64,000 nucleotides of DNA, from NCBI GenBank assembly GCA_963575745.1, contig CAUYUJ010019895.1:28501-92500 (forward strand), in the 5' to 3' direction. A program made the translations under genes and the position numbers. Positions 1 to 64,000 of this stretch are shown one piece after another. Source of the DNA: Prorocentrum cordatum (Eukaryota > Sar > Dinophyceae > Prorocentrales > Prorocentraceae). Position 1 is the stretch's first letter. Every line of letters starts with the position of its first letter. The notes below the pieces were generated by a model that was given only the letters and a program-made list of their open reading frames with translations, had not been told where the DNA came from and did no database searches.

Positions 1-260
1 AAACATGGTGTTTTGGAACGACTCAGGATTGGTAGGGCGCAACAGCTACGCTGATCCGTGGCATCGAAGTCCCAAGAACGGCGTTCTCGCATGATCCAGC
101 ATCGTCAAGATTCAGCAGACAGCTTGATTCGTGGCGTCTCGGCACGCTTCAGGATCTTCAAACGGTTGTCTCCCAACTGGGCAGTTTCTTCCGTGAACAT
201 GAGTTCTGGCAGGGACCCATGAAGAGGATCTTGGAGGGAGGGTTTGTTCCAACATCGTTC
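1..260. repeat. Composite repeat R2, copy a (right part, cut by window start)
   Basis: This stretch matches about 1405-1690 and 13770-14040: the shared run includes a CAACAG(T/C)TACG block, GAAGTCCCA and a closing GGAGGGTTTRTTCCAAC, after which all three copies pass into pyrimidine-rich (TCC) DNA. The left part lies outside the window. No coding potential was recognised. Confidence 0.6.
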
Positions 261-500
261 TCGTCCTTCTCCTCCTCCTCTAATTGACCGCCCGGTGTTG
301 CTCCGCGTCCCCCTCCTCCCCCGCCCCTCTCCCCTCCTCGCAATGTCCCCCTTCCTTTCCCTCCTCCCCCTTCCTCTCCCCCGCCTCTCTCTCTCCCCTC
401 CCCGCTGTGTTCCCCTTCTCCCCCCTCTCCCCCCTTATCCGCCTCCTCCCACTCCTCCCCCTTCTCCCAATCCGCTTCCGTCCCTCGTCCTTGTAGATTA
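261..500. repeat. Degenerate (TCC)/(CCCT) pyrimidine tract
   Basis: Almost pure C/T on the plus strand. It joins the right end of R2 copy a to the left end of R2 copy b. Long reading frames here are products of the repeat. Confidence 0.7.
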
Positions 501-612
501 CTTCCTCCTCCACGTCGCGCCCCCCAGGCCTGTCGGAAGGGCAGGCCGGGCGTGTTGCGTCAGACTTTATTACCACTTGGCACCCTGAGGCTACACCCGG
601 CAGCAGTTTTTC

Positions 613-950
613 AGAGCCCCGAATCATCAGGGGTAACTCGGGTCAGGGATAACTCGGGTTCGTTTTTCGGGAATCCAAACCCGAGTTACCCCGGACCCGA
701 GTTACCCCGGATAACTCGGGCGTCCAGAGCCCCGAATCATCAGGGGTAACTCGGGTCAGTGGTAACTCTCGGGTTTCTTTTTCGGGAATACAACCCGAGT
801 TACCCCGGACCCGAGTTACCCCGGATAACTCGGGCGTCCAGAGCCCCGAATCATCAGGGGTAACTCGGGTCAGGGGTAACTCGGGTTTCTTTTTCGGGAA
901 TCCAAACCCGAGTTACCCCGGACCCGAGTTACCCCGGATAACTCGGGCGC
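613..950. repeat. 113-bp tandem array, three units, each a hairpin
   Basis: Units begin at AGAGCCCC, positions 613, 726 and 840 (periods 113 and 114). Each unit contains GGGGTAACTCGGGT twice, then a TTCGGGAATCC spacer, then the reverse complement ACCCGAGTTACCCC twice, so each can fold into a long hairpin. The related R2 copy at 13.4 kb has no trace of this array. Confidence 0.85.
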
Positions 951-959
951 CCAAGTTTT

Positions 960-1400
960 AAAAGATGGAGGGCGGGCCGCTTCCAGAATGCCATTCTCAC
1001 CTCAGCGCCTTGCACATTCATTTCAAACCGTTACAAGAGCTTCACGGGTTGAGAGCGGGTCGTTTTCAACATGTGGTTCTCGTCGTGCCACCGCACCCAT
1101 TTGTTCCAAACACTTGAAAGAGCTTCACGGATTGAGGGCGGCTCAGCGGCTCGTGTTCAAAATGTTGTTCTCGCCTTAGCGCCGTACGCGTTTGCATTGA
1201 ACTGTTGCAAGAACCTCGCTGATCGAGGGCAGCTCGTTTTCAAAATGTGGTTCTCGCCTCAGCGCCGCGCATAAGCGTATTAACATGTGAAAGAGCTTCA
1301 CGGTTTGAGGGCGGCTCGTTTTCAACATGTCTTTCTCGCCTTACCGCCGCGCACATTCGTGTAATCAAGTCGCAAGAGCTTCACGGATGCTTATGGTTCT
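960..1400. repeat. 83-bp tandem array, five units
   Basis: The block ATGTGGTTCTCGCC recurs at 988, 1071, 1162, 1245 and 1327 (periods 83, 91, 83, 82), each followed by a GCGCACATTCGTTT-like run and CAAGAGCTTCACGG. Four more units of the same family lie at 13442-13775. Confidence 0.8.
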
Positions 1401-1725
1401 CGTATCAGAGATAATTCTTTGGAGCGGCTCAGGATTGCCTGGGCGCAACAGTTACGTTGATTGGCGGTGTGGAGTCCCAGAAGTCATGTTTTGGCATGAT
1501 TCAGGGCGTCAAGTTTCAACAGACAGGTTGATTCGTGTCCCTGGAGTTCAGGGAACGGTGTCTTCGCATACGTCAGGATCTTCAAACGGCTGTTTCCCAA
1601 TGCGGCACTTTCTGCAGTGGGCATGGATTTTTGTATGGGGCTTATGAAAGGGGGAGCTTGTAGGGAGGGTTTATTCCAACACCGTTGATGAGTCTTGAGA
1701 TTTCACTGGCCCTTTCCTTCACCTC

Positions 1726-1835
1726 CTCCCCGTCCTCCTCTTCCTCCTCCTCCTCCTCCTCCTTCTCCTCCTCCCCCTCCTCATCCTCCTCCTCATCCTC
1801 CTCCTCCTCCTCTTCATGTTCCTCCTCCTCGTGAC
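1726..1835. repeat. (TCC)n microsatellite
   Basis: Interrupted CTC/TCC repeats close R2 copy b. Confidence 0.85.
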
Positions 1836-2214
1836 CCTTTCTTCCACCCTCCCCCTTCGCCCGGTTTTGCAGTCCGCAATCCGCCCTCACGCGTCCACCA
1901 CGGGGGCGACGCAAAAATGCGGGGGCGTCTGCGCCGACACTGGCGCGTAAGCTGTCCGTGTAAGGTCGCGCGTAAGCGCCCTCGTCTCCAATGTAGCGTT
2001 CCGCGCTGGCGGCCTGCGTAAGCCACGGCGTGAGACCCGTTTCGTCTCGTCGCCGGCGTGAACTCCTTCGTTCCGCCCCCCGACCCGGTCGACCGGAGAC
2101 GACGGTGGCGACGGCTTTCCGCAGCCGAGCCCAGTTGGCTCGAGGTTAGTTGACCAGGCCCAGGCTGGCGCTACTCTCTTTCGGCGGCTGCCGTGGCCGA
2201 GGCGGGAATTGGGT
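1836..2214. other. No gene recognised
   Basis: GC-rich sequence with short repeats of GCGCGTAAGC at 1945-2025. No domain was recognised on either strand. Confidence 0.5.
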
Positions 2215-2610
2215 CGTTGTCGTCGTCGTCATCGTCGTCGCCGTCGCCGTCGTCGTCGTCGTCGTCTTCGTCGTCTTCGTCGTCGTCGTCGTCGTGGCCA
2301 ACGCCGCCTTTGCCTTTGCCGTCGCCGCCGCCGCCGCCGCCGCCGCCGACGTCATCGTGGTCGTCGTCGTTGCCGTCGTCGTCTTTGCCGTCGTCGTCGT
2401 CGTCGTCGTCGCGCGCGTAGGCGGGGTAGGAGAAGGATGGGGAAGGGGGAAGGAGAAGGAGGAGTAGGGGAGGAGGGGGCAGAGGATGAGTGGAGGAGGA
2501 TAGGAGGAGGGGGAGGGAGGAGGACGGATGGAGCGAGGAGGAGCAGGAGGACGACGACGAGGACGAGCACGAGGAGGCAGGAGAGGGGGGAGAGAAGGGG
2601 AGGAGCGGAA
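2215..2610. repeat. (CGT)n microsatellite followed by (GGA)-rich purine tract
   Basis: 2215-2415 is an interrupted CGT/CGC trinucleotide array; 2430-2610 is a degenerate GGA/GGGA tract. The Asp-, Ser- or Val-homopolymer frames it produces are not genes. Confidence 0.85.
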
Positions 2611-2940
2611 GTAAATGGTAGTGGTGCGGCCCCGCATTGGGGCAGCCACAGGACGTGCCCGAGACCAGGTAACTCCACCTACACGTCGGACCCAAACTCC
2701 TCGTCCGCTGAGCCCGGGGGCAAGGCTTCCCGCCGGCACCCCATCAAGCATAATACAGCCCCTGACCCTTTTAACACGATGAGTTCGCTGCCTCACTTAG
2801 GTCCTCGGTTTTTAGGGCTGGCCCTATACGTGTGGGTGGTTTCGTCTGAGGCATCTGCAACAATAGGCCTATCCCCAACGTTTTTGGCCCTCCTGACTTA
2901 GGTCCCCTGCCATACAGAACCAGAGGCACTTGATTGCTTA
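2611..2940. other. No gene recognised
   Basis: Lower GC than its flanks and apparently unique within the window. Nothing coding was recognised. Confidence 0.4.
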
Positions 2941-3358
2941 TCAGCCCCGTCTCCGCACGCCTTCGAGGCCCGCCGTGTGCAGGCCGAAGGCCGCGAGGGG
3001 ATGCCGCCACGCAGCGACCCCCAGCAGCGGCTCGGTCGCGGCGCGCCCCACTGGAGCCGCAGTTGCCGCGCGGGCGCGCGCGATGGGCGTGCCACCGAGG
3101 GCGCTCTCCAGAAGTCCCATCTCCTCGGCGCTGAATGTCCTCCGCCCCTCCAGCGTCTCATGCTGGCGGGCGGGCCGGTAGCGCGGCCACCTGTCCTGTA
3201 TGGTGAGGCGCAGCTGCTTGCGACCAGCATGGCATTTGAGCCTCTCGCAGAGCGCCTGCAGGAGCTTGCCCGGCGTTCTGCCCGTCCAGACGCCCCCGCA
3301 GCCCATGCAGAAGAATGCGCCCGGTTCCTGGCCGCTGCACCAGGCCGCAGCGGAGCAA
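2941..3358 (-). pseudogene. Cys-rich transposon protein tail (fragment)
   Basis: The reverse strand encodes a segment with FFCMGCGGVWTGRTPGK then LCERLKC and a basic stretch, RLTIQDRWPRYRP. The paired cysteines suggest a small zinc-binding tail. I infer it to be the C-terminal part of the same old element that carries the RNase H fragment immediately upstream on this strand (3960-3522), because order and strand agree. The frame breaks near 3310 and no start is visible. The family is not identified. Confidence 0.35.
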
Positions 3359-3521
3359 GGCGTGTCTGTTGCTACGCGCTGCCCGATCTTGCAGCTCGCC
3401 CCTGCTGTGGTAGAGGTTGAGCTCGGGCGGGGCTAGGACGAGGATAAAGAGCGTTCCGGAGTGCTCTCAGAGCGCTCTGGGGAACGCTCGGAGAGAAGGC
3501 TGCGGCGCCCGATACATCTCG

Positions 3522-3960
3522 TCACGAGCCGCCGGCCGGATCTAGGAGATTCTCGACATTGATCCTCCTCCGAAGTGGTCCTCGTCCTTGCTTCGTCTTA
3601 GGAGCGGCGGCCCCGCCGTGTCCGGGTGGGCGCTCTGGGGCTCCTCCTCGGCAGCGCGGGGGCTCCGCGCCGGTGCGCCGCGTCGAAGGCGACCTCTGCC
3701 TCGGCCGTGGCGTCCGCCGCCTCGAGACTCTCGGGCCGCGGGCCGCAGGCCCCGGCCCTGCCGCGTGGCCCTTCCAGAGCTCTTCGCCCTCGGTGCCAGG
3801 GGGATGGAGGCTGGCGGCTCGTTTGGCCAGCGCGTTCGCGTGGCCGTCGGCGCGCCGTTCCTGGTGGGTCGCGCGGCCCGCCTCCACATCGGCCGGCGTG
3901 GAGTGCGCAGTCGTCGTGTGCGCCTCCAGATCGTCCGCCGTGAGCGCACCCCAGAGGGTC
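3522..3960 (-). pseudogene. RNase H domain fragment of an old retroelement
   Basis: The reverse-strand frame reads LWGALTADDLEAHTTT, then STPADVEAGRATHQERR, then GHANALAKRAASLH. This resembles the C-terminal third of RNase H: an AHxT...DVxAG loop followed by the catalytic-Asp helix (normally GNxxADxLAK; here the Asp position is N or A, so it is probably inactive). Upstream coding is cut at 3956 by H1a and P1; the open frame resumes at 12876-12992. RNase H would process the RNA of the replication hybrid. The domain call is moderately sure; the element type is not known. Confidence 0.5.
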
Positions 3961-4133
3961 GGCCACGCGCAGAGTGGGGAGGTAGAGGGGAGGAGGGAAG
4001 GCTTCTTAGAAGCACCCCTGCTCCTTAGAAGGCGCGGGCCTTCTCTATAGATGTAAGGCCCGCGCCCTCTAAGAAGCAACCTCCTTCTAAGAAGCCTTCC
4101 CCCCTCCCCCTACCCCCTTGTGCGCGCCTCCAA
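3957..4133. mobile_element. Hairpin element H1, copy a
   Basis: Long imperfect palindrome: GAAGGCTTCTTAGAAG (from about 3999) pairs with CTTCTAAGAAGCCTTC near 4085-4101, and GGCGCGGGCCTT with AAGGCCCGCGCC around a loop at about 4050. The outer ends (GTCGGCCACGCGCA; TGCGCGCCTCCAA) are also inverted. Direct repeats of about 27 bp flank it (3929-3956 and 4134-4160), consistent with a target duplication in the RNase H frame. Related copies lie at 14855-15010 and 61825-61998. Confidence 0.65.
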
Positions 4134-4160
4134 GACGTCCGCCGTGAACGCACCCCAGAG
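4130..4160. repeat. Target duplication, left copy, of P1
   Basis: 31 bp that recur at 12876-12906 with one mismatch (A/G at 4148). The first five bases are the right end of H1a, so H1a was present before P1 inserted. Confidence 0.8.
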
Positions 4161-4196
4161 TGGAGGGTTTCTTTGAAGGGCTTGGGCGACCCGTCC

Positions 4197-4326
4197 TCGT
4201 CTCCCCTTCTCCTCCTTCTCCTCCTCCCTCCTCCTCCTCCTCCTCCTCCCTCCTCCTCCTCCTCCTCCTCTCTCCTCCTCCTCCTCCTCCTCCTCCTCCT
4301 CCTCCTCCTCCTCCTCCTCCTCCTCG
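4197..4326. repeat. (TCC)n, left half of P1 core and 3' tail side of LINE A
   Basis: TCC/CTC repeats running from the left TIR of P1 to GGTCGGTCGGTCGG at the 3' end of LINE A. On LINE A's strand this is a (GGA)n tail. Confidence 0.85.
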
Positions 4327-4502
4327 GTCGGTCGGTCGGAACTAAAGGCCGGTTCGAGTCGAAGCCTCTCCTAGGTGTGGGGAGCAGGGCAAGGGAAAAT
4401 GGGCAGAGCGCTCCTACGGAGCAGGGCTGCAGGGCACGTGCAGTTAGACATCAGGGGTCAAGTCCACACGGAGGCCAACAGCAAAAAAGAGAGCGGGGGC
4501 CG

Positions 4503-5717
4503 TTACAATGCAGGGAACGGGTCCAAGGGCTTCCAGAACTCGAATCCACCCCCGAGCACATTCACCACTTCACCCTCATCACTGCACAGCAACCCTTTCC
4601 TCCACTCATGTGTGAAAGCGGACGCAAGCACATCATAGAACCCCGAATGCAACTCACTCTGCCAGTTGGGCACTCTCCCGTCAAGTCCCATGTGGGAGTG
4701 CGCTTCCCTGCAGACTCCCCAGCCTTTCTCCCTCAGCTCCCCTTCGAGGGTGTCTAAGGACACATTCCACGCGGTAATCGGTTCCCATCTAGTGTGCTGT
4801 CCAAACGTGCAACTATCAAGAACGTGCGAGGCCATCACTTTCTTTTTTCCCGCCAGAGCAACCTCGGGCACATCCTGAATTTTACAGCCATGTCCAACTT
4901 CGCGCTGTACAATCGAAGTCCACGGAACCTTGTGCAAGGCGGCCGCACAAGCGAGCTCGAGACAGTCTCTCAAGTATTTGTTCTCAGCCTTGACGCAACT
5001 TCGCTCTCTGGCGTTCAAATTGGGTCGGCCCCAGGCGCACTCACGATTCCTCGGAGGTTTCACACGGGCACCAAGGGTCCCTCTAAGACCAGGCACAGCA
5101 AAAAACCCTCCACACAATTTTCCTTCCCCCATCAGATCCGTCCACTTCTTTACATCTTGCTCAAGCCACTCCACGTGAGACACATGGATGAACTGAACAT
5201 GCACACTCAATGTCGAGCTCTTGGCCTCGATATGGTATTGAAAATCCTCCTCCTTCCTCTCTCCTGAGCTGACAATGAGAAAAAAGGGCGGAAGCATGGC
5301 GTTGGAGGGTCTTCCAACGGGCGCTTGCACAGCGGGCCTGGCGAGCAAACACACAGGAGCGTCAACCGTGGGAGATTCGTCAACAGCAATTTTCAGCGCG
5401 AGCGGCGGTCCGTAAACTGGGTGGGCGGCCTTTTCGACAACATCCTCATGTTTGCCAGCTTTCCGATTTTTACTCTGGCTGGCCAAACTGTCGAGTCTCC
5501 ATGACTCCACTTCAGCACTCGAGACGGGCCTACCCAGCCCATGCCAAGTCTTGGCACACACAGGTTGTCTCTTCAGATGTTTAACCAACCGACCATTGCT
5601 ATGAAACTGGTAACAACAGATCTGGCACACTGTGCCACAAGCCCACGCATTGGGATCCTCCGCGTTTTTTATGGAACTTCCCCTTATGGATAGCAAGGCC
5701 TTTGGAAGTTTTGGCAA
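4503..5717 (-). pseudogene. LINE A C-terminal region (zinc finger plus unknown domain)
   Basis: A 404-residue reverse-strand frame. Residues 31-54 hold CQICCYQFHSNGRLVKHLKR followed by QPVC, a C2HC finger. This second finger follows the C2H2 finger at the end of the RT frame, and the two frames overlap at 5599-5717, so one indel splits what was probably a single polyprotein. The remaining ~350 residues, including HIEAKSSTLSVHVQFIHVSHVEWLEQ, belong to no family I recognise. The region ends about 175 bp before the (GGA)n tail. Confidence 0.6.
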
Positions 5718-8373
5718 GGTAGCCGCACTCGTAGCAGAGGAACCACGGGGCAGCAGTGTTGCCTCCTCCAGCTTCCTCTATGCCTTCTGCCGTTTCTTCC
5801 AGGGGTTGAACACCGAAACCCTCAAGACGCTTGCCGAATTCAATATTCTTCTGCTTTTCAAGCTGCACGTGCAGCTCTCTCTCAGCAGCTTCACGCACTC
5901 CAGCAGAAAAAAGGGTTTGCGGCAGCTCCGAGCCGCGCGAATCCAGTCCATGGCCCCCCCCATGTCCAGGAATTCTCTTTTTGTCCAGGCGAGAGTTTAA
6001 CCAGTCGAAATCGGTTTTCAGCTCAGCCGTCCATCCCTTCTCATCCTCCCAAAGAGTGTCCAAGGCAACCAGCAGCCCACTCGGCGCACAGGACAGGAGG
6101 CGCGCCAAATAACGCAGCCTGGCCACCCTAAGGATGGCTCTGTGACCAAGCCGTCCAACTTTGGCCAGAACGCTGGCGTGGGATTGGTGGTCTTCATCAT
6201 TTCCTCTCAACGGCATCCCCAAAGCAGCTCTGTACGCGGCAGCCTGAGCCGCAGCAAGCCTAGCATGAAGCCGAGCCCCCATGGGGTCCCAAATCGCAGA
6301 ATTAAACCAAAGTTTGGACACCGCGAAGGCATCCGCGTACTTGACCCGAGTGGACACAGACAACACTTTTCTTTGTCCCAAGGCCACTTGGATGGGTCTT
6401 AGTTCCTTGCGAAGCACTCCCGTCCTGAGCTGGACCTCAGCCCCCATCCCCCCATCTTCCATGATCATCGTCCCCAGCCCCTTCATCTGCTTGACAATGG
6501 CAACCTTGATGGCATGCTTAGGGGACTGCACAAAGTCTCCTCCTCCCTCCATGGCGACCTTCCGTTTAGCAAGCTGGGAGCCTGGGCCCACAAGGGCCAA
6601 CGTAAGAAACGTTTTACTCGCGTTCAGCTGAAGTCCGAACCTCGAAACTGCTTCGAAAACTAAGTCAACTAAGAGGGCAGCTTTCATGTGCACATCTTCC
6701 GCCTTCTTGATCGCCCCCACTAGTGTGAGGTCGTCAACAAACGCAACCGAGTTATGGCCCTCCTGCCAGTGGGACTCATCAGAGAATCGTTTCTCAACTT
6801 CAGGCGGCTTCCAATCAAGCTCCAACTGCTGCGTTCCTTCTTCTATCAGAAGGATGATTGGAGTAAATGCGACGTTAATGTCGTCGGTGGCAAACACCGC
6901 GCCTGGGCGCGTGCCCAGAGTCGGGCGCACATATGATGTTGCATGTCTGACCTTCCAAAAAGCCCCGGCCTTCGTATCGCGCACCAATTCAAGACGGTGC
7001 TGATCTTCAACCATATTTTCAAGAATAGGTTGGCCCTCAAGGGCCATGGTCGCGGAGAAAAGGGCCTCAGGGATTTGAACAGTATCCAGGGCAGCTTTCA
7101 GATCCTCCTCCTCCCCTGGGAGCCTCAAAATAAACTGCTTCACCACCGAGTAAAAAGCGGCGGTAAGATCTAAAAACATGCCAATGGTGGACACCTTCAT
7201 CAACTTCTGCACACGAAAACGAGTGCGCACAAAGTGGCTCGCCATATCTGTGCTCTTGCCCTGCAAGCCCCCACGCTGAGTAGCGTGCATGCATTTCAGC
7301 AACACCCCCCGCACACGCCCCCTCAAGAATTTATGATGAACCTTCGCCAGCGCATTGGCAAGCAGAATGCTACGCTGGGCAACAGCCTTCTCCATCTCTC
7401 CTTTCCCTTTTAAAAAGGAAACGACCTCCCCCCTTTTCATCTCCAAGGGTTCCCGACCAGAGACCCCGCACTTCAAAACAACAGGAAAATACACCCTGAC
7501 CATGCCACCAGGGTCGATTTTAAAGAGGTCATTCGGCACCTTATCGGGTCCTGGGGCTTTGCCTGTTGGCAGCTGGCTAAAGGCTCTCTTCAACTTGTCG
7601 CGAGACATCAAATTATCAAGCTTCCTCTCAGCACGAGCCTCCAGCAACGTGCCTCGATCGTTGTACTTAGCAATAATATCAGACTCCGACGCTTCAATCG
7701 CCCTTTCGATGTGCCCGAAGTGCCGCTGAAGGTCATTCGCATCATCTTGTGGTGTGATGAGTGGTCTGCCTTCGGGGTCGCTTCTCATGGGAAACACTAG
7801 TGGCTGACGGTGCCTCTTACCCCCATGGAGCAACAGACGTCTAGCTATCTTCCATTCTCGCCGAGACAAATTTCCCTCAATGCTTGTGTTGATCAGATGC
7901 GCATTGTCCTCTAAGTGTGCCGAATAATCTCGATCAAGCGCATCTAGCAGCGGCTGCTGAGACGCAGCTAAAAACCACGCCAAGGTCAAAGTCCACTCTT
8001 CAGCTGAGACTTGCTTCCAAGAAAAAAAGCCAGCCTGCAATGCCAGGCGCGTCCAGATCGCTTCAAGCTCTCCCCACATGTCCCCCTCAAAGCTTTTCGC
8101 GCTAACCCCCTCCGTGTAAACATCACCTTTTCTGATGCTCTGGGCCACGTAAAACAACCTGCCCACATGCTTCTCAAAGCCCCCTTTGTGCTTCACAGCA
8201 TGCCTCGTTTTCTGGATGAGCCTCCTTATCCTGATCAACCAGAACGTGGGCCCCTGAATGTACTCTTTGCGTGGACGGACAGCCGGCTTCGCAAAGGCCA
8301 ACTTCGCTGCATCGAGTACTTGTCGATTGGCTTCCTGCAGCTGAGCATTCATGTCATATTGCCAACATGGCAA
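5599..8373 (-). pseudogene. LINE A reverse transcriptase
   Basis: 924-residue open frame encoding a LINE reverse transcriptase that copies the element RNA at a nicked target. Visible motifs: GKAPGPDKVP (271-280), the first catalytic Asp in MFLDLTAAFYSV (about 399-410), LGTRPGAVFATDD (486-498), and FVDDLTLVG (545-553), the YxDD-type active site. The C-terminal end carries a C2H2 finger, CYECGYLAKTSKGLAIHKG plus KFH. The frame is long and free of stops. It lies in the same frame as the upstream endonuclease, separated by one TAA at 8395-8397. 8373 is a TTG inside the open frame, not a true start. The following frame change at about 5650 removes the second finger. Confidence 0.85.
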
Positions 8374-8394
8374 CTCTATGGCAGCAACCTTTTC

Positions 8395-9636
8395 TTAAAA
8401 AATCTTGCGCGCTGCCTCCTGCTGCATCTTGTTGCAGTCAAGGTTGGCCCCGTGGCCTGCGGCCCGAGACGTCTGTACCTGCCATCGCAACCTGCCTAAC
8501 ACGGGGAAGTGGTCTTCACTTTTTCTGATGAGGTCGATGTGGTGCTGTACCCTAACCTCCCCTATGGATTGAAAAAGTTGCTTATTGACCACCAGGAAAT
8601 CAATCCTATGCTTACTCTTCGTTTTATTGTCCAGGAACGTGTAGTCGTTCTCATCCCCGAGGAACGTGTTAGCAGCTTTCAACCTAAAGTCCCCCAACCA
8701 CTCCAGCATTTTGAAACTCCCCGCCGAGTACGTGCCTTTCGTCCCTTTACACCCAGCCTCCTCGGTCCCTGGGCCTCCTGAAAGATGGCAATTGCCATCC
8801 ACAAAACAAAGGCTGGGCGTCCATTTCTCACACACCTCACGCATTTTAGCCCAGAAAGCGGCTTTGGTGGCTGGAGTGTTCGCTGAGTGGGGCGCGTGCG
8901 CCACCAATACGTACATGCTCACACCAGGTGCTTCAATCCTTGCCATGAGGAGTCGCGGCGCGGCAAAGACCACTCGCACATGCTGCATGCAGAAACAGAC
9001 AGGCTTGCCTCTAGCTCTTCCGTAGGGAATGCTCACGTTCAGCCAGAGCTCCACGCCTAGTTCATAATTCTCGTGGCCCGCTGAAATGCAACACCAGTCG
9101 CCAGCTCGCTTAGTACTTTTCTCGTTTCTGCCCTCTTGAATCCCCACAATGTGCACTCCAGACAGGGTCAGCTGAGACCGAAGCGCGGCTGCTCTTCGCG
9201 CTCTATTGCGCCCCTTCACTCCACGGCGAAAGACGTTCCGAATTGACTGAGTGTTGAACGTGGCTACCGTGAGATCCACAGCAACCGCAACATTTCTCGT
9301 CGGCGGAGCAGAGTCAGCTCCTGGTTCTTGGACCTGGGCGACGCACGTGGGCATCTCGCCTTTCATCTCACATTCATTGTGCAGAAAGTTGACCTGTGGG
9401 TAGGCATGGCCGTCCTGATCACCAGGCAGCCATTCCCACAGGCGCACGTTGTTGAAGTTAACAGCCTGGACCCAGCTTCTCGGGGTTTCTGGGGGAGGGG
9501 CCAAGAGCTTTCTCGCCGTAGCTTTAGCCACGTTGTCGGCCAACATATTGGCTGGATGGCCGCAGTGGGCCTTCACATGGCTGATGCTCAAGCAATTTGG
9601 CCTCTCGGGCCGTGAGCTCCCAGACAACCCCCACAA
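8395..9636 (-). pseudogene. LINE A endonuclease (EEP/APE type) with end of RNase H
   Basis: 413-residue frame. Residues 19-40, ISHVKAHCGHPANMLADNVA, are the C-terminal RNase H helix with its His and Asp. The endonuclease/exonuclease/phosphatase fold follows: TFNTQSIRN (about 126-134), GIQEGR with catalytic Glu168, VAHAPH (246-250), FVDGN (Asp280 and Asn282), HRIDFLVV (343-350) and SEDHFPVLG with Asp375-His376. All catalytic positions seem present. This enzyme nicks the target to prime reverse transcription. The frame ends at TAA 8395-8397 and continues without shift into the RT. Confidence 0.85.
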
Positions 9637-10135
9637 GCTGGGCTATATCTCTTTCCGACGATGGGGGGCTCGTGCCCTCTGCCGCCCGTATCGTCCCCAT
9701 CGGGTCGCTGTCGACTGAAACCTGGCAAGTCGGGCGCTCGGCGAGCACCCAAAACAAAGCTTGGAGCACGGCCAGGCATTGTAAAGTTGTGCTCGTGGCA
9801 CACGCTGGCGTGAGACCCATAGCATTGCACTCAGTCAAACCTCCCCTCATAACTCCTCCCAACATGCACGCATCCCCTTTATACAATATCACTACCACAG
9901 CCCATGCTCCCATCCCCTCCCCTTGTGGATAGTGCGAGCCGTCCGTGAAAAAGTGGATGCTCGTGGCGTCGGCGACGTCGCCGCACCACGGGTAGCTGAG
10001 CAAGAGTGTCTCAGCCTCCTGCTCGAGCAGGTTCGTGTCCAGAAGTTCTTGCACGCTCAGATGCTGGAAGGTCCCTCTCCCCTGGCGTACTAGCTGCACA
10101 ATCGTGGGCCCAGCTTCCTGACTCAAACCAAACAT
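9560..10135 (-). pseudogene. LINE A RNase H domain, N-terminal part
   Basis: The reverse-strand frame contains HFFTDGSHYPQGEGMGAW (first catalytic Asp), then TTLQCLAVLQALFW where RNase H normally has its catalytic Glu (TxAEL), then CQVSVDSDPMG (third carboxylate). The Glu site reads Leu-Gln, so activity is doubtful. The domain is completed in another frame at 9525-9580 (see the endonuclease entry), indicating an indel near 9590. RNase H degrades the RNA strand after first-strand synthesis. Confidence 0.7.
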
Positions 10136-10601
10136 GGGGGTGGATTCGACAGGCTAGAACTTCTGGGGAACGCAACATCCCTGCACTCACCAGGCTCAGA
10201 GCTCGTCCTCTCAGCTGCCACACCACACGGGTCAGAGCTATTCCCCCTTGATGTCGATGTCTGCTGCCCCAAATCGCGAAGTGTCTGGTCGGCAATCAGC
10301 TGGTCAGCCCTGCGATTTAATTGAATGTTATTGTGCAAGCATTGTTCCCTACTTGCCCTGGATAGAAAATCCCCACACCTTAAAATCGAACGCGTTCCCG
10401 AAGTGTTTTCGCCCTGGGTTGAAACCTGAGATGATTCCCGCCAGGTATGTTCACCCGGCTTGGTCAAAGGATGTTCTGAAAAATCAAAAGGAACTCTTCT
10501 AAGCCCCGAAGCCTTCACTCTGCTACTCACCTGATCACCAGCTGCATGAGCCCGCTGCCGTTGATGAGGGGAGTGTTGCTCTTCTCGGCGTGCAGGTCCA
10601 G
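10123..10601 (-). pseudogene. LINE A linker between ORF1 and RNase H
   Basis: An open frame without stops reads through this stretch (for example RRVPFDFSEHPLTKPGEHTW and CLHNNIQLNRRADQLIADQT). I recognise no domain. It overlaps the RNase H frame by 13 bp, so the two were probably continuous before an indel. Confidence 0.35.
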
Positions 10602-12349
10602 CTATGCCCCGCCCGCTGCTGCTCCCTTTTTGGCGATCTTCGGGGCTGGGCTGCGGATGTCTCCGTCCGAGCCGTCCGCTGCACTGGCTGTGGGGGCTGA
10701 ATCCCCGTTTCCCTGCGCTCCCGCGCAGGCTGCCTCGATGCGCGTGACCTCCCTGTCGATCTGACTCGCGCTCAAGTCCTCTTCCTTGATCTCTTGCTTC
10801 GCTGCCGTCAGCGATTCTGTTGGAGCTGCAGCCGCCAAGTACGGGTCCTCCTGCGTCATGCCTCCATGCACTGGTTCCGTGGGTGTTATCGGCGGTACTG
10901 GTGCCACTGGTGGCGGCGGCTGAAAAGGCTGTGTAGGCACCCAAGCTGCTGGCTCCACTGAGGCTGGCACCGTCGGCGATGTGATGATAACTGGCTGGCT
11001 CCATCCTGGCGGCGTCCCTTGTCCTGGCTGTACTGAGGTAGGGGTCGGCTGTGGTGGCGTGCCAGCCTTGGGCGTCGCCGTGCCTCCCATCTGGGATGGC
11101 GAAGGAACCCCTCTTGTCGTCCCGTGGCCTGTTGGAGTCGACGGCGCCGCACCCGCTGCCTTGCCACTCGGCGGCCCACCAGCCGCCCCTGCTGTAAACC
11201 CCACCGCTGCCGTAGGTCTCGCTGACTCCGCTGGCATGGTAGGTCCCGTCGTAGCCTGATAATGAATCCAGTTCAGCATGGACGACACGATGCCCTCCTG
11301 CCTTTGCTGCCGCTGGTTCATATCGGTGATGAGGTTCACCATCTGCATCATCTGTTGATCTTTTGCCGCATCCTGTGTCGTCTGTGCTGGCTGCATCGGT
11401 GGCGGTGGCCCTGGCACCTCGGGGCCCCTCATCGCAGGCTCGGCTGCCCCAGGCGGGGGCGCTGCCGCCGCAGGCCCTGGGTGGGCCGCTGCCGCCGCGG
11501 AGGGCCCCATGGTGCCAGCAGAAGGCCCCGCACTGGCCGTGCCCGCCATGGGCCCCTGGGCCGCCGCCGCCGCTGCCTGCTGAGTCATCCACTGCTGCTG
11601 CGGCGATGGCCCCATGAATGTGTGAGGCATCTGCTGGTGCATCGAGCCTTGTGCACCCCACATGTAGTGCGGCGGCGGCCCCAAGGGCCCATTGAGCCCA
11701 GCTGATGCGTACCCTGCTGCTCCTGGGGGCGCCGCTCCGAAGCCCGACGCCGAAGGCTCTCCTCCGCCTCCTGGCATCAGCTCGTCCTCTTCCTCTGGCA
11801 TCTCCATCAGCTCGTTCATGCAACTCTCCAGCTGCGCCAACTCCAGCTCTATCTCCCTTTCCTGCTCGCGCAGGTCCTTGGCCCTCGCCTGCGTGGCGGC
11901 CAAGCGGTCCTTCGCTTTGTCCTGCTTGAACTTTATCTCGTCCTTCTGCTTGCGCACCGACAGGAGGCTCGCGACGCAGATCTTCAGCACCATCAGCTCC
12001 ATGTCGTGGCGCCTCCCGTCGTCCTCCTTCCAGCCCTGCGGGCCAGAATCGCCATGCTGGCGATATCCTTCATCTGCTTCTCGATGTCGGCCTTGTACGA
12101 AGCCACTTCGTTCGTTCTCTGCGGTGCTGGCCGAAACGCACTGTGCGACTTCGCTGCCCGATGCGGCATGGGCGGCAGCTTCTGCACGTAGTTGCGGATG
12201 TTGGCCTCCTGCTGCTGCTTCTCTCGGTTCTGGCTGGCGCTCCTTGGCCTCGAGCGCAGCGTTGCAGCATTCCAATGCTGGCCACACAGGCACCGATGGT
12301 GATGCATCTTCACGGCTCTCTTGCAGTTCTGGCACTGCCACGTCGCCAT
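10602..12349 (-). pseudogene. LINE A ORF1 (zinc-ribbon-like, coiled coil, Pro/Ala/Gln-rich)
   Basis: The likely start is ATG 12349: MATWQCQNCKRAVKMHHHRC followed by LCGQHW, a C-x2-C...C-x-C zinc-ribbon-like motif. A frame change near 12005 leads into MELMVLKICVASLLSVRKQK, then a charged coiled coil (KDRLAATQARAKDLREQERE), an acidic patch, and about 350 residues rich in Pro, Ala, Gln and Gly. It ends in SPAPKIAKKG and a TAG at 10602. The architecture suits an RNA-binding, self-associating ORF1 protein. The long Glu/Arg run upstream of 12590 is microsatellite, not protein. Confidence 0.6.
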
Positions 12350-12579
12350 CTCGGTGATGCCTTGCTGCGCTGAGTGGTGCTCTCCCAGCCTCCTGTACGC
12401 ACTGTCTAACGCCACAAGTAGCCGTGCTTGATGACGCTGGTCTCGCTCTCTGCGATGCCTCGCGGGCTCGCGTGGAGCAAGAAAAGAAGAAATTGTTATC
12501 GCGGCTCTGTGGAGCACGCCTGGGGTCTGGCCTGTAAATGTGACAGAGTACTGTCTCGGATATGTCCTGCGCGCGCGGG

Positions 12580-12593
12580 CTCAGGCCAAACCC
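12580..12593 (-). other. Possible decayed spliced-leader relic at the 5' end of LINE A
   Basis: On the reverse strand the first bases after (GGA)n read GGGTTTGGCCTGAG, against CATTTTGGCTCAAG in the leader. Eight of 13 aligned bases agree and most differences are transitions. Its position matches that of the leaders of LINEs B and C, but the match could be chance. Confidence 0.25.
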
Positions 12594-12841
12594 TCTCCTC
12601 CTCCTCCTCCTCCTCCTCCTCCTCCTCCTCCTCCTCCTCCTCCTCCTCCCTCCCTTCCTCCTCCTCCTCCTCCTCCTTCCTCCCCTCCTCCTCCTCCTCC
12701 TCCTCCTCCTCCTCCTCCTCCTCCTCCTCCTCCTCCTCCTCCTCCTCCTCCTCCTCCTCCTCCTCCTCCTCCTCCTCCTCCTCCTCTCCTCCTCCTCCTC
12801 CTCCTCCTCCTCCTCCTCCTCCTCCTCCTCCTCCTCCTCCT
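12594..12841. repeat. (TCC)n, right half of P1 core, 5' flank of LINE A
   Basis: About 248 bp of TCC/CTC repeats from LINE A to the right TIR of P1. Confidence 0.9.
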
Positions 12842-12875
12842 CGGGTCGCCTACGGCCCCGGGGGAAACCGTGCAG

Positions 12876-12992
12876 CCAAGACGTCCGCCGTGAGCGCACC
12901 CCAGAGGGGTCCCCGCGCGTGCGGGCTCGGCGCCGGGGTGGCCGTGCCTGTCCCAGGCCCCGCCGCGAGCGCCCCCCCCTTGCGTGGCGGCG
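12876..12992 (-). pseudogene. Upstream piece of the old RNase H element
   Basis: Begins with the right copy of the 31-bp P1 duplication (12876-12906). On the reverse strand the frame reads ATPAPSPHARGPLWGALTAD, and the last eight residues are those at which the RNase H fragment resumes at 3956. So P1 and H1a interrupted one continuous frame. It is cut on its upstream side by P2. Confidence 0.5.
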
Positions 12993-13024
12993 CCATCGAT
13001 GCACAGCTCCATGGGGCTCCCATG
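12993..13024. repeat. Target duplication, left copy, of P2
   Basis: 32 bp, starting CCATCGATGCAC and ending GGGGCTCCCATG, repeated at 14185-14216 with one A/G difference. Confidence 0.8.
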
Positions 13025-14184
13025 CAAGGAGGGTTTATCCGAAGGGCTTAGGCGACCCGTCCTCCTCCTCCCCCTCCTCCTCCTTCTCCTCCTCCTCCTC
13101 CTCCTCCTCCCTCCTCCTCCTCCTCCTCCTCTCCTCCTCCTCCTCCCTCCTCCTCCTCCTCCCCCTCCTCCCCCTCCTCTCTCCTCCTCCTCCTCCTCCT
13201 CCTCCTCCTCCTCCTCCTCCTCCTCCTCCCCGTCCTCCTCCTCCTCCTCCTCCTCCTCCTCCTCCTCCTCCTCCTCCTCCATCTCCATTCCTTGTCCTTA
13301 TACATAACTTCTCCCTGTCGCACCCCGAGGCCAGCTTTCAGGGTGGTCTGGGCGTTTTGCCTGAGACTTCCTCTCCACTTATGACTCTGAAGCCAAAAAA
13401 TTGACAAGTGTTTCAAAGATGGAGGATGGGTGGTTTTCAAAATGTGGCTCTCGCCGCAGCGCGGCGCACATTCGTTTTAAATATTCGCAAGAGCTTCACA
13501 TATTCAGGGCGGGTCGTTCTCAAAATGTGGCTCTCGCCGTAGCGCGGCGCACATTCGCTTTACACAGATGCAAGGGTTTCACGGATTGAGGGCGGTTCCT
13601 TTTCAAAATGTGGTTCTCGCCTCAGCGCCGCGCACATTCGTTTCAAATACTTGCAAGAGTTTCACATATTGAGGGCGGATCGTTTTCAAAATGTGGCTCT
13701 CGCCTTAGCGCTGCGCACCTTCGTTCACAACCTTTGCAAGAGTTTTGACGGATTCTCATCATCAACATATTAGAAATGACGTTTTGGAAGGATTCCGGAT
13801 TATGCGGTCACAACAGTTAACGTTGATTCGCTGGGTTGAAGTCCCAGGAATGGTGTGATGGCACGATTCAGGATCGTCAAGACGCAACAGTCAGATTCAT
13901 CCGTGGCGTTGCCATTCCGCTTCAAGAGGTTGGTTTCTAACGGGACAGTGCCCTCAATGGAAATGAACCGTTCTAGGGGCCTATGAAGAGGGAGCTTGGG
14001 GGGAGGGTTCATCCCAACATCGTTGATGATTCTTGGGTTTACACTGGTCCTCGTCCTCCTTCTTCTCCTCCTCCTCCATCTGCCCCTCCTCCATCTCCTC
14101 CTCCCCCTCCCCATCCTCCACCTCCCCCTCATCCTCCTCATTCTCGGGTCGCCTACGGCTCCGGGGGAAACCGTGCACCCTTGC
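13025..14184. mobile_element. TIR element P, copy P2, split by R2 copy c
   Basis: The left TIR, GGAGGGTTTATCCGAAGG...GGCGACCCG, starts at 13028; the right TIR, CGGGTCGCCTACGG...AAACCGTGCA, ends near 14178. The (TCC)n core is broken by R2 copy c. The whole is flanked by 32-bp direct repeats. P2 and P1 lie only about 120 bp apart in the same host element. Confidence 0.7.
13281..14050. repeat. Composite repeat R2, copy c
   Basis: Left part 13281-13410, then four 83-bp units (ATGTGG at 13442, 13525, 13608, 13691), then the right unit ending GGAGGGTTCATCCCAACATCG before (TCC)n. Compared with copy b it lacks the 113-bp hairpin array. It is bounded by (TCC)n on both sides. Confidence 0.7.
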
Positions 14185-14336
14185 CCATCGATGCACGGCT
14201 CCATGGGGCTCCCATGGACCTGCTGGAGTCCAGACCCCCTTCGCGCTGTGAAACAAAAACGACGGGAGGGGGCTCATGGCCACGATGCTGGAGCATGGAG
14301 GCCGCGTCCCAGACCGCCTCCGTGCCATGAGAACAT

Positions 14337-14480
14337 GCGACGGGAGGGGCTTCTATATGTTCGGCCCCCGGGGGGGCTCTTACCAGGCCCCGGGGCCGTC
14401 AGAAAACGGCTCAGGATGAAAAGCCGGTCCTGGGGCAGGGGTCCAGACCTCTGGGGGTCGACGTTGTGAAAGAATCACGT
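14337..14480 (+). repeat. Palindromic repeat DR-1, copy 1
   Basis: Family landmarks in order: CGACGGGAGG, TTCGGCC followed by a G run, GGCCCCGGGGCCGTC, AAAACGGCTCAGGATGAAA, CCGGTCC, GGGGTCCAGACCTCTGGG and GTCGACGTTGTGAA, ending AATCACG. A further partial start lies at 14256-14275. Confidence 0.8.
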
Positions 14481-14854
14481 CTGGCTGGCAGCCATTGCCC
14501 GCGGCACGGCGCCGGAGGCCGCGGCCTGCAAGGCTCCGAAGCGGTCCTCTCGCACGACCGCCCAGCCCGCCCTCTCCAGCCCGACGAGGGTCCTGCCCGA
14601 CGCGCTGCCGTCGAGGAGCAGCGCACCACTCAGCTTCCCCGAGCGGGGGAGGCCGAGCCTCGTGCAAACGCCTCTGCCGGCTCCCGCCTCGGGGAGCATG
14701 CAGAGCCCGCGGGGCGGGCGACCGTCCACGGCAGGAGCGCACAGGCCGCCTCCTCCTTCCACGCGCGCGCTCGTGCAGCCCTGCCGCACAGCGCACGTGG
14801 GGCGCGGCCCCTGGCGCAGCGCGGCCAGGCGCAGGGGGAGGGCAGGGGAGGGCA
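14481..14854. other. No gene recognised, very GC-rich
   Basis: Open on several frames only because stop codons are rare at this GC content. No domain was seen. Confidence 0.4.
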
Positions 14855-15010
14855 AGGGGGGAGGGGGGCGAGGCTCCTGAGCAGCACCCCCTGCGTCTCG
14901 GGAGGCGCGGGCCTTCTCTACACATGCAAGGCCGGCGCCCTCTCAGAAGCAGCCCCCCTTCTGAGAAGCCTCCCCCCCTCCCGCTGACCCCTGGTGCGCG
15001 CCGCCAACCA
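14855..15010. mobile_element. Hairpin element H1, copy b
   Basis: GAGGCTCCTGAGCAG...GGAGGCGCGGGCCTT pairs with AAGGCCGGCGCC...CTTCTGAGAAGCCTCC. The right end TGGTGCGCGCCGCCAA matches the other copies. Confidence 0.6.
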
Positions 15011-15298
15011 CAGCGCGGCAGGGGCGTCGCATTCGCAGTGGCGGTGGTCGAAGGCACTCGCACAGGCGACAGACTGGCTGCCAGGCCGTGCGCACGGAGC
15101 CGCGCCCGCGCCCAGTGCACGCTGGGCACCGGCGCGCGCCGTGCTGCCTGCGGGGGCGCCTCCCCCGCACGGCGCCGCGCCCTCGGAGCGAGCGCCGCAG
15201 CGGGGGGGTCGGGCAGGCGGGCACGCTCGGCAGCGCCAGTGCGTGCCCGAGGCTCGGAGCGCGAACTCTTCCGGACCTCGCTTCCCGGCTGCAGCTCC
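15011..15298. other. No gene recognised
   Basis: Extremely GC-rich, without recognisable protein similarity or a strong repeat. Confidence 0.4.
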
Positions 15299-15475
15299 TG
15301 GGAGGCCACATTCTGATGTTGCCCCGGCCCGAAGTCCAGCTCCATCCGGCTTCATCCCGCTGAATCCCGCGTGGTCCGGCTTGATCCCGCTCAATCCGGC
15401 TCAATCCCGCGTAATCCGAGGCCCTGTCTGGCGTGACAGCCCCGCAATGGGGCTTAATCCTCCTTAGTATTTCCG
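15299..15475. repeat. Dispersed 10-bp minisatellite N10, copy a
   Basis: Tandem decamers of the type TTAATCCGGC/TGAATCCCGC from 15340 to 15420. Before them comes CTCCTGGGAGG and after them a GACAGCCCCGCAATGGGGCT hairpin; both flanks recur in copy b at 31.8 kb, so the unit is mobile or duplicated, not a local expansion. Confidence 0.7.
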
Positions 15476-15753
15476 AAGCAGCAGTTGCTTCCTAACTCTC
15501 TTCCCGGATCTGCCGCGGCCCCGAGCGCCTCAGCTCGTGCCGCACCTTCTCGTCTGCCTCGCTGGAAAGGCCCGTGCAACAGCGAACCCAGGCGCTGCAT
15601 GGTGAGAAGACCAGCGCCTGCAGGCCTTCAGTGCCGTCCTCCCAGGGTGCTGCGGACGGCTGGCTTTCGTCACCGCGGCCGCCAGCGTTAGCTCCAGCAC
15701 TCTTGGCTTCACCTGCTGCTCCCACACGTAGGGAGGAACAACACATTGCATAA
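15476..15753. other. No gene recognised
   Basis: No repeat or coding signal was identified. Confidence 0.4.
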
Positions 15754-15884
15754 GCATAAACTTTCGGCCTTCCGCGCGGATTTCTTGGATCCGTGCTGGG
15801 CCCCCCTCCCTGGCGCGCGGAGCTGTCGCCGGGGGGCCCCAGCGCGGATCCAAGAAATCCGCGCGGAGCGCCAAAAGTTTATGC
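15754..15884. mobile_element. Hairpin element H2, copy a
   Basis: Perfect outer arms GCATAAACTTT (15754) and AAAGTTTATGC (to 15884). Inner arms CGCGCGGATTTCTTGGATCC and GGATCCAAGAAATCCGCGCG are also complementary, around a C/G-rich loop. Shorter relatives lie at 39970-40085 and 57510-57635. Confidence 0.75.
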
Positions 15885-16150
15885 TCATGGCGTTTTTGTC
15901 TTGTTCGAATCCAGATGACACTCGTGCTGTGGATCACGAGCGGGTGCAGTTTGCACCCCGCCGGATGGCTGTGGAGGCGGGAGGTCCAGCGCTGCCCACG
16001 CGTGGCAGGCGCCCCGCAGCCACCGTCGCTCTTGCACCCGCAGGCCCTGCAGCCTGCTGCCAGCAGTGCCCGTGGCAGCCGCGCCCCACCGGGCGCTGCC
16101 GGTCGCGTCCATGCGCTGCAGCATGCCAGCATCTCCCACTCCTGCCTTAC
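15885..16150. other. No gene recognised
   Basis: Contains the palindrome CTCGTGCTGTGGATCACGAG at 15923-15942. No coding signal was seen. Confidence 0.35.
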
Positions 16151-16152
16151 AG

Positions 16153-16300
16153 ACCCAGATCACGACGGGGGGTTCTTAGCTATTTTCGGCCTCGGGGGGT
16201 CCTTGCCAGGCCCCAGGACCGGCAAAAAACGGCTCGGGATGAAAGACAGGTCCTGGGGCAGGGGTCCAGACCTCTGGGGGTCGACGTTGTGAAGCAGTCC
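16153..16300 (+). repeat. Palindromic repeat DR-1, copy 2
   Basis: ATCACGACGGGGGGTT, CTATTTTCGGCCTCGGGG, AAAAAACGGCTCGGGATGAAA, GGGGTCCAGACCTCTGGG, GTCGACGTTGTGAA. One of the best-preserved copies. Confidence 0.85.
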
Positions 16301-16573
16301 TGGCGTCGGGCGTCTGGGTCTCCCACCCCTGCTTGACGAACGTGCTTGCACCTGCCACTTCGCCTCTTGGCCTCCTGCTCCCGCGCCTGCTGCGTGGCTC
16401 ACGCTGCGACGGCCTCCCGCCGCGTGATCGGAGCCCAGAGCCTTCAAGGAGTTGCGCCCTCTTCGCGGGCGGCAGCGGTCGGGAAGCGCTGGGCAGCTGG
16501 TCCAGGGCGCCGTCGCTGGCCAAGTACCGGTTCGTCTCCGCGAGCGGCGGGCCCCCTTCCGCGAAGGAGCACA

Positions 16574-17000
16574 TCAAGCTGGCGACGCTGCTGCCACCTG
16601 CGCGGCGACCAGATCCCCAGGGCCAGTGCCGTGCACCATGGTGTCGTCAACCCAGTTCCCGAGCGAGACCACGGGCCTGCCTACCTTGGCCGTGCGCAGC
16701 GGCCCCAGCAGCGCCAGCGAGGTGGCCCCGCTGCACCCTGCTATGATGGCCGCCGTGGCCTCGAACTGCTCCCCCACGCACCCGGCGTGTACGAGCGCGC
16801 GGAGGCCCGCACAAATGCAGCACAGGCCCCGCACCACTTTCAGAGGCAAGGTGTGAGCCACCACAGCGCCGCACCGACGCTTGAAGCGGACAGCGCTCGC
16901 AGGACATCTCAGGTGAGGTCCAGCGCCGCCGTGGCCGAACGAAAGCCGACGCCGCGACCGAAGCCCGCCAGCAAGCTGCGGGCACACCCGGCCCAGCCGC
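16574..17000 (-). pseudogene. Reverse transcriptase-like fragment
   Basis: The reverse-strand frame contains AAIIAGCSGATSLALLGP followed about 20 residues later by SLGNWVDDTMVHGTG. A GC(S)xAT block ahead of an x-V-D-D box resembles the palm of reverse transcriptases; VDD lies at 16643-16651. Upstream residues (GLRALVHAGCVGEQFEATAA) fit the same fold loosely. The frame ends at 16574; 16300-16573 may hold the decayed thumb region in another frame before DR-1 copy 2. It is unlike LINEs A-C and may represent another class. Confidence 0.4.
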
Positions 17001-17560
17001 AGCTCTCGAGCGAAGAGCCGCCCCGGCAGAGGTCCTCTCGCTGTGCGCCCGTTCCCCATGCGGCGCAGCACGGGCGCCTCGGGCCCGGGTCAGAGGCGCG
17101 GGCACCGGGCCGGGAAGCCCATCGGCCGAGTGCCGCCGCCTCGGACACTCTGGGGAGGAGGATGGCCTGCGGCAAGGGAGGCCTCGGGAGTGCCCGGGCA
17201 ATCCTCGAGGAGGCGCGGCGGTGCATCCTCCCCCCCCGCAGCTGCCATCCTGCCGTCCTCCTGGAGCAGCTCGGGGGCCATCCTGGGGCAGCCTGGGGCC
17301 TCCGGCGCAGTCTTCGGGCCATCTTGAGGCAGCTTTGGGGCTGTACTGCGGCCTCCGGGCCCCGTCCTGGAGGCAGCGTGGAGCCATCCCGCAGCCCTGT
17401 CGGGCCACCCAGGACGATTGCAGCGGTGCCGCCTCGGGATCGTCTTGGGCCATACCATCTCTACCCCATGCAGTAGCGATGCCACGCGAGCTGCTTTGAT
17501 CGGGGAAGTGTGGGAGCACGCAGTTGGTCAAGAAGGGGGGGGGGCACCCGTGCAACCGAA
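17001..17560. repeat. GC-rich DNA grading into GGGGCC(A/T)TCCTGG minisatellite
   Basis: 17230-17440 shows degenerate GGGGCAGCCTGGGGCC-type repeats. Nothing coding was recognised. Confidence 0.4.
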
Positions 17561-17589
17561 GATCGGGATCGGCCTGAGCAGGCCCAGGA

Positions 17590-18170
17590 GCCAACAATAC
17601 ATGATGTCGCGGATCTTCCGATATGAGAGCCTCTTGGCAGTTGTCTTGGGGTGTCTTGGGGCCTTGTTGGTGCTTGGGGGCCCTTTTGGGACACTCTTGG
17701 GGATACATTGGAGGCCACCGATCAAAAGTGGGGCGTCCTTAATACGCGGCGCCCCTCGATGATTCCTCAAATTGCCTCTTGGAGGTCTCTTCGGCGCTCT
17801 TGGGACCGTCTTTGAGCCCTCTTGGGCCCATCCTGCCATCTTGAAGCCATCTAGAGGCTTCCAAAGTCTATTGGAGGGGAAAAGGCTAGAAGGCAAAACA
17901 CATTGATGATATGAATTTGGCCTCTTGGAGGCGTCCTGGGTAAGCTTCAAAGCATCTTGGACCAGTCTGTGCACACTCTTGGAGCCTCTTGGAGCATGTT
18001 GGAAGCCATTTTGAGCCATCTTGGGGTATCTTGAACCATCTTGAAGCTTATCTCAGGTTCTCTGAGGCCCTCTTTGAGCCATCTTTGGCCAACAGCCCAG
18101 GAGGCTCGAAGACGGCCCCAAAATGCATCTAAGATGGCCCAGGAGGACCCGAGGACGCCCAGGCCAAGCA
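17590..18170. repeat. Minisatellite W, locus 1
   Basis: Degenerate 11-13-bp units such as GCCATCTTGAAGCCATC and TCTTGGGGCC. The same family forms 29330-30570, 33800-33950 and 34775-35090. Both strands stay open, giving Arg/Pro/Lys-rich or Gly/Leu/Ser-rich frames. Confidence 0.65.
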
Positions 18171-18900
18171 CATTGAGCAACATTAATCAAACATAGCGTT
18201 TGGTGTGTCGTACCTGTCCAATGTGTTGCTGCCGCTATGTCTTGCTCCCGCCCGCCCTGCAGGACGCAGGCGGTTTCGAGCGTTTCCTCCTCCCGCCCCC
18301 GCCTCACCCTTCGGGGAGCTACCCCATCTCCTGGGTCTGACGCGAGGGCGGCGAGGCGTTGGACGTATCTGGGAATCTTGGTGCAAACCAGAGCGGCCAG
18401 GATTCTGAGGGACCCGCCCCCCGGAAAGAGTAGAGAGGGCGCAGGACTGGAGAGACTGCGAGCCAAACGCAAAGACAGCACACGGTCAGGTCATTTGGCG
18501 TAGCGTGTCGCGCCGACGGCTTCTGGCCTGCCACGCTGCGGAGCGACGTGCAATTCCGCGCCGCCGTTCCGGCCTACCACGCTTCGGAGCGATATGCTGC
18601 TCGCGTCCCCGTCCCGGAGCGTCAGCGTCTCGAGTTTTTCCCAGCCTCCCGCCCCGCGGAGCGGAGCGACGCGCTATCCACTTGCAGGGCACAACGTGTC
18701 GGCGTAGCCGTCGCCGCGACACGCAACACGAAAGTCCCCGACCGAAGGGGCGGAGGACGAAGCTACGACGGGCTGCCCCTCCCTACAGCGATTTTGGGCG
18801 TCCTGCAGCTGAACGCCCCGAGCCCCGAGCCTTTTTCAGCCTCCCTGCCCGCGGAGCGGAGGGACACGCTATCCGCTTGCAGGGCACACAGTCGAGGCTG
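18171..18900. other. No gene recognised; holds a 60-bp direct duplication
   Basis: 18632-18693 and 18831-18891 are near copies: both contain CAGCCTCCC(T)GCC, CGCGGAGCGGAG and CGCTATCCRCTTGCAGGGCA. Related shorter pieces surround them. No domain was seen. Confidence 0.45.
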
Positions 18901-19035
18901 ATCAGCAGATCGACCCTGCCAAATCAAGGGTGCTCTTTGTGTCCTCTGCTTCGCGACCCATGCCTTCTGCATGCCTGTGGCAGTGTGGCCCTCGGAAGGG
19001 TCTTGTGTCCTCTCGCGTGTTCTTTTCCAGACCCC

Positions 19036-19190
19036 CGACGTCACCATTTTTTGTGACGTCGACCCCCAGAGGTCTGGACCCCTTCCCCGGGGCCGGCTTC
19101 TCATCCTGAGTCGTTTTTTGATGGCCCCGGGGCCCGGCAAGGGCCCCCCGAGGCCGAAAATAGCGAAAAACCTCCCGTCGTGATCCTGTT
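19036..19190 (-). repeat. Palindromic repeat DR-1, copy 3
   Basis: Minus orientation: GACGTCGACCCCCAGAGG, CTTCTCATCCTGAGTCG, GGCCGAAAATAGCGAAAAAC, CTCCCGTCGTGAT. Confidence 0.85.
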
Positions 19191-19326
19191 CACAGCGCGA
19201 GGAGGTTTGGTAGTGTAGCGTGTCGTCGCGGCCGCCGCCTCCGCCGCCGCACGCAACCGCAAAAGTTTCCGACCGCAGCGCAAGGCAGCAGTCCAGCGTC
19301 CAGCGGCCCGCCCTGGATCAGAGCCT

Positions 19327-19903
19327 GCGACGCCCCAGTGGCGGGCCGGCGGACTCCCGTAGCTTTCGAGGCGTTTGCGCCACGTCTTGGGCCGCACCAG
19401 CTCGGAAATCCACCTCTCCTCCCTCCTCCTCCCTCCCTCCTCCTCTCTCCTCCCTCCTCCTCCTCCATCTCCTCCCTCCTCCCTCCTTCTCCCTCCTCCT
19501 CCCTCCTTCCTCCCTCCCTCCCTCCCTCCCTCCCTCCCTCCCTCCTCCTCCTCCTCCTCCTCCTCCTCCTCCTCCTCCTCCTCCTCCTCCTCCTCCTCCT
19601 CCTCCTCCTCCTCCTCCATCTCATCCCTCCTCCTCCCTCCCTCCTCCTCCCTCCCTCCTCTTCCCTCCTCCTCCTCCCTCCTCCTCTCCTCCCTCCTCCT
19701 CCCTACTCCTCCTCCTCCTCCTCCTCCTCCTCCTCCTCCTCCTCCTTATCCTCCTCCGTCGCACGTCTCCTTCGGGGATGGGAGAACCTGGCGCCCCCAG
19801 GCGGGCCGACGGACTCCTGTATCTTCAGGCACGTCTGCGCCACGTCGTTGGTCTCAGGAGCTCTGAAATCCACCTCCCCGTCTTGTGTCTCCTTCGGGGA
19901 TGG
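19327..19903. repeat. Duplicated segment, one copy holding 340 bp of (TCC)n
   Basis: Copy 1: 19327-19411, then (TCC)n to 19755, then 19756-19785 (GTCTCCTTCGGGGATGGGA). Copy 2: 19791-19905, the same flanks (GCGGGCC.ACGGACTCC, GCGCCACGTC, GAAATCCACCT, GTCTCCTTCGGGGATGGGA) but only CCCCGTCTT where copy 1 has the array. One duplicate thus shows the filled and the other the nearly empty state. Confidence 0.75.
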
Positions 19904-19905
19904 GA

Positions 19906-20310
19906 GAGGAGGGACGAGTAGAGTACGAGGCAGCGAAGGAAAGGGAAGCATAGGAACTGGGGGCGACATGGGATGGGGGAGGAGCAGGAAGATGGGGAGG
20001 GAGGGCAGGGACGAGAGTGAGGGAGGGAATGAGGGGAACAAGGGATGGTTGGAGAGTGGCAGGGCATGGGGGTGCAGGTGCGAAAGGGATGGGGCCACGT
20101 GGTGGAGTAAAAGGGAGGGAGGAGGGAGGCAGGAGGGAGGGAGGGAGGGAAGGGAAGGGAGGGAAGGGAGGGAGGGGAGGGAGGGAGAGATGGGGGCTGG
20201 AGAGGGGGGCGGTCGGGAGGGAGGTCAGGAGAGCAGCGCAGCGCGGCACATGTAGAGAGAGAGAGAGAGGCAGAGAAAGAGAGAAAGAGAGAGAGATAGG
20301 CAGGGCAGGA
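19906..20310. repeat. Purine-rich (GGA/GGGA)n and (GA)n tract
   Basis: Degenerate GGGA/GGA repeats to 20225, then GAGAGAGA to about 20300. Confidence 0.8.
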
Positions 20311-20375
20311 GCGCGTGCCGCATCCGCGCCGCCTTCCGCTGCAGCGCCAGGTGGGCCGATCCGCGGGCCCAGGCG

Positions 20376-20510
20376 ATGGGGGTGCTGGGGCCGCTCTGGC
20401 ACTGGGCCGGCGAGCGTGGCGCTGTGGTCCTCCCGGGCCTGCTTGCCTGGCTGGTCGTCCTGCTGGTGACCTTCGACCTCTACTCGGTGCGCACGGAGGA
20501 TCGCCCGGGA
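20376..20510 (+). CDS. Candidate host exon, N-terminal with one membrane segment
   Basis: ATG 20376 opens MGVLGPLWHWAGERGAVVLP and then a hydrophobic stretch GLLAWLVVLLVTFDLYS, reading like a signal anchor. A possible GT donor at 20487 would give a 111-bp exon; the frame otherwise continues to TIR element P3, whose insertion starts at 20525. No homologue is known to me. It may be a real exon or a chance frame; no splice evidence beyond dinucleotides. Confidence 0.3.
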
Positions 20511-20524
20511 CGGGGCTCCTCCCT

Positions 20525-20769
20525 GGAGGGTTTCTCCGAAGGGCTTAGGCGACCCGTCCTCCTCCTCCTCCTCCTCCTCCTCCTCCTCCTCCTCCTCCGC
20601 CTCCTCCTCCTCCTCCTCCCTCCTCCTCCTCCTCCTCCTCCTCCTCCGCCTCCTCCTTCTCCTCCTCCTCCTCCTCCTCCTCCTCCCTCCTCCGCCTCCT
20701 CCTCCTCCTCCTCCTCCTCCTCCTCCTCCTCCTCCTCGGGTCGCCTACGTCCCCGGGGGAAGCCGTGCA
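20525..20769. mobile_element. TIR element P, copy P3, empty and complete
   Basis: 245 bp: left TIR GGAGGGTTTCTCCGAAGGGC...GGCGACCCG, about 178 bp of (TCC)n, right TIR CGGGTCGCCTACG...GAAGCCGTGCA. The TIRs are 32 bp with 24 matches. CTCCTCCCT at 20516-20524 and 20770-20778 may be a 9-bp target duplication. This copy shows the structure of P before insertions. Confidence 0.8.
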
Positions 20770-20805
20770 CTCCTCCCTCCCTCGCACTGCCTCGCGAGCG
20801 GCGAA

Positions 20806-20985
20806 CATATACTGTCCGCATCCGCGCCCTCGCGTGCTGGACTCCAGGGCGCGATCCCGCGGATGCGCGGTCGTACGGATGCGCTCCGCGCGCGGCATCC
20901 CCGAGGCGCTGTTCAGATGATCCGCGGGCAGCCGCGGCCCAGGCGCCCTGCTCGCGAGGCCGCCGGTATACGGAAGCATGTGTTT
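20806..20985. mobile_element. Palindromic element H3, copy a
   Basis: ACATATACTGTCCGCATCCGCG on the left is loosely inverted against CGCCGGTATACGGAAGCATGT on the right. The interior shares CTCCAGGGCGCGATCCCGCG with copy b at 30.85 kb. Confidence 0.55.
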
Positions 20986-21049
20986 CGTGCGCGATTGCCC
21001 CTGCGGCGCTTTGCTCCGAGAGGGGCCGGTTGAGATAGCGGTAGTTTTA

Positions 21050-21165
21050 CGACGGGCTTTACAGGAGGAATATCCCAAACCAGTTTCAGCAAATTGTCTG
21101 GGACGACGCTTCTGTGTGTTCCATCATTTTGGGGTGTATGTTTTGCTACACTTCGTCCAACATCC
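21050..21165. mobile_element. MITE-like element M1, copy a (decayed)
   Basis: Contains TACAGGAGGAATATCCC and GTCTGGGACGACG, both landmarks of M1; the left terminus is degraded (ACGACGGGCTT). Confidence 0.45.
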
Positions 21166-21999
21166 GCCTGCAGGAGGACATGCTCGACCTAACGGATCCC
21201 AGTGCGTTTGGGCCCAGTGAGGGGTCGGGGGGCCGATGCGAGCTGCCGTGCCCCAGCCCGCCCTGCGAGCAGCCGCTTGGAACGAGCAGCTCTCGGGCTC
21301 CAGCGCCTCGCTCTGCTCTGGGGCGCCAGGACTGAGACTCGACTGCTGATGCAGCTCCCTCTCTTCTCCGCCCTCCCTCGCTTCGCCTCGTATCGTCGCG
21401 CTGATGCTGTTGGTGTTGTCGCCCTTGCTTCTATTCATGTTAATGATGCTTGTCGTTCTCGTCCTTGTTCACTTTCTCGTCCTCTATCTCGTCACGGTCC
21501 TGCTCCTCCTACCCCCTCACCCTATTCTATTTTCCTTCTGGTTTAACTGCTGCTCGTTTGTCGCCGTTCTGTTCGCCCTCCTCCCACCTCCTCGCGAACC
21601 GGAGTGTGGTGATTGAGCGCAGGATGAGTGGGTGCGCGGAGAGAAGCCTTGAGCCCAATGTTTGAGCGCAAGGTCACGGATGATGTAATACGAGCAAGAA
21701 TCGGTCAGATCTGCAGTGCACCACAGGCTATGCGAGCAGCAATGCACAGATCTGCAGGGCAAGAGCAAGCTCCTTCGCAACATGCACTGCACCGACAATC
21801 CTCGGCGCCGAATGAGCAAGATCTGCTTCTGGTCACCGCAGGTGGCGCCACGGGCACCACGTCCTCCCTGAATGTCCTCAAACCTCTTGCGGGAGCCCCA
21901 GCTCAAACAATAAGGCGCCGAGCTGGAAAAATGCAGCGCAAACAGGACCGCAACGCAATGTTTGCCAATGCAGACCCCAAACAGTGATTTTGTCACTGT
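21166..21999. other. No gene recognised
   Basis: Pyrimidine-rich at 21400-21600; otherwise unique-looking. Frames here show no family resemblance. Confidence 0.4.
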
Positions 22000-22350
22000 G
22001 CATGCGCCAACTATGTGTTGGAAGCGATGAGGTACAAGCTATATGGTCGTTGCAATGTGGTGCAATGCGTGTGGTGGAAGCCATGTGGTGGAAGCTTTGT
22101 TGAACCAGTGTGGTGCAACCTATGGTTTGCAAGCTACGTAGTGGAAGCAGTGTGGTGCAAGCTATGTGATGCAGGATGCATCGTGCAACCCATGCTGTGT
22201 AAGCTACGTGCGTGCAATGTGCGTGGTGGAGGCCATATGGTTCAATCATGCTGCAACCTGTCGGGCGCAAGCAATGTGCGACAGTCTATATATATATATA
22301 TATATCATATATAATATGGTGCTAGCTTGGTGGTGCAAGCCACGTGGTGC
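22000..22350. repeat. Degenerate ~20-bp minisatellite plus (TA)n
   Basis: Units of the type GTGGTGCAAGCTATGTGGTG run through the stretch; (TA)n occupies about 22288-22305. The TA run is not a credible TATA box since nothing coding follows. Confidence 0.65.
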
Positions 22351-22760
22351 GGGCTGTGCTGTGCAACCTACACGGGGCCCCACGATGGCGCCCATGGGCG
22401 GCAATTGGGCGAGACCTTGGCGGTCCCACCCATCGCACTGCTCCGCCCACGAGGCGCCCACGACGGGCCCACCGGGCGATGCCTCGGCGGACCCACCTGG
22501 TGTACGGGCTACCCACGAGGCGCCCACGACGGGGCACCACCCGGGCGCCGGGTGAAACCCCTGGCGGACCCGGCTGGTGCACGGGCAGCCCGCGAGGTGC
22601 CCACGCGACGGGCAGCCAGCCGGACACCAGGCGAAGCTGTGGCAGACCCACGCAAAGAGGCGCCGGCGCCCACGACCCGCCACCAAGCTGGCACCAGGCA
22701 AAACTTCGGGGGGCCCGTCCAACCCTGGGCAACCCAAGCAAGAACCCTTAGATAAGTGCG
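22351..22760. repeat. GC-rich degenerate tandem repeat, 60-80-bp units
   Basis: CACGAGGCGCCCACGACGGG recurs at about 22448 and 22509, with CGCGAGGTGCCCACGCGACG at 22590; GGCGGACCCACCTGGTG-like pieces alternate with these. Confidence 0.55.
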
Positions 22761-23860
22761 CGCGTCCTCTTGGAGGAAAAACCATCAAGAGCAATGGCGC
22801 TGCTGGTCATCCTCGTCGTTGGCGCTCTGGGCACTCCACCCTCCTTGAAAGTCCTCCAACGTCTCCCAGCCCACTCTTTTTCGGCAGCGCCTGCGGACGC
22901 AGGCGCGAGGGCCGGTACCTAGCCCTCCCGAGTTTAGAAGAAGACAGCTATCGACGTATACTGAAACCAGCTTCCCTGTTACCAGCGGTATCAACCTGTT
23001 TGCCTGGTCCGTTGTGGCGAGGCTCAGGCTCGCTTCGCTGACCGTCGATGCGTTCGCCGCGTGTTTAGCTCGGTTCTGCGCAAACACCCCTAGGTGAAGC
23101 AGGTTCCTGCGTCCGTCGTACCGTATTCAAGGAAAGCTCTCCTCCTCATTTTCTCTTATCCTCTTATCTCAATCATACTCAGCATCTTCCTCCTCGTGCC
23201 TCTTCCCTCTCCATTCCCGCCTCACCCCCTTCTGACCGCGCTGTTACCCCCCTTCCTTCCCTCGCGGTCACCCCGCTCCGCCTCCTGATCATAGTTTGGT
23301 GATTGCCATCCTCCCTCCATGCACCCCCCTCGCCGCCTCTCTCTGTTGTCTCCCGCTTTGCTTCTCTGGAGGCCACCGGGGGCCTCTAGAGACTTCTTGT
23401 CTGCAGAACTCCCCAGGCCTGGAAGTCGCACCGCGCAGAAGTGGCCGTCAGCCCTCTCGGGCGCCTGCGGGAACCTGCAACGCGGCGTTTTTCGGGACGC
23501 CGTTCCGAAGGCGATGCTTCAAGGCTGTCTCCACGCCGCCGCGCAACTTCCACCAGACCTACAGTCGGGGCGCTGAGGAAGGAACCCTTTCCGTTTGGGA
23601 GGGGCTCCGTGTTCCCCCGTTGTTGTACAGTCTACCTTGGGTTTTCCTCTGGTTCTCGGTGGGGAATCGAAGTTAAACTTATGGGAAAAAGGGGCCTCGT
23701 TCCTTAATTATCGGTCCTTAGGTCAACGCCCCAAGTGTACATGGACAGTGTAGCTGCCGCCGGCGAGCCTGCAGGCCACCTCCACAGCGGTCGCCACGCT
23801 GGTGGCCAGGCCGTCGGCCAGGCCGGCGCCCTGCGGGGCTGACGAGCACGTCTGTGCCGC
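22761..23860. other. No gene recognised
   Basis: Includes a pyrimidine-rich portion at 23135-23350. Several short frames, none with a recognisable domain. Confidence 0.4.
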
Positions 23861-24100
23861 TGCACTTTTGGCAGGCGGATCTCTCAAGCTCTCCGCCGCC
23901 TCTGGCGGTGTGCGTGCGCTGCCAGCAGGAGCGCAGCAGAGCCACTTTTGGTAGGTGGATCTCTCAAGCTCTCCGCCGCCTCTGGCGGTGTGCGTGCGCT
24001 GCGAGCAGGAACGCAGCAGAGCCACTTTTGGTAGGTGGATCTCTCAAGCTCTTCGCCGCCTCTGACGGTGTGCGCTGCGGGCGTGGCGGTGTGCTGCTCG
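23861..24100. repeat. 80-bp tandem repeat, three units
   Basis: GGTGGATCTCTCAAGCTC begins near 23876, 23956 and 24036, an exact 80-bp period; each unit includes CCGCCTCTGGCGGTGTGCG and GCAGCAGAGCCACTTTTGG. Confidence 0.85.
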
Positions 24101-24217
24101 CCCCGTGCCCTGGGAGCCCTGCGGAGAGGAAGCCTCCGGAGGCCCCCGGGTGGCCTCCAGAGACGCAGAGCGGGGGGCCAGGACAGCTGCGGCGGGGGGG
24201 GCGGCGCGTTTCGAGAA

Positions 24218-24366
24218 AGGGTTTGATGGGTTTGTTTTCCACCACCACCACCACAATAAGGCAGAAGGGGACGGGGTCCTCCTCCCCCTCCTCTTCCTCC
24301 TCCTCCTCCTCCTCCTCCTCCAACTTATGGTGGTGTTGGCGGAAGACAGGCCCATCAGGGTTGCCA
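24218..24366. mobile_element. TIR element Q, copy Q1, with (TCC)n core
   Basis: The left end GATGGGTTTGTTTTCCACCA...ATAAGGCAGAAG is the inverted match of the right end CAACTTATGGTGGTG...GACAGGCCCATC. (TCC)n fills the centre. The TIR sequence is unrelated to P, but the architecture is the same. Confidence 0.6.
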
Positions 24367-24379
24367 CCACCCTGATTAT

Positions 24380-24889
24380 TATGAGGGGCAGGAGCGGGGT
24401 GACCGCGAGGGAGGGGGAGTATCGGCGCGAGCAAGTACCGGGGGAGGAGGGGGAGGAGTGGCGGAGGAGGAGGCGCCATGTTATGAGAGAGGAGCATCCC
24501 CATTATCCTGCCGCCCCGCTGCGTCCACGGCGCTCCAGGCCAATGATCTACCTGATGCCCCATACCCTTCCCCCCAAACAGCATCGCGATTTACACCCCA
24601 AGCCCACAACCTTAAGCACGACCTCGAGCCAAGGCTTCTAAGCCGAAGCGACACCCTAAATGATTACTCGTTTGATATGTAGCTACATTTTCTTGTCCGG
24701 TTGAGACTTAGCGTCCCGCCGCGTGCTACGCGGCTGACGGCCAGATTGTCCTTCCTGGCTCTCTTCGTCCCCGGCTCGATGCTTCCCCTCCGCCACCCTC
24801 CGCTTGGCCTGCACCCTCCAGCTGCCCCTGCTGCTGGTTCTCCTCCCTCTTCTCACTCCACTCCTCCTCGCCGCCCCCGCTCGGGATGA
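24380..24889. other. No gene recognised
   Basis: Purine-rich to 24480, then unique-looking sequence. Confidence 0.35.
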
Positions 24890-25095
24890 CCGACATGGGT
24901 ACGGAAAGAATGGGTACAAAGACCGACAGTAGTTCCTGTTCATTCTGAACCGGACTCGCTGTCCGCGCCGCCGCGGCCTGCGCCCATCTGAGACAGAAGG
25001 CCGCCTGCCCAACAGCGGCCGCTGATGGTTTGTGACAACCTTTGTTGTTGGGCATTGTACCCCCTTTTCCCGTACCCCTTGCGGGCGTCCGAAGC
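24890..25095. repeat. Dispersed repeat S, copy 1
   Basis: Shares GGGTACGGAAAGAAT, CCGACAGTAGTTCCT and ACCGGACTCGCTGTC-like blocks, and GCCGCCTGCCCAA, with 36320-36505. It ends in CCGTACCCCTTGCGGGCGTCC, resembling the right end of M1. Confidence 0.5.
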
Positions 25096-25355
25096 ATACA
25101 GCGTGCCCCCTGTCGCCATCCCGCCGGAGCAGTCGCCCTCTGCCCAGCCGCCGACGCCAAAGGTGTGTCCCTGTGCGGGCCGCGGCCCTGCTCGGCCCCG
25201 GCCCCTCCGCCGCTCCTCGTGCGTGCCCTGGCCCCCGCTGCGTGTGCGCCGGTCCCTCGGGCCCTCGTCGGCCCCTCCTCGTCACCGGCTGCAGTGTGCC
25301 CGGGAGTCAGCGCTCGACTCGCAACCGCGGCCAACACAAATGCATCCAGGGTTAA

Positions 25356-25482
25356 GTCGGGCCTGTCCCTCTACAGGAGGAATATTCCAGAATAGTCAAT
25401 AAACGGGGACGACTTTGCGACTATTCTTGGCAATTTTTTGCTCTGCTTTCCGTGCCCCTTTCGGGCTGTCCAAGCCCGCCGC
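25356..25482. mobile_element. MITE-like element M1, copy b
   Basis: Left end GTCGGGCCTGTCCCTCTACA, preceded by TTAA; interior GGGGACGAC. The right end CCCCTTTCGGGCTGTCCAAG is diverged. Confidence 0.6.
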
Positions 25483-25664
25483 CGCGCACGCGGGCGCCGC
25501 GGCCTCCCGCCGCGGCCCCCCCCCCCGGCGGCCGTGCGAGCGGCCGCCTGCGAGCGCCCGCCGGCTCCGCGGCCCGACGCCGCCCAGCAGGGCGCGCGGC
25601 GCGGGGCCGCGCGGCCGGGCCGCTTGCGACCCGCGCCGTCCGCCCTCGGGCCCTCGAGCCCTCC

Positions 25665-25895
25665 TCGTGTTCGACCTCCTCCCAAATCCACTCCTCCTCC
25701 TCCTCCCTCCTCCTCCTCCTCCTCCTCCTCCTCCTCCTCCTCCTCCTCCTCCTCCTCCTCCTCCTCCTCCTCCTCTCCTCCTCCTCCTCCTCCTCCTCCT
25801 CCCCTCCTCCTCTCTCCTCTCTCCTCCTCCTCCTCCTCCTCCTCCGCCTCCTCCTCCTCCTCCGCCTCCTCCTCTTCGCGTTCGACCTCATCCTC
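25665..25895. repeat. (TCC)n bracketed by 18-bp direct repeats
   Basis: TCGTGTTCGACCTCCTCC before and TCGCGTTCGACCTCATCC after about 190 bp of (TCC)n: 16 of 18 bases agree. Confidence 0.65.
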
Positions 25896-26049
25896 CGGCT
25901 GCGTCTGTCCTGCTCCTGGTCGCCCTTCTGCGCGTCGCCTTCCCTCTACCGGCCCCGGCTTCCGCTCCGTGCGCCCTCTTCTCCGGTCCTTCTCCTCCTC
26001 CTCCGCCATCTCTTCCCAGACCTGCGGTGCCTTGCTTTCTCCATATGCC

Positions 26050-26168
26050 CCCCCCGCCGGGGAAGTCCCGACCGTTCCCCCAGGGCCGGTGTTTCATCCT
26101 GCATCGTTTCTGGACGGTCCCGGGGTTCCGACGAGGGCCACCGAGGGGCCGAAAACGGCTAGTACACT
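26050..26168 (-). repeat. Palindromic repeat DR-1, copy 4
   Basis: CCCAGGGCCGGTGTTTCATC, CGGTCCCGGGGTTCCG, GGGGCCGAAAACGGCTA. Truncated at the CGTCGTG end. Confidence 0.75.
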
Positions 26169-26258
26169 CCCGCCCTGGATTTCCGTAGCGGAGCGACAAT
26201 GTCTGGATTTCGTCTCATCCTCTCCCCCTCTGTGCTCCCTTCCTTCCCCGCCGTGGAG

Positions 26259-26357
26259 GAGCTGAGCCGGCTGACGGAGCAGAACGGCCAGCTGTTCCAG
26301 GAGCTGCAGAGGCTCACGCAGCAGCGGGCCGCCGAGGAAGCCGAGCGGTCCGCACGG
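26259..26357 (+). CDS. Candidate host exon encoding a coiled coil
   Basis: After a polypyrimidine tract (26219-26250) and an AG at 26257-26258, 99 bp (33 codons) read ELSRLTEQNGQLFQELQRL, then TQQRAAEEAERSAR, and stop at a GT (26358). Leu residues fall in heptad spacing and codons favour G/C in third position. Length and phase suit a symmetric exon. TIR element Q2 follows at once. No partner exon could be linked, so gene identity is unknown. Confidence 0.4.
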
Positions 26358-26373
26358 GTTGGGAAGTCTTCTG

Positions 26374-26588
26374 GTGGGCCAATGGGCCACCACCACTATC
26401 ATAGGTAGAACGAGGGAAAAGGGAGGATTGGGAGGCCCCCCTCGTCCTCGTCCTCCTCCCTCTCCTCCCTCTCCTCCGCCTCCTCCTCTTCCTCCTCCTC
26501 CTCCTCCTCCTCCTCCTCCTCCTCCTTCTCCTCCTCCTCCCCCTTCTTCTGCCTGTGGGTAGTGGTGGTGGAAAATCGGCACATCAGC
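26374..26588. mobile_element. TIR element Q, copy Q2, with (TCC)n core
   Basis: The left end GGGCCACCACCACTATCATA...AGAA inverts against the right end TTCTGCCTGTGGGTAGTGGT...GAAAATCG. The core is interrupted (TCC)n. The right end of Q2 is the reverse complement of the left end of Q1, confirming one family. Confidence 0.6.
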
Positions 26589-26671
26589 TTCCCCAGGCAT
26601 GCCCCGCGTCGCGAACAAATCCCGACGCGAGGTTCGGACGTGTTCGGCCTCCCCAGACCCCCCGAGCTGTG

Positions 26672-26735
26672 CAGAAATCACGACGGGATGTTTTTGTCCA
26701 TATTTTCGGCCTCTGGGGGGGGCCCTTGCAGTGGA
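26672..26735 (+). repeat. Palindromic repeat DR-1, copy 5 (left part only)
   Basis: AAATCACGACGGGATGTTTT and ATATTTTCGGCCTCTGGG, then abruptly joined to repeat G. Confidence 0.7.
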
Positions 26736-26935
26736 GACCCATTCCAAGAAACACCCTGCTTGCCGCCACTCCAGGGAGCCCTGGGTTGCTTGGGTTTCGA
26801 TTGTTGTGCTACGGACAGCGTGTCGTCCTGTCGGGTCGGGCGAAAGGGGGGGATTGGGAAAGGGGGGGTTACGAAATTTGCTGCATGCAGCTGGTTTCGG
26901 CCTCACCGAGGGGCCCATTCCTCGATACATAGCCG
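26728..26935. repeat. Dispersed repeat G, copy 1
   Basis: GTGGAGACCCATTCCAAGAA, CACCCTGCTTGCC and GGGTTTCGATTGTTGTGCTA recur at 27.0 and 39.8 kb. Confidence 0.6.
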
Positions 26936-27009
26936 CCTCCGGCGCCGGGAGGCGCCGGGAAAATCAGCTACGTGAGCTGATTCTCAAACCTCCCCTTTGC
27001 TATCCCCCC

Positions 27010-27190
27010 CTTTCGCCCGACCCGATCCTGGGTCTCAGGGTTGGGTTTCTTGGGTTTCGATTGTTGTGCTACCAAAAAGTCAATGGACGTCCTGGGGTCT
27101 CGGGGTTGGGTTTCTTCTGGGAGGCTTCTTGTGGAAGGGCCCCTACTGTACCGGGCCCCAGGCTCTTCAAATTATTCTCTGCGTGGAGCT
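27010..27190. repeat. Dispersed repeat G, copy 2
   Basis: GGGTTTCGATTGTTGTGCTA, GTCAATGGACGTCCTGGGGT, then GGCTTCTTGTGGAAGG. Confidence 0.6.
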
Positions 27191-27355
27191 CCCCTATATG
27201 TGCATCTATTCGCATGGACCTGTCCGCCGTGAATGTCTAGGCGCAAGAGCTTTCGAACATAAACGGGCTTCCGTTGTGACGGTCTGGTCATGAATCTAAT
27301 TGAGAATGAATTGGAGTATGAATGAGCCTCAGTAGTACGAGCGCGTCTCTGCGCA
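27191..27355. other. No gene recognised
   Basis: AT-richer than its flanks; nothing identified. Confidence 0.35.
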
Positions 27356-27990
27356 TGAGCCTTGGTCCTCCTGGGGCCTCCTGGGGCCTCCTGAAACCTA
27401 CTGGGGCTTCCTGGGGCCTCCAGGAGCCTCTTGGGTTCTCCTGGGGCCTCCTGGGACCTCCTAGGGGGGATTCGTGCCCCAGGAGAGGCCCAAACAGTAG
27501 CAACAGACGTACATAAAACATTGCGGATTGGAGCCACAGGAGAAGGGGGCAATGTATAGGAACACACGTAAAACACCAAAGACTCGTGCCCCAGGAGAGG
27601 CCCTACAGGAACACAAGTACACAGGAGAAGGACAATGTATAGAAACATACGTATAACCTCAAGGATTCGTGCTCCAGGTGAGGCCCAATCTATAGGAGCA
27701 TACGTAGAACACATGGGATTGGAGCCACTCCTGTTGCCTTCTGAGGCCTCCTGCTCCTGGGGCCTCTCGGGGCCTCCTGTTGCCTTCCGAGGCCTCCTGG
27801 CGCTTCCTCTGGCCTCCTGGGGCCTCCTGTGGTTTCCTGAGGCCTCCCGGAGCTTCCTGGGGCCTCCTAGAGCGTCTTGGGACATCCTGCGGCCTCTTGA
27901 GTCTTTCTGTGGCCTCCTGATGCCTCCTGGGACCTCATGTGGTCTCCTGGGGCATCCTGGAGCCTGTTGGAGCTTCCTGTGGCATACTGA
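27356..27990. repeat. Minisatellite (CCTCCTGGGG)n, split by a ~100-bp degenerate tandem repeat
   Basis: 27356-27465 and 27725-27970 are decamer-like CCTCCTGGGG/CCTCCTGTGG repeats; between them ATTCGTGCCCCAGGAGAGGC recurs at 27470, 27582 and 27665 with TATAGGAACACACGTA-like blocks. Confidence 0.7.
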
Positions 27991-28034
27991 GGAGGATCTG
28001 TGCCCACGAGTCTGGCCACCGATCGAGACATCCT

Positions 28035-28632
28035 CAAAATCTGGCCCACCTGGGGGGTGAAAATGAGCGCCTCGCTCGAGACATCCTCCAAATCTGATCC
28101 GAAAGCGAAGGATGTTGGGACAGAAGACAGGCAAACCGTGTAAGACATCCCGACGAAACGGCCGCGAACGGGACCGTGAGATAACCCCTGGCGGCTCCCC
28201 TTAGGGGGGTGAAAATGAGCGCCTCGCTCGAGACATCCTCCAAATCTGCTCCGAAAGCGAAGGATGTTGGGACAGAAAACAGGCAAACCGCTTGAGACAT
28301 CACCACAAAACGGCCGCGAACGGGACCGTGAGATGACCCCTGGCGGCTCCCCTTAGGGGTGTGACAATGAGCGCCTCGCTCGAGACATCCTCCAAATCTG
28401 CTCCGACAGCGAAGGATGTTGGGACAGAAGACAGGCAAACCGCTTGAGGCATCCCCACAAAACGGCCGCGAACGGGACCGTGAGATAACCCCTGGCGGCT
28501 CCCCTGAGGGGGGTGAAAATGAGCGCCTCGCTCGAGACATCCTCCAAATCTGCTCCGACAGCGAAGGATGTTGGGACAGAAGACAGGCAAACTGCTTGAG
28601 GCATCCCCACAAAACGGCCGCGAACGGGGCGT
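28035..28632. repeat. 152-bp tandem array, four units
   Basis: GCGCCTCGCTCGAGACATCC begins at 28067, 28219, 28371 and 28523, an exact 152-bp period. Each unit includes GCGAAGGATGTTGGGACAGA and ACGGCCGCGAACGGGACCGT. Related, more diverged units occur at 43.9-44.4 kb. Confidence 0.9.
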
Positions 28633-28790
28633 GCGTGAGTCTCAGCATGAGTAAGTCTGAGAAGGAGTAGGTCTGAGTATGAGTTGGTCTGAGTATGAGT
28701 AGTTTCGTGTGTGAGTAAGTCTGGGTATGAGTAAGTCTGAGTGTGAGTCAGTCTGTGTATGACTAAGTCTGGGTATGAGGAGGAGAGGGG
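28633..28790. repeat. Minisatellite of TGAGTATGAGTCTG type
   Basis: Degenerate 6- and 12-bp GAGTxT units; the same kind of repeat fills 44405-44790, again directly after 152-bp-type units. Confidence 0.7.
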
Positions 28791-28864
28791 AGGAGAAGGA
28801 GAAGAAGGAGGAGAAGTCGGCGGCGTCCAAGAAATAACAAGAACCCCATCTTAGGAGATGGGGA

Positions 28865-29012
28865 CAAACGAAATGAAAGCCGGTCCCGGGCAAGGGGTCC
28901 AGATCTTTGGGGGTCGACGTCGGGGGTCTGGGTCCGGGGGCCCTCGCCAGGCCCCGGGCCATAACAAAGACGGCTCGGGATGCAAAGTTGGTCTTGGGGA
29001 ACGGGTCGGGAC
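28865..29012 (+). repeat. Palindromic repeat DR-1, copy 6 (rearranged)
   Basis: GAAATGAAAGCCGGTCCCGG, GGGGTCCAGATCTTTGGG, GTCGACGTCGGGGG, then a second partial unit with GCCCTCGCCAGGCCCCGGGC and GACGGCTCGGGATG. Confidence 0.7.
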
Positions 29013-29325
29013 TTCCTGGAGCCCCGTAAATTACCAGCCTGGAACAGACACCTATGCCCATGATTGGCATCACCTGATCTCGGTGCCGATCTTATGGATC
29101 CCTTCAAATGTTGAGGGCGTGCCCATGATATTGCCATAAGTTTTGGGCCCGTCAAGCTTAGGGACAGGGATTAGCTCGAGGCTGGTAAGTATATCGAAGA
29201 CGCCTACGGCGAATCACCGCCGCCTCCTGCCTTTTTGGAAGCGCCTATGTGGCCGAACGCTGAGGCCAGACCTGCCAAGCTATCGGACCATGAGTTCCCC
29301 GAATCGGTTTGGAAAGCCTTCGGGG
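29013..29325. other. No gene recognised
   Basis: Unique-looking, lower GC; short frames without recognisable domain. Confidence 0.4.
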
Positions 29326-30570
29326 AACACGTGGGCATCTTGAAGGTCATCTTGGTCGCCTGGAGGCCATTTTGACCCTTTCGGGCCTTCTTGAAGGACG
29401 TCTAGGAGGGCTCTTGAGCCGTCTTGGAGGCATCTTCGGCCGTTTTGGGGGCCTCTTGGGGCCGTCGTGGGGGCCTCTTGGGCGATCTTTGGGTGCACTT
29501 GAGCCGTCTCGCAGTCGGATGGCAGAAAAAAACAAATGCCACAATCTTTCAAAACTCATTGGATTTTTGACTTTTCGGGCCTTCCTGGAGGCCCTCTTGG
29601 AGGCCTCTTGGGCCGTCTTGGGCCATCTTAGTGCCAGCTTCGGCCGTTTTGGTGGGCCCCTGCCCGTCCGACGCCGTCGGAAGCCGTTTGGGGGGCATCT
29701 TTGAGCCGACTTGGGGCCCACTTGGAATGCTCCAGGGCCGTCTTGGAGGCCATCTTGGGCGTATTGAAAGCATCTTCGGCCGTCTTGGGGGCCTCTTGGG
29801 GCCGCCTTGGAAGCCTCCTGGGCGATCTTGGGGCGATCTTTGGGGGCTCTCGGGCCGTATCGGGCCGTCGGAAGGCCGAAACGAAGCAGATGTCAAAATC
29901 TTTCGAAAACTAGGAACAATACATGTTTTTAGCCTTTTTCTGGCTTTCCTGGAGGCCCTCTTGGAGGCCCTCTTGGAGGCCTCTTGAGCTGTCTTGTGCC
30001 AGCTTCGAGCCAACTTCGGCCATCTGGGGGGATGCTGGCCCGTCTGACGCCGTCGGAAGTCGTTTGGGGTGCCTTTCTGGGCCGACTTGGGACCCTCTTG
30101 GGGGGCTCCAGGGCTGTCTTAGAGGCCATCTTGGGCGTCTTGGAGGCCTCTTGGGTCGTCTTCGTGCCCTCTTAGGACCGTCGTGGGGGCCTCTTGGGCA
30201 GTCCTGAGGCCATCTCGGAGGCCTCTTGGGCGCTGTGGGGGCGATCTTGGGGGCCTCTTGGGCCGTCTTGGGTCGTCGGAAAAAAAACAGAGAAGAAGCG
30301 AATGCCAAAAACCTTCAAAACCCAAAGGAAAAACAATAACTGTGGCCTCTTCGGGCTCTCCTGGAGGAACTCTTGGAGGCCTCTTGGGCCGTCTTGGAGG
30401 CCTCTGGGGAGCCTCTTGGGCCGTCTTGGGCCGTCTTGGACTCTCTTGGGCCGTCTTGGAGGCCGTCTTGGACCATCTTGGGCGGACTTGGAGGCCATCC
30501 TGGACCATCTTGGAGGCCATCTTGGGCCAACGTGGCCATCTTGGGCCATCTTGAGCCATCTTGAGCGACA
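29326..30570. repeat. Minisatellite W, locus 2 (largest)
   Basis: About 1.2 kb of degenerate TTGGAGGCC/TCTTGGGCCG units, with two islands (29515-29580 and 30275-30345) where AAAAAACA-rich sequence precedes AATGCC.AAA.CTTTC.AAAC. The islands themselves are similar, so a larger ~350-770-bp unit was duplicated. Confidence 0.7.
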
Positions 30571-30820
30571 CATTTGGGAATTGTACTCCTTGAGGTCCTT
30601 TCCAGGTGGCCGGCGGGACGGGCCAAAGCCCCAGGGGGAGCTCTTCTGGAAAAAGAACCAAAACCACAACCGAAGGGTCCAGCACGCCAGGCACCCCTGC
30701 TCCATCCAGCATTGGTTTCCTCAGCAAGCGGATGCCGTGCACTGTTTGCGGTCCAGCTCCAGCTTCATTTGGCGAGTTGAGTGCCGTTTTCAAGCTGACG
30801 GGCTAGCGTTTGATCCCGAG
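30571..30820. other. No gene recognised
   Basis: A short frame, SKRMPCTVCGPAPASFGELS, has one CxxC pair; not enough for a call. Confidence 0.3.
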
Positions 30821-30821
30821 C

Positions 30822-31000
30822 GGCCAACAGATCCGTATCCGCACCCTCTTGGTCCAGATTCCAGGGCGCGATCCCGCGCATACGCGGTCGCACGGATACC
30901 TTCCGCGCGGGTCGTCCGCGAAAAAGGCTTTATATCTGCGCGGTCGCGACCCAGGGGCTTTGCCCGCGAGGCCGCGGATACGGATATGTTTGTCGCCCAC
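30822..31000. mobile_element. Palindromic element H3, copy b
   Basis: GATCCGTATCCGCACCCTC left against CGCGGATACGGATATG right; the interior TTCCAGGGCGCGATCCCGCG matches copy a. Confidence 0.6.
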
Positions 31001-31299
31001 GTGCTACATCAGATGCGCAAATACTCAAGAGGGGAACGCAAGTCACAGACACGTGGAATCGTCGAAAGTAGGGGGACGACTGGAAGTGAAGGGGAAGACA
31101 AACATCCAGAACATGTGGAATACGTTGGGGATCCTCGCTGGGAGATGTGGCTCTTTCTTCGCGCGTGCCCATTTGAATCCTTCAGGTCCAAAAGTCCTTC
31201 CTCTCGCCCTCGCCCCTCCAAAAGGGCCTCCGACGCAGCGATTTTGTTCACAGCGTCGACCCCCAGAGGCGTGAACCCGTTCCCCCCCAGACCACCCTC

Positions 31300-31460
31300 A
31301 CGCTGTGAACAAAATCACGACTGGAGGTTTTGTTGCTATTTCCGGCCTCGAGGGGGCACCTACCGTTCCCCAGGACCGACGAAAAACGATTCAGGATGAG
31401 AAACCGGTCCCCGGGAATGGGTCGAGACCTTTGGGGTTCGACGTTGTGACAAAGTCATGA
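31300..31460 (+). repeat. Palindromic repeat DR-1, copy 7
   Basis: TGTGAACAAAATCACGACTG at the start and GACGTTGTGACAAAGTCATG at the end: the two termini repeat directly. The interior carries all family landmarks. Confidence 0.85.
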
Positions 31461-31598
31461 GGTCTGGGGTGTGGACCCCTTCCTTGGGATCGGCTTTACA
31501 TCCTGAGTCGTCTTTCGACGGTCCCAGAGTCCGGCAAGGGCCCCCAGAGGCGGCAAATATAGCAAAGCCTCCCGTCGTGCTTTTCGCACAACGCGAGA
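31441..31598 (-). repeat. Palindromic repeat DR-1, copy 8
   Basis: Opposite orientation, sharing its end with copy 7 (tail to tail). CATCCTGAGTCGTCTTTCG and GCCTCCCGTCGTG are clear. Confidence 0.85.
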
Positions 31599-31621
31599 CC
31601 CAGAGATCCGATTTCGTGTTT

Positions 31622-31738
31622 TTTTCAATGCGGCGTCCCCAGAAGTCTCGACCCATTCCCCAGGACCGGTTTTCCATCCAGAGTCGTTTTTTGTCGGTCC
31701 TGGGGCCCGGCGAGGGCCCCGAGAGGCCAAAACTTGAG
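31622..31738 (-). repeat. Palindromic repeat DR-1, copy 9
   Basis: CCCCAGGACCGGTTTTCCAT, GAGTCGTTTTTTGTCGGTCC, GAGGGCCCCGAGAGGCC. Confidence 0.8.
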
Positions 31739-31749
31739 CAACACCTTCG

Positions 31750-31975
31750 TCTTGGATCGGATGCAACTCCTGGGAGGTCAAATTCTGTTTTTGCCCTGGT
31801 CCGAAATCCGGCTTAATCCCACTTGATCCCGTTGAATCCCGCTTACTCCGGCTTAATCCCGCTGAATCCCGCTTAATCTGGCTTAATCCGAGGCCCACTC
31901 CGGCATAACAGCCCCCCAATGGGGCTGAGTCCCCCTTCATCTTTCCGACGAAAACCTCATTGTAGTTGCCTCCTA
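31750..31975. repeat. Dispersed 10-bp minisatellite N10, copy b
   Basis: CTCCTGGGAGGTCAAATTCTG, decamers GCTTAATCCC/GTTGAATCCC to about 31890, then CAGCCCCCCAATGGGGCTGA and GTTGCCTCCTAACG, the same order as copy a. Confidence 0.75.
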
Positions 31976-32360
31976 ACGTTATGATGCTCCAACCTGATTT
32001 AGCCTTGATCCTCAGGAAGAATTTCGAGCGCCCAAACAAGAACCGAAACTCAAGTGTTTTCACGTGTCGGGCCCTGGGGAGACACTCGCCCGACACTGTT
32101 TCGACACTGTTTCGACACCCTTTCCATACTTTTCCAGGTGCTCGAAATTATTTCTGGGATGCGGTCCTCAAGCAGGATGGGAACAACATAATCCTGACCT
32201 TGGATCTTTGGGTACCCCTCCGAGGTTGGCCATGGAGGGCTCCCCCCTCGCCCCCGGCGGCGCCCTGGCCCTGCCGGCCCCCGGCGACGAGGCGCCCCCT
32301 CGGGGCCCGGGAGGGGCGGGCGGGGGGCCGCTGTTGCGTTGCCACCGCCAGGCCCACGCG
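31976..32360. other. No gene recognised
   Basis: A GC-rich frame from ATG 32231 (MEGSPLAPGGALALPAPGDE) leads into the microsatellite. It may be a chance frame. Confidence 0.3.
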
Positions 32361-32590
32361 AGAAGGAGGAGGCGGAGGAGGAGGAGGAGGAGGAGGAGGA
32401 GAAGGAGGAGGGAGGAGGAGGAGGAGAAGGAGGAGGGAGGAGGAGGAGGAGGAGGAGGAGGAGGAGAAGGAGGAGGAGGAGGAGGAGGAGGAGGAGGAGG
32501 AGGGAGGAGGAGGAGGAGGAGGATGGAGGAGGAGGAGGAGGGAGGAGGAGGAGGAAGAGGGAGGAGGAGGAGGAGGAGGAGGAGGAGGCG
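32361..32590. repeat. (GGA)n microsatellite
   Basis: Interrupted GGA/GAA array on the plus strand. Confidence 0.9.
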
Positions 32591-33014
32591 TTCCAAAAAG
32601 TGCTTTGCCCTCGAGGATCGAAGGAGTTGTCATCTTCTCCTCGGCGGAAGGCAGCGGAGGGTATCGGCGGAAGTGAAACGAGGCCGCCTCCGCCTGCAGA
32701 AGCTGGCGGAAGTTCGGCGGAAGGCGGCGGACGTAGACGATGTACCCCCAAGAGATGAAAAGGTTGTTGGGTTCAGGGTCTCCGAAATCGCCCCTGTCCT
32801 GTGCGTCCTGAGCTTTCTGGGAAGGGGCGCTGCAAGGCCGAGGCGCGCTGGACATGGGATAGAACTCGGGCCTCTGGGGGCGACCTCTTTTACCCAGCCT
32901 CGCGAGAAGGTCACGACAGGAGCCAACTGCTGGTCGGAAGGCGCTCAAGGTGGAGAGCCAGGGAGGAGGACCTGCAGATCTCCGGCGATCCGATGTGTTC
33001 AATCCCAGCGTGAA
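32591..33014. other. No gene recognised with certainty
   Basis: A plus frame at 32645-32760 reads RLRLQKLAEVRRKAADVDDV, helix-like and charged, possibly a decayed exon. No splice evidence decides it. Confidence 0.3.
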
Positions 33015-33170
33015 GTCGGGCCTGTCCCTACAGGGGGGATACCCAAAGATAGTAAAAAAAGTAGTCTGGGGACGATTTTTTTTTTTTACTATGTTTGAGC
33101 ATTTGGGAGGTATGTTTTGAGAATCTTTTATTTTTCGCCCGAAGTCCCCCTGTAGGGGGACGCGCCCGGC
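33015..33170. mobile_element. MITE-like element M1, copy c (both TIRs)
   Basis: 156 bp. The left TIR GTCGGGCCTGTCCCTACAGG and the right TIR CCTGTAGGGGGACGCGCCCGGC are inverted with few mismatches. The interior is AT-rich (TTTTTTTTTTACTATG) with GTCTGGGGACGA. No coding capacity. Confidence 0.75.
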
Positions 33171-33567
33171 TTACGCCCACCGTCTTTCCTCGACCTGCGG
33201 CTTCCGGAGCCCGTGATCGGGCCGCGGGGCCGTCAGAGGCGGTCCTGGAGAAACAAAGACACAGGGCCTGGAGACCCTCTTGCGTCGTGAACACAATCGC
33301 GGCGGCCCAGTCTTCGAGGGGTAGTTGGAGGGGGACCAGGAGGATGAGGAGGTGCAATTCTTCACGCTTCGCGTATCCCCGCCAGCCCATCTCAAAACAG
33401 CAACTCTAGCGAAGCATGCCGACAGTCGTGTTTTTCAGGCGTGTTTCCGCCTGCCCCCGCATATCTCCCCTGTTCCTCCTTCCTCCCGCCTCCTTGTACA
33501 TCCTCCTTGTGGTGGGAGCGGGAGAAGGACGAGGCGGAGGAGGAGGGAGAGAAAGCGCTCCTCGTGG
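33171..33567. other. No gene recognised
   Basis: Pyrimidine-rich at 33440-33510; nothing coding seen. Confidence 0.35.
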
Positions 33568-33760
33568 TTTGAGTCGTTCGGGCTTCTCGTCCTGGTGTGA
33601 GTCGTTCGGGCCCTTCTTCCTGGTGTGAGTCGTTCGGGCTCTTCGTGGTGTGAGTCGTTCGGGCTCTTCGTCCTGGTGTGAGTCGTTCGGGCTTCTCGTG
33701 GTGTGAGTTGTTCGGGCCCCTCGTCCTGGTGTGAGTCGTTCGGGCCCCTCCTCCTGCCCG
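33568..33760. repeat. 26-30-bp tandem array, about seven units
   Basis: GAGTCGTTCGGGC recurs at about 33572, 33598, 33628, 33653, 33682 and later, separated by TTCTCGTCCTGGTGT-like spacers of variable length. Confidence 0.8.
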
Positions 33761-33799
33761 TCCAGAAACGACGCCCAGGCGAGTAGAGGGTCGTCCTGA

Positions 33800-33950
33800 T
33801 GGGCTTTTCGGCGTCTTGGGTGCCTCGGGGGGGCCTCTTTGGGCCGTTTGGGATCCTCTTGGGGGCCTCCTGGGGGCCTCTTGGGGCCATCTTGGGGCCT
33901 CTTGGTGCCTCCTGGGCGCTTCTTGGGGCCATCTTGGAGGAAATCGATCA
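33800..33950. repeat. Minisatellite W, locus 3
   Basis: CTCTTGGGGGCCTCCTGGGG-type units. Confidence 0.65.
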
Positions 33951-34130
33951 AAGAAGAGGGGAGCTTTAATTAGCGCTGCCCCCTCAGAAGGCCAAAATGG
34001 GGCCAAAACCTTAGCAAAATCAATGATTTTGGCTTGAAAGAAGAGGGGAGCTTTAATTAGCGCTGCCCCCTCAGAAGGCCAACATGGGGCCAAAACCGTA
34101 GTAAAATCAATGATTCTGGCGTCAAAGAAG
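33951..34130. repeat. 87-bp tandem repeat, two full units and a start
   Basis: AAGAAGAGGGGAGCTTTAAT begins at 33951 and 34038, a third start at 34125. The full units are almost identical, so the duplication is recent. Confidence 0.9.
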
Positions 34131-34134
34131 AGGG

Positions 34135-34362
34135 CGGGTTTTTCTCCCCCCCCCCCCGTCGGGGCCAGAATCCTCGTGAGGGGTGTCGAATTTTAGCCCT
34201 CCCAGGAGTCGAAGAAGACCCCCCCAACCACCCGCGAAAGGACCTCTCCAGGCCCAGGGGGAGGGGGTAGGGGGAGGGGTAAACCCCTCCCCGAAGGGGA
34301 AGAAGGGGGTTGAGAACAGAGCGGGCTCTCGAAACCACACACGCCCAAAGGGCTGGTGGGAC

Positions 34363-34365
<3 letters not shown>
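34135..34365. repeat. Repeat K, copy 1
   Basis: GTCGGGGCCAGAATCCTCGT to CCCAAAGGGCTGGTGGGA, about 230 bp, repeated in the same orientation at 35105-35338. Both copies run straight into a microsatellite. Confidence 0.85.
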
Positions 34366-34768
<403 letters not shown>

Positions 34769-34774
34769 TTTTGG

Positions 34775-35090
34775 GAGCCTCTTGGAGGCCTTTTGGAGCG
34801 TCTTCGGGGCCTCTTGGCGGCCCCAGGGGCTTCTAGGAGCGTCTGGGGAGCCTCTTGGGAGCCTCTTGGGGCCTCTTGGAGGCGGTTTGGGGCGTCTTGG
34901 GGGCCTCTTGGCGGACCCAGGGGCTTCCAGGAGCGTCTTGGGTGCCTCGGGGGAGCCTCTTGGAGCCTCTTGGGGGCCTCTTGGGAGCATCTTGGGGGCC
35001 TCTTGGAGGCCTCTTGGGGCCTCTTGGAGGCCTCTTGGAGGCCTCTTGGAGGGGTCTGGGAGGAATCTTGGAGCCATCTGTCGGGCGATC
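34775..35090. repeat. Minisatellite W, locus 4
   Basis: GCCTCTTGGAGGCCTCTTGG-type units; two larger blocks sharing GCGGCCCCAGGGGCTTCTAG/GCGGACCCAGGGGCTTCCAG. Confidence 0.7.
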
Positions 35091-35104
35091 GATCACAGAT
35101 GGGG

Positions 35105-35440
35105 GGAGCACTTTTCTCCCTCCCCCCGTCGGGGCCAGAATCCTCGTGAGGGGTGTCGAATTTTAGCTCTCCCAGGAGTCGAAAAAGACCCCTCCGGCCA
35201 CCCGCGGAAGGACCTCTCCAGGCCCAGGGGGAGGGGGGAGGGGGAGGGGTAAACCCCTCCCCGAAGGGGAAGAAGGGGGGTTGAGAACAGAGAGAGCTCC
35301 CTAAACCACTCACGCCCAAAGGGCTGGTGGGATTCTTTGACACTCCTCATCCTAGGAGGACTAGGAGGACTAGGAGGATGAGGACTAGGAGGATGAGGAG
35401 GATGAGGAGGATGAGGATGATGAGGCAGTTGGAGGAGGAC
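35105..35440. repeat. Repeat K, copy 2, followed by (AGG)/(GAT) repeats
   Basis: Same 230-bp unit as copy 1; followed at 35345-35435 by AGGACTAGGAGG and GAGGATGAGG repeats where copy 1 has (AGT)n. Confidence 0.8.
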
Positions 35441-36324
35441 CCTGCGATTTGGGCGGTGCAATTCTTTGACACTCGGCGATGTTGTCCCGTTCCGGGCCCT
35501 GGCACCACCACAGATCGGCCTGGCTCGAGCGATGCAGCAGAAAGACTGGGTCCAGAGCTCTGATCGTGGTTGTCCGCGATGTCGCAGCGTTTGCCGCAAC
35601 GTCGGATCTCATGGGACGAGGAGGATGAGGATGAGGACGCAGAGGTGTGGCTTAGGACCACAGGGTCACATTTTGAGTTTGCCACCCATTTCTCTCTAAG
35701 CGAGCCTACAGGCAGAGCGTAGGTTAAGACGGAGGCATGCTGACTGGACCATGTCCGCATCACAGAGCCTCCAAGCCGGGGTGTTTCGTCCGTTGCCGTC
35801 CGCGTGTCCTTACCCATGCAGCACTTGAACCATGCAGCATACCTATTTCGTGTTACAGCATACCTTGGCTAACTCTGGTGGTGGGCGGGCTCAGGGGCGT
35901 GCGGGTGAGGAGGTCTTCGGCGACCTAATTAACTTACCCTACCCGTGATGCTGCGCCCACTGGGACCCGACACGCACACACGGCAAACCCGCTTATGCTA
36001 TCACTTTCGTTTCTTGTGCAGGTGTATCTCGATCCCTTTTGTTCGGCTCTCCGCACCTTGATTCGTTCGATCTCATTCGTATCCCTCTCTCTTTCACGCC
36101 CTGGCTGGCGTATACTCTGTGCCCATCATGGCCCGCTTTCTTTCTTTTTGCCTCTTGCGCCTACCTCGATTTTTGCTACGCCCGCCATGCGCAATTTTTT
36201 GGCCTGCGCGCCTGAGTCGGCACTCATTTGCCTCTGCACGGACGCTACAGCCATGACGCTCGACTTCGCCCAACGTCAAAATGAGGACGCCGAGGATCAT
36301 GAGGGGCAAGAGGGGTAAGGGGGG
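35441..36324. other. No gene recognised
   Basis: Lower GC. ATTCTTTGACACTC occurs at 35331 and 35462. No recognisable domain. Confidence 0.35.
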
Positions 36325-36505
36325 ATGTCTTGAAGATCGACACGGGTACGGGAAGAGAATTGACGAGTGCCGACAGTAGTCCCTACCCATTTTGAAAAGG
36401 ACTCGCGGTCGGTGTCGGCGCAGACGTTGTCCACATGGTCGATCTTGGAAACCATGAACCCAAGAATGTTGGTCCGCTTGTAGCCGCCTGCCCAAGGACG
36501 GGCCC
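36325..36505. repeat. Dispersed repeat S, copy 2
   Basis: GGGTACGGGAAGAGAAT, CCGACAGTAGTCCCT, AAGGACTCGCGGTCGG and AGCCGCCTGCCCAAGGA match 24890-25000 in order. Confidence 0.5.
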
Positions 36506-36549
36506 CCTTACAGGCGTGGCGAAGCGAATGGTGTATGACGCTCATCGGA

Positions 36550-36650
36550 TGTTCGCGCTCTCTCTTTCTCTCTTTCTCTTGTTTTGTTTGTTCTTTCCTT
36601 CTCTCTCTCTCTCTCTTTCTCTCTCTACGTGTATATATATATATATACAT
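36550..36650. repeat. (CT)n and (TA)n microsatellites
   Basis: TCTCTCTTTCTC runs to 36628, then TATATATATATATACATAT. Confidence 0.9.
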
Positions 36651-36659
36651 ATCCGACCC

Positions 36660-36915
36660 AAGCGTTGCTCTCACCGGCCCAAGCGTCGCTGGATTGACGA
36701 CATTTGCCATTTAACTTCAAAACCCAAAGATATGTTGACCCCGGAAGAGCAGAAAGCTGTTGCAGACGGCCGTGCGGCGCGAGATACTGTTCACTTGCTG
36801 TTGAGGTTGGGCCACGCAAAATACGTGGAACGCGCCAGAACACGATTCTTGCCAGGCGATATAAGCTGTAGTGGGTGCTTCGGCGCCAACCCACGGGCAC
36901 CTACAGGGTGCGCAA
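36660..36915 (+). pseudogene. Coding-like fragment, family not recognised
   Basis: The frame reads SHRPKRRWIDDICHLTS, then MLTPEEQKAVADGRAARDTV and LLRLGHAKYVERARTRF, then CSGCFGANPRAPTGCAMW with three cysteines. RPxxRWxDD recalls the C-terminal part of some retroelement proteins. There is no start or end signal. It could equally be a host exon. Confidence 0.25.
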
Positions 36916-37064
36916 TGTGGGTCGCAGTCGCAGTCGCAGTCTCTCTCTCCTTCTCTCTCTCTCTCTCTCATCTTCCTTGGAAGCAAAACCTGGACCTGTA
37001 CTAGTGTACTACTGTTTCAGAACACGCTTCGGGCGATGCCCGCTGTCTGAGCGTAACACCCTGG

Positions 37065-37192
37065 CCCCCGACGTCATGGTCTTTTCATGTAGCGGTCTGG
37101 ACCCTTACCCTGGGATTGGTTTTTCATCCGAAGCCGTTGTTTGACAGTCCCGAGCCCGGTAAGGGCCCCGAAAGGCCGAAATTCGCTGTGCG
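37065..37192 (-). repeat. Palindromic repeat DR-1, copy 10
   Basis: GGTCTGGACCCTTACCCTGG, GGTTTTTCATCCGAAGCCG, AAGGGCCCCGAAAGGCCGAA. Confidence 0.75.
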
Positions 37193-37267
37193 AAGGACCC
37201 GACCATATGCAGTTCTGAGAACCGCAATTGTGAATCTTTTCTTCGGTGGCGCTTTCTATGGGGCCAC

Positions 37268-37980
37268 GAAGCGCTGTACTGGGTGGGCGAAACGCAGGGA
37301 GCAAGGGCTGTGCTGGGTGGTGGCGGACGCATGCGGGCGGTGCCACTGGGACCTTCGGTGGAGCTCCCTATGGGGCCACGTAGCGCTGTACTGGGTGGGT
37401 GAAACGCAAGGAGCAAGGGCTGTGCTGGGTGGTGGCGGACGCATGCGGGCGGTACCACTGGGACCTTCGGTGGAGCTCCCTATGGGGCCACGAAGCGCTG
37501 TACTGGGTGGGGCAGGGAGCAAGGGCTTTGCTGGGTGGTGGCGGGCGCATGCGGGCGGTGCCACTGGGACCTTCGGTGGAGCCCCCTTCATGGGGCCACG
37601 AAGCGTTGTTTTGGGTTGGTGAAACGCAGGGAGCAAGGGCTGTGCTGGGTGGTGGCCGACGCATGCTGGCGGTGCCACTGGGGCCTTCGGTGGAGCTCCC
37701 TATGGGGCCACGAAGCGTTGTACTGGGTGGGTGAAGCGCAGGGAGCAAGGGCTGTGCTGGGTGGTGGCGGACGCATGCGGGCGGTGCCACAGGGACCTTC
37801 ACGTTATGGGGCCACGAAACGTTGTACTGGGTGGGTGAAACGCAGGGAGCAAGGGCTGTGCTGGGTGGTGGCGGACGCATACGGGCGGTGCCACCGGAAC
37901 CTTCGGTGGAGCCCCCATATGGGGCCACGAAACGCTGTACTGGGTGGGTGAAACGCAGGGAAGAGGGAGGAGAGGGGGGA
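37268..37980. repeat. 102-113-bp tandem array, seven units
   Basis: ATGGGGCCACGAAGCGCTGT begins at 37268, 37370, 37482, 37590, 37702, 37806 and 37919. Each unit has CTGTGCTGGGTGGTGGCGGA and GGACCTTCGGTGGAGC. Unit length alternates by small deletions, so no single frame runs through. Confidence 0.9.
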
Positions 37981-38167
37981 GGGAGGGGGAGGAGGAGGAG
38001 GAGAGGAACGCGGGGACCGTCTCTTCAAAACGAGGATCCAACACCACAGGATGGTTGGGAAATACGTAGCAGCCCGCAATTGCGGATAAGAGTGAGGGGG
38101 CGGGCGCGGGCGATGCGGGCGTCGTCGAGCCGGCGGACCTCGTGGCCCCCACCTTCCCTGTCGATGG

Positions 38168-38575
38168 CGCTCTCCTCCTCCTCCTCCTCCTCCTCCTCCT
38201 CCTCCTCCTCCTCCTCCTGTCCTCTTCCTCGTCCTCGTCCTCGTCCTCATCGTCATCGTCATCCTCCTCCTCCACCTCGTCCTCCTCTTCTTCTTCTCGT
38301 CCTCCCTCTCCCCCCCTCGTCCTTTTCATCATCGTCCTCCCATTGTCGTCCTCCCCCTCATCGGCCTCCATCATCGTCCTCCCATTGTCGTCCATCATCA
38401 TCATCATCCTCCCCCTCCTCCCCCTCCTCGTCCTCCTCCCCCCTCCTCCCCCTCCTCCCCCTCCTCGTCCTCCTGCTCCTCCTCCTTTTCTTTCTCCACA
38501 TTATCCTTACATCCTCTCTTCTTCCGCGTTCTCCTGCGTCCCCTGTTTACTCTTCCTGCCTCCCCCTCCTTCCCC
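38168..38575. repeat. (TCC)n and degenerate pyrimidine tract
   Basis: Pure CTC to 38217, then CGTCCTCGT, CATCGTCCTCC and similar. Confidence 0.8.
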
Positions 38576-38754
38576 AAGATAACTGCAACGCAATCCTTTT
38601 TTCCAGCTTATGCTTCCCGCCTTTTCTGATCAAGGCAATTCGCCAGGGCAGAGTTGCTGGACGGGCTGGCGTGGATGCGCGGGGCTTGAAGAGGTCCTTG
38701 CGGGCTCAGACGGCATGCACAAATCCGCCGCCGCGCTTGTGCGGCATTGGTTTG

Positions 38755-39300
38755 TTCAGTGAACGTGGTTTAGGGCGCGGGTGGGTCGCGGGCTCTCCAC
38801 CTCCACCTGGGAGGAATGCAAAAGCAGCCCGCCGCAGGCGCCAAAAAAATGGTTTGCACACTGAACGTGGTTTGGGTCGCGGGTGGGCCGCGGGTTTTCC
38901 ACCGGGAACGAACGCAAAAAAATGGCCGCCGCAGGCGCCGAGACATGTGGTTTGTACCCTGAACGTGGACGCGGGTGGGCCGCGGGTTCTCCACCTGAAA
39001 CGAATGCAGAAAATGCCAGCCGCAGGCGCCGAGAAATGTGGTTTGTACCCTGAACGTGGTTTGGGTCACGGGTTGGTCGCGAGTTGGTCACGGGGTGGGT
39101 CGCGGGCTCTCCACCTGGAAGGAATGCAAAACATGCCCGCCGCAGGCGCCGAAAAATGTGGTTTGTACCGTGAACGCGGGTTGGGTCGCGGGTTGGTCAC
39201 GGGGTGGGTCGCGGGCTCTCCACCTGGAAGGAATGGAAAAAAACACGCCGCAGGCGCCGAAAATGGTGGTTTGTACCTTGAACGTGGTTTGGGTCGCGGG
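38755..39300. repeat. ~95-115-bp tandem array, about five units
   Basis: Each unit reads GTGGTTTGTACCCTGAACGT, TTGGGTCGCGGGTGGG, TCTCCACCTGGAAGGAATGC, CCGCCGCAGGCGCCGA. Confidence 0.8.
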
Positions 39301-39600
39301 TGGGTCGCGGGTGGGTCGCGGGGTAGGTCGCGGGTGGGTCGCGGGTGGGTCGCGGTTGGGTCTTGGGTGGGTCGCGTGTGGGTCGCGTTTTGGGCCGCGG
39401 GCGGGTCGCGGGGTGGGTCGCGGGGTGGGTCGCGGGGTGGGTCGCGGGGTGGGTCGCGGGGTGGCTCGCGGGATGGGTCGCGGGTGGGTCGCGGGTGGGT
39501 CGCGGGGTGGGCCGCGGGGTGGGTCGCGGGTGGGTCGTTGGGTCGGTTGCGGGTGGGACGACGACAACAAACAACAAACAACAACAAACAACAACTGGAA
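39295..39600. repeat. Minisatellite (GGGTCGCGGGT)n, then (AACAAC)n
   Basis: 10-11-bp units derived from part of the preceding array, followed at 39560 by ACAACAAACAACAACAAAC. Confidence 0.85.
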
Positions 39601-39744
39601 TCCGCACCGCGGAATTCCACTTCAGCCGCGCACCCAGGGACAGTGAATGACCGTTCGGCCCCCTCACTCTGACACAACAATTTCCCCGTCGTGTTTTGTC
39701 ACCACGTGAGTCGGGAATTATCATCCCATCCAAGCAGGGGTGTA

Positions 39745-39945
39745 CAGTGGAGACCGATGCCAAGAAACACCCTGCTTGCCTCTAGGGTGCCCTGGGCCTC
39801 TTGGGTTTCGATGGCTTTGCTATAGAAGGCGTGACGTTCCCACACCAAAAATCAATGGACGCCCTGGGGTCTCAAGGTTTTGTTTCTTGTGGAAGGTTTC
39901 CTGTGGTCGAGCTCCCACTGTATCTGTTCGTGTGCCCCCTGGCCA
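39745..39945. repeat. Dispersed repeat G, copy 3
   Basis: GTGGAGACCGATGCCAAGAA, CACCCTGCTTGCC, TTGGGTTTCGATGGC, ATCAATGGACGCCCTGGGGT, TTCTTGTGGAAGG. Contains both halves seen separately in copies 1 and 2. Confidence 0.65.
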
Positions 39946-39969
39946 CCGCCGGCCACAACCAAAAAAAAA

Positions 39970-40085
39970 CATAAACATTCGACTGCCCGCGTGGACCTCT
40001 TGGACCCACGCTGGGCCCCCCTGGCAGCGCCTCTGGCGCCGCAGCGCGGCTCCAACACATCCGCGGAGCGTGCTCCTGTATTGTT
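39970..40085. mobile_element. Hairpin element H2, copy b (decayed)
   Basis: GACCTCTTGGACCCACGCTGGG pairs imperfectly with CGCAGCGCGGCTCCAACACATC. Confidence 0.45.
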
Positions 40086-40515
40086 TGGACATAGTGGGCA
40101 CTACAGACAAGACGCTGGAATAAGGAGCAGCTTGGGTTCGGAAGGGGTTCGATGTTCCTTAGGTTCCTGCAGTGCTGCTCCTCCTGCCCTCCTGGGGCAC
40201 GGAGGCGCTTACAGGGCCAAGAAGGGGTTTCGTTCCTTGTTTAGCGGCCCGACTGAACGCCCGTCCCCCCCCCGTTGGGCGCTCTGTGCACTGCCGCCCT
40301 GCGCACGGCAGGGGGGGGGCGTTACATTATACCCCTCCCCCTGGCCCCCTCCCCCCCTATAATGTCCATGATCGCCAAGAATAGAGAAACGCGCTCGTGC
40401 GGACCGTCGGAAGTGGAAAGTGCTTGTTCAATTCTGTAGTTGGAAATTGGAAATTCCTCTATGGAAATTGGGGGCGTCTCCCGCCACTGGGCTCTCCCAA
40501 CTGGGCACACCACCC
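40086..40515. other. No gene recognised
   Basis: Contains C and G runs at 40265-40320. Nothing coding seen. Confidence 0.35.
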
Positions 40516-40529
40516 ACCCGTCCTGATAT

Positions 40530-40660
40530 TTTTTCGAGACACGGGCCCCAAACCTCTCGACCACTTCCACGGGGCCGGTTTTTCATCCCCGCCCGGTTTT
40601 CGACGGTCCCGAAGCTTGGTGAGGGCCCCGAGAGACCGAAAACGATGAAAACCTCCGTCT
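40530..40660 (-). repeat. Palindromic repeat DR-1, copy 11
   Basis: GGGGCCGGTTTTTCATCC, GGTTTTCGACGGTCCCG, GAGGGCCCCGAGAGACCGAA. Confidence 0.75.
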
Positions 40661-40894
40661 CGATGTTTTTGAGATGCTGGATGTTTGGGAGTGGGGGGGC
40701 GTCATGGATCTCCCCACGCTGGGCACACCACCCACCCCAGGAAGAGCGGGCACGCTCGAGAGGCCCCACAGAAGGGGCCCCGCCTCCGCCGGTTCTGCGG
40801 CTGATCGCTTGAGTTCTGCTTGCAGTCGGCCCGCCGGTGCGGGCGGCACCGACCAGCCCGAGCGGGGGGGGGCGCCCCCGCCATTCCAGACCCT

Positions 40895-41010
40895 TTCGTT
40901 GTTTTCGGCCTCTGGGGGCTCTCGCCGGTCCCAGGTATGAAGCACTGGTGCCTGGGAATGGGTCGAGACTTCTGGGGGTCGACGTTGTGAACAAATCACG
41001 GCGTCGGGGG
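40895..41010 (+). repeat. Palindromic repeat DR-1, copy 12 (internal deletion)
   Basis: GTTTTCGGCCTCTGGGGGCT, GCCGGTCCCAGG, GGGTCGAGACTTCTGGGG, GTCGACGTTGTGAACAAATC. Confidence 0.75.
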
Positions 41011-41066
41011 TCTGGGATCCCTGAGCGCTCCCAGTGCCCCGCTATCCAACCAGGGAGGGCGCGAGG

Positions 41067-41379
41067 AGAAGGAGGAGGAGGAGGAGGAGGAGGAGGAGGA
41101 GGAGGAGGAGGAGCAGGAGGATCGGTCTTTTTCTGATGCTGTCGTGCTGTCGTATTTCTGCTATGACTCTTTTGCAGCTGACCTCTCCAGCCAGTGACTC
41201 CAGGCCGACCGCCCCTGGAGTGACCTGGCTCACTGGTTTTATCTCCCCCCCAGTGGCTGACCTGACCGGGAGACCTTCCTGCCATCAGTGCCTGGGCATC
41301 TCAGGAGGAGAGCGGTGGCAAAGGAGGAGGAGGAGGAATTAGAGGAGAGCGGAGGAGCAGAAGGAGGAGGAGGAACACG

Positions 41380-41380
<1 letters not shown>
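41067..41380. other. (GGA)n stretches around an unassigned 200-bp segment
   Basis: GGA arrays at 41067-41120 and 41320-41375; 41121-41319 is unique-looking and not coding as far as I can tell. Confidence 0.5.
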
Positions 41381-42036
<656 letters not shown>

Positions 42037-42295
42037 TGAGGAGGAGGAGCAGGAGCAGGAGCAGGAGCAGCAGGAGGAGCACCAAGATGAGGAGGAGGAG
42101 GAGCAGCAGCAGGAGGAGGAGGTGGTGGTGCTGGAGGAGGGAGGGGATGCTGACGGAGGAGGAGCACCACGAGGAGGAGGAGGAGGAGGAGGAGGACGAG
42201 GAGGAGGAGGAGCAGGAGGAGGAGGAGAAGGAGGCGGTGGAGAAGAGAAGGCTGAGGAGGGGGGTGGACAAGGAGGCGGAGGAGGAGGAGGGGTG
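42037..42295. repeat. (GGA/GCA)n degenerate microsatellite
   Basis: GAGGAGGAGCAGGAGCAGG and similar. Confidence 0.85.
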
Positions 42296-42303
42296 TCTCT
42301 CAG

Positions 42304-42420
42304 GCGCCGCGGGGCTTGCTGCGGCAGCCCCTCCTGTCCAACCCGCGGCGGCTCGGCGCGCTGTACGGCGTGGTGTCGACGAACACGGCGTCCAGCGGCT
42401 GTTACTCCTTCTCGGCGACC
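42304..42420 (+). CDS. Candidate host exon, 39 codons
   Basis: Preceded by TCTCTCAG (AG at 42302-42303) and followed by GT (42421). The 117-bp frame reads APRGLLRQPLLSNPRRLGAL, then YGVVSTNTASSGCYSFSAT, with normal amino-acid composition amid homopolymer noise. Phase 0 at both ends. The family is not recognised; it could be part of a gene whose other exons lie outside or were missed. Confidence 0.35.
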
Positions 42421-43130
42421 GTTTCTTCTTCTCTACTCCTTCTCTTCGCCTTAAGCAGGACGTCGCGGCCAGCGCCTCGGGCAGAGGCGGTCGGCGGCGC
42501 TCGCCCTGAGTGGGGGCCCCAAGCAGGGCGGCCCCGCATAGGAGCAAGTGCCCTGGCACGTGCCCTGTCCTTGGGGGGCCTGCCACACTGTGAGGGGGGC
42601 CCCAGGGAGCCCGTGCCTGCCGTGGAGCCTCGCCCGTGCGCAGGCGGACGTCCCCGCCGTACGCGCTGCCCCCCCCCTTGGCCTCCACCTACGCGCTGCC
42701 CGTCCAACCCGCCTAGACGTCCGCGCACGCACGCGCGCGCGCCCCCACGCACGCACCCACAACACTCCCACACGCGCCCGCCCGCCCGCCCGCACGCACG
42801 CACGCACGCACGCACGCGCGCCTTCTCCTCCTCCTGTTGCTGAGCCTCCTCCTCTTCCTCCTTGTCATCCTCCTGATCTTCCTCCTCCTCCTCCTCCGCC
42901 GCCTTCGTTTTCATCTCGTGCCGCCCTGCCTCCCTGCTGCTTCCCCGCCTGTCCTCGGCTTCCCCCGTCCCCCCGCCTCCCTCTTCACTACCGCCCCGTC
43001 CTGCTCCTCTCCCCCCCCTTCTTCGGATTTGTTTCCCCATCCTCCCCCCTCCCTCCCTCCCACTCCTCACTTCTCGATCATCCCTCCCCATTCCCATCCT
43101 CATTCCTTGGGTACTCCTCCTCTTCCACCT
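42421..43130. repeat. GC-rich DNA, (GCAC)n and pyrimidine tract
   Basis: 42722-42825 is an ACGC/CGCC tetranucleotide array; 42826-43130 is CTCC-rich. No gene recognised. Confidence 0.6.
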
Positions 43131-43254
43131 GGCCTCCTGTCGCCAAGGAGGGGGGGCAACCCGCGCGCCTTTGCTATACTACTTGTCGGAAACACTCGGC
43201 GCGGAGGCCCCCCTCTGTGCATACCGGTTCCCGGCGCCCTCGTCTGTGCACGTC

Positions 43255-43485
43255 TTATTTGGAGTCCCGAAACGGTGCGGTGACAGACCGTGCGGTGACC
43301 TCGAACTCCCCCAAGACCTCACAGCACGGTCCGTCACCGCACGGTCTTGGGACCTCGGAGGCCCCAGTCGCCCGAGACGTCCTCGGAGAACGACCCGAGT
43401 CCCAAAACCGTGCGGTGACCCCGAATCCCCACTGACTCACTGCACGGTGTGGTCACCGCCCCGTTCGGGGGCGCCCGATCTGATG
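43255..43485. repeat. Cluster of GTGCGGTGAC repeats on both strands
   Basis: GTGCGGTGAC at 43274, 43290 and 43411; GTCACCGCAC and near matches at 43333 and 43443-43457. The direct and inverted copies allow several hairpins. Confidence 0.6.
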
Positions 43486-43549
43486 TGAATTATCCTAGCC
43501 TATCGCGACTGAGCTGAGCGCTCCCTGGCATCTCCCCAAATGCTATGCT

Positions 43550-44410
43550 TGTTTCGTCGGCATGATGTTTGGGACTCCGAAGGAGGGAGGCGTCGGGGGT
43601 GCCCGCGTCAGCACGTCGCTTGAGGGGCCCCACGACCCAGACGCGACTTGGCACGTGCATCACGCCTCGGTGGCTCCCGCCTTGGGGTGCCCAAGTGCAT
43701 GCGTGCTCCATCGCGGTGGTCATTGGCCTCCGAAGAGGAGAGAGTCCAAGGGCTTCCTCGAGGGCGCGAAGTTATTCGCGCTTCGCGGTTCGGCCCCGAT
43801 TCCTCCTCATCCTCCTCTTCTCCCCTGGGAGGCGGCGCGAGAGCGCGAAGTTATTCGCAATTAGCGCTTCGCGCAGCGCGAAGCGCAAAGTTGGGAGCCC
43901 TTGATTCTGGGTGCGAACGTGCCCGTGACACCCCCCCCCCTCCCCTTGCCCTGGGGGCTCGCCCTTGGGGGTGCCCAAGTGCGATGCCTGCTGCATCGCG
44001 GTGATCATGGGGCTCTCGAGAGGAGCATGGAGCGCCGAACGGGGCGGACCGATTGAGGCATCCCCCCCACGTGTGGGCGCGAACGCGCTCGTGATATACC
44101 CCCTGGCGGCTCGCCCTTGCGCCGAAACTGGTGGACCGCGTGAGAAATTCCCCCCCCAACTGTGGGTGCGACCGTGCATGTGATACACCCCTGGCGGCCC
44201 CCCCTTGGGGGTCACAAGTGCTACGCCTGCCATATCGCGGTGACCATGTGACTCTCAGAAGAGATGAGTCTGGGACGCAGAAACCAGCGAGCCGCTTGAG
44301 ACATCCTCCCACTTTCTCTTGGCGCCAACGGACCCGCGAAACACTCCCTGGCGGCTCTCCCATTACGGCGTCCAAGTGCCACGCCTGCTATACCGTTTTG
44401 CGCATGAGTA
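43550..44410. repeat. Diverged tandem array related to the 152-bp array
   Basis: GCCCAAGTGC.ATGC, CATCGCGGTGATCA, GCGAACGTGCCCGTGA and CTGGCGGCTCGCCCTTG recur about four times with irregular spacing. GCGAACG..CCGTGA and CCCTGGCGGCTC are shared with 28035-28632. Confidence 0.65.
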
Positions 44411-44790
44411 GCTGAGTGTGGGCAGCGCTGAGTGTGAGCCTGAGTCTGCGTGAGTTTGAGTGTGAACGGTCGGTATGTGCGTATGAGCATGAGTCCTAGT
44501 GCGAATGAGCATGAGTCCTAGTATGTCGTGGACGAGTATGCGTGGATCTGGATAAGAGTCGTCTGTGCTTGGGTGAGTGTGATTATGGGCGAGTCTGAGC
44601 CTCTGGATCTGAGTGAGTGAGTGAGTCTGAGTATGCGTGAGAGTGTGAGTCAGTCTGGGTGTGGATTTTGGTGTGGGTGGTCTGCGTACGATTGAGTCGG
44701 GGCACCAGTGAATCTGAGTGTCAGTGAGTCTGTGTCCGAGTGAGTCTGGGTGTGACTCAGTCCGAGTACGGATGGGTCCGGGCATGCGGG
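44405..44790. repeat. Minisatellite of GAGTCTGAGTGTGAG type
   Basis: Degenerate GAGTxTG units. Same array order as at 28.0-28.8 kb (152-bp type, then GAGT type). Confidence 0.75.
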
Positions 44791-44864
44791 ATCTGAGAGG
44801 GAGGAGAGAGAACAAGAGGGGAGGCGGATGCGTCACACTCAACAGCACGAGCGCTAAATTTCAG

Positions 44865-45040
44865 GTACGTGGAGCAATTCAAAGTTTATGTCTTTGGCTT
44901 TCAACGTGGACGTTTCAGCGCCGACGCTGCAAAATCATATGCTTGGCGGGAGTGGGCCGCGGCGCGCCTCGTCGAAGCCGCCGCTCTCGCCCTGACTTTT
45001 TCTCCTGCGACTGGAGGTCCTGCTCGGGCTTGCGGCGCGC
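44865..45040 (+). CDS. Candidate host exon
   Basis: Preceded by GCTAAATTTCAG (AG at 44863-44864). The frame reads YVEQFKVYVFGFQRGRF, then SADAAKSYAWREWAAARLVE and AAALALTFSPATGG. Composition and mixed hydrophobic spacing look like real protein. It then enters (GAG)n; a GT lies at 45041, another at 45017. The family is not recognised. Of the four exon-like stretches this has the most natural intron end. Confidence 0.4.
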
Positions 45041-45044
45041 GTTT

Positions 45045-45244
45045 GGAGGAGGAGGAGGAGGAGAAGAGGAGGAGGAGGAGGAGGAGGAAGAGGAGGAGGA
45101 AGGGAGGAGGAGGAGAAGGAGGAGGCAGGAGGAGGAGGAGGAGGAGGAGAGGAGGAGGAGGAGGAGAGGAGAGGAGCAGGAGGAGGAGCAGGAGAGGAGG
45201 AGGAGGAGGAGGAGAGGAGGGGAGGGAGAGGAGGAGGAGGAGAA

Positions 45245-45275
<31 letters not shown>

Positions 45276-45465
45276 GAGGAGGAGAGAGGGAGGGAGGAGG
45301 AGGAGGAGGAGGAGGAGGAGAGGAGGAGGAGGAGGAGAGAGGAGGAGGAGGAGGAGGAGGGAGGGAGGAGGAGGGAGAGGAGAGGGGAGGAGGGAGGAGG
45401 GAGAGAGGGAGGGAGGGAGGGAGGGAGGGAGGGAGGGATGAGGAGGAGAGGAGGAGGAGGAGGCG
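45045..45465. repeat. (GGA)n microsatellite
   Basis: About 420 bp of GGA/GAGG repeats, plus strand. Confidence 0.95.
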
Positions 45466-45800
45466 GATTTATCCTGCGGGTGGAGCTGCCGCTCGGGTCT
45501 TTGTGGCGAGGTCGACGCAGGTCGTCGTCGGCGTTCTCCGCGAGCGGGCGAGGCCGTCGCTCTCGCACCCCGGCGCCGCGCAGGCCTCGCGTGACAGTGG
45601 CGCTCTTCCCGCCACGGGCGCGGCGGACCTAGGTCATCACAGGCCTCCGACCTCAACGTCTCCTTGAACACGGTTCGGGGCCAGATTCGCATCATAGCGG
45701 TATTCGAGGCGTGCATCACAGCCGCCTCACCATGGCCAATCAGTCCATGTTCTCGTCATTGACTTCATCACATGCGTAGCATGCTTTCCCCTCGGGTCAG
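45466..45800. other. No gene recognised
   Basis: GC-rich to 45640, lower after. Nothing identified. Confidence 0.35.
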
Positions 45801-45804
45801 GAAA

Positions 45805-45965
45805 CAAAATCTCGGCGGGAGGTTTCCTTATATTTTCGGCCTCGGGGGGCCCGTACAGGGCCCCGGGACCGCTAGCAAAAATCAACCCGGGATGAAGAAC
45901 CGGTCTCGGTGAAGGGGGCCAGACCTCTGGGGGTCGACGTTGCGAGAAAACCACGGCGTCGGAGG
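45805..45965 (+). repeat. Palindromic repeat DR-1, copy 13
   Basis: ACAAAATCTCGGCGGGAGG, ATATTTTCGGCCTCGGGG, CAACCCGGGATGAAGAACCG, GTCGACGTTGCGAGAAAAC. Confidence 0.85.
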
Positions 45966-46351
45966 TCTGGGGATGCGTGCTGCTCGCCAAAGCTTTTCAG
46001 GTTCCGCGCCAGCGGGCGACGTGCCGACCTCGCCCTCGCTCTGTCTACGCGTCGCTTGGGCGGCGTTCCCGCGTGGGCAAAGCGCACGCCTCTCGTGCGC
46101 CGGCTCGCACGATGAGCGGCAGCGGCATCTCGGGCCGCGCGAGGGCGGGTTGGCAGCGCTGCCCCCGCCCAGCCCCCTCGCTCTCTGCAGGGGAACGCGG
46201 CAGAGCTCTCTCGGCGCGGCGCACGGCTTTGTCCTCGCCGCGCTCCTATCGGGAGCGTGGCCGCCCGAGGGGCGGCTAATTAGATGGTGCTCTCGCCGCA
46301 GTGCCGCGCAAGGTTTTCTCTGGGGTCCCGCTTCCGCGTCGGAGATGTTGA
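45966..46351. other. No gene recognised
   Basis: GC-rich, unique-looking. Confidence 0.35.
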
Positions 46352-46500
46352 GTCGGGCCTGTCCCTCTACAGGAGGAATCTTCGAAAATGGTCCCCAAAT
46401 AGTCTGGGGACGACTGTTTGCGCATTTGGGATCAGTTTTGTTTCTTTTTCCGCATTTTTCTTTTTCTTCCAGAATCCCCTTGTGGGGGGACACACCCGAC
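46352..46500. mobile_element. MITE-like element M1, copy d (both TIRs)
   Basis: 149 bp. Left GTCGGGCCTGTCCCTCTACA, right CTTGTGGGGGGACACACCCGAC. The interior, GTCTGGGGACGACTGTTTG and a T-rich tract, matches copy c. Confidence 0.75.
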
Positions 46501-46689
46501 CGAAAAATAATCCGAGGTGGGACCGCGCGCGAGCGCCTTCCGTCTGGGAGGCGGGAGCGCTTCCCAAACCAAGTGCCGCATCAAGTTGTGCCGCAATGGC
46601 CAGCTATGGGAGGGATCGTGGGCGTGGGCGGGGCCCGCTCACGCGTTCGACCTGGCTTATTTGAATACATACTTCCTTTCTCTTCCTCA

Positions 46690-46752
46690 TCCCCCTCCTC
46701 CTCCTCCTCCTTCTCCTCCTCCTCCTCCTCCTCCTTCTCCTCTTCATCATCA
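46690..46752. repeat. (TCC)n then (ATC)3, 5' flank of LINE B
   Basis: CTCCTC repeats end in TTCATCATCA just before the spliced leader. Confidence 0.85.
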
Positions 46753-46774
46753 TCCGCAGCCATTTTGGCTTAAG
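46753..46774 (+). other. Spliced-leader relic at the 5' end of LINE B
   Basis: 22 bases match the dinoflagellate spliced leader with two transitions (C for T at 46757, T for C at 46771). The following TAGCCAAG (46775-46782) may be a shrunken second copy. It marks the first base of an mRNA that was trans-spliced before reverse transcription. Confidence 0.8.
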
Positions 46775-46998
46775 TAGCCAAGGTGGTCTTTTCCACTGCC
46801 TAAGCGGGGTAGGCTCCCATTCCAGCCCATTGCTCTTTCGTTCACGCAGCCACACTCAGGGGCGAGCTGCCGCCCGCCAGGGTTCCATATCTTCCATGTT
46901 TTGGCGTGCTGTCTTCTCCGTGGTGTTGAGATCGCTGCCGTTCGGTTACAGGTGAATCGTCCCGTCCCTCTGTTCTGGCCACGGCGGTGTTTTTCGCT

Positions 46999-48190
46999 AT
47001 GGCTTCAAGCGGCACGTCGAGGTCCTCCTCTAGTCCCACGCGGGATCGGCGTAGGCAGCGTCGCCGCGAGGGTGATGCCAGTGGTTCCCGCAGCGTTCGT
47101 GGTCAACGTCGACAGCGCAGAGCACATCGTGACGACAGACAGCTCACACCAGTGGATCGCCGCGCGGGCACGTCAGGAGGACCCGCCTCACAACGTCGAC
47201 TACAACAGCCAGGACACCATCAAAGAGGTGATGCTGAATTATTCCGAGCGTGGGAGGACTGCCCCACCTTTCCTGATGAAGAGAGACGAACTGGTGAGGA
47301 TCCGCTTCGCCACAGTGGCTCATGGCAGAAGCTCGAGCGGTCGGCTCCACCCTCTCGTGAGCCTGACAATCGAAGGCTACATGTTCCAGGGTCTGCCGAA
47401 TTGGAGGAGAGCCTCTCTGCCGTCTTCTCAGACCACATGCAGAAAGTTACGCAACGTCTTCAGCAAGAAACCACCGCCATCATGCAGTCAGCGACGACCG
47501 CGCTCCAGAGTGAGTTCCAGCTGGTCATTTCGTAGGTGCATCAGCAACGGGGCCGCATCGACGCTTTTGACACCAGTCTCCGTGAGTTCGGCAGTCGCAC
47601 GCAGATCGCCGAGCAGGAGCAGCAGCAGATGCGTTCGGACATCGAGCGCGTTCAGTCTTCTCTCGCCATGGCAGAGGCCACGCTCCCGCCGCTCGACGCG
47701 GCTGCACTCGCAATATGGGATCGCCCACCCTACCCACACCTTCACAGCATCGGAGCGCCCTCGGCTATCGAGCCTGCGGAGGTTCGGCGCTCATTGGAGC
47801 CATGGGTCACTGCAGCAGGTTCCCCCCCCTCAGCGACGACGAGTTCATTGGTGATGTCCCATCGCGCAGGTTCTTTCTTCGAGTGCTGTGAGGTCCTGCA
47901 GCTTCAACGAGGAGCATTTCGCTCGCGCGCAAATTGCGCAACGGAGGTCAGCGGATAACATTCTCTGCTCCGAACACGTCTGGGGCCATCGCGCCTCTCT
48001 ACATCGACGCAGACAAATCACCCAAACAGCTGAGGCGAGAACTACAGTCCAAGCGTCTGGTTCGCTTGCTTGCCGAACGACATTCTCAAAATCACTTCCG
48101 TCGCGTTGGCGACGAAGGCATCGTCTCCATCGATGCGGTCCCGCTCGTCGCGCTCGAAATCGGCTCTACTGCAGCTGAGAGCACGCGGCT
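46999..48190 (+). pseudogene. LINE B ORF1
   Basis: ATG 46999 opens MASSGTSRSSSSPTRDRRRQ, basic and disordered. A coiled coil follows (LQQETTAIMQSATTALQSEF), interrupted by an in-frame TAG at 47533-47535, after which the same frame continues with HQQRGRIDAFDTSLREF and AEQEQQQMRSDIERVQSSL. It ends at 47958; a +/- shift then continues ORF1-like sequence (APLYIDADKSPKQLRRELQS), comparable to the last domain of LINE C ORF1. The protein would bind element RNA. Confidence 0.65.
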
Positions 48191-48299
48191 TCGGTGGGAT
48201 GGGCAAGTTCTACAACGGTTCAACCAATCGCTGCCGAGTTCCAGTGGCTCTGCCGCGCGACCGACACCTCGCTGTGGTCCATCCAGCCCCCGCTGGTCT

Positions 48300-51280
48300 C
48301 CGCGGCGCTCCTCTTCCAGCTCAGCGGGCGCGCGCGTGGTCAGCAGGAATGCGCGTGGCCTGCGCTGCTGGCACCCGCGATGGAGGAGGTGTAAGCTTGC
48401 CAAGCTCGAGAGGCTCTTGAGGAAGGGTGCCATCGTGCTCATTCAAGAGTACCACGGAGTCTCTATGCAGCTGGGGGTCGCGTCCGCCTGCTTCCCCTTC
48501 CCGTGCCAGGTCTTCCACTCCCATGCCGAGGCCACGCGCGAGGGCGGCGTCGTGTCTTTGGCCCCGTGGCCGCAGGCACCACCCGATGAGGCTCGGCCGG
48601 TGGTTCGGCGTCATCCGCTGGTACCTGGGCGCGCTGCTGCTTCGGAAATCGCTCATCCCATCGCCGCCCCCCTTTTCTGGATGCTCAATGTACACAACTA
48701 TGGCATCTCAGAGTTAGCTCGTCGAGCGCTGGACCAGCACTGGCGTGGCGCTGCGATCTGGGGCGCGGAGGGCCCCTTTGCTGCGCTCATTCCTGGCCAT
48801 GGGTTACCTCGGCATTCGCGATGGCAACGCTTACAACGATGACGAGCCCCTGTCGGTGTCGAGTGCGCTCCCCACGCCGCGCACCGACCAGTCAATCGAG
48901 ACGTTCTGGCGCCCGCTCATCGTCCTCGTTCTAGAGACTCGTTCTCCGATCCCCACTCACTTCTGCTGGCAGCACTACAAGGCGTCTGCGATCGTTCGCG
49001 CTTTCATCGGCATCCCTGCGCACCTCCTCCTGGACACTGGTGTTTTCGTCAATGTGGACGCTGGCCCCATGGAGATGCCGCGGCCCAGGTTGAGCGCCCA
49101 TTCCATGCTCTGCCCCCCCATGCGCCCCAAGGCTCCTAGTCGCGCTGCGGAACGCCGCATCCCTGATGTGGTCTTCTGCGACGCTAGGTACAAAGAAATA
49201 ATGGACGGGCTTCTCGCGGTCGCTAACCTGGAGCGCTTCTCCCCTGTCCAGCGGTGGCCCTACGCGATTGACTTCCTGACCGAGGTGGCTCGTCAGACAC
49301 GTGATGAACTGCAACGGGTCCCTTTTCGCCCCCATGGTCGTCGCGCGGTTGATGGCCGATCGTTCGCCATGAGGAGCATCTCTCGCGCGGTCTGGCGGCA
49401 AGATGCTGAGTTGGCGGCGCTGCTGATCCCCTCCGCGTCGGAAGGATCGCGGTTCCTACGACTGGAAAGCGGAGTGGGTCGATTGCTTCATCACGATGGG
49501 GTTCGGCGACAGTTTCGTTCCCTTTTTGTTGCCGAATTAGATGCAGCTCAACATCGCGCGGTTCAGGCGGCGCAACAAGTACTGCGAGCGGGGGGCGCTC
49601 TTGGGGCTGCCGCCCATTGCAAGCAGTTGCTCCGCGCGCCCCGCGGGCCCCTGGAACATCTGAGGGCAGCTCACGGTGCTCCGTACTCTCTGAAGTATTC
49701 CATTGTTGCGTTTTCTTCCACGGGCTCCGATCCGTTGGATGCTTATGAATGCTTTCGGCATCCTTCGCAGGTTGGGCCTCTATCGCTGCGTAATAGGGAT
49801 TTCAAGATTCACGCGGCGCCTGCCAACCACAAGCATGACAACCTCGTGCAGGAGTGCGCGCATGAGGGCCAGCAGGGCTTTGTGCCACGCCGCAATTTCT
49901 TGCGTAACCCAGCGAGCCTCGACACCGCTGCGAGGCGTGCGAGCTTTCGCGTGTCGGCAGCTCATGACTGTCCAGTCTCCGCTCGATGTTGCCACTGCAT
50001 CTCCATCGCTGGGCCATCATTGGCTCGGGGCGGTGCTTGCGCGGCTTGGCCCGCCCGAGGGGCATCGCATTTCTGCTTTCTATTATGCGCCGCGTAGTCT
50101 CGCTGCTGTCAATGGTGAACAGCAGCTCATGTTTTACATGCAGTCTGGGGTGAGGCAGCGCTGCCCGCTCCCTGGCTCTGTCTGGGCCACTGTCATGGAC
50201 CCGCTGCACCGACTGATGGGGGAAGTCTCGCTGTCGTCGTAGGGCGACTGTCGTGGAGTGGTAGGAGGGTGTACCGACGACGCTGGCTTAGTGCAGCCAC
50301 GCCGTCCTGATTTGCCGCGCGATTTGCTTGTGTTTTCTGAGGCCGAGCGGCTGGCTCACCCGCGCCTCCAGACCCAGAAGGTTGTGCTCGTGCCTGTGTT
50401 GCTGTACAGTAGTTCTGCTCTCTCGGTACTCAGCTATCTCGCTCAGCTCCCCCCCCCGTCCCACGATGGGTGCTGCTCTGCGCAAAGTTCTACGGTTGCC
50501 GCACTGACCGTCTCGTAAGGCAGATCTGTTTGCCTTCAAAGAACACGCTCTCTTCGCGTCTGCTTCTGTACAGCTGTTCAGCGCCTCCAGTCTCGCGCGC
50601 TGTGCGTTTCATGCTTTGGCAGATTGGCACGGTGACTTCCATGCATGGTCGGAGCAGGTGATCCATGACCTGCCGCTTGTGGCTTGGCTGCGTGGCAAAT
50701 GGAGTGCTCCTTGCTGTCGCATGCGGCAGGGCTTTGTGCAGCGCTTCCATGCCATGGCGGACCGCTCGCCTGCTGCAGGTGTCTCTGATGTCCACTGGCA
50801 TCCCGCCGCGGCTGCGGCGTGCGAAGAGTTCAGTAAGCTGCAGCTGATTGTGGGGTCGGTTGGGGAGCGGTGGGGGGGAGTGCATCGTGACTCTGCGCAA
50901 CGATTGCTCAGCGTGGCAATGGTTCATTCTCAAGACGCTCGCGGGAGGCTGGACCACCTCGTGCCGCATGCACGTTTGTGTGGCTCCTCCTCCTGCCCGC
51001 TCGGCTGTCCCGATGAGGCCGATGCGTTGTCCCTCTACCTATCCTGTCCGGTCTTTCGTCGCCTCCTGTTTTTCCGGCCTCTCCCATTCATCTGCTGGGC
51101 CTCGCGGCCCTTAATGAGTACAATTCCGCCATCTGTGCGATGACCCGCGCATCAGCCCTCACGCTGTGCGTTCTGGCGTTCCGAGGGTATCACAATGCCA
51201 AGACAACCTGCGCCGACCGCTCAGCGCTGAGCTGCTTAACGGTGTCCTAGCTGCCGCACGTCACGCTACTTTCAAGTAGG
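48300..51280 (+). pseudogene. LINE B ORF2 (endonuclease and reverse transcriptase), broken
   Basis: Endonuclease: VVSRNARGL (about 48333), AIVLIQEYHG (48430), a DGNAYNDDEP block after a frame change at about 48800. RT: QQGFVPRRNFLRN (49870), LDVATASPSLGHHW carrying the first catalytic Asp, in another frame (49978), SGVRQRCPLPGS (50143, one change from QGCPLSG), and GGCTDDAGLV (50267), the YxDD site. A CPLGCPDEADALSLYLSCP block near 50997 matches the Cys-His motif of LINE C but with His replaced by Leu. It ends RHATFK-stop at 51280. At least five frame breaks; not functional. Confidence 0.75.
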
Positions 51281-51312
51281 CAGCTGTGGACGAACAACGC
51301 CAGGACACGGTC

Positions 51313-51341
51313 GATCATCATCATCATCATCATCATCATCG

Positions 51342-51384
<43 letters not shown>

Positions 51385-51421
51385 TATCATTATCATTATC
51401 ATTATCATTATCATTATCATT

Positions 51422-51465
<44 letters not shown>
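51313..51465. repeat. (ATC)n/(ATT) tail of LINE B
   Basis: CATCATCATC with a CATTATCATTATCATT phase at 51380-51422. It begins 33 bp after the ORF2 stop. Confidence 0.9.
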
Positions 51466-51889
51466 TTTCCTTGTCCTTTTCCTCGTCCTCCTCCTCCTCC
51501 TCTTCTTTTTCCTCCCCATTCAGCTTCTCATCCTGCTCTTCTGTCTCCACCTCATGATCCTGCTGGTGTTTTGCCTCCTCCCGCGCTTCCCCCCTCTCCT
51601 GCAGCTCCGCATCATCATTTTCCTTTCACCTGCTCCTGCCCGTGCTCTTCGTCCCGTTTGCGGCTCATTATTTTTCTCGTCCGAGTCCACTCTTTTACCT
51701 CCTTCCCTTCCGTTCCCTCCCCCCAGTCCGCCTTCCCCCCTCCCGTCCCATCCCCATCTCTCCACTTCCGCCTCCCTTCTCGAGCTCGAGCTGGTGGCGA
51801 TACTGTCGGTTCGGACTGGCGCCTTCGTCCTCCCTCTTCCTCCTCGTCCCTCCTCCTCCTTCTCCTTTTCCTCATCCTCCTCCTCCTCC
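51466..51889. repeat. Pyrimidine-rich spacer between LINEs B and C
   Basis: TTCCTCGTCCTCCTC-type degenerate sequence; similar DNA follows the tail of LINE C (57121-57290). No gene. Confidence 0.6.
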
Positions 51890-51945
51890 TCATTATCATC
51901 CTCATCATCATCAGCAGCAGCAGCAGCATCATCATCATCATCATG

Positions 51946-51976
<31 letters not shown>

Positions 51977-52052
51977 GCATCAGCATTATCATCATCATCG
52001 TCATCATCATCATCATCATCATAATCATCATCATCATCATCATTATCATCAC

Positions 52053-52084
<32 letters not shown>
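51890..52084. repeat. (ATC)n, 5' flank of LINE C
   Basis: CAT/CATCAG repeats with CAGCAGCAGCAG at 51911. The array touches the first base of the spliced leader. Confidence 0.95.
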
Positions 52085-52087
<3 letters not shown>

Positions 52088-52106
52088 GTAGCCATTTTGG
52101 CTCAAG
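52085..52106 (+). other. Spliced leader at the 5' end of LINE C, intact
   Basis: Perfect 22-base match to the dinoflagellate leader (T at the variable first position, then CCGTAGCC, ATTTTGG, CTCAAG). Leaders are added to mRNA by trans-splicing, so this DNA derives from a mature mRNA. Confidence 0.95.
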
Positions 52107-52121
52107 CCATTTTGGCTCAAG
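52107..52121 (+). other. Truncated older spliced leader in LINE C
   Basis: CCATTTTGGCTCAAG, the last 15 bases of the leader, directly after the full copy. The cut falls exactly after the TAG inside the leader, which can act as acceptor when a leader-bearing transcript is trans-spliced again. Confidence 0.95.
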
Positions 52122-52264
52122 CACGAAACGTGCGGCCTGGCGCTTCGTGCTTGGTCGCTGCCGAGGGCCAGGCTCGAGGTTATTTTAGCCTCAGGGTGTG
52201 CGCGGTAGAGGTGCTTCTATTAGCCCTGTCAGATCCAACCTTCTGGGACGTTCTGGCTGCCGCG

Positions 52265-53260
52265 ATGGCCGCCACTCTCTCCATGGACCAGAAAATGGAT
52301 CAGCTGCTGGCATCAATGTCCACCGTCGTAGCCACCGTCAATGCCCACGACGCTAAGTTTGCCAGCCTCGCCAAAGACATGGAGAGCATGAAGACCGACA
52401 TGCGCAATGAGATGGACATCAAATTCGAGCACATGCAGAACCAGATCATCGCCCTGCAGCAGCGCCACGGCAACATCACGGGCGGCGAAGCCTCTGACGA
52501 GATGGTCGACACATGCCTGACGGTTTCACTACTTAGCGCTCAGACCGACCAGAAGATCAGCGTCATCAATGCCGCACTCGAGGAGCTGAAGACCTCTGTC
52601 GCTACGATTTCACGACCACCTTCGACGGCGTCTGGCATCGCCAGCACATGGGGGACCGTGGCCACGCCCCGTGGAGCTAGCGCCGCGCCTGCTGACAGGC
52701 GGAAGCTCTGGGTGCGAGGGTTCCCTGTCAAGCTGATGGCTTCTGCATTCGACAAGCACTTCGAGTTCCTGAAGACACTTCTCTCGCCCACCTACCGCGA
52801 CAAGTGCAGCGCGATCACCAAGAGCTGCAAGTACGCTTACGTCATCATCTTCGAAGACGCCGACGACGCCAAGAATGCCCTGTTGCAGCTGCGTGCCATG
52901 ACGCTAGAATGGGGAGATGGCAGTGGCTTTCGGCATCGGCTTCGGGTCGGCACCGACGAACCCATCGACATCCGCAAGAAAGGTTGGGTGCTGGGCCAGG
53001 TCTGGCAACACATCAAGCAGGTCATGACCGACGCTGGCACATGGCGTCCTGACTCGCAGCTCCGATGCAACAAGTACATGGGCCTCTGCTTCTTGGTCAA
53101 CGGCGACCTCGTTGACGAGCTCGTCGTGTTGCAGAATGTCCTCGAGACCGACAACCCGAACGTCGAGCCCAACCGCGGCAACTTGAAGCGCTACGGCTTC
53201 ACCGACGAGCAAGTAGACAAGCTGCCCGAGCTGGTCACTGCTGCGCTTCGCCGCGAATAG
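52265..53260 (+). CDS. LINE C ORF1 protein (coiled coil and RRM-like)
   Basis: The first in-frame ATG, 52265, gives MAATLSMDQKMDQLLASMST; the frame is open further upstream through the leader, but only by non-ATG codons. Residues about 10-130 form a coiled coil (FASLAKDMESMKTDMRNEMD, ISVINAALEELKTS). Then an RRM-like fold: RKLWVRGFPVKLMA (RNP2-like) and CKYAYVIIFEDADDAKNALL (RNP1-like). The C-terminal part holds KRYGFTDEQVDKLPELV. It is predicted to bind and chaperone element RNA. It ends at TAG 53258-53260, after which the same frame stays open into ORF2. Confidence 0.8.
   Translation: MAATLSMDQKMDQLLASMSTVVATVNAHDAKFASLAKDMESMKTDMRNEMDIKFEHMQNQIIALQQRHGNITGGEASDEMVDTCLTVSLLSAQTDQKISVINAALEELKTSVATISRPPSTASGIASTWGTVATPRGASAAPADRRKLWVRGFPVKLMASAFDKHFEFLKTLLSPTYRDKCSAITKSCKYAYVIIFEDADDAKNALLQLRAMTLEWGDGSGFRHRLRVGTDEPIDIRKKGWVLGQVWQHIKQVMTDAGTWRPDSQLRCNKYMGLCFLVNGDLVDELVVLQNVLETDNPNVEPNRGNLKRYGFTDEQVDKLPELVTAALRRE
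53258..53260 (+). other. Single in-frame TAG between ORF1 and ORF2 of LINE C
   Basis: The frame downstream reads GRSEPVSGSDSDDEFDPERL without a stop and enters ORF2. Either readthrough joins the proteins, or a once fused frame gained one nonsense change. Confidence 0.85.
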
Positions 53261-55354
53261 GGGCGGAGTGAGCCAGTATCTGGGAGCGATAGTGACGATG
53301 AATTCGATCCTGAACGTTTGCGAGCCCTGCTGCGAGAACGGGGGGAGGCCACCTCGACACCGCCTGACTCTCTTCCTCCTGAGAATGCTCCAGCTATTCA
53401 TGATCCCTACCTTCCTGATCCACACTCTCCTGGGGGAGGTGAAGCTGCTCTTGCTGAGCAGCGGCATCCATTTGTTATTTCTCGTGCTATGGGTCTTGCT
53501 TCTTGGAATACTCGTGCATTTTTTGGCAGTGTTTACGGCGATCCACAGAGACAGCATCGGAAACAGCAGATTTTCAGAAGTCTTGTACAACGCTTTCAAG
53601 TAGTATTTTTGCAGGAAACCCACGGGACCGAAGAAGATCTTTCCTCGCTGGATCGTGACGTGCCAGCACACACGCACCTTTGCTCTTTTTGCTCTTCTGC
53701 GGCTGCGGGAGGCGTTGCCATGTCTATTGATCCTTCCTTGCTCCAGCTCTTTCAGGACATCCACGTAGTTAACATTATCGATGGACGATGCATAGCAGTT
53801 ACACTGACAGGCGAGAAAGGCACGCTGCAATTGATTAACTTTCACCTCGACCCTACCCCCTCCGACGTTGAGAAGGATCGTGTGATCCGCGCGGTTGCTG
53901 CTCACGCTCTGCCTGCTGATCAGGCCACAGTCATCTTGGGAGGCGATTTTAACTTCTTGGAGGAGGGGGAGATGAGGACGTTCACTGACGGAAGGGAACC
54001 CACCCCTGAGAGGACCGCTATTCTACACATGTTTTCTCGGGCTTTCGGACACTTTGCTGAAGTTGCCCAACAGGAGCCCACTCATCGGACTGGGAGGAGG
54101 GAGGACGGTGCTCTCAGCCTTGGTCGCCTGGATAGGTTCTACATCTCTTCTGCCACCACCGACATTCTTGATGCGACACCAAGAAGCGGTGTCATAGGTC
54201 TTGCTCACGATGTCGCCCAGCCGAGCGACCATATTCCTGTTTGGCTTCAGTTTTCGCCTGGCGGCAGAACTACCCCGACGATCCCCTCCTGGATTGCCAA
54301 ACATCCTGATTTTGGTTCTGAGGTTGATGCTGCCATAAGTTCGGTTGAAATGCCCAGGGACCCGTTCGAGTACCTCCTGTCCGTCAAAGACGCGATGCAT
54401 GTTGCCAAGGATGCTCTGATGACTCGCATGTTCTTCCGAGGCCCCAACAATGATGCGCAGAAGTTGTCGGTTTACCTTAAGTTTCTACGGGCTGTTCGGG
54501 ATGGCAAGTCTTGGGACGTTCGGAGGTGTATCCAGGCTATTCCTCATCTTAGTCTACATGTTCATGCTGATGAATGTTGTTTTAGAGATTCTGTGTCTTT
54601 TTATCGGGAAATGGCCGAGCTCCAGCATTCTCTGCTTCAGCGAGAAATTCGCGAACACGTCGCAGGTGGCGGAGCCCCCGACGACGATCGAGGCCTCCGG
54701 TTGCACCAGCTTCTGCGACAGTGGTCTCCCAAAAGGCGCCGAATCGTTCTGGTTTCGGTCCCCGACCCCACCGGGAACCCCTCGCCTGATCTCGAAGTCA
54801 GTGCTCAGAACCTTGCGTCCCACTGGGGGCGGGTCCATGCCGCGAAGCCTCAGGACAGGGGATACCACTTCCAGAAGACACTGTTGAGCAGTGAGATTCA
54901 GCAGGTTGCCCCAGGTATCGAGTGGGCGCTCGACCTGCATAGCTTCATAGGTAAGCTCGTCAGCCGCAAGGACAGCGCGACTGGCCCTGACGGAATTCCC
55001 TACAGTGCCTGGCGGTTCGCTGGAGACGCTGCTCACAATGCCTTGTATCAAGTTTATCTCGCTATATTGGACAATCCTACATATGGGCCCCCGCATAAAG
55101 GCTTCAACGAGTCTCTCACGGTATACCTCCCTAAGGCCATCTGCCCTCACGAAGCTGGAACCTCTGAGATCTCTCGGGAAGCGTCTGTGGTGCGCCCTAT
55201 TGCTCTCAGCAACACTGATAACAAAATAGTATCATTGGCCATATGCGAACCATTTAGCCAACAATGCCAGTACAGCGTCTTAGGCTCCCAGACGGGTTTC
55301 GTGCGCAAGAGGTCTATGCTCGACAACTTGCTCTGCCTTGAGGCAGATTCTTGA
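53261..55354 (+). CDS. LINE C ORF2, first part (endonuclease and RT fingers)
   Basis: Open from the TAG; the first ATG is 53489 (MGLASWNTRAFFG), which would open right at the endonuclease. EEP motifs: SWNTR, VFLQETHG (Glu), NFHLDP, GGDFNFL (Asp, Asn), GRLDRFYIS, PSDHIPVW (Asp-His). The RT begins with DSATGPDGIPYSAWR, ASVVRPIALSNTDNK and SQTGFVRKRSMLDN. The frame runs out at TGA 55352-55354 because of a +1 shift near 55338. No RNase H domain was seen in this element. Confidence 0.85.
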   Translation, partial: GRSEPVSGSDSDDEFDPERLRALLRERGEATSTPPDSLPPENAPAIHDPYLPDPHSPGGGEAALAEQRHPFVISRAMGLASWNTRAFFGSVYGDPQRQHRKQQIFRSLVQRFQVVFLQETHGTEEDLSSLDRDVPAHTHLCSFCSSAAAGGVAMSIDPSLLQLFQDIHVVNIIDGRCIAVTLTGEKGTLQLINFHLDPTPSDVEKDRVIRAVAAHALPADQATVILGGDFNFLEEGEMRTFTDGREPTPERTAILHMFSRAFGHFAEVAQQEPTHRTGRREDGALSLGRLDRFYISSATTDILDATPRSGVIGLAHDVAQPSDHIPVWLQFSPGGRTTPTIPSWIAKHPDFGSEVDAAISSVEMPRDPFEYLLSVKDAMHVAKDALMTRMFFRGPNNDAQKLSVYLKFLRAVRDGKSWDVRRCIQAIPHLSLHVHADECCFRDSVSFYREMAELQHSLLQREIREHVAGGGAPDDDRGLRLHQLLRQWSPKRRRIVLVSVPDPTGNPSPDLEVSAQNLASHWGRVHAAKPQDRGYHFQKTLLSSEIQQVAPGIEWALDLHSFIGKLVSRKDSATGPDGIPYSAWRFAGDAAHNALYQVYLAILDNPTYGPPHKGFNESLTVYLPKAICPHEAGTSEISREASVVRPIALSNTDNKIVSLAICEPFSQQCQYSVLGSQTGFVRKRSMLDNLLCLEADS

Positions 55355-57026
55355 ATACGCCTGCTATCGCGGCATGCCGCACGCTGGGCTACTCCTCTTG
55401 GATTTCCGCGCCGCGTTCCCGTCGCTGCGCCACGACTGGATCATAGATGTGCTAATCATGATGAACATACCCATGTATATCGTGAATGCCATTCGGTTCC
55501 TATACACCGGTATTTACACACACATATGCCTAGCAGGAAAGAAGTTTCCAGGCTACTCGATCACCCAAGGCATTAAACAAGGATGTCCGCTGTCGGGTGC
55601 TTTATTTGCGTTATGCATCGACCCGCTGCTGCGCCGATTATCTAACTTGCTAGCTCCTGTTTGTGCTACCCCTCGTGCCTTTGCAGATGACATCCAGATC
55701 TCGGCATCCAACCTGTTGCTCGCTGTTCCGATTGTGCTGAAGAATGTTATTAGGTCCAGCCGTTGCACTGGCCTGCTCTTGAACCTTGCCAAGTGTATGA
55801 TCGTGCACGTGCAAGAGATGCCAGACGACCAGCATTTCGCCCTGTTCGAGTCCGTTCGCACCAACGTTCGCTCGCTTATGCACGGCACTAGTGGCAAAGT
55901 CTTGGGTGTCTTTCTGGGCCCTGGAGGTTGCAAGAAATCCTGGTCCGCTCCGCTTCAGAAATATTTTAATCGCGTCCGTCATGTTCGGTCGCTTCGTCTT
56001 GGGCTTACTCAAAGTATCTATGCATATAACTCCTTGGCCTTCTCGGTTCTCACCTTCGTGATGCAGCTATGTTACATATCGCAGGACGCTCTTCGCATGG
56101 AAACCAAAGGTTTGCAGACTCTCACCGCATGCCCCTTCTACAGCATCCCTACTGATCTTCTCCGCAATCTCTCGTCTGCGTTGCATTGGCCCATTGCCCC
56201 GCGCAACCTAGTGCTGGAGAATCAGGCTGCCATGTATCGGGTCGCTGTTCGGTCTAAGGTTTTTGATAGCATTCGGAAGCGCTTTCATGAGCTTGAGGAA
56301 GAGGACTTGGATGTTCTGATGGTCAAGCGATACCCGGCATGGCGTGCCGAGTCCATTGTTTTCCACCTGATTCACAATTACGAGCGACTAACTGCCCTGC
56401 CGTGGAACCACTTCGATGAGGACACTCACGAGTTGCAGAGACAGATTTTGAAGAAATTGCTTTCTGAGGCCCCTTGTAGCTCCGCGAGTTTTCTCCTGGG
56501 CAATCGAATTCGGTTCGCTTTTCCTTTTGCTGATGCCTCTAGTATCGACCTTGCGGTGCTCAGGCTCCAAATTGCCTGCGCGCGCGTCGGCCCATTTGTG
56601 GCTGCGGCCATTCTCAAAACCATCTGCAACGCGTGGGCGACCTCTGCCAGGTATAGGCAAGGCCGTCTTACCTGCCGTTTCGGTTGCCTGGCCACAGGCG
56701 GCGACCACGTCCAGCATTACTTCGATTGCCCTCATGTCCTGAGCTTGCTCCATTCTGTTTTGCCCTTCCTGCCAGTCGAATATTTGAATCAGAGCCTCGA
56801 TGCGCGTATGCTGTGCACTATGCCATGCCAGTCTAGTCAGCAGCTGTTCTCTTTGTTTCTTGTCCACGACCTGCTTTTTTCTACCTTTAACTCCTTGAGG
56901 AGCTCGCACAGGTACGGGCCCGAATGCCTGCTGCCTCTCCTGCGCGCGCGTGCCCGCCACATTGCCAAGAAGGGGCGCGGCGTGCGGAGCCTGCTCATCA
57001 GGAGGCCCGCGGCAGAGGGCAGCTGA
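55338..57026 (+). CDS. LINE C ORF2, second part (RT palm, thumb, Cys-His)
   Basis: Continues the RT: LLLDFRAAFPSLRHDW (first catalytic Asp), TQGIKQGCPLSGALFA, PRAFADDIQIS with FADD at 55680-55691 (active site), GKVLGVFLGP. Near 56672 CRFGCLATGGDHVQHYFDCP forms a C-x3-C...H...H...C cluster, a likely nucleic-acid-binding finger shared with LINE B. Basic C-terminus ending AEGS-stop (57024-57026). All RT catalytic residues are present; only the upstream frameshift prevents one continuous product. Confidence 0.85.
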   Translation: MRQILEYACYRGMPHAGLLLLDFRAAFPSLRHDWIIDVLIMMNIPMYIVNAIRFLYTGIYTHICLAGKKFPGYSITQGIKQGCPLSGALFALCIDPLLRRLSNLLAPVCATPRAFADDIQISASNLLLAVPIVLKNVIRSSRCTGLLLNLAKCMIVHVQEMPDDQHFALFESVRTNVRSLMHGTSGKVLGVFLGPGGCKKSWSAPLQKYFNRVRHVRSLRLGLTQSIYAYNSLAFSVLTFVMQLCYISQDALRMETKGLQTLTACPFYSIPTDLLRNLSSALHWPIAPRNLVLENQAAMYRVAVRSKVFDSIRKRFHELEEEDLDVLMVKRYPAWRAESIVFHLIHNYERLTALPWNHFDEDTHELQRQILKKLLSEAPCSSASFLLGNRIRFAFPFADASSIDLAVLRLQIACARVGPFVAAAILKTICNAWATSARYRQGRLTCRFGCLATGGDHVQHYFDCPHVLSLLHSVLPFLPVEYLNQSLDARMLCTMPCQSSQQLFSLFLVHDLLFSTFNSLRSSHRYGPECLLPLLRARARHIAKKGRGVRSLLIRRPAAEGS

Positions 57027-57061
57027 ACTGCCCCCCTCTCTGGCGCGCTCAGGGGAGTGCG

Positions 57062-57098
<37 letters not shown>

Positions 57099-57125
57099 AC
57101 ATCAGCATCATCATCATCATTCTTC
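57062..57125. repeat. (ATC)n tail of LINE C
   Basis: ATCATCATC with ATCAACATCAGC interruption, starting 35 bp after the ORF2 stop. Confidence 0.9.
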
Positions 57126-57290
57126 TCCCCCTCCCCCCTCGTTCCTGTATCCTCCTTCCTCCCTCCTGCTCAATCCTCCCCCCTCCTCCTCATTCCTCCT
57201 TCCTCCCTCGTCCCTCTCCTCCCTCAATCCTCTCTCTCACTGTCCCCCGCCCTCCCTCCCACTCACTCCTCACCACTCATCCTTCTCCAG
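57126..57290. repeat. Pyrimidine-rich DNA after LINE C
   Basis: CTCCTTCCTCCCTCC-type degenerate sequence. Confidence 0.7.
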
Positions 57291-57509
57291 GCGTCCACCG
57301 ACGCAGTCGTGAGCGATGCGAGCTGCATCGACAGTCAGCGCTGCCCCGCCTGCTTCATTTTCACGGGGGCGTCTGCCGCCACGCTGAGGACCGACCGTCG
57401 CCTCACGGCCAAAACGCCGAAATAAGATTTGATTTGGGCTTAGGATGGGCTTTGGTTTTCGGGCCGCTAGCAGATCCACCGAGGAACAAACAGCTGCTCA
57501 AGCACAAAC
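57291..57509. other. No gene recognised
   Basis: Nothing identified. Confidence 0.3.
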
Positions 57510-57635
57510 TATCCTAGCTCCACGCGGAGTTCTTGGATCGGCGCTGCGTTCCCCCTGGCTTGCCCCGCGCTCCGTGGGGAGGGGGTCCAGCGCCGATCCG
57601 AGAAATCTGTGCGGAGCTCCGGCAGCTTATGCTCA
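57510..57635. mobile_element. Hairpin element H2, copy c
   Basis: CGCGGAGTTCTTGGATCGGCGCTG pairs with CAGCGCCGATCCGAGAAATCTGTGCG; followed by GCTTATGCTCAT as in copy a. Confidence 0.6.
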
Positions 57636-57657
57636 TACAGTGGATCTGGTTCGGGAG

Positions 57658-57881
57658 GGGCCCTGGTTCGTCGGGCCGTCCTGTAGATCCAGGAGGAGGA
57701 GGAGGAGGAGGAGGAGGAGGAGGAGGAGGAGGAGGAGGAGGATGGATGGAAGGAGGGGAGGCAGGAGGAGAGGGGATGGGGAGGGGGAGGAGATGAGGAG
57801 GAGGAGGATGAGGAGAGGAGGAGGGGGAGGAGGAGGGGGAGGAGGGGGCCCCGGTTCTTCGTGCCGTGCTGTGGATCTAGG
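57658..57881. repeat. (AGG)n bracketed by 36-bp direct repeats
   Basis: 57658-57693 and 57846-57881 agree at 30 of 36 bases (GGGCCC.GGTTC.TCG.GCCGT.CTGT.GATC.AGG). Between them lies only AGG microsatellite and a degenerate purine tract. Confidence 0.75.
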
Positions 57882-57994
57882 CCAGGGAGAGCCTGTGCAG
57901 TGGCCGAGGTCCGCCGTGGCCAGGCGGGCCCCTCCGTCCCCTGCTGGGCGCTCCCCGTGGTGCAAAGCGACGGCCGTACAGCTGTCGACTAGGC

Positions 57995-58400
57995 GTAAGA
58001 GCGACCTTTCGCCGGAGTGACCTTTCCTACGGGATTCCTGGGATTGGTGTGTTTTTCTTGGTGTGTCCCTGGGCCTCCTCCTCGTTCTTGAAGCATGTTC
58101 TTCTGGCCTATGGGTCCGACTGTGGGCCCACCGGCTGCACCTCTGAGCCCTGTGGTGGCGACCGTAGAGGTCCCTCGGCGACCCGGCGGCGCCATTCGGG
58201 TTTTGCCGCCGTGCTGTCTCCAGGACTCGGGCAATGTGCGTGTGGCGTTGCGCTATCAGAAAAAATCGCCGGAGTGACCTTTGTTGCGGGCCAAATTGGT
58301 TCTCCCGGTCGCCGAACGCGATGCGATAGCAGCGTCTTGCGCCCTCGTGTTTTGGTCCCCCAGCGGTCCCCAGAAGCCGCGCACCAAAGGTCGCTCTTAC
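57995..58400. mobile_element. TIR element with 15-bp perfect ends
   Basis: GTAAGAGCGACCTTT at 57995-58009 and its exact reverse complement at 58386-58400. The segment CGCCGGAGTGACCTTT occurs twice inside (58010 and 58267). No transposase frame. No clear target duplication. Confidence 0.6.
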
Positions 58401-58464
58401 CCAGGGTCACTCTTGCATGTAGTCGAAGCTGGCATGGGCGTCGAGGACAAACCCAGCTTCGGAG

Positions 58465-58960
58465 GGGTACCCTGGGATGCAGTCGGTAACAGATGCAATC
58501 TGGCTGAATCCGGTTGAATATGCTGTGATCCCGTTTCATCCCGCCTCATCCGGCTCAGTCCGGCTTTATCCCGGGCTTCATCCGGCCTGATCCGGTGAAG
58601 AAGTGGTTTTTCAATCGGATTTCGTCGCCCTGGCTCCTTCCAGCGGAGACTTCCCAGGAGTTGCCTCATGAGGTACACGTGCACTTGTATGCTCTTCGAG
58701 CTTGGCGCTGGTATTTTCGCAGTCGATAACAAATGCAATCTTCGTTAATCCGGTTCAATCTGGTTTACTCCCGCTTCATGCCGCTCCACCCGGCGTAATA
58801 CGGCTTGATCCCAGGCTCAATCCGGCATAATCGTGTGAGGACATGGCCCTTCACTCTGGCTTTGTCGCCCTTTGCTCCTTCCAACGGGGACCTCCCAGGA
58901 GTGGCCTCTTGGGGGACACGTGCTTTTTATGCTCTTCGCATTTGGGCTCTTCAGCCCGGG
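58465..58960. repeat. N10 minisatellite, copies c and d, in a tandem ~235-bp duplication
   Basis: Each unit: GCAGTCGRTAACARATGCAATC, decamers of the AATCCGGTT/CATCCCGCC type, then GTCGCCCT.GCTCCTTCCA, TCCCAGGAGT.GCCTC and TATGCTCTTCG. Decamers at 58500-58600 and 58740-58835. Confidence 0.75.
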
Positions 58961-58989
58961 AGGGCTCCTCGTTTGGGAGCGAGAGGAGA

Positions 58990-59250
58990 AGGATTGTGAT
59001 GATGAGGAGGAGGACGACGATGATGATGATGATGATGATGAGGAGGAGAGGGAGGAGGAGGAGGGGAGGAGGAGGAGGGGGAGAAGAAGAAGAATGATTT
59101 GAATGAGGTGGAGGAGAAGGTGGAGAGGAGGAGAGGAGGCAGGAGGGAGGAGGGGAAGGAGAAGGAGGAGGAGGAGGAGGAGGAGGAGGGGGAGGAAGAG
59201 GAGCAGAAGGAGGAGGAGGAGAAGGAGGAGGAGTGTCTCCGTGGGGCCTC
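58990..59250. repeat. (GAT)/(GGA) microsatellite
   Basis: GATGATGATG at 59018-59040, otherwise GGA/GAA. Confidence 0.85.
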
Positions 59251-60560
59251 GACTCTTTGGCGAAAGGGGTCGCGGTCTTGACTCGTGGCCTCGTGGTCAC
59301 GCTTCGGTGGCAGTAGTCGTCGCCCTCGTAGGCGTCGATGCCCGCTCCAGGGCGAGGAGGACGAGGAGGACGAGGAGGACGAAGGGATCGCCAGGTGGAG
59401 GTGGAGGGTGGAGGAGGAGGATGGCCGTCGTCACTGTCCAGGAGGAGATGGAAGAGGGGGAGGGGGGAGGACCTCCCTCTTCTCATTCGCCCTTGTCCTC
59501 CCTGTTGGAGGCGCCGCGCTGCTCCGTGAAGCCAGGGTGGGAACGTGGTTTTTAATTTGTGTTGGATGGGGTCAAGGTCTGGGGATCACACGGTCGCACT
59601 GCTGAGTGTGAGGATGTGGGCCGGCATGTTGTTCGGAGGCCTACGAAGGGGATGTCTCGGTGCATTCGACACCTCTGCATACGAGTGCTAATGGAACACC
59701 TGACAAGCCAGCAAAGCCGTCCATGTAGTCAACAGCCAATTCGAGGCCGCATAGTTCTGCAGCGATGGCGGCCGCTGCAGCGCGCCGGTGCGCGAGGCAG
59801 TGCGGCAGAGACTGCGACAGTGTGATGCCCGTCGAGCGTCCCCGACAGGCAGCGGCAGTCCTCGGATGCGCGACCGCCCCAGCCTTCGCGCATCGCGCTC
59901 GTTGCCCTCCTGGGCGGGCCCCCTCCACGTCGGGTGCTCGCGAAGGCGCGCGGGCGGAGCCTCCGAGTTCCGCCCGCTGGGCAGGCAGACGAGCTGGCGT
60001 GCCTCCAGGCCTCACAGATGGGGCCCGGGTAGACGAGGCGGAGGGATCGCTCCGCATCGACGATGCGGCTCGATGTGGAGCCAGCGCTTCTCCACGCCGA
60101 GGGCGCCGATGCATCGCCGACGTCGCCGATGCATCGGCGATGCGGCGCGATCCCCGCGCCTCACTCGCACCATCTGCGAGGCCTCTCCGGCCGGGCGCGC
60201 CCCTCTGCGGCCGGAGCCGCAGGCGCCGGCGATCGCTCGGCGGCGCGCACGCGTCTGCTGCCCTCGGAGCTCTGCTGCCCTGGCGGTGCGGCCGCCCGCC
60301 GGGCGCCGCGGAGCGACTCTGCGGGCCGAGCGCGCCGCCCCCTTTGCTGCGGCGGGAGCCGCAGAAAGGGGCGCGCTCGGCAGCTGCGGCGCGGTCGGCG
60401 CCGGTCCGCGCGGTGGGCGACGGCGGCGCGACGGGGGGACGGCCTGGAGCCGGGGCACGCCAGGGCGCGGCCCCGCAGCCAGCGTGGACGCTTTGCCACG
60501 GGGCACGGGCCAGGGTTCGGGCAGTGGCGGAGCGTCCTGGCTCGCCCAGAGCCCTACCAA
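59251..60560. other. No gene recognised, extremely GC-rich from 59.75 kb
   Basis: Long frames exist on most strands because stops are rare. The repeated GCCGATGCATCGGCGATGCG palindromes at 60095-60145 are the only structure seen. A reverse-strand stretch, AIAAELCGLELAVDYMDG, weakly recalls RNase H but is not supported further. Confidence 0.4.
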
Positions 60561-60715
60561 AACAATGTTCTCAGAACCTTTCTGTGGTTTCCACGGAATG
60601 CTCTTCGAACATTTGTGGCGGAGTCTGTTTTGTTGTGCCACATCGGGTTGATGTTCTAAGAACACGGTTTTTCTTCTTCGAACATTTTTGGGTTCTAAGA
60701 ACATCTCGTGGTAGG
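60561..60715. other. AT-richer island with three GTTCTNAGAAC palindromes
   Basis: Palindromes at 60567-60577, 60653-60663 and 60692-60702; CTTCGAACATTT also occurs twice (60603, 60677). It stands out sharply from the GC-rich DNA upstream. Confidence 0.6.
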
Positions 60716-61824
60716 ACTATAGGAATACCGGGACGGTCAGTCCCTGCTCAAAGGGTTAAGCCACCCCTAGGCTCTGAACAGGGAGTTGCCTGGGATTTTT
60801 CCAGCTGGCTGCCTATCCCCCCCCCACCGATGTTTCTCAGCCTTGCGGGTCTCGTGGCTTGGAGGAGCAGGCCAATCCGACCCATCCCAGCGGCTGAGCC
60901 TCTCGCAGCCAGGCCTCTTGGTCGATGGTCAAGACAGCGGGAGCACTGCTGGGTGCGCTCCACGAGGTCGAAGCGAGTTGCATGCTTGGTGCCAGGCTGG
61001 GTGGGGCACATTCTCAAATCAGCTGCCCCCTCATCGTCACGCCCCCTCACTCCTCCCTCCTGCCTTCGTCCCTATGCTTCTCCTCCTTTACCCTGGCCTG
61101 TCTGCTGAAGGGCAGAGCGTGGCGCAAATAACTATCCCAGGCACCCCAATGCCAAGTCTAGGACCTCGGATAGCATGAACGCTGCGTCGATTGTCTATCA
61201 TCTGCAACGACTTGCGCGCCGTATGAATTCATACGTCATGTGACCGGACGTCAGGTCGACGCCATGTCCAGTACTCGAAACGTGCTTGACTCATGTCCAG
61301 TTGCCAAGTGCAGCTGCACTCGTCTGCGCGTCTGCGCGAAGCGTGATATTTTCGCCCCCCATTGTTGCGGGGTCCACTTGACCGGACCCTTGGGCGGCGA
61401 CGCCACAACGCGTTGCAAGTGAGCATTGCCGTGCTCCAATCGCGCGCGTGCATATCATACTGAACATTCATGGAGTTCTAAAGCAACGTTTCATTCTTGA
61501 TCGTTGTTGCCCCTCTTCTCGTCCTCCTACTCTTCCTCCTCCCTCCTGTGGGTCGAGGTTGTAGGCCTGGAGGGCTGCTTGCGCTTTCCTCAGCGCTGCG
61601 TGGGGCGCCCAACTGAAGGCCGAGCTAGAGTTTTGAAGGACTTGGAGCGGGTCATCCCCGCCAAGCGGGACTTTGAAGGACTTGCCTTGGAGCTAGAGCT
61701 CTGGGGCCAGCCCTCGGTCCAGCCTCGTGGTGCTCCCCCAGTGGAACCTCGCCGTGCTGGCGGGGTCCAGGGGCTCCCCGTGAGGTCATGGCCGAGAGGC
61801 GGCACACTGGCTGTCGGCCACGCG
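60716..61824. other. No gene recognised
   Basis: A plus frame at 61555-61735 (RARVLKDLERVIPAKRDFEG, then LALELELWGQPS) is mildly protein-like. Nothing else seen. Confidence 0.3.
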
Positions 61825-61998
61825 CAGACGGGGGGGGGCAGGGGGAGGGGGGAAGGCTTCGTAGGAGCGCCCCTGCTTCGTAGAAGGCGCGGGCCCCGAT
61901 CTACAGATGCAGGGCCCGCGCACTCTAGGGAGCAGGGGCGCTCCTAAGAAGCCTTCCCTCCTCCCCCTACCCCCTTGTGCGCGCCGCCAACTCCCGGC
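61793..61998. mobile_element. Hairpin element H1, copy c
   Basis: GAAGGCTTCGTAGGAGCGCCC pairs with GGGGCGCTCCTAAGAAGCCTTC; inner GGCGCGGGCCC pairs with GGGCCCGCGC. GTCGGCCACGCGCAGA on the left and CCCCCTTGTGCGCGCCGCCAA on the right as in copy a. Flanked by similar GGCGGGGTCCA.GGGGCTCCC segments (61757, 61996), a possible ~28-bp target duplication. Confidence 0.65.
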
Positions 61999-62034
61999 GG
62001 GGTCCATGGGGCTCCCTGTGATCGGGTGCTGCCA

Positions 62035-62176
62035 GAAGTGCCCCTGGCCCAAGGTGCCCCCAGCTTGTCGCTTCATTTCGGAGCCCCTGGGGTCCTCTGG
62101 GCCTCGTGAGGGGTGCCCTGGAGGCCGCCTGGGCCACCCCGAGAATCCTGGGGGTACCTTGGGCCAGGGGTACTTC
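62035..62176. mobile_element. Inverted-repeat element with 26-bp arms
   Basis: GAAGTGCCCCTGGCCCAAGG...CCCC at 62035-62060 and its reverse complement at 62151-62176, 24 of 26 bases complementary. The interior, 90 bp, is also partly palindromic. Confidence 0.65.
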
Positions 62177-62336
62177 TAGCCACACCCGATGTGAGCTCAC
62201 GGCCGAGAATCGGGACCTCTGCCGGGAGGCTCCGGACTCGCGGAGTTGTGTGCGTTTCGGCTCGGGGTTGTGTGCAGGGCCCCGGTCCTCTCTCTCTCTC
62301 TCTTCCTCCTGGCGCGCGTGCGCGTGCGGAGTTGCT

Positions 62337-62442
62337 GCTTGCGTGCGTGTGTGCGTGTGCGTGTGCGTGTGTGTGTGCGCGTGTGTGTGTGTGCGTGTGT
62401 GTGCGTGTGTGTGCGCATGTGTGCGCGTGTGTGTGCGCGCGC

Positions 62443-62482
<40 letters not shown>

Positions 62483-62512
62483 GTGTGTGTGTGCGTGTGT
62501 GTGTGCGCGCGC
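62337..62512. repeat. (GT)n/(TGTGCG)n microsatellite
   Basis: Alternating purine-pyrimidine over about 175 bp, able to adopt Z-DNA. Confidence 0.95.
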
Positions 62513-62646
62513 TGCGGTGGTTGCGTCGGGGCCGGCGTCAGGGGAGCGGGAGCGCGGAACGAGGAGAGGCGCGGGAGGGAAGAGGCAGACCTCTCCTCTC
62601 CTCCCTCCCTCCTGTCAGGAGGGGGAGGTGTCTGTTTCGGGGGAGC

Positions 62647-62834
62647 GTAAGACCCGGGTTTGCCAGGACTCGGGTTCGCCATATTTTTTTTGACGACCGC
62701 GACTCGGATTTTGACGAGGAGGAGTTTCGTGGGATGTCTGCAGCGGGAGGCCTCGTCAAAATGCACGCTCGGCCTCGTCACTTTTGTTGACGACCTCGTC
62801 GGGGATTTCCGAGTCCCCCGTACCCGGGTCTTAC
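62647..62834. mobile_element. TIR element with 13-bp perfect ends
   Basis: GTAAGACCCGGGT at 62647-62659 and ACCCGGGTCTTAC at 62822-62834; GACTCGG/CCGAGTC further in. TCGTCAAAATGCACGCTCGGCC-like pieces repeat inside. 188 bp, no coding. Confidence 0.65.
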
Positions 62835-63540
62835 GTCTCCCCGGCTGTTGTTGGCGTGGCCGGCCAGGCGGAGGTGTGCCACCTGGCAGGAGGAGGGAAA
62901 GGGGCAGCGGACGCGGCCTCGGTGCGTTTCTTTCCTTCCGGAGGGGGGAGAAGCGCACAGGACACAATGGATCGTCGACCCCTAGGAGGATGAGGGAAAC
63001 GTATGGGACGTGGGGGGGGGGGAAGACGAAAACCGAGAACATATGGAAACGTATGGGGAGTCCCGGGATTGATGTGCATTTATGTGTGAGTCCATGGGCC
63101 CCTTCATCCCAGAGGATCGCGGGGTGCTCAACCGCCTACGTCGGTTCTACGCAGCTGTCGAACCAGCTTCTCGAGTACACCTTTGTCAACACAGACGCGT
63201 CGAACTCTCTGACCGTGGAGGCCCGCGCGAAGGATGGGGCAGGTCAGGAGGACGCGGGAGAAGGGAAAGGTGGGGGGGCGCAGGAGAAGCAGGAAGCGGA
63301 CAAGGGCGGCAAGGGGTAGCAGCAGGAATGGTCAGGACGTGGGGTGCATGGCGAGGCTGAATATCAAGACGGAGGTGGAGACGGTGGGCGGAGCCAGGCG
63401 CCAGAAGAGAGAATGAGCAATATCCATTTGCGCTGCCGCACATAGCCGCCACCGCGCTTGCGATGAGGACAGGTTCGATGTTCTTCAGGGATACACGATC
63501 AGATGTTTGCCAGGCTCAAGCTGGATGTTCCCGGCTTGTG
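62835..63540. other. No gene recognised
   Basis: Purine-rich at 63235-63320. No domain seen. Confidence 0.35.
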
Positions 63541-63559
63541 CAGTACGGGACATCCTCAA

Positions 63560-63820
63560 CAACAATGGTTGGTTTCTTGGCTGGCTGGTTGGGTGGTTGG
63601 CTGGCTGACTGGTTGGTTGCCATGTGAAACGAGAGATTTGTTGGGGTGGTTGGCCAGCCAGTTGGTTGGTCTATCGGTTGGTTGGTCAGTCGGTTGATTG
63701 GTTGGTTGCCCGATCGAAGAACAGCATTTCTGTTTTGGATGGTCGGGTTGTTGGTAGGTGGGTTGACTGGTAGAGTGGCTGGCTGACTGGTTGGCTGGCG
63801 AACTGGCGCTGAAGGCGTTG
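63560..63820. repeat. (GGTT/GGCT)n degenerate tetranucleotide repeat
   Basis: TTGGCTGGCTGGTTGGGTGG-type repeats, plus strand G-rich. Confidence 0.85.
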
Positions 63821-63965
63821 GCTTGGCTGGAAGCGTGTGCTCATCGCTTCAGCGCGAAATCGCACCTGGAGTGCATAATGTGCTTGCGGGCGTGCGCGAC
63901 TCTCGGGCTGCAGAGGTGGGTACTGTGACGGTGCTTCATGCAGAGGCTTAGGGGACTACTGTTAA

Positions 63966-64000
63966 GTCGGGCCTGTCCCTCCACAGGAGGAATATTCAAA
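63966..64000. mobile_element. MITE-like element M1, copy e (cut by window end)
   Basis: GTCGGGCCTGTCCCTCCACA after TTAA, then GGAGGAATATTC as in copy b. Confidence 0.65.

Follow-up and report, generated by a model that had tools for sequence, protein, structure and literature searches.

How does a retrotransposon come to begin with the spliced leader (SL) of its host, followed at once by the end of an older leader? The question is raised by LINE C, an element on the plus strand of the window (the whole stretch of DNA analysed, 64 kb in length). LINE C opens with TCCGTAGCCATTTTGGCTCAAG (52085-52106, plus strand), a perfect 22-nt dinoflagellate SL with T as its first base, and directly behind this full SL stands CCATTTTGGCTCAAG (52107-52121, plus strand), exactly the last 15 SL bases, a stub remaining from an older leader after a cut behind the TAG. 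This order at the first base of the element had been described in an earlier note on the same DNA, and reading of 52085-52121 confirms it. Recycled (retroposed) dinoflagellate genes with DinoSL relicts were reportedly described by Slamovits and Keeling in 2008, and the arrangement by which such relicts are recognised (a full SL, then a relict cut after TAG) is present in LINE C as well as in its sister copies.

The exact SL 21-mer occurs a single time in the window. With up to three mismatches, three matches are obtained against 0.00 expected, a number equalled in 0 of 100 shuffles, and these are the LINE C SL, the stub with its preceding bases and a two-mismatch SL at 46754; the minus strand of the window has no SL within three mismatches. 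The 15-mer stub alone, again with up to three mismatches, gives four matches against 1.79 expected and is less telling than the SL. Occurrence of the SL by chance is ruled out by these window shuffles together with a genome-wide count set against a reversed-pattern control.

Anatomy of LINE C

LINE C lies within an (ATC)n microsatellite, its insertion target, which is seen at 52054-52084 on the 5' side (from the sequence, with a matching flank in 37/40 copies) and at 57062-57097 on the 3' side (from the sequence and sister 3' stretches); these and all features of the element are on the plus strand. Leader and stub, the latter present 0, 1 or 2 times in sister copies, are followed by a 5' UTR (52122-52264, up to a putative start codon) within which other copies have their junction at further AG acceptors (body offsets 44 and 50), and by ORF1 (52265-53260, scanned as 52097-53257), which gave no match in the Pfam scan. 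The first part of ORF2 (53318-55354) holds an endonuclease (PF03372) and the start of the reverse transcriptase (RT), and its second part (55338-57026), in another frame, holds the RT (RVT_1); both parts were matched by Pfam and by our own RT profile. A short 3' UTR (57027-57061) ends in ...GGGGAGTGCG, without poly(A). Thus, the element downstream of the leader is a LINE, as the earlier note had held, and the situation of a LINE lying inside an unrelated retrocopied gene, which that note had considered, does not apply. The passenger encodes endonuclease and RT instead of being a host gene as in DinoSL retrogenes. By sequence, the nearest solved structures of the LINE C RT are the RT cores of R2 and L1 ORF2p, a similarity that does not fix its clade.

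The window copy itself is probably not autonomous, as judged from its sequence, because its ORF2 is broken into two frames near 55338-55354. Across the break region, a 240-nt frame is open in 17 of 18 comparable sister stretches; 19 had been fetched and 18 were open (L134 was not), L131 (open) being set aside as an internally deleted copy and not the same stretch. A cmscan of 46700-57200 (E <= 1) gave six matches, all below gathering scores, of which five are snoRNA-like, on the minus strand and in or beside the microsatellite (51442-52037 and 57047-57100), while the sixth is a lncRNA piece at 53391-53540; no ribozyme, and hence no 5'-end ribozyme as in trypanosomatid elements, was among them.

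Apart from LINE C, the window harbours a second, decayed LINE (LINE B, 46753-51313, plus strand, ends placed by eye), which starts with TCCGCAGCCATTTTGGCTTAAG (the SL with two changes) directly behind a (TCC)n/(ATC) tract and has its other end in (ATC)n. The insertion of LINE C is about 770 bases downstream of it in the same repeat-rich stretch. A third RT fragment lies on the minus strand at about 16577-17089.

Sister copies of LINE C

A 4,128,499,153-base assembly (21,875 contigs) was searched with a 5'-anchored query (52107-52700), which gave 299 candidates; the best 40 were scored, comprising the window copy and 39 fetched 5' ends, after three of 43 matches had proved to be second pieces of copies already scored. 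An exact SL 21-mer stands at the start of all 40 scored copies (best 40 of 299). It is followed by no stub in 25/40, by one in 12/40 and by two in 3/40. In 37/40, at least 24 of the 30 bases ahead of the SL fit (ATC)n, the exceptions being L056 (21/30) and L061 and L062 (10/30 each); the latter two have a common flank of other sequence than (ATC)n, and perhaps represent a single insertion that was counted two times.

A 3'-anchored search (query 56400-57061) gave 78 candidates, and among the best 40 of these the SL is reached by 34. As compared by eye (contig and position), 33 were already known with their SL, and L155 is a further copy with SL, 93% identical. The other six scored copies are without SL and truncated at the window equivalents of 52841, 54488, 55426, 55560, 55872 and 56503; five directly abut (ATC)-rich DNA, and L151 a looser ATC-type stretch. 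Copies that start at varied points without a leader, which the earlier note would have held against its own proposal, do therefore exist (6/40), but they look like the plain 5' truncations of any LINE. Full-length together with 5'-truncated copies is the ordinary LINE pattern, with the SL ending the full-length ones.

The end ...GGGGAGTGCG, followed by (ATC) repeats and without poly(A), recurs in 18 of the 19 sister copies whose 3' stretches were fetched; the nineteenth stretch does not include the element end, owing to a deletion that makes its copy, L069, about 1 kb shorter, and the 3'-anchored search shows L069 to reach the same end base. Target duplications can be read where the array is sufficiently irregular, as in L042, L044 and L047, and are there 20 nt long and exact. 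The L036 duplication matches at 19/20 positions by eye, and the exact test, by which pure arrays cannot be judged, gave none in L036 and L046. Thus, besides the encoded enzymes, a fixed 3' end with 5'-truncated copies and target-site duplication, as expected of a LINE, are found in this family.

The leader is joined to the 5' UTR at more than one place. In L048 and L049, the junction lies at body offset 44, after ctgccgAG (ctgccgAG^GGCC), with one stub intervening in L049, where the SL is exact and the adjoining stub mutated; in L050 and L053, it lies at offset 50, after ggccAG (ggccAG^GCTC). In L065, the SL and two stubs lead directly into CCGACGGGG, which in L066 and L067 is preceded by ...CGCAG as part of a longer 5' UTR. 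In L051 and L052, the SL is joined at offset 45, after GG instead of AG, for which an indel in the G run is an unproven explanation. The 5' UTRs of L054-L067, unplaceable on that of LINE C by a 25-base test, are diverged or belong to different subfamilies. In the LINE C copies L057 and L058-L060, the SL is followed by a 5' UTR unalignable to that of LINE C; such a 5' UTR could arise when the AG used for splicing lies in the DNA next to a truncated copy. As far as DNA sequence can tell, the several AG junctions are traces of trans-splicing to different acceptor sites; with the use of such other acceptors, stubs and part of the 5' UTR are lost.

The proposal of the earlier note that the LINE travels as a trans-spliced RNA is thus supported by the leader at the start of 40/40 scored 5'-anchored and 34/40 scored 3'-anchored copies. 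Likewise, the one stub in 12 copies and the two in 3 fit its suggestion of a 15-base stub left behind when the TAG within the older SL is used as acceptor.

Spliced leaders across the genome

Genome-wide, the SL 21-mer (up to one mismatch) occurs 24,192 times (12102+12090), the SL with at least one stub 2030 times and that with at least two stubs 260 times, the reversed-pattern control being 0 in each case; the longer patterns are judged more strictly because one mismatch was allowed over the whole pattern. Stubs are commoner in LINE C (15/40, with two mismatches per stub allowed and one stub having one) than at SL sites at large (2030/24192). Similarly, a perfect stub was found in 6 of 61 sampled SL places versus the 15/40 in LINE C, the sample being the first listed places in contig order and not a random one.

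For the SL places that stand first in the list, twenty surrounding regions of 9 kb, holding 21 exact SLs, were surveyed for RT with the RT profile; the second SL of L015, with only about 2 kb downstream, was left out. RT lies downstream on the SL strand at 14 of 20 assessable places, and none was found on the opposite strand in these regions. Eleven of the 14 also have Pfam RVT_1, endonuclease or RNase H (E <= 0.001; several below Pfam's own cut-off), in a check that covers all but L021 and L024 and in which one ORF of L011 gave no match. That SL and RT belong to one element was checked by alignment for L013/L024 only; these represent a second family, 91% identical over 5.8 kb, with the plan (CCT)n-SL-LINE-(CCT)n and no stubs. 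No RT was found by the profile in the 9-kb regions of L010, L012, L019, L023, L027 and L028. L010 has a 1888-aa ORF of unassigned kind behind its SL, without a Pfam match. ORFs on the minus strand of the window at 7123-9591 are about 27% identical to this ORF (L010:2837-8500), and ORFs of the L010 type are perhaps another SL-headed element class.

As judged over the 24 bases ahead of the SL, CCT-like sequence precedes 25 of the 61 SL places (the 21 of the RT survey and 40 further ones taken in the order of the list), AGG-like sequence precedes 11 and ATC-like sequence 1, the remaining 24 having other sequence. In the random background (20,000 places drawn from the window and the fetched 9-kb loci), the shares are 1.5% CCT-like, 1.6% AGG-like and 0.5% ATC-like. 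L018, L099, L108 and L129 form one family with common first bases after the SL; AT- or CA-repeat flanks are visible by eye in L018 and L108, less clearly in L099 and not in L129. Contig C39 bears three near-identical SL copies, L124, L125 and L126 (at 19.9, 25.1 and 28.2 kb), whose upstream sequences are also almost the same; nothing resembling a LINE is seen in the 171 bases fetched, and they may represent a tandem SL gene. In outside collections, the SL was found in one viral and two GTDB contigs, and the RT profile had no match in these three. The IMG/VR contig L087 has two exact SLs 147 bases apart (2746-2766 and 2893-2913, minus strand). L088 (1-52), on a contig binned as a Dehalococcoidia MAG, starts with (TCA)n-SL like a dinoflagellate insertion, has no LINE match and is perhaps contamination or a chimera.

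Alternative explanations

Nineteen LINE C copies compared over 1169 aligned columns (L030, with its 3' end outside the fetched stretch, was left out of the tree) differ by 0.72% on average and by 1.45% at most. Were the SL a fixed sequence of the element, captured once and since copied like its other bases without trans-splicing in each round, the 25/40 stub-free copies, most of which have the same SL-body junction, and the likewise stub-free L013/L024 would be readily understood. Nevertheless, stub number varies among copies as similar as these, the SL 21-mer is exact in 40/40 while the adjoining stub of L049 is mutated, degenerate older stubs occur at other SL sites, and within LINE C the SL is joined at three or more positions of the same 5' UTR, which argues against a fixed SL; this explanation is extremely improbable. 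Trans-splicing could also be confined to a single master LINE whose mRNA gives daughters that are dead on arrival, in the manner of host retrocopies, with rounds that do not chain. The star-like tree agrees with such a history, 18/19 copies having 0-10 differences from the majority and L042 having 22. However, the 15/40 copies with stubs need an SL-bearing source that was transcribed, re-spliced and recopied (twice for three of them), and L065 shows loss of 5' UTR and then two further rounds, so that unchained rounds are unlikely.

The earlier note had also taken the number of stubs as a counter of rounds. A stub does record one round, and the genome-wide series of SL, SL with at least one and SL with at least two stubs (24192 : 2030 : 260) speaks in favour of this idea. 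Against it, stub-free copies are in the majority, and the stub states are scattered over the tree, with stub-bearing copies in about four places and the two-stub L045 beside the stub-free L036 (the tree being weak because many branches have near-zero length). Furthermore, the comparison of stubs with divergence proposed in that note gives no clear relation (differences from the majority, Spearman 0.31, p 0.20, n=19), and alternative acceptors erase stubs. A strict counter is therefore rejected as very improbable, and stub number remains a lower bound on rounds.

Proposed mechanism

In the explanation preferred here, to which a probability of about 0.9 is given as a whole, LINE C is a member of a young, microsatellite-targeted LINE family, the genomic RNA of which is most likely trans-spliced before reverse transcription, with SL-bearing copies becoming sources again. 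Since the element start is the host leader in most copies examined, spread as a leader-tagged message, with insertion into simple-repeat DNA, is suggested, and the stubs carried by some copies indicate, from the sequence record, that SL-bearing copies were reused as sources, in three cases on two occasions or more. Transcription of a copy in an (ATC)n array would take in upstream DNA, and the host spliceosome would add a new 22-nt SL at an AG near the 5' end. The element endonuclease would nick another (ATC)n array, at which the RT would start copying at the fixed 3' end of the RNA and either proceed as far as the first base of the leader or stop early. With the TAG inside the old SL as acceptor, a 15-nt stub would stay; with another AG, no stub would be added, or 5' UTR would be lost. 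For stub-free copies, the AAG at the leader end and SL-less sources are candidates, and an SL-less master locus could be their maker.

A repeat and the TAG of the copied leader could together form a splice acceptor ready for use, a notion that is appealing for (CCT)n, less convincing for (ATC)n and unsuited to (AGG)n, where an AG directly ahead of the leader could serve instead. In L119 and L122, at sites not now in AGG tracts, an older SL with an intact TCCGTAG start stands behind the new SL; since the old leader keeps its TCCG start, the acceptor lay ahead of it. L025 and L028 have a degenerate form of the new SL and then an older SL with a TCCG start.

At even odds in our judgement, SL addition may be routine 5'-end processing for many LINE families here, most of the approximately 24,000 SLs marking LINE 5' ends and each family having its own simple repeat (CCT, AGG, ATC, perhaps CA/TA); to carry the finding over from the SL sample to the majority of the 24,000 is guesswork. 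Insertion beside a repeat would rebuild a 3' splice site (repeat tract and copied leader's TAG), so that a new copy would need no promoter of its own and would live off read-through transcription, and acceptor choice would let families trim or swap their 5' UTRs.

Implications and comparison with known systems

LINEs themselves travelling as SL-bearing RNA are a likely RT source for many dinoflagellate retrogenes, and a genomic SL can mark where a LINE begins instead of tagging a retrogene. Stub counts are to be taken as lower bounds. Furthermore, the DNA holds a readable record of acceptor choice by the trans-splicing machinery, and the findings offer a means of tracing the life cycles of LINEs in genomes of very large size.

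Among the matches listed, no description of a LINE headed by an SL was found in the accessible parts of the open-access literature, nor is such an element described in those of PMC7789003 and PMC2868825. SL-marked retrogenes, and retrotransposons as a possible source of the enzyme, are dealt with in the portions available of several reports (PMC12014239, PMC3942190, PMC8045281, PMC10235124, PMC7245778, PMC11453091, PMC6050394). Symbiodinium LINEs with methyltransferases have been described (PMC5890265), and a search of the available text of that report for spliced or splice leader gave 0 hits.

Recycled dinoflagellate genes with DinoSL relicts are described in the available text of PMC3229502 and PMC6050394, the relict form being an SL cut after base 7 at an AG (PMC3229502). 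Like these retrogenes, LINE C has a full SL and then relicts truncated after base 7 at AG, and points to repeated RNA-DNA cycling. The passenger of DinoSL retrogenes is a host gene and their enzyme is presumed, whereas that of LINE C encodes endonuclease and RT; moreover, LINE C differs in forming many near-identical copies at one microsatellite type and in making acceptor choice visible within one family.

R1-type microsatellite elements are among the repeat-targeted non-LTR retrotransposons. As in such repeat- and microsatellite-targeted elements, on the accessible account of PMC4640811, LINE C occupies one kind of simple repeat and has a fixed 3' end, target duplication and 5' truncation; unlike them, it appears to owe its 5' end to a host SL added in trans. 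L1Tc of Trypanosoma cruzi is, like LINE C, a LINE in an SL trans-splicing host, and has a 5' Pol II promoter (Pr77) and unspliced transcripts without SL according to the part of PMC4748587 available, of which LINE C would be the opposite. The LTR retrotransposon Cer1 of C. elegans has a used SL acceptor, as LINE C probably has, and its short spliced mRNA occurs with and without SL1 (PMC3315495, accessible part); however, its 8-kb genomic RNA is, by the same account, not SL1-spliced, whereas the genomic RNA of LINE C is read here as SL-spliced.
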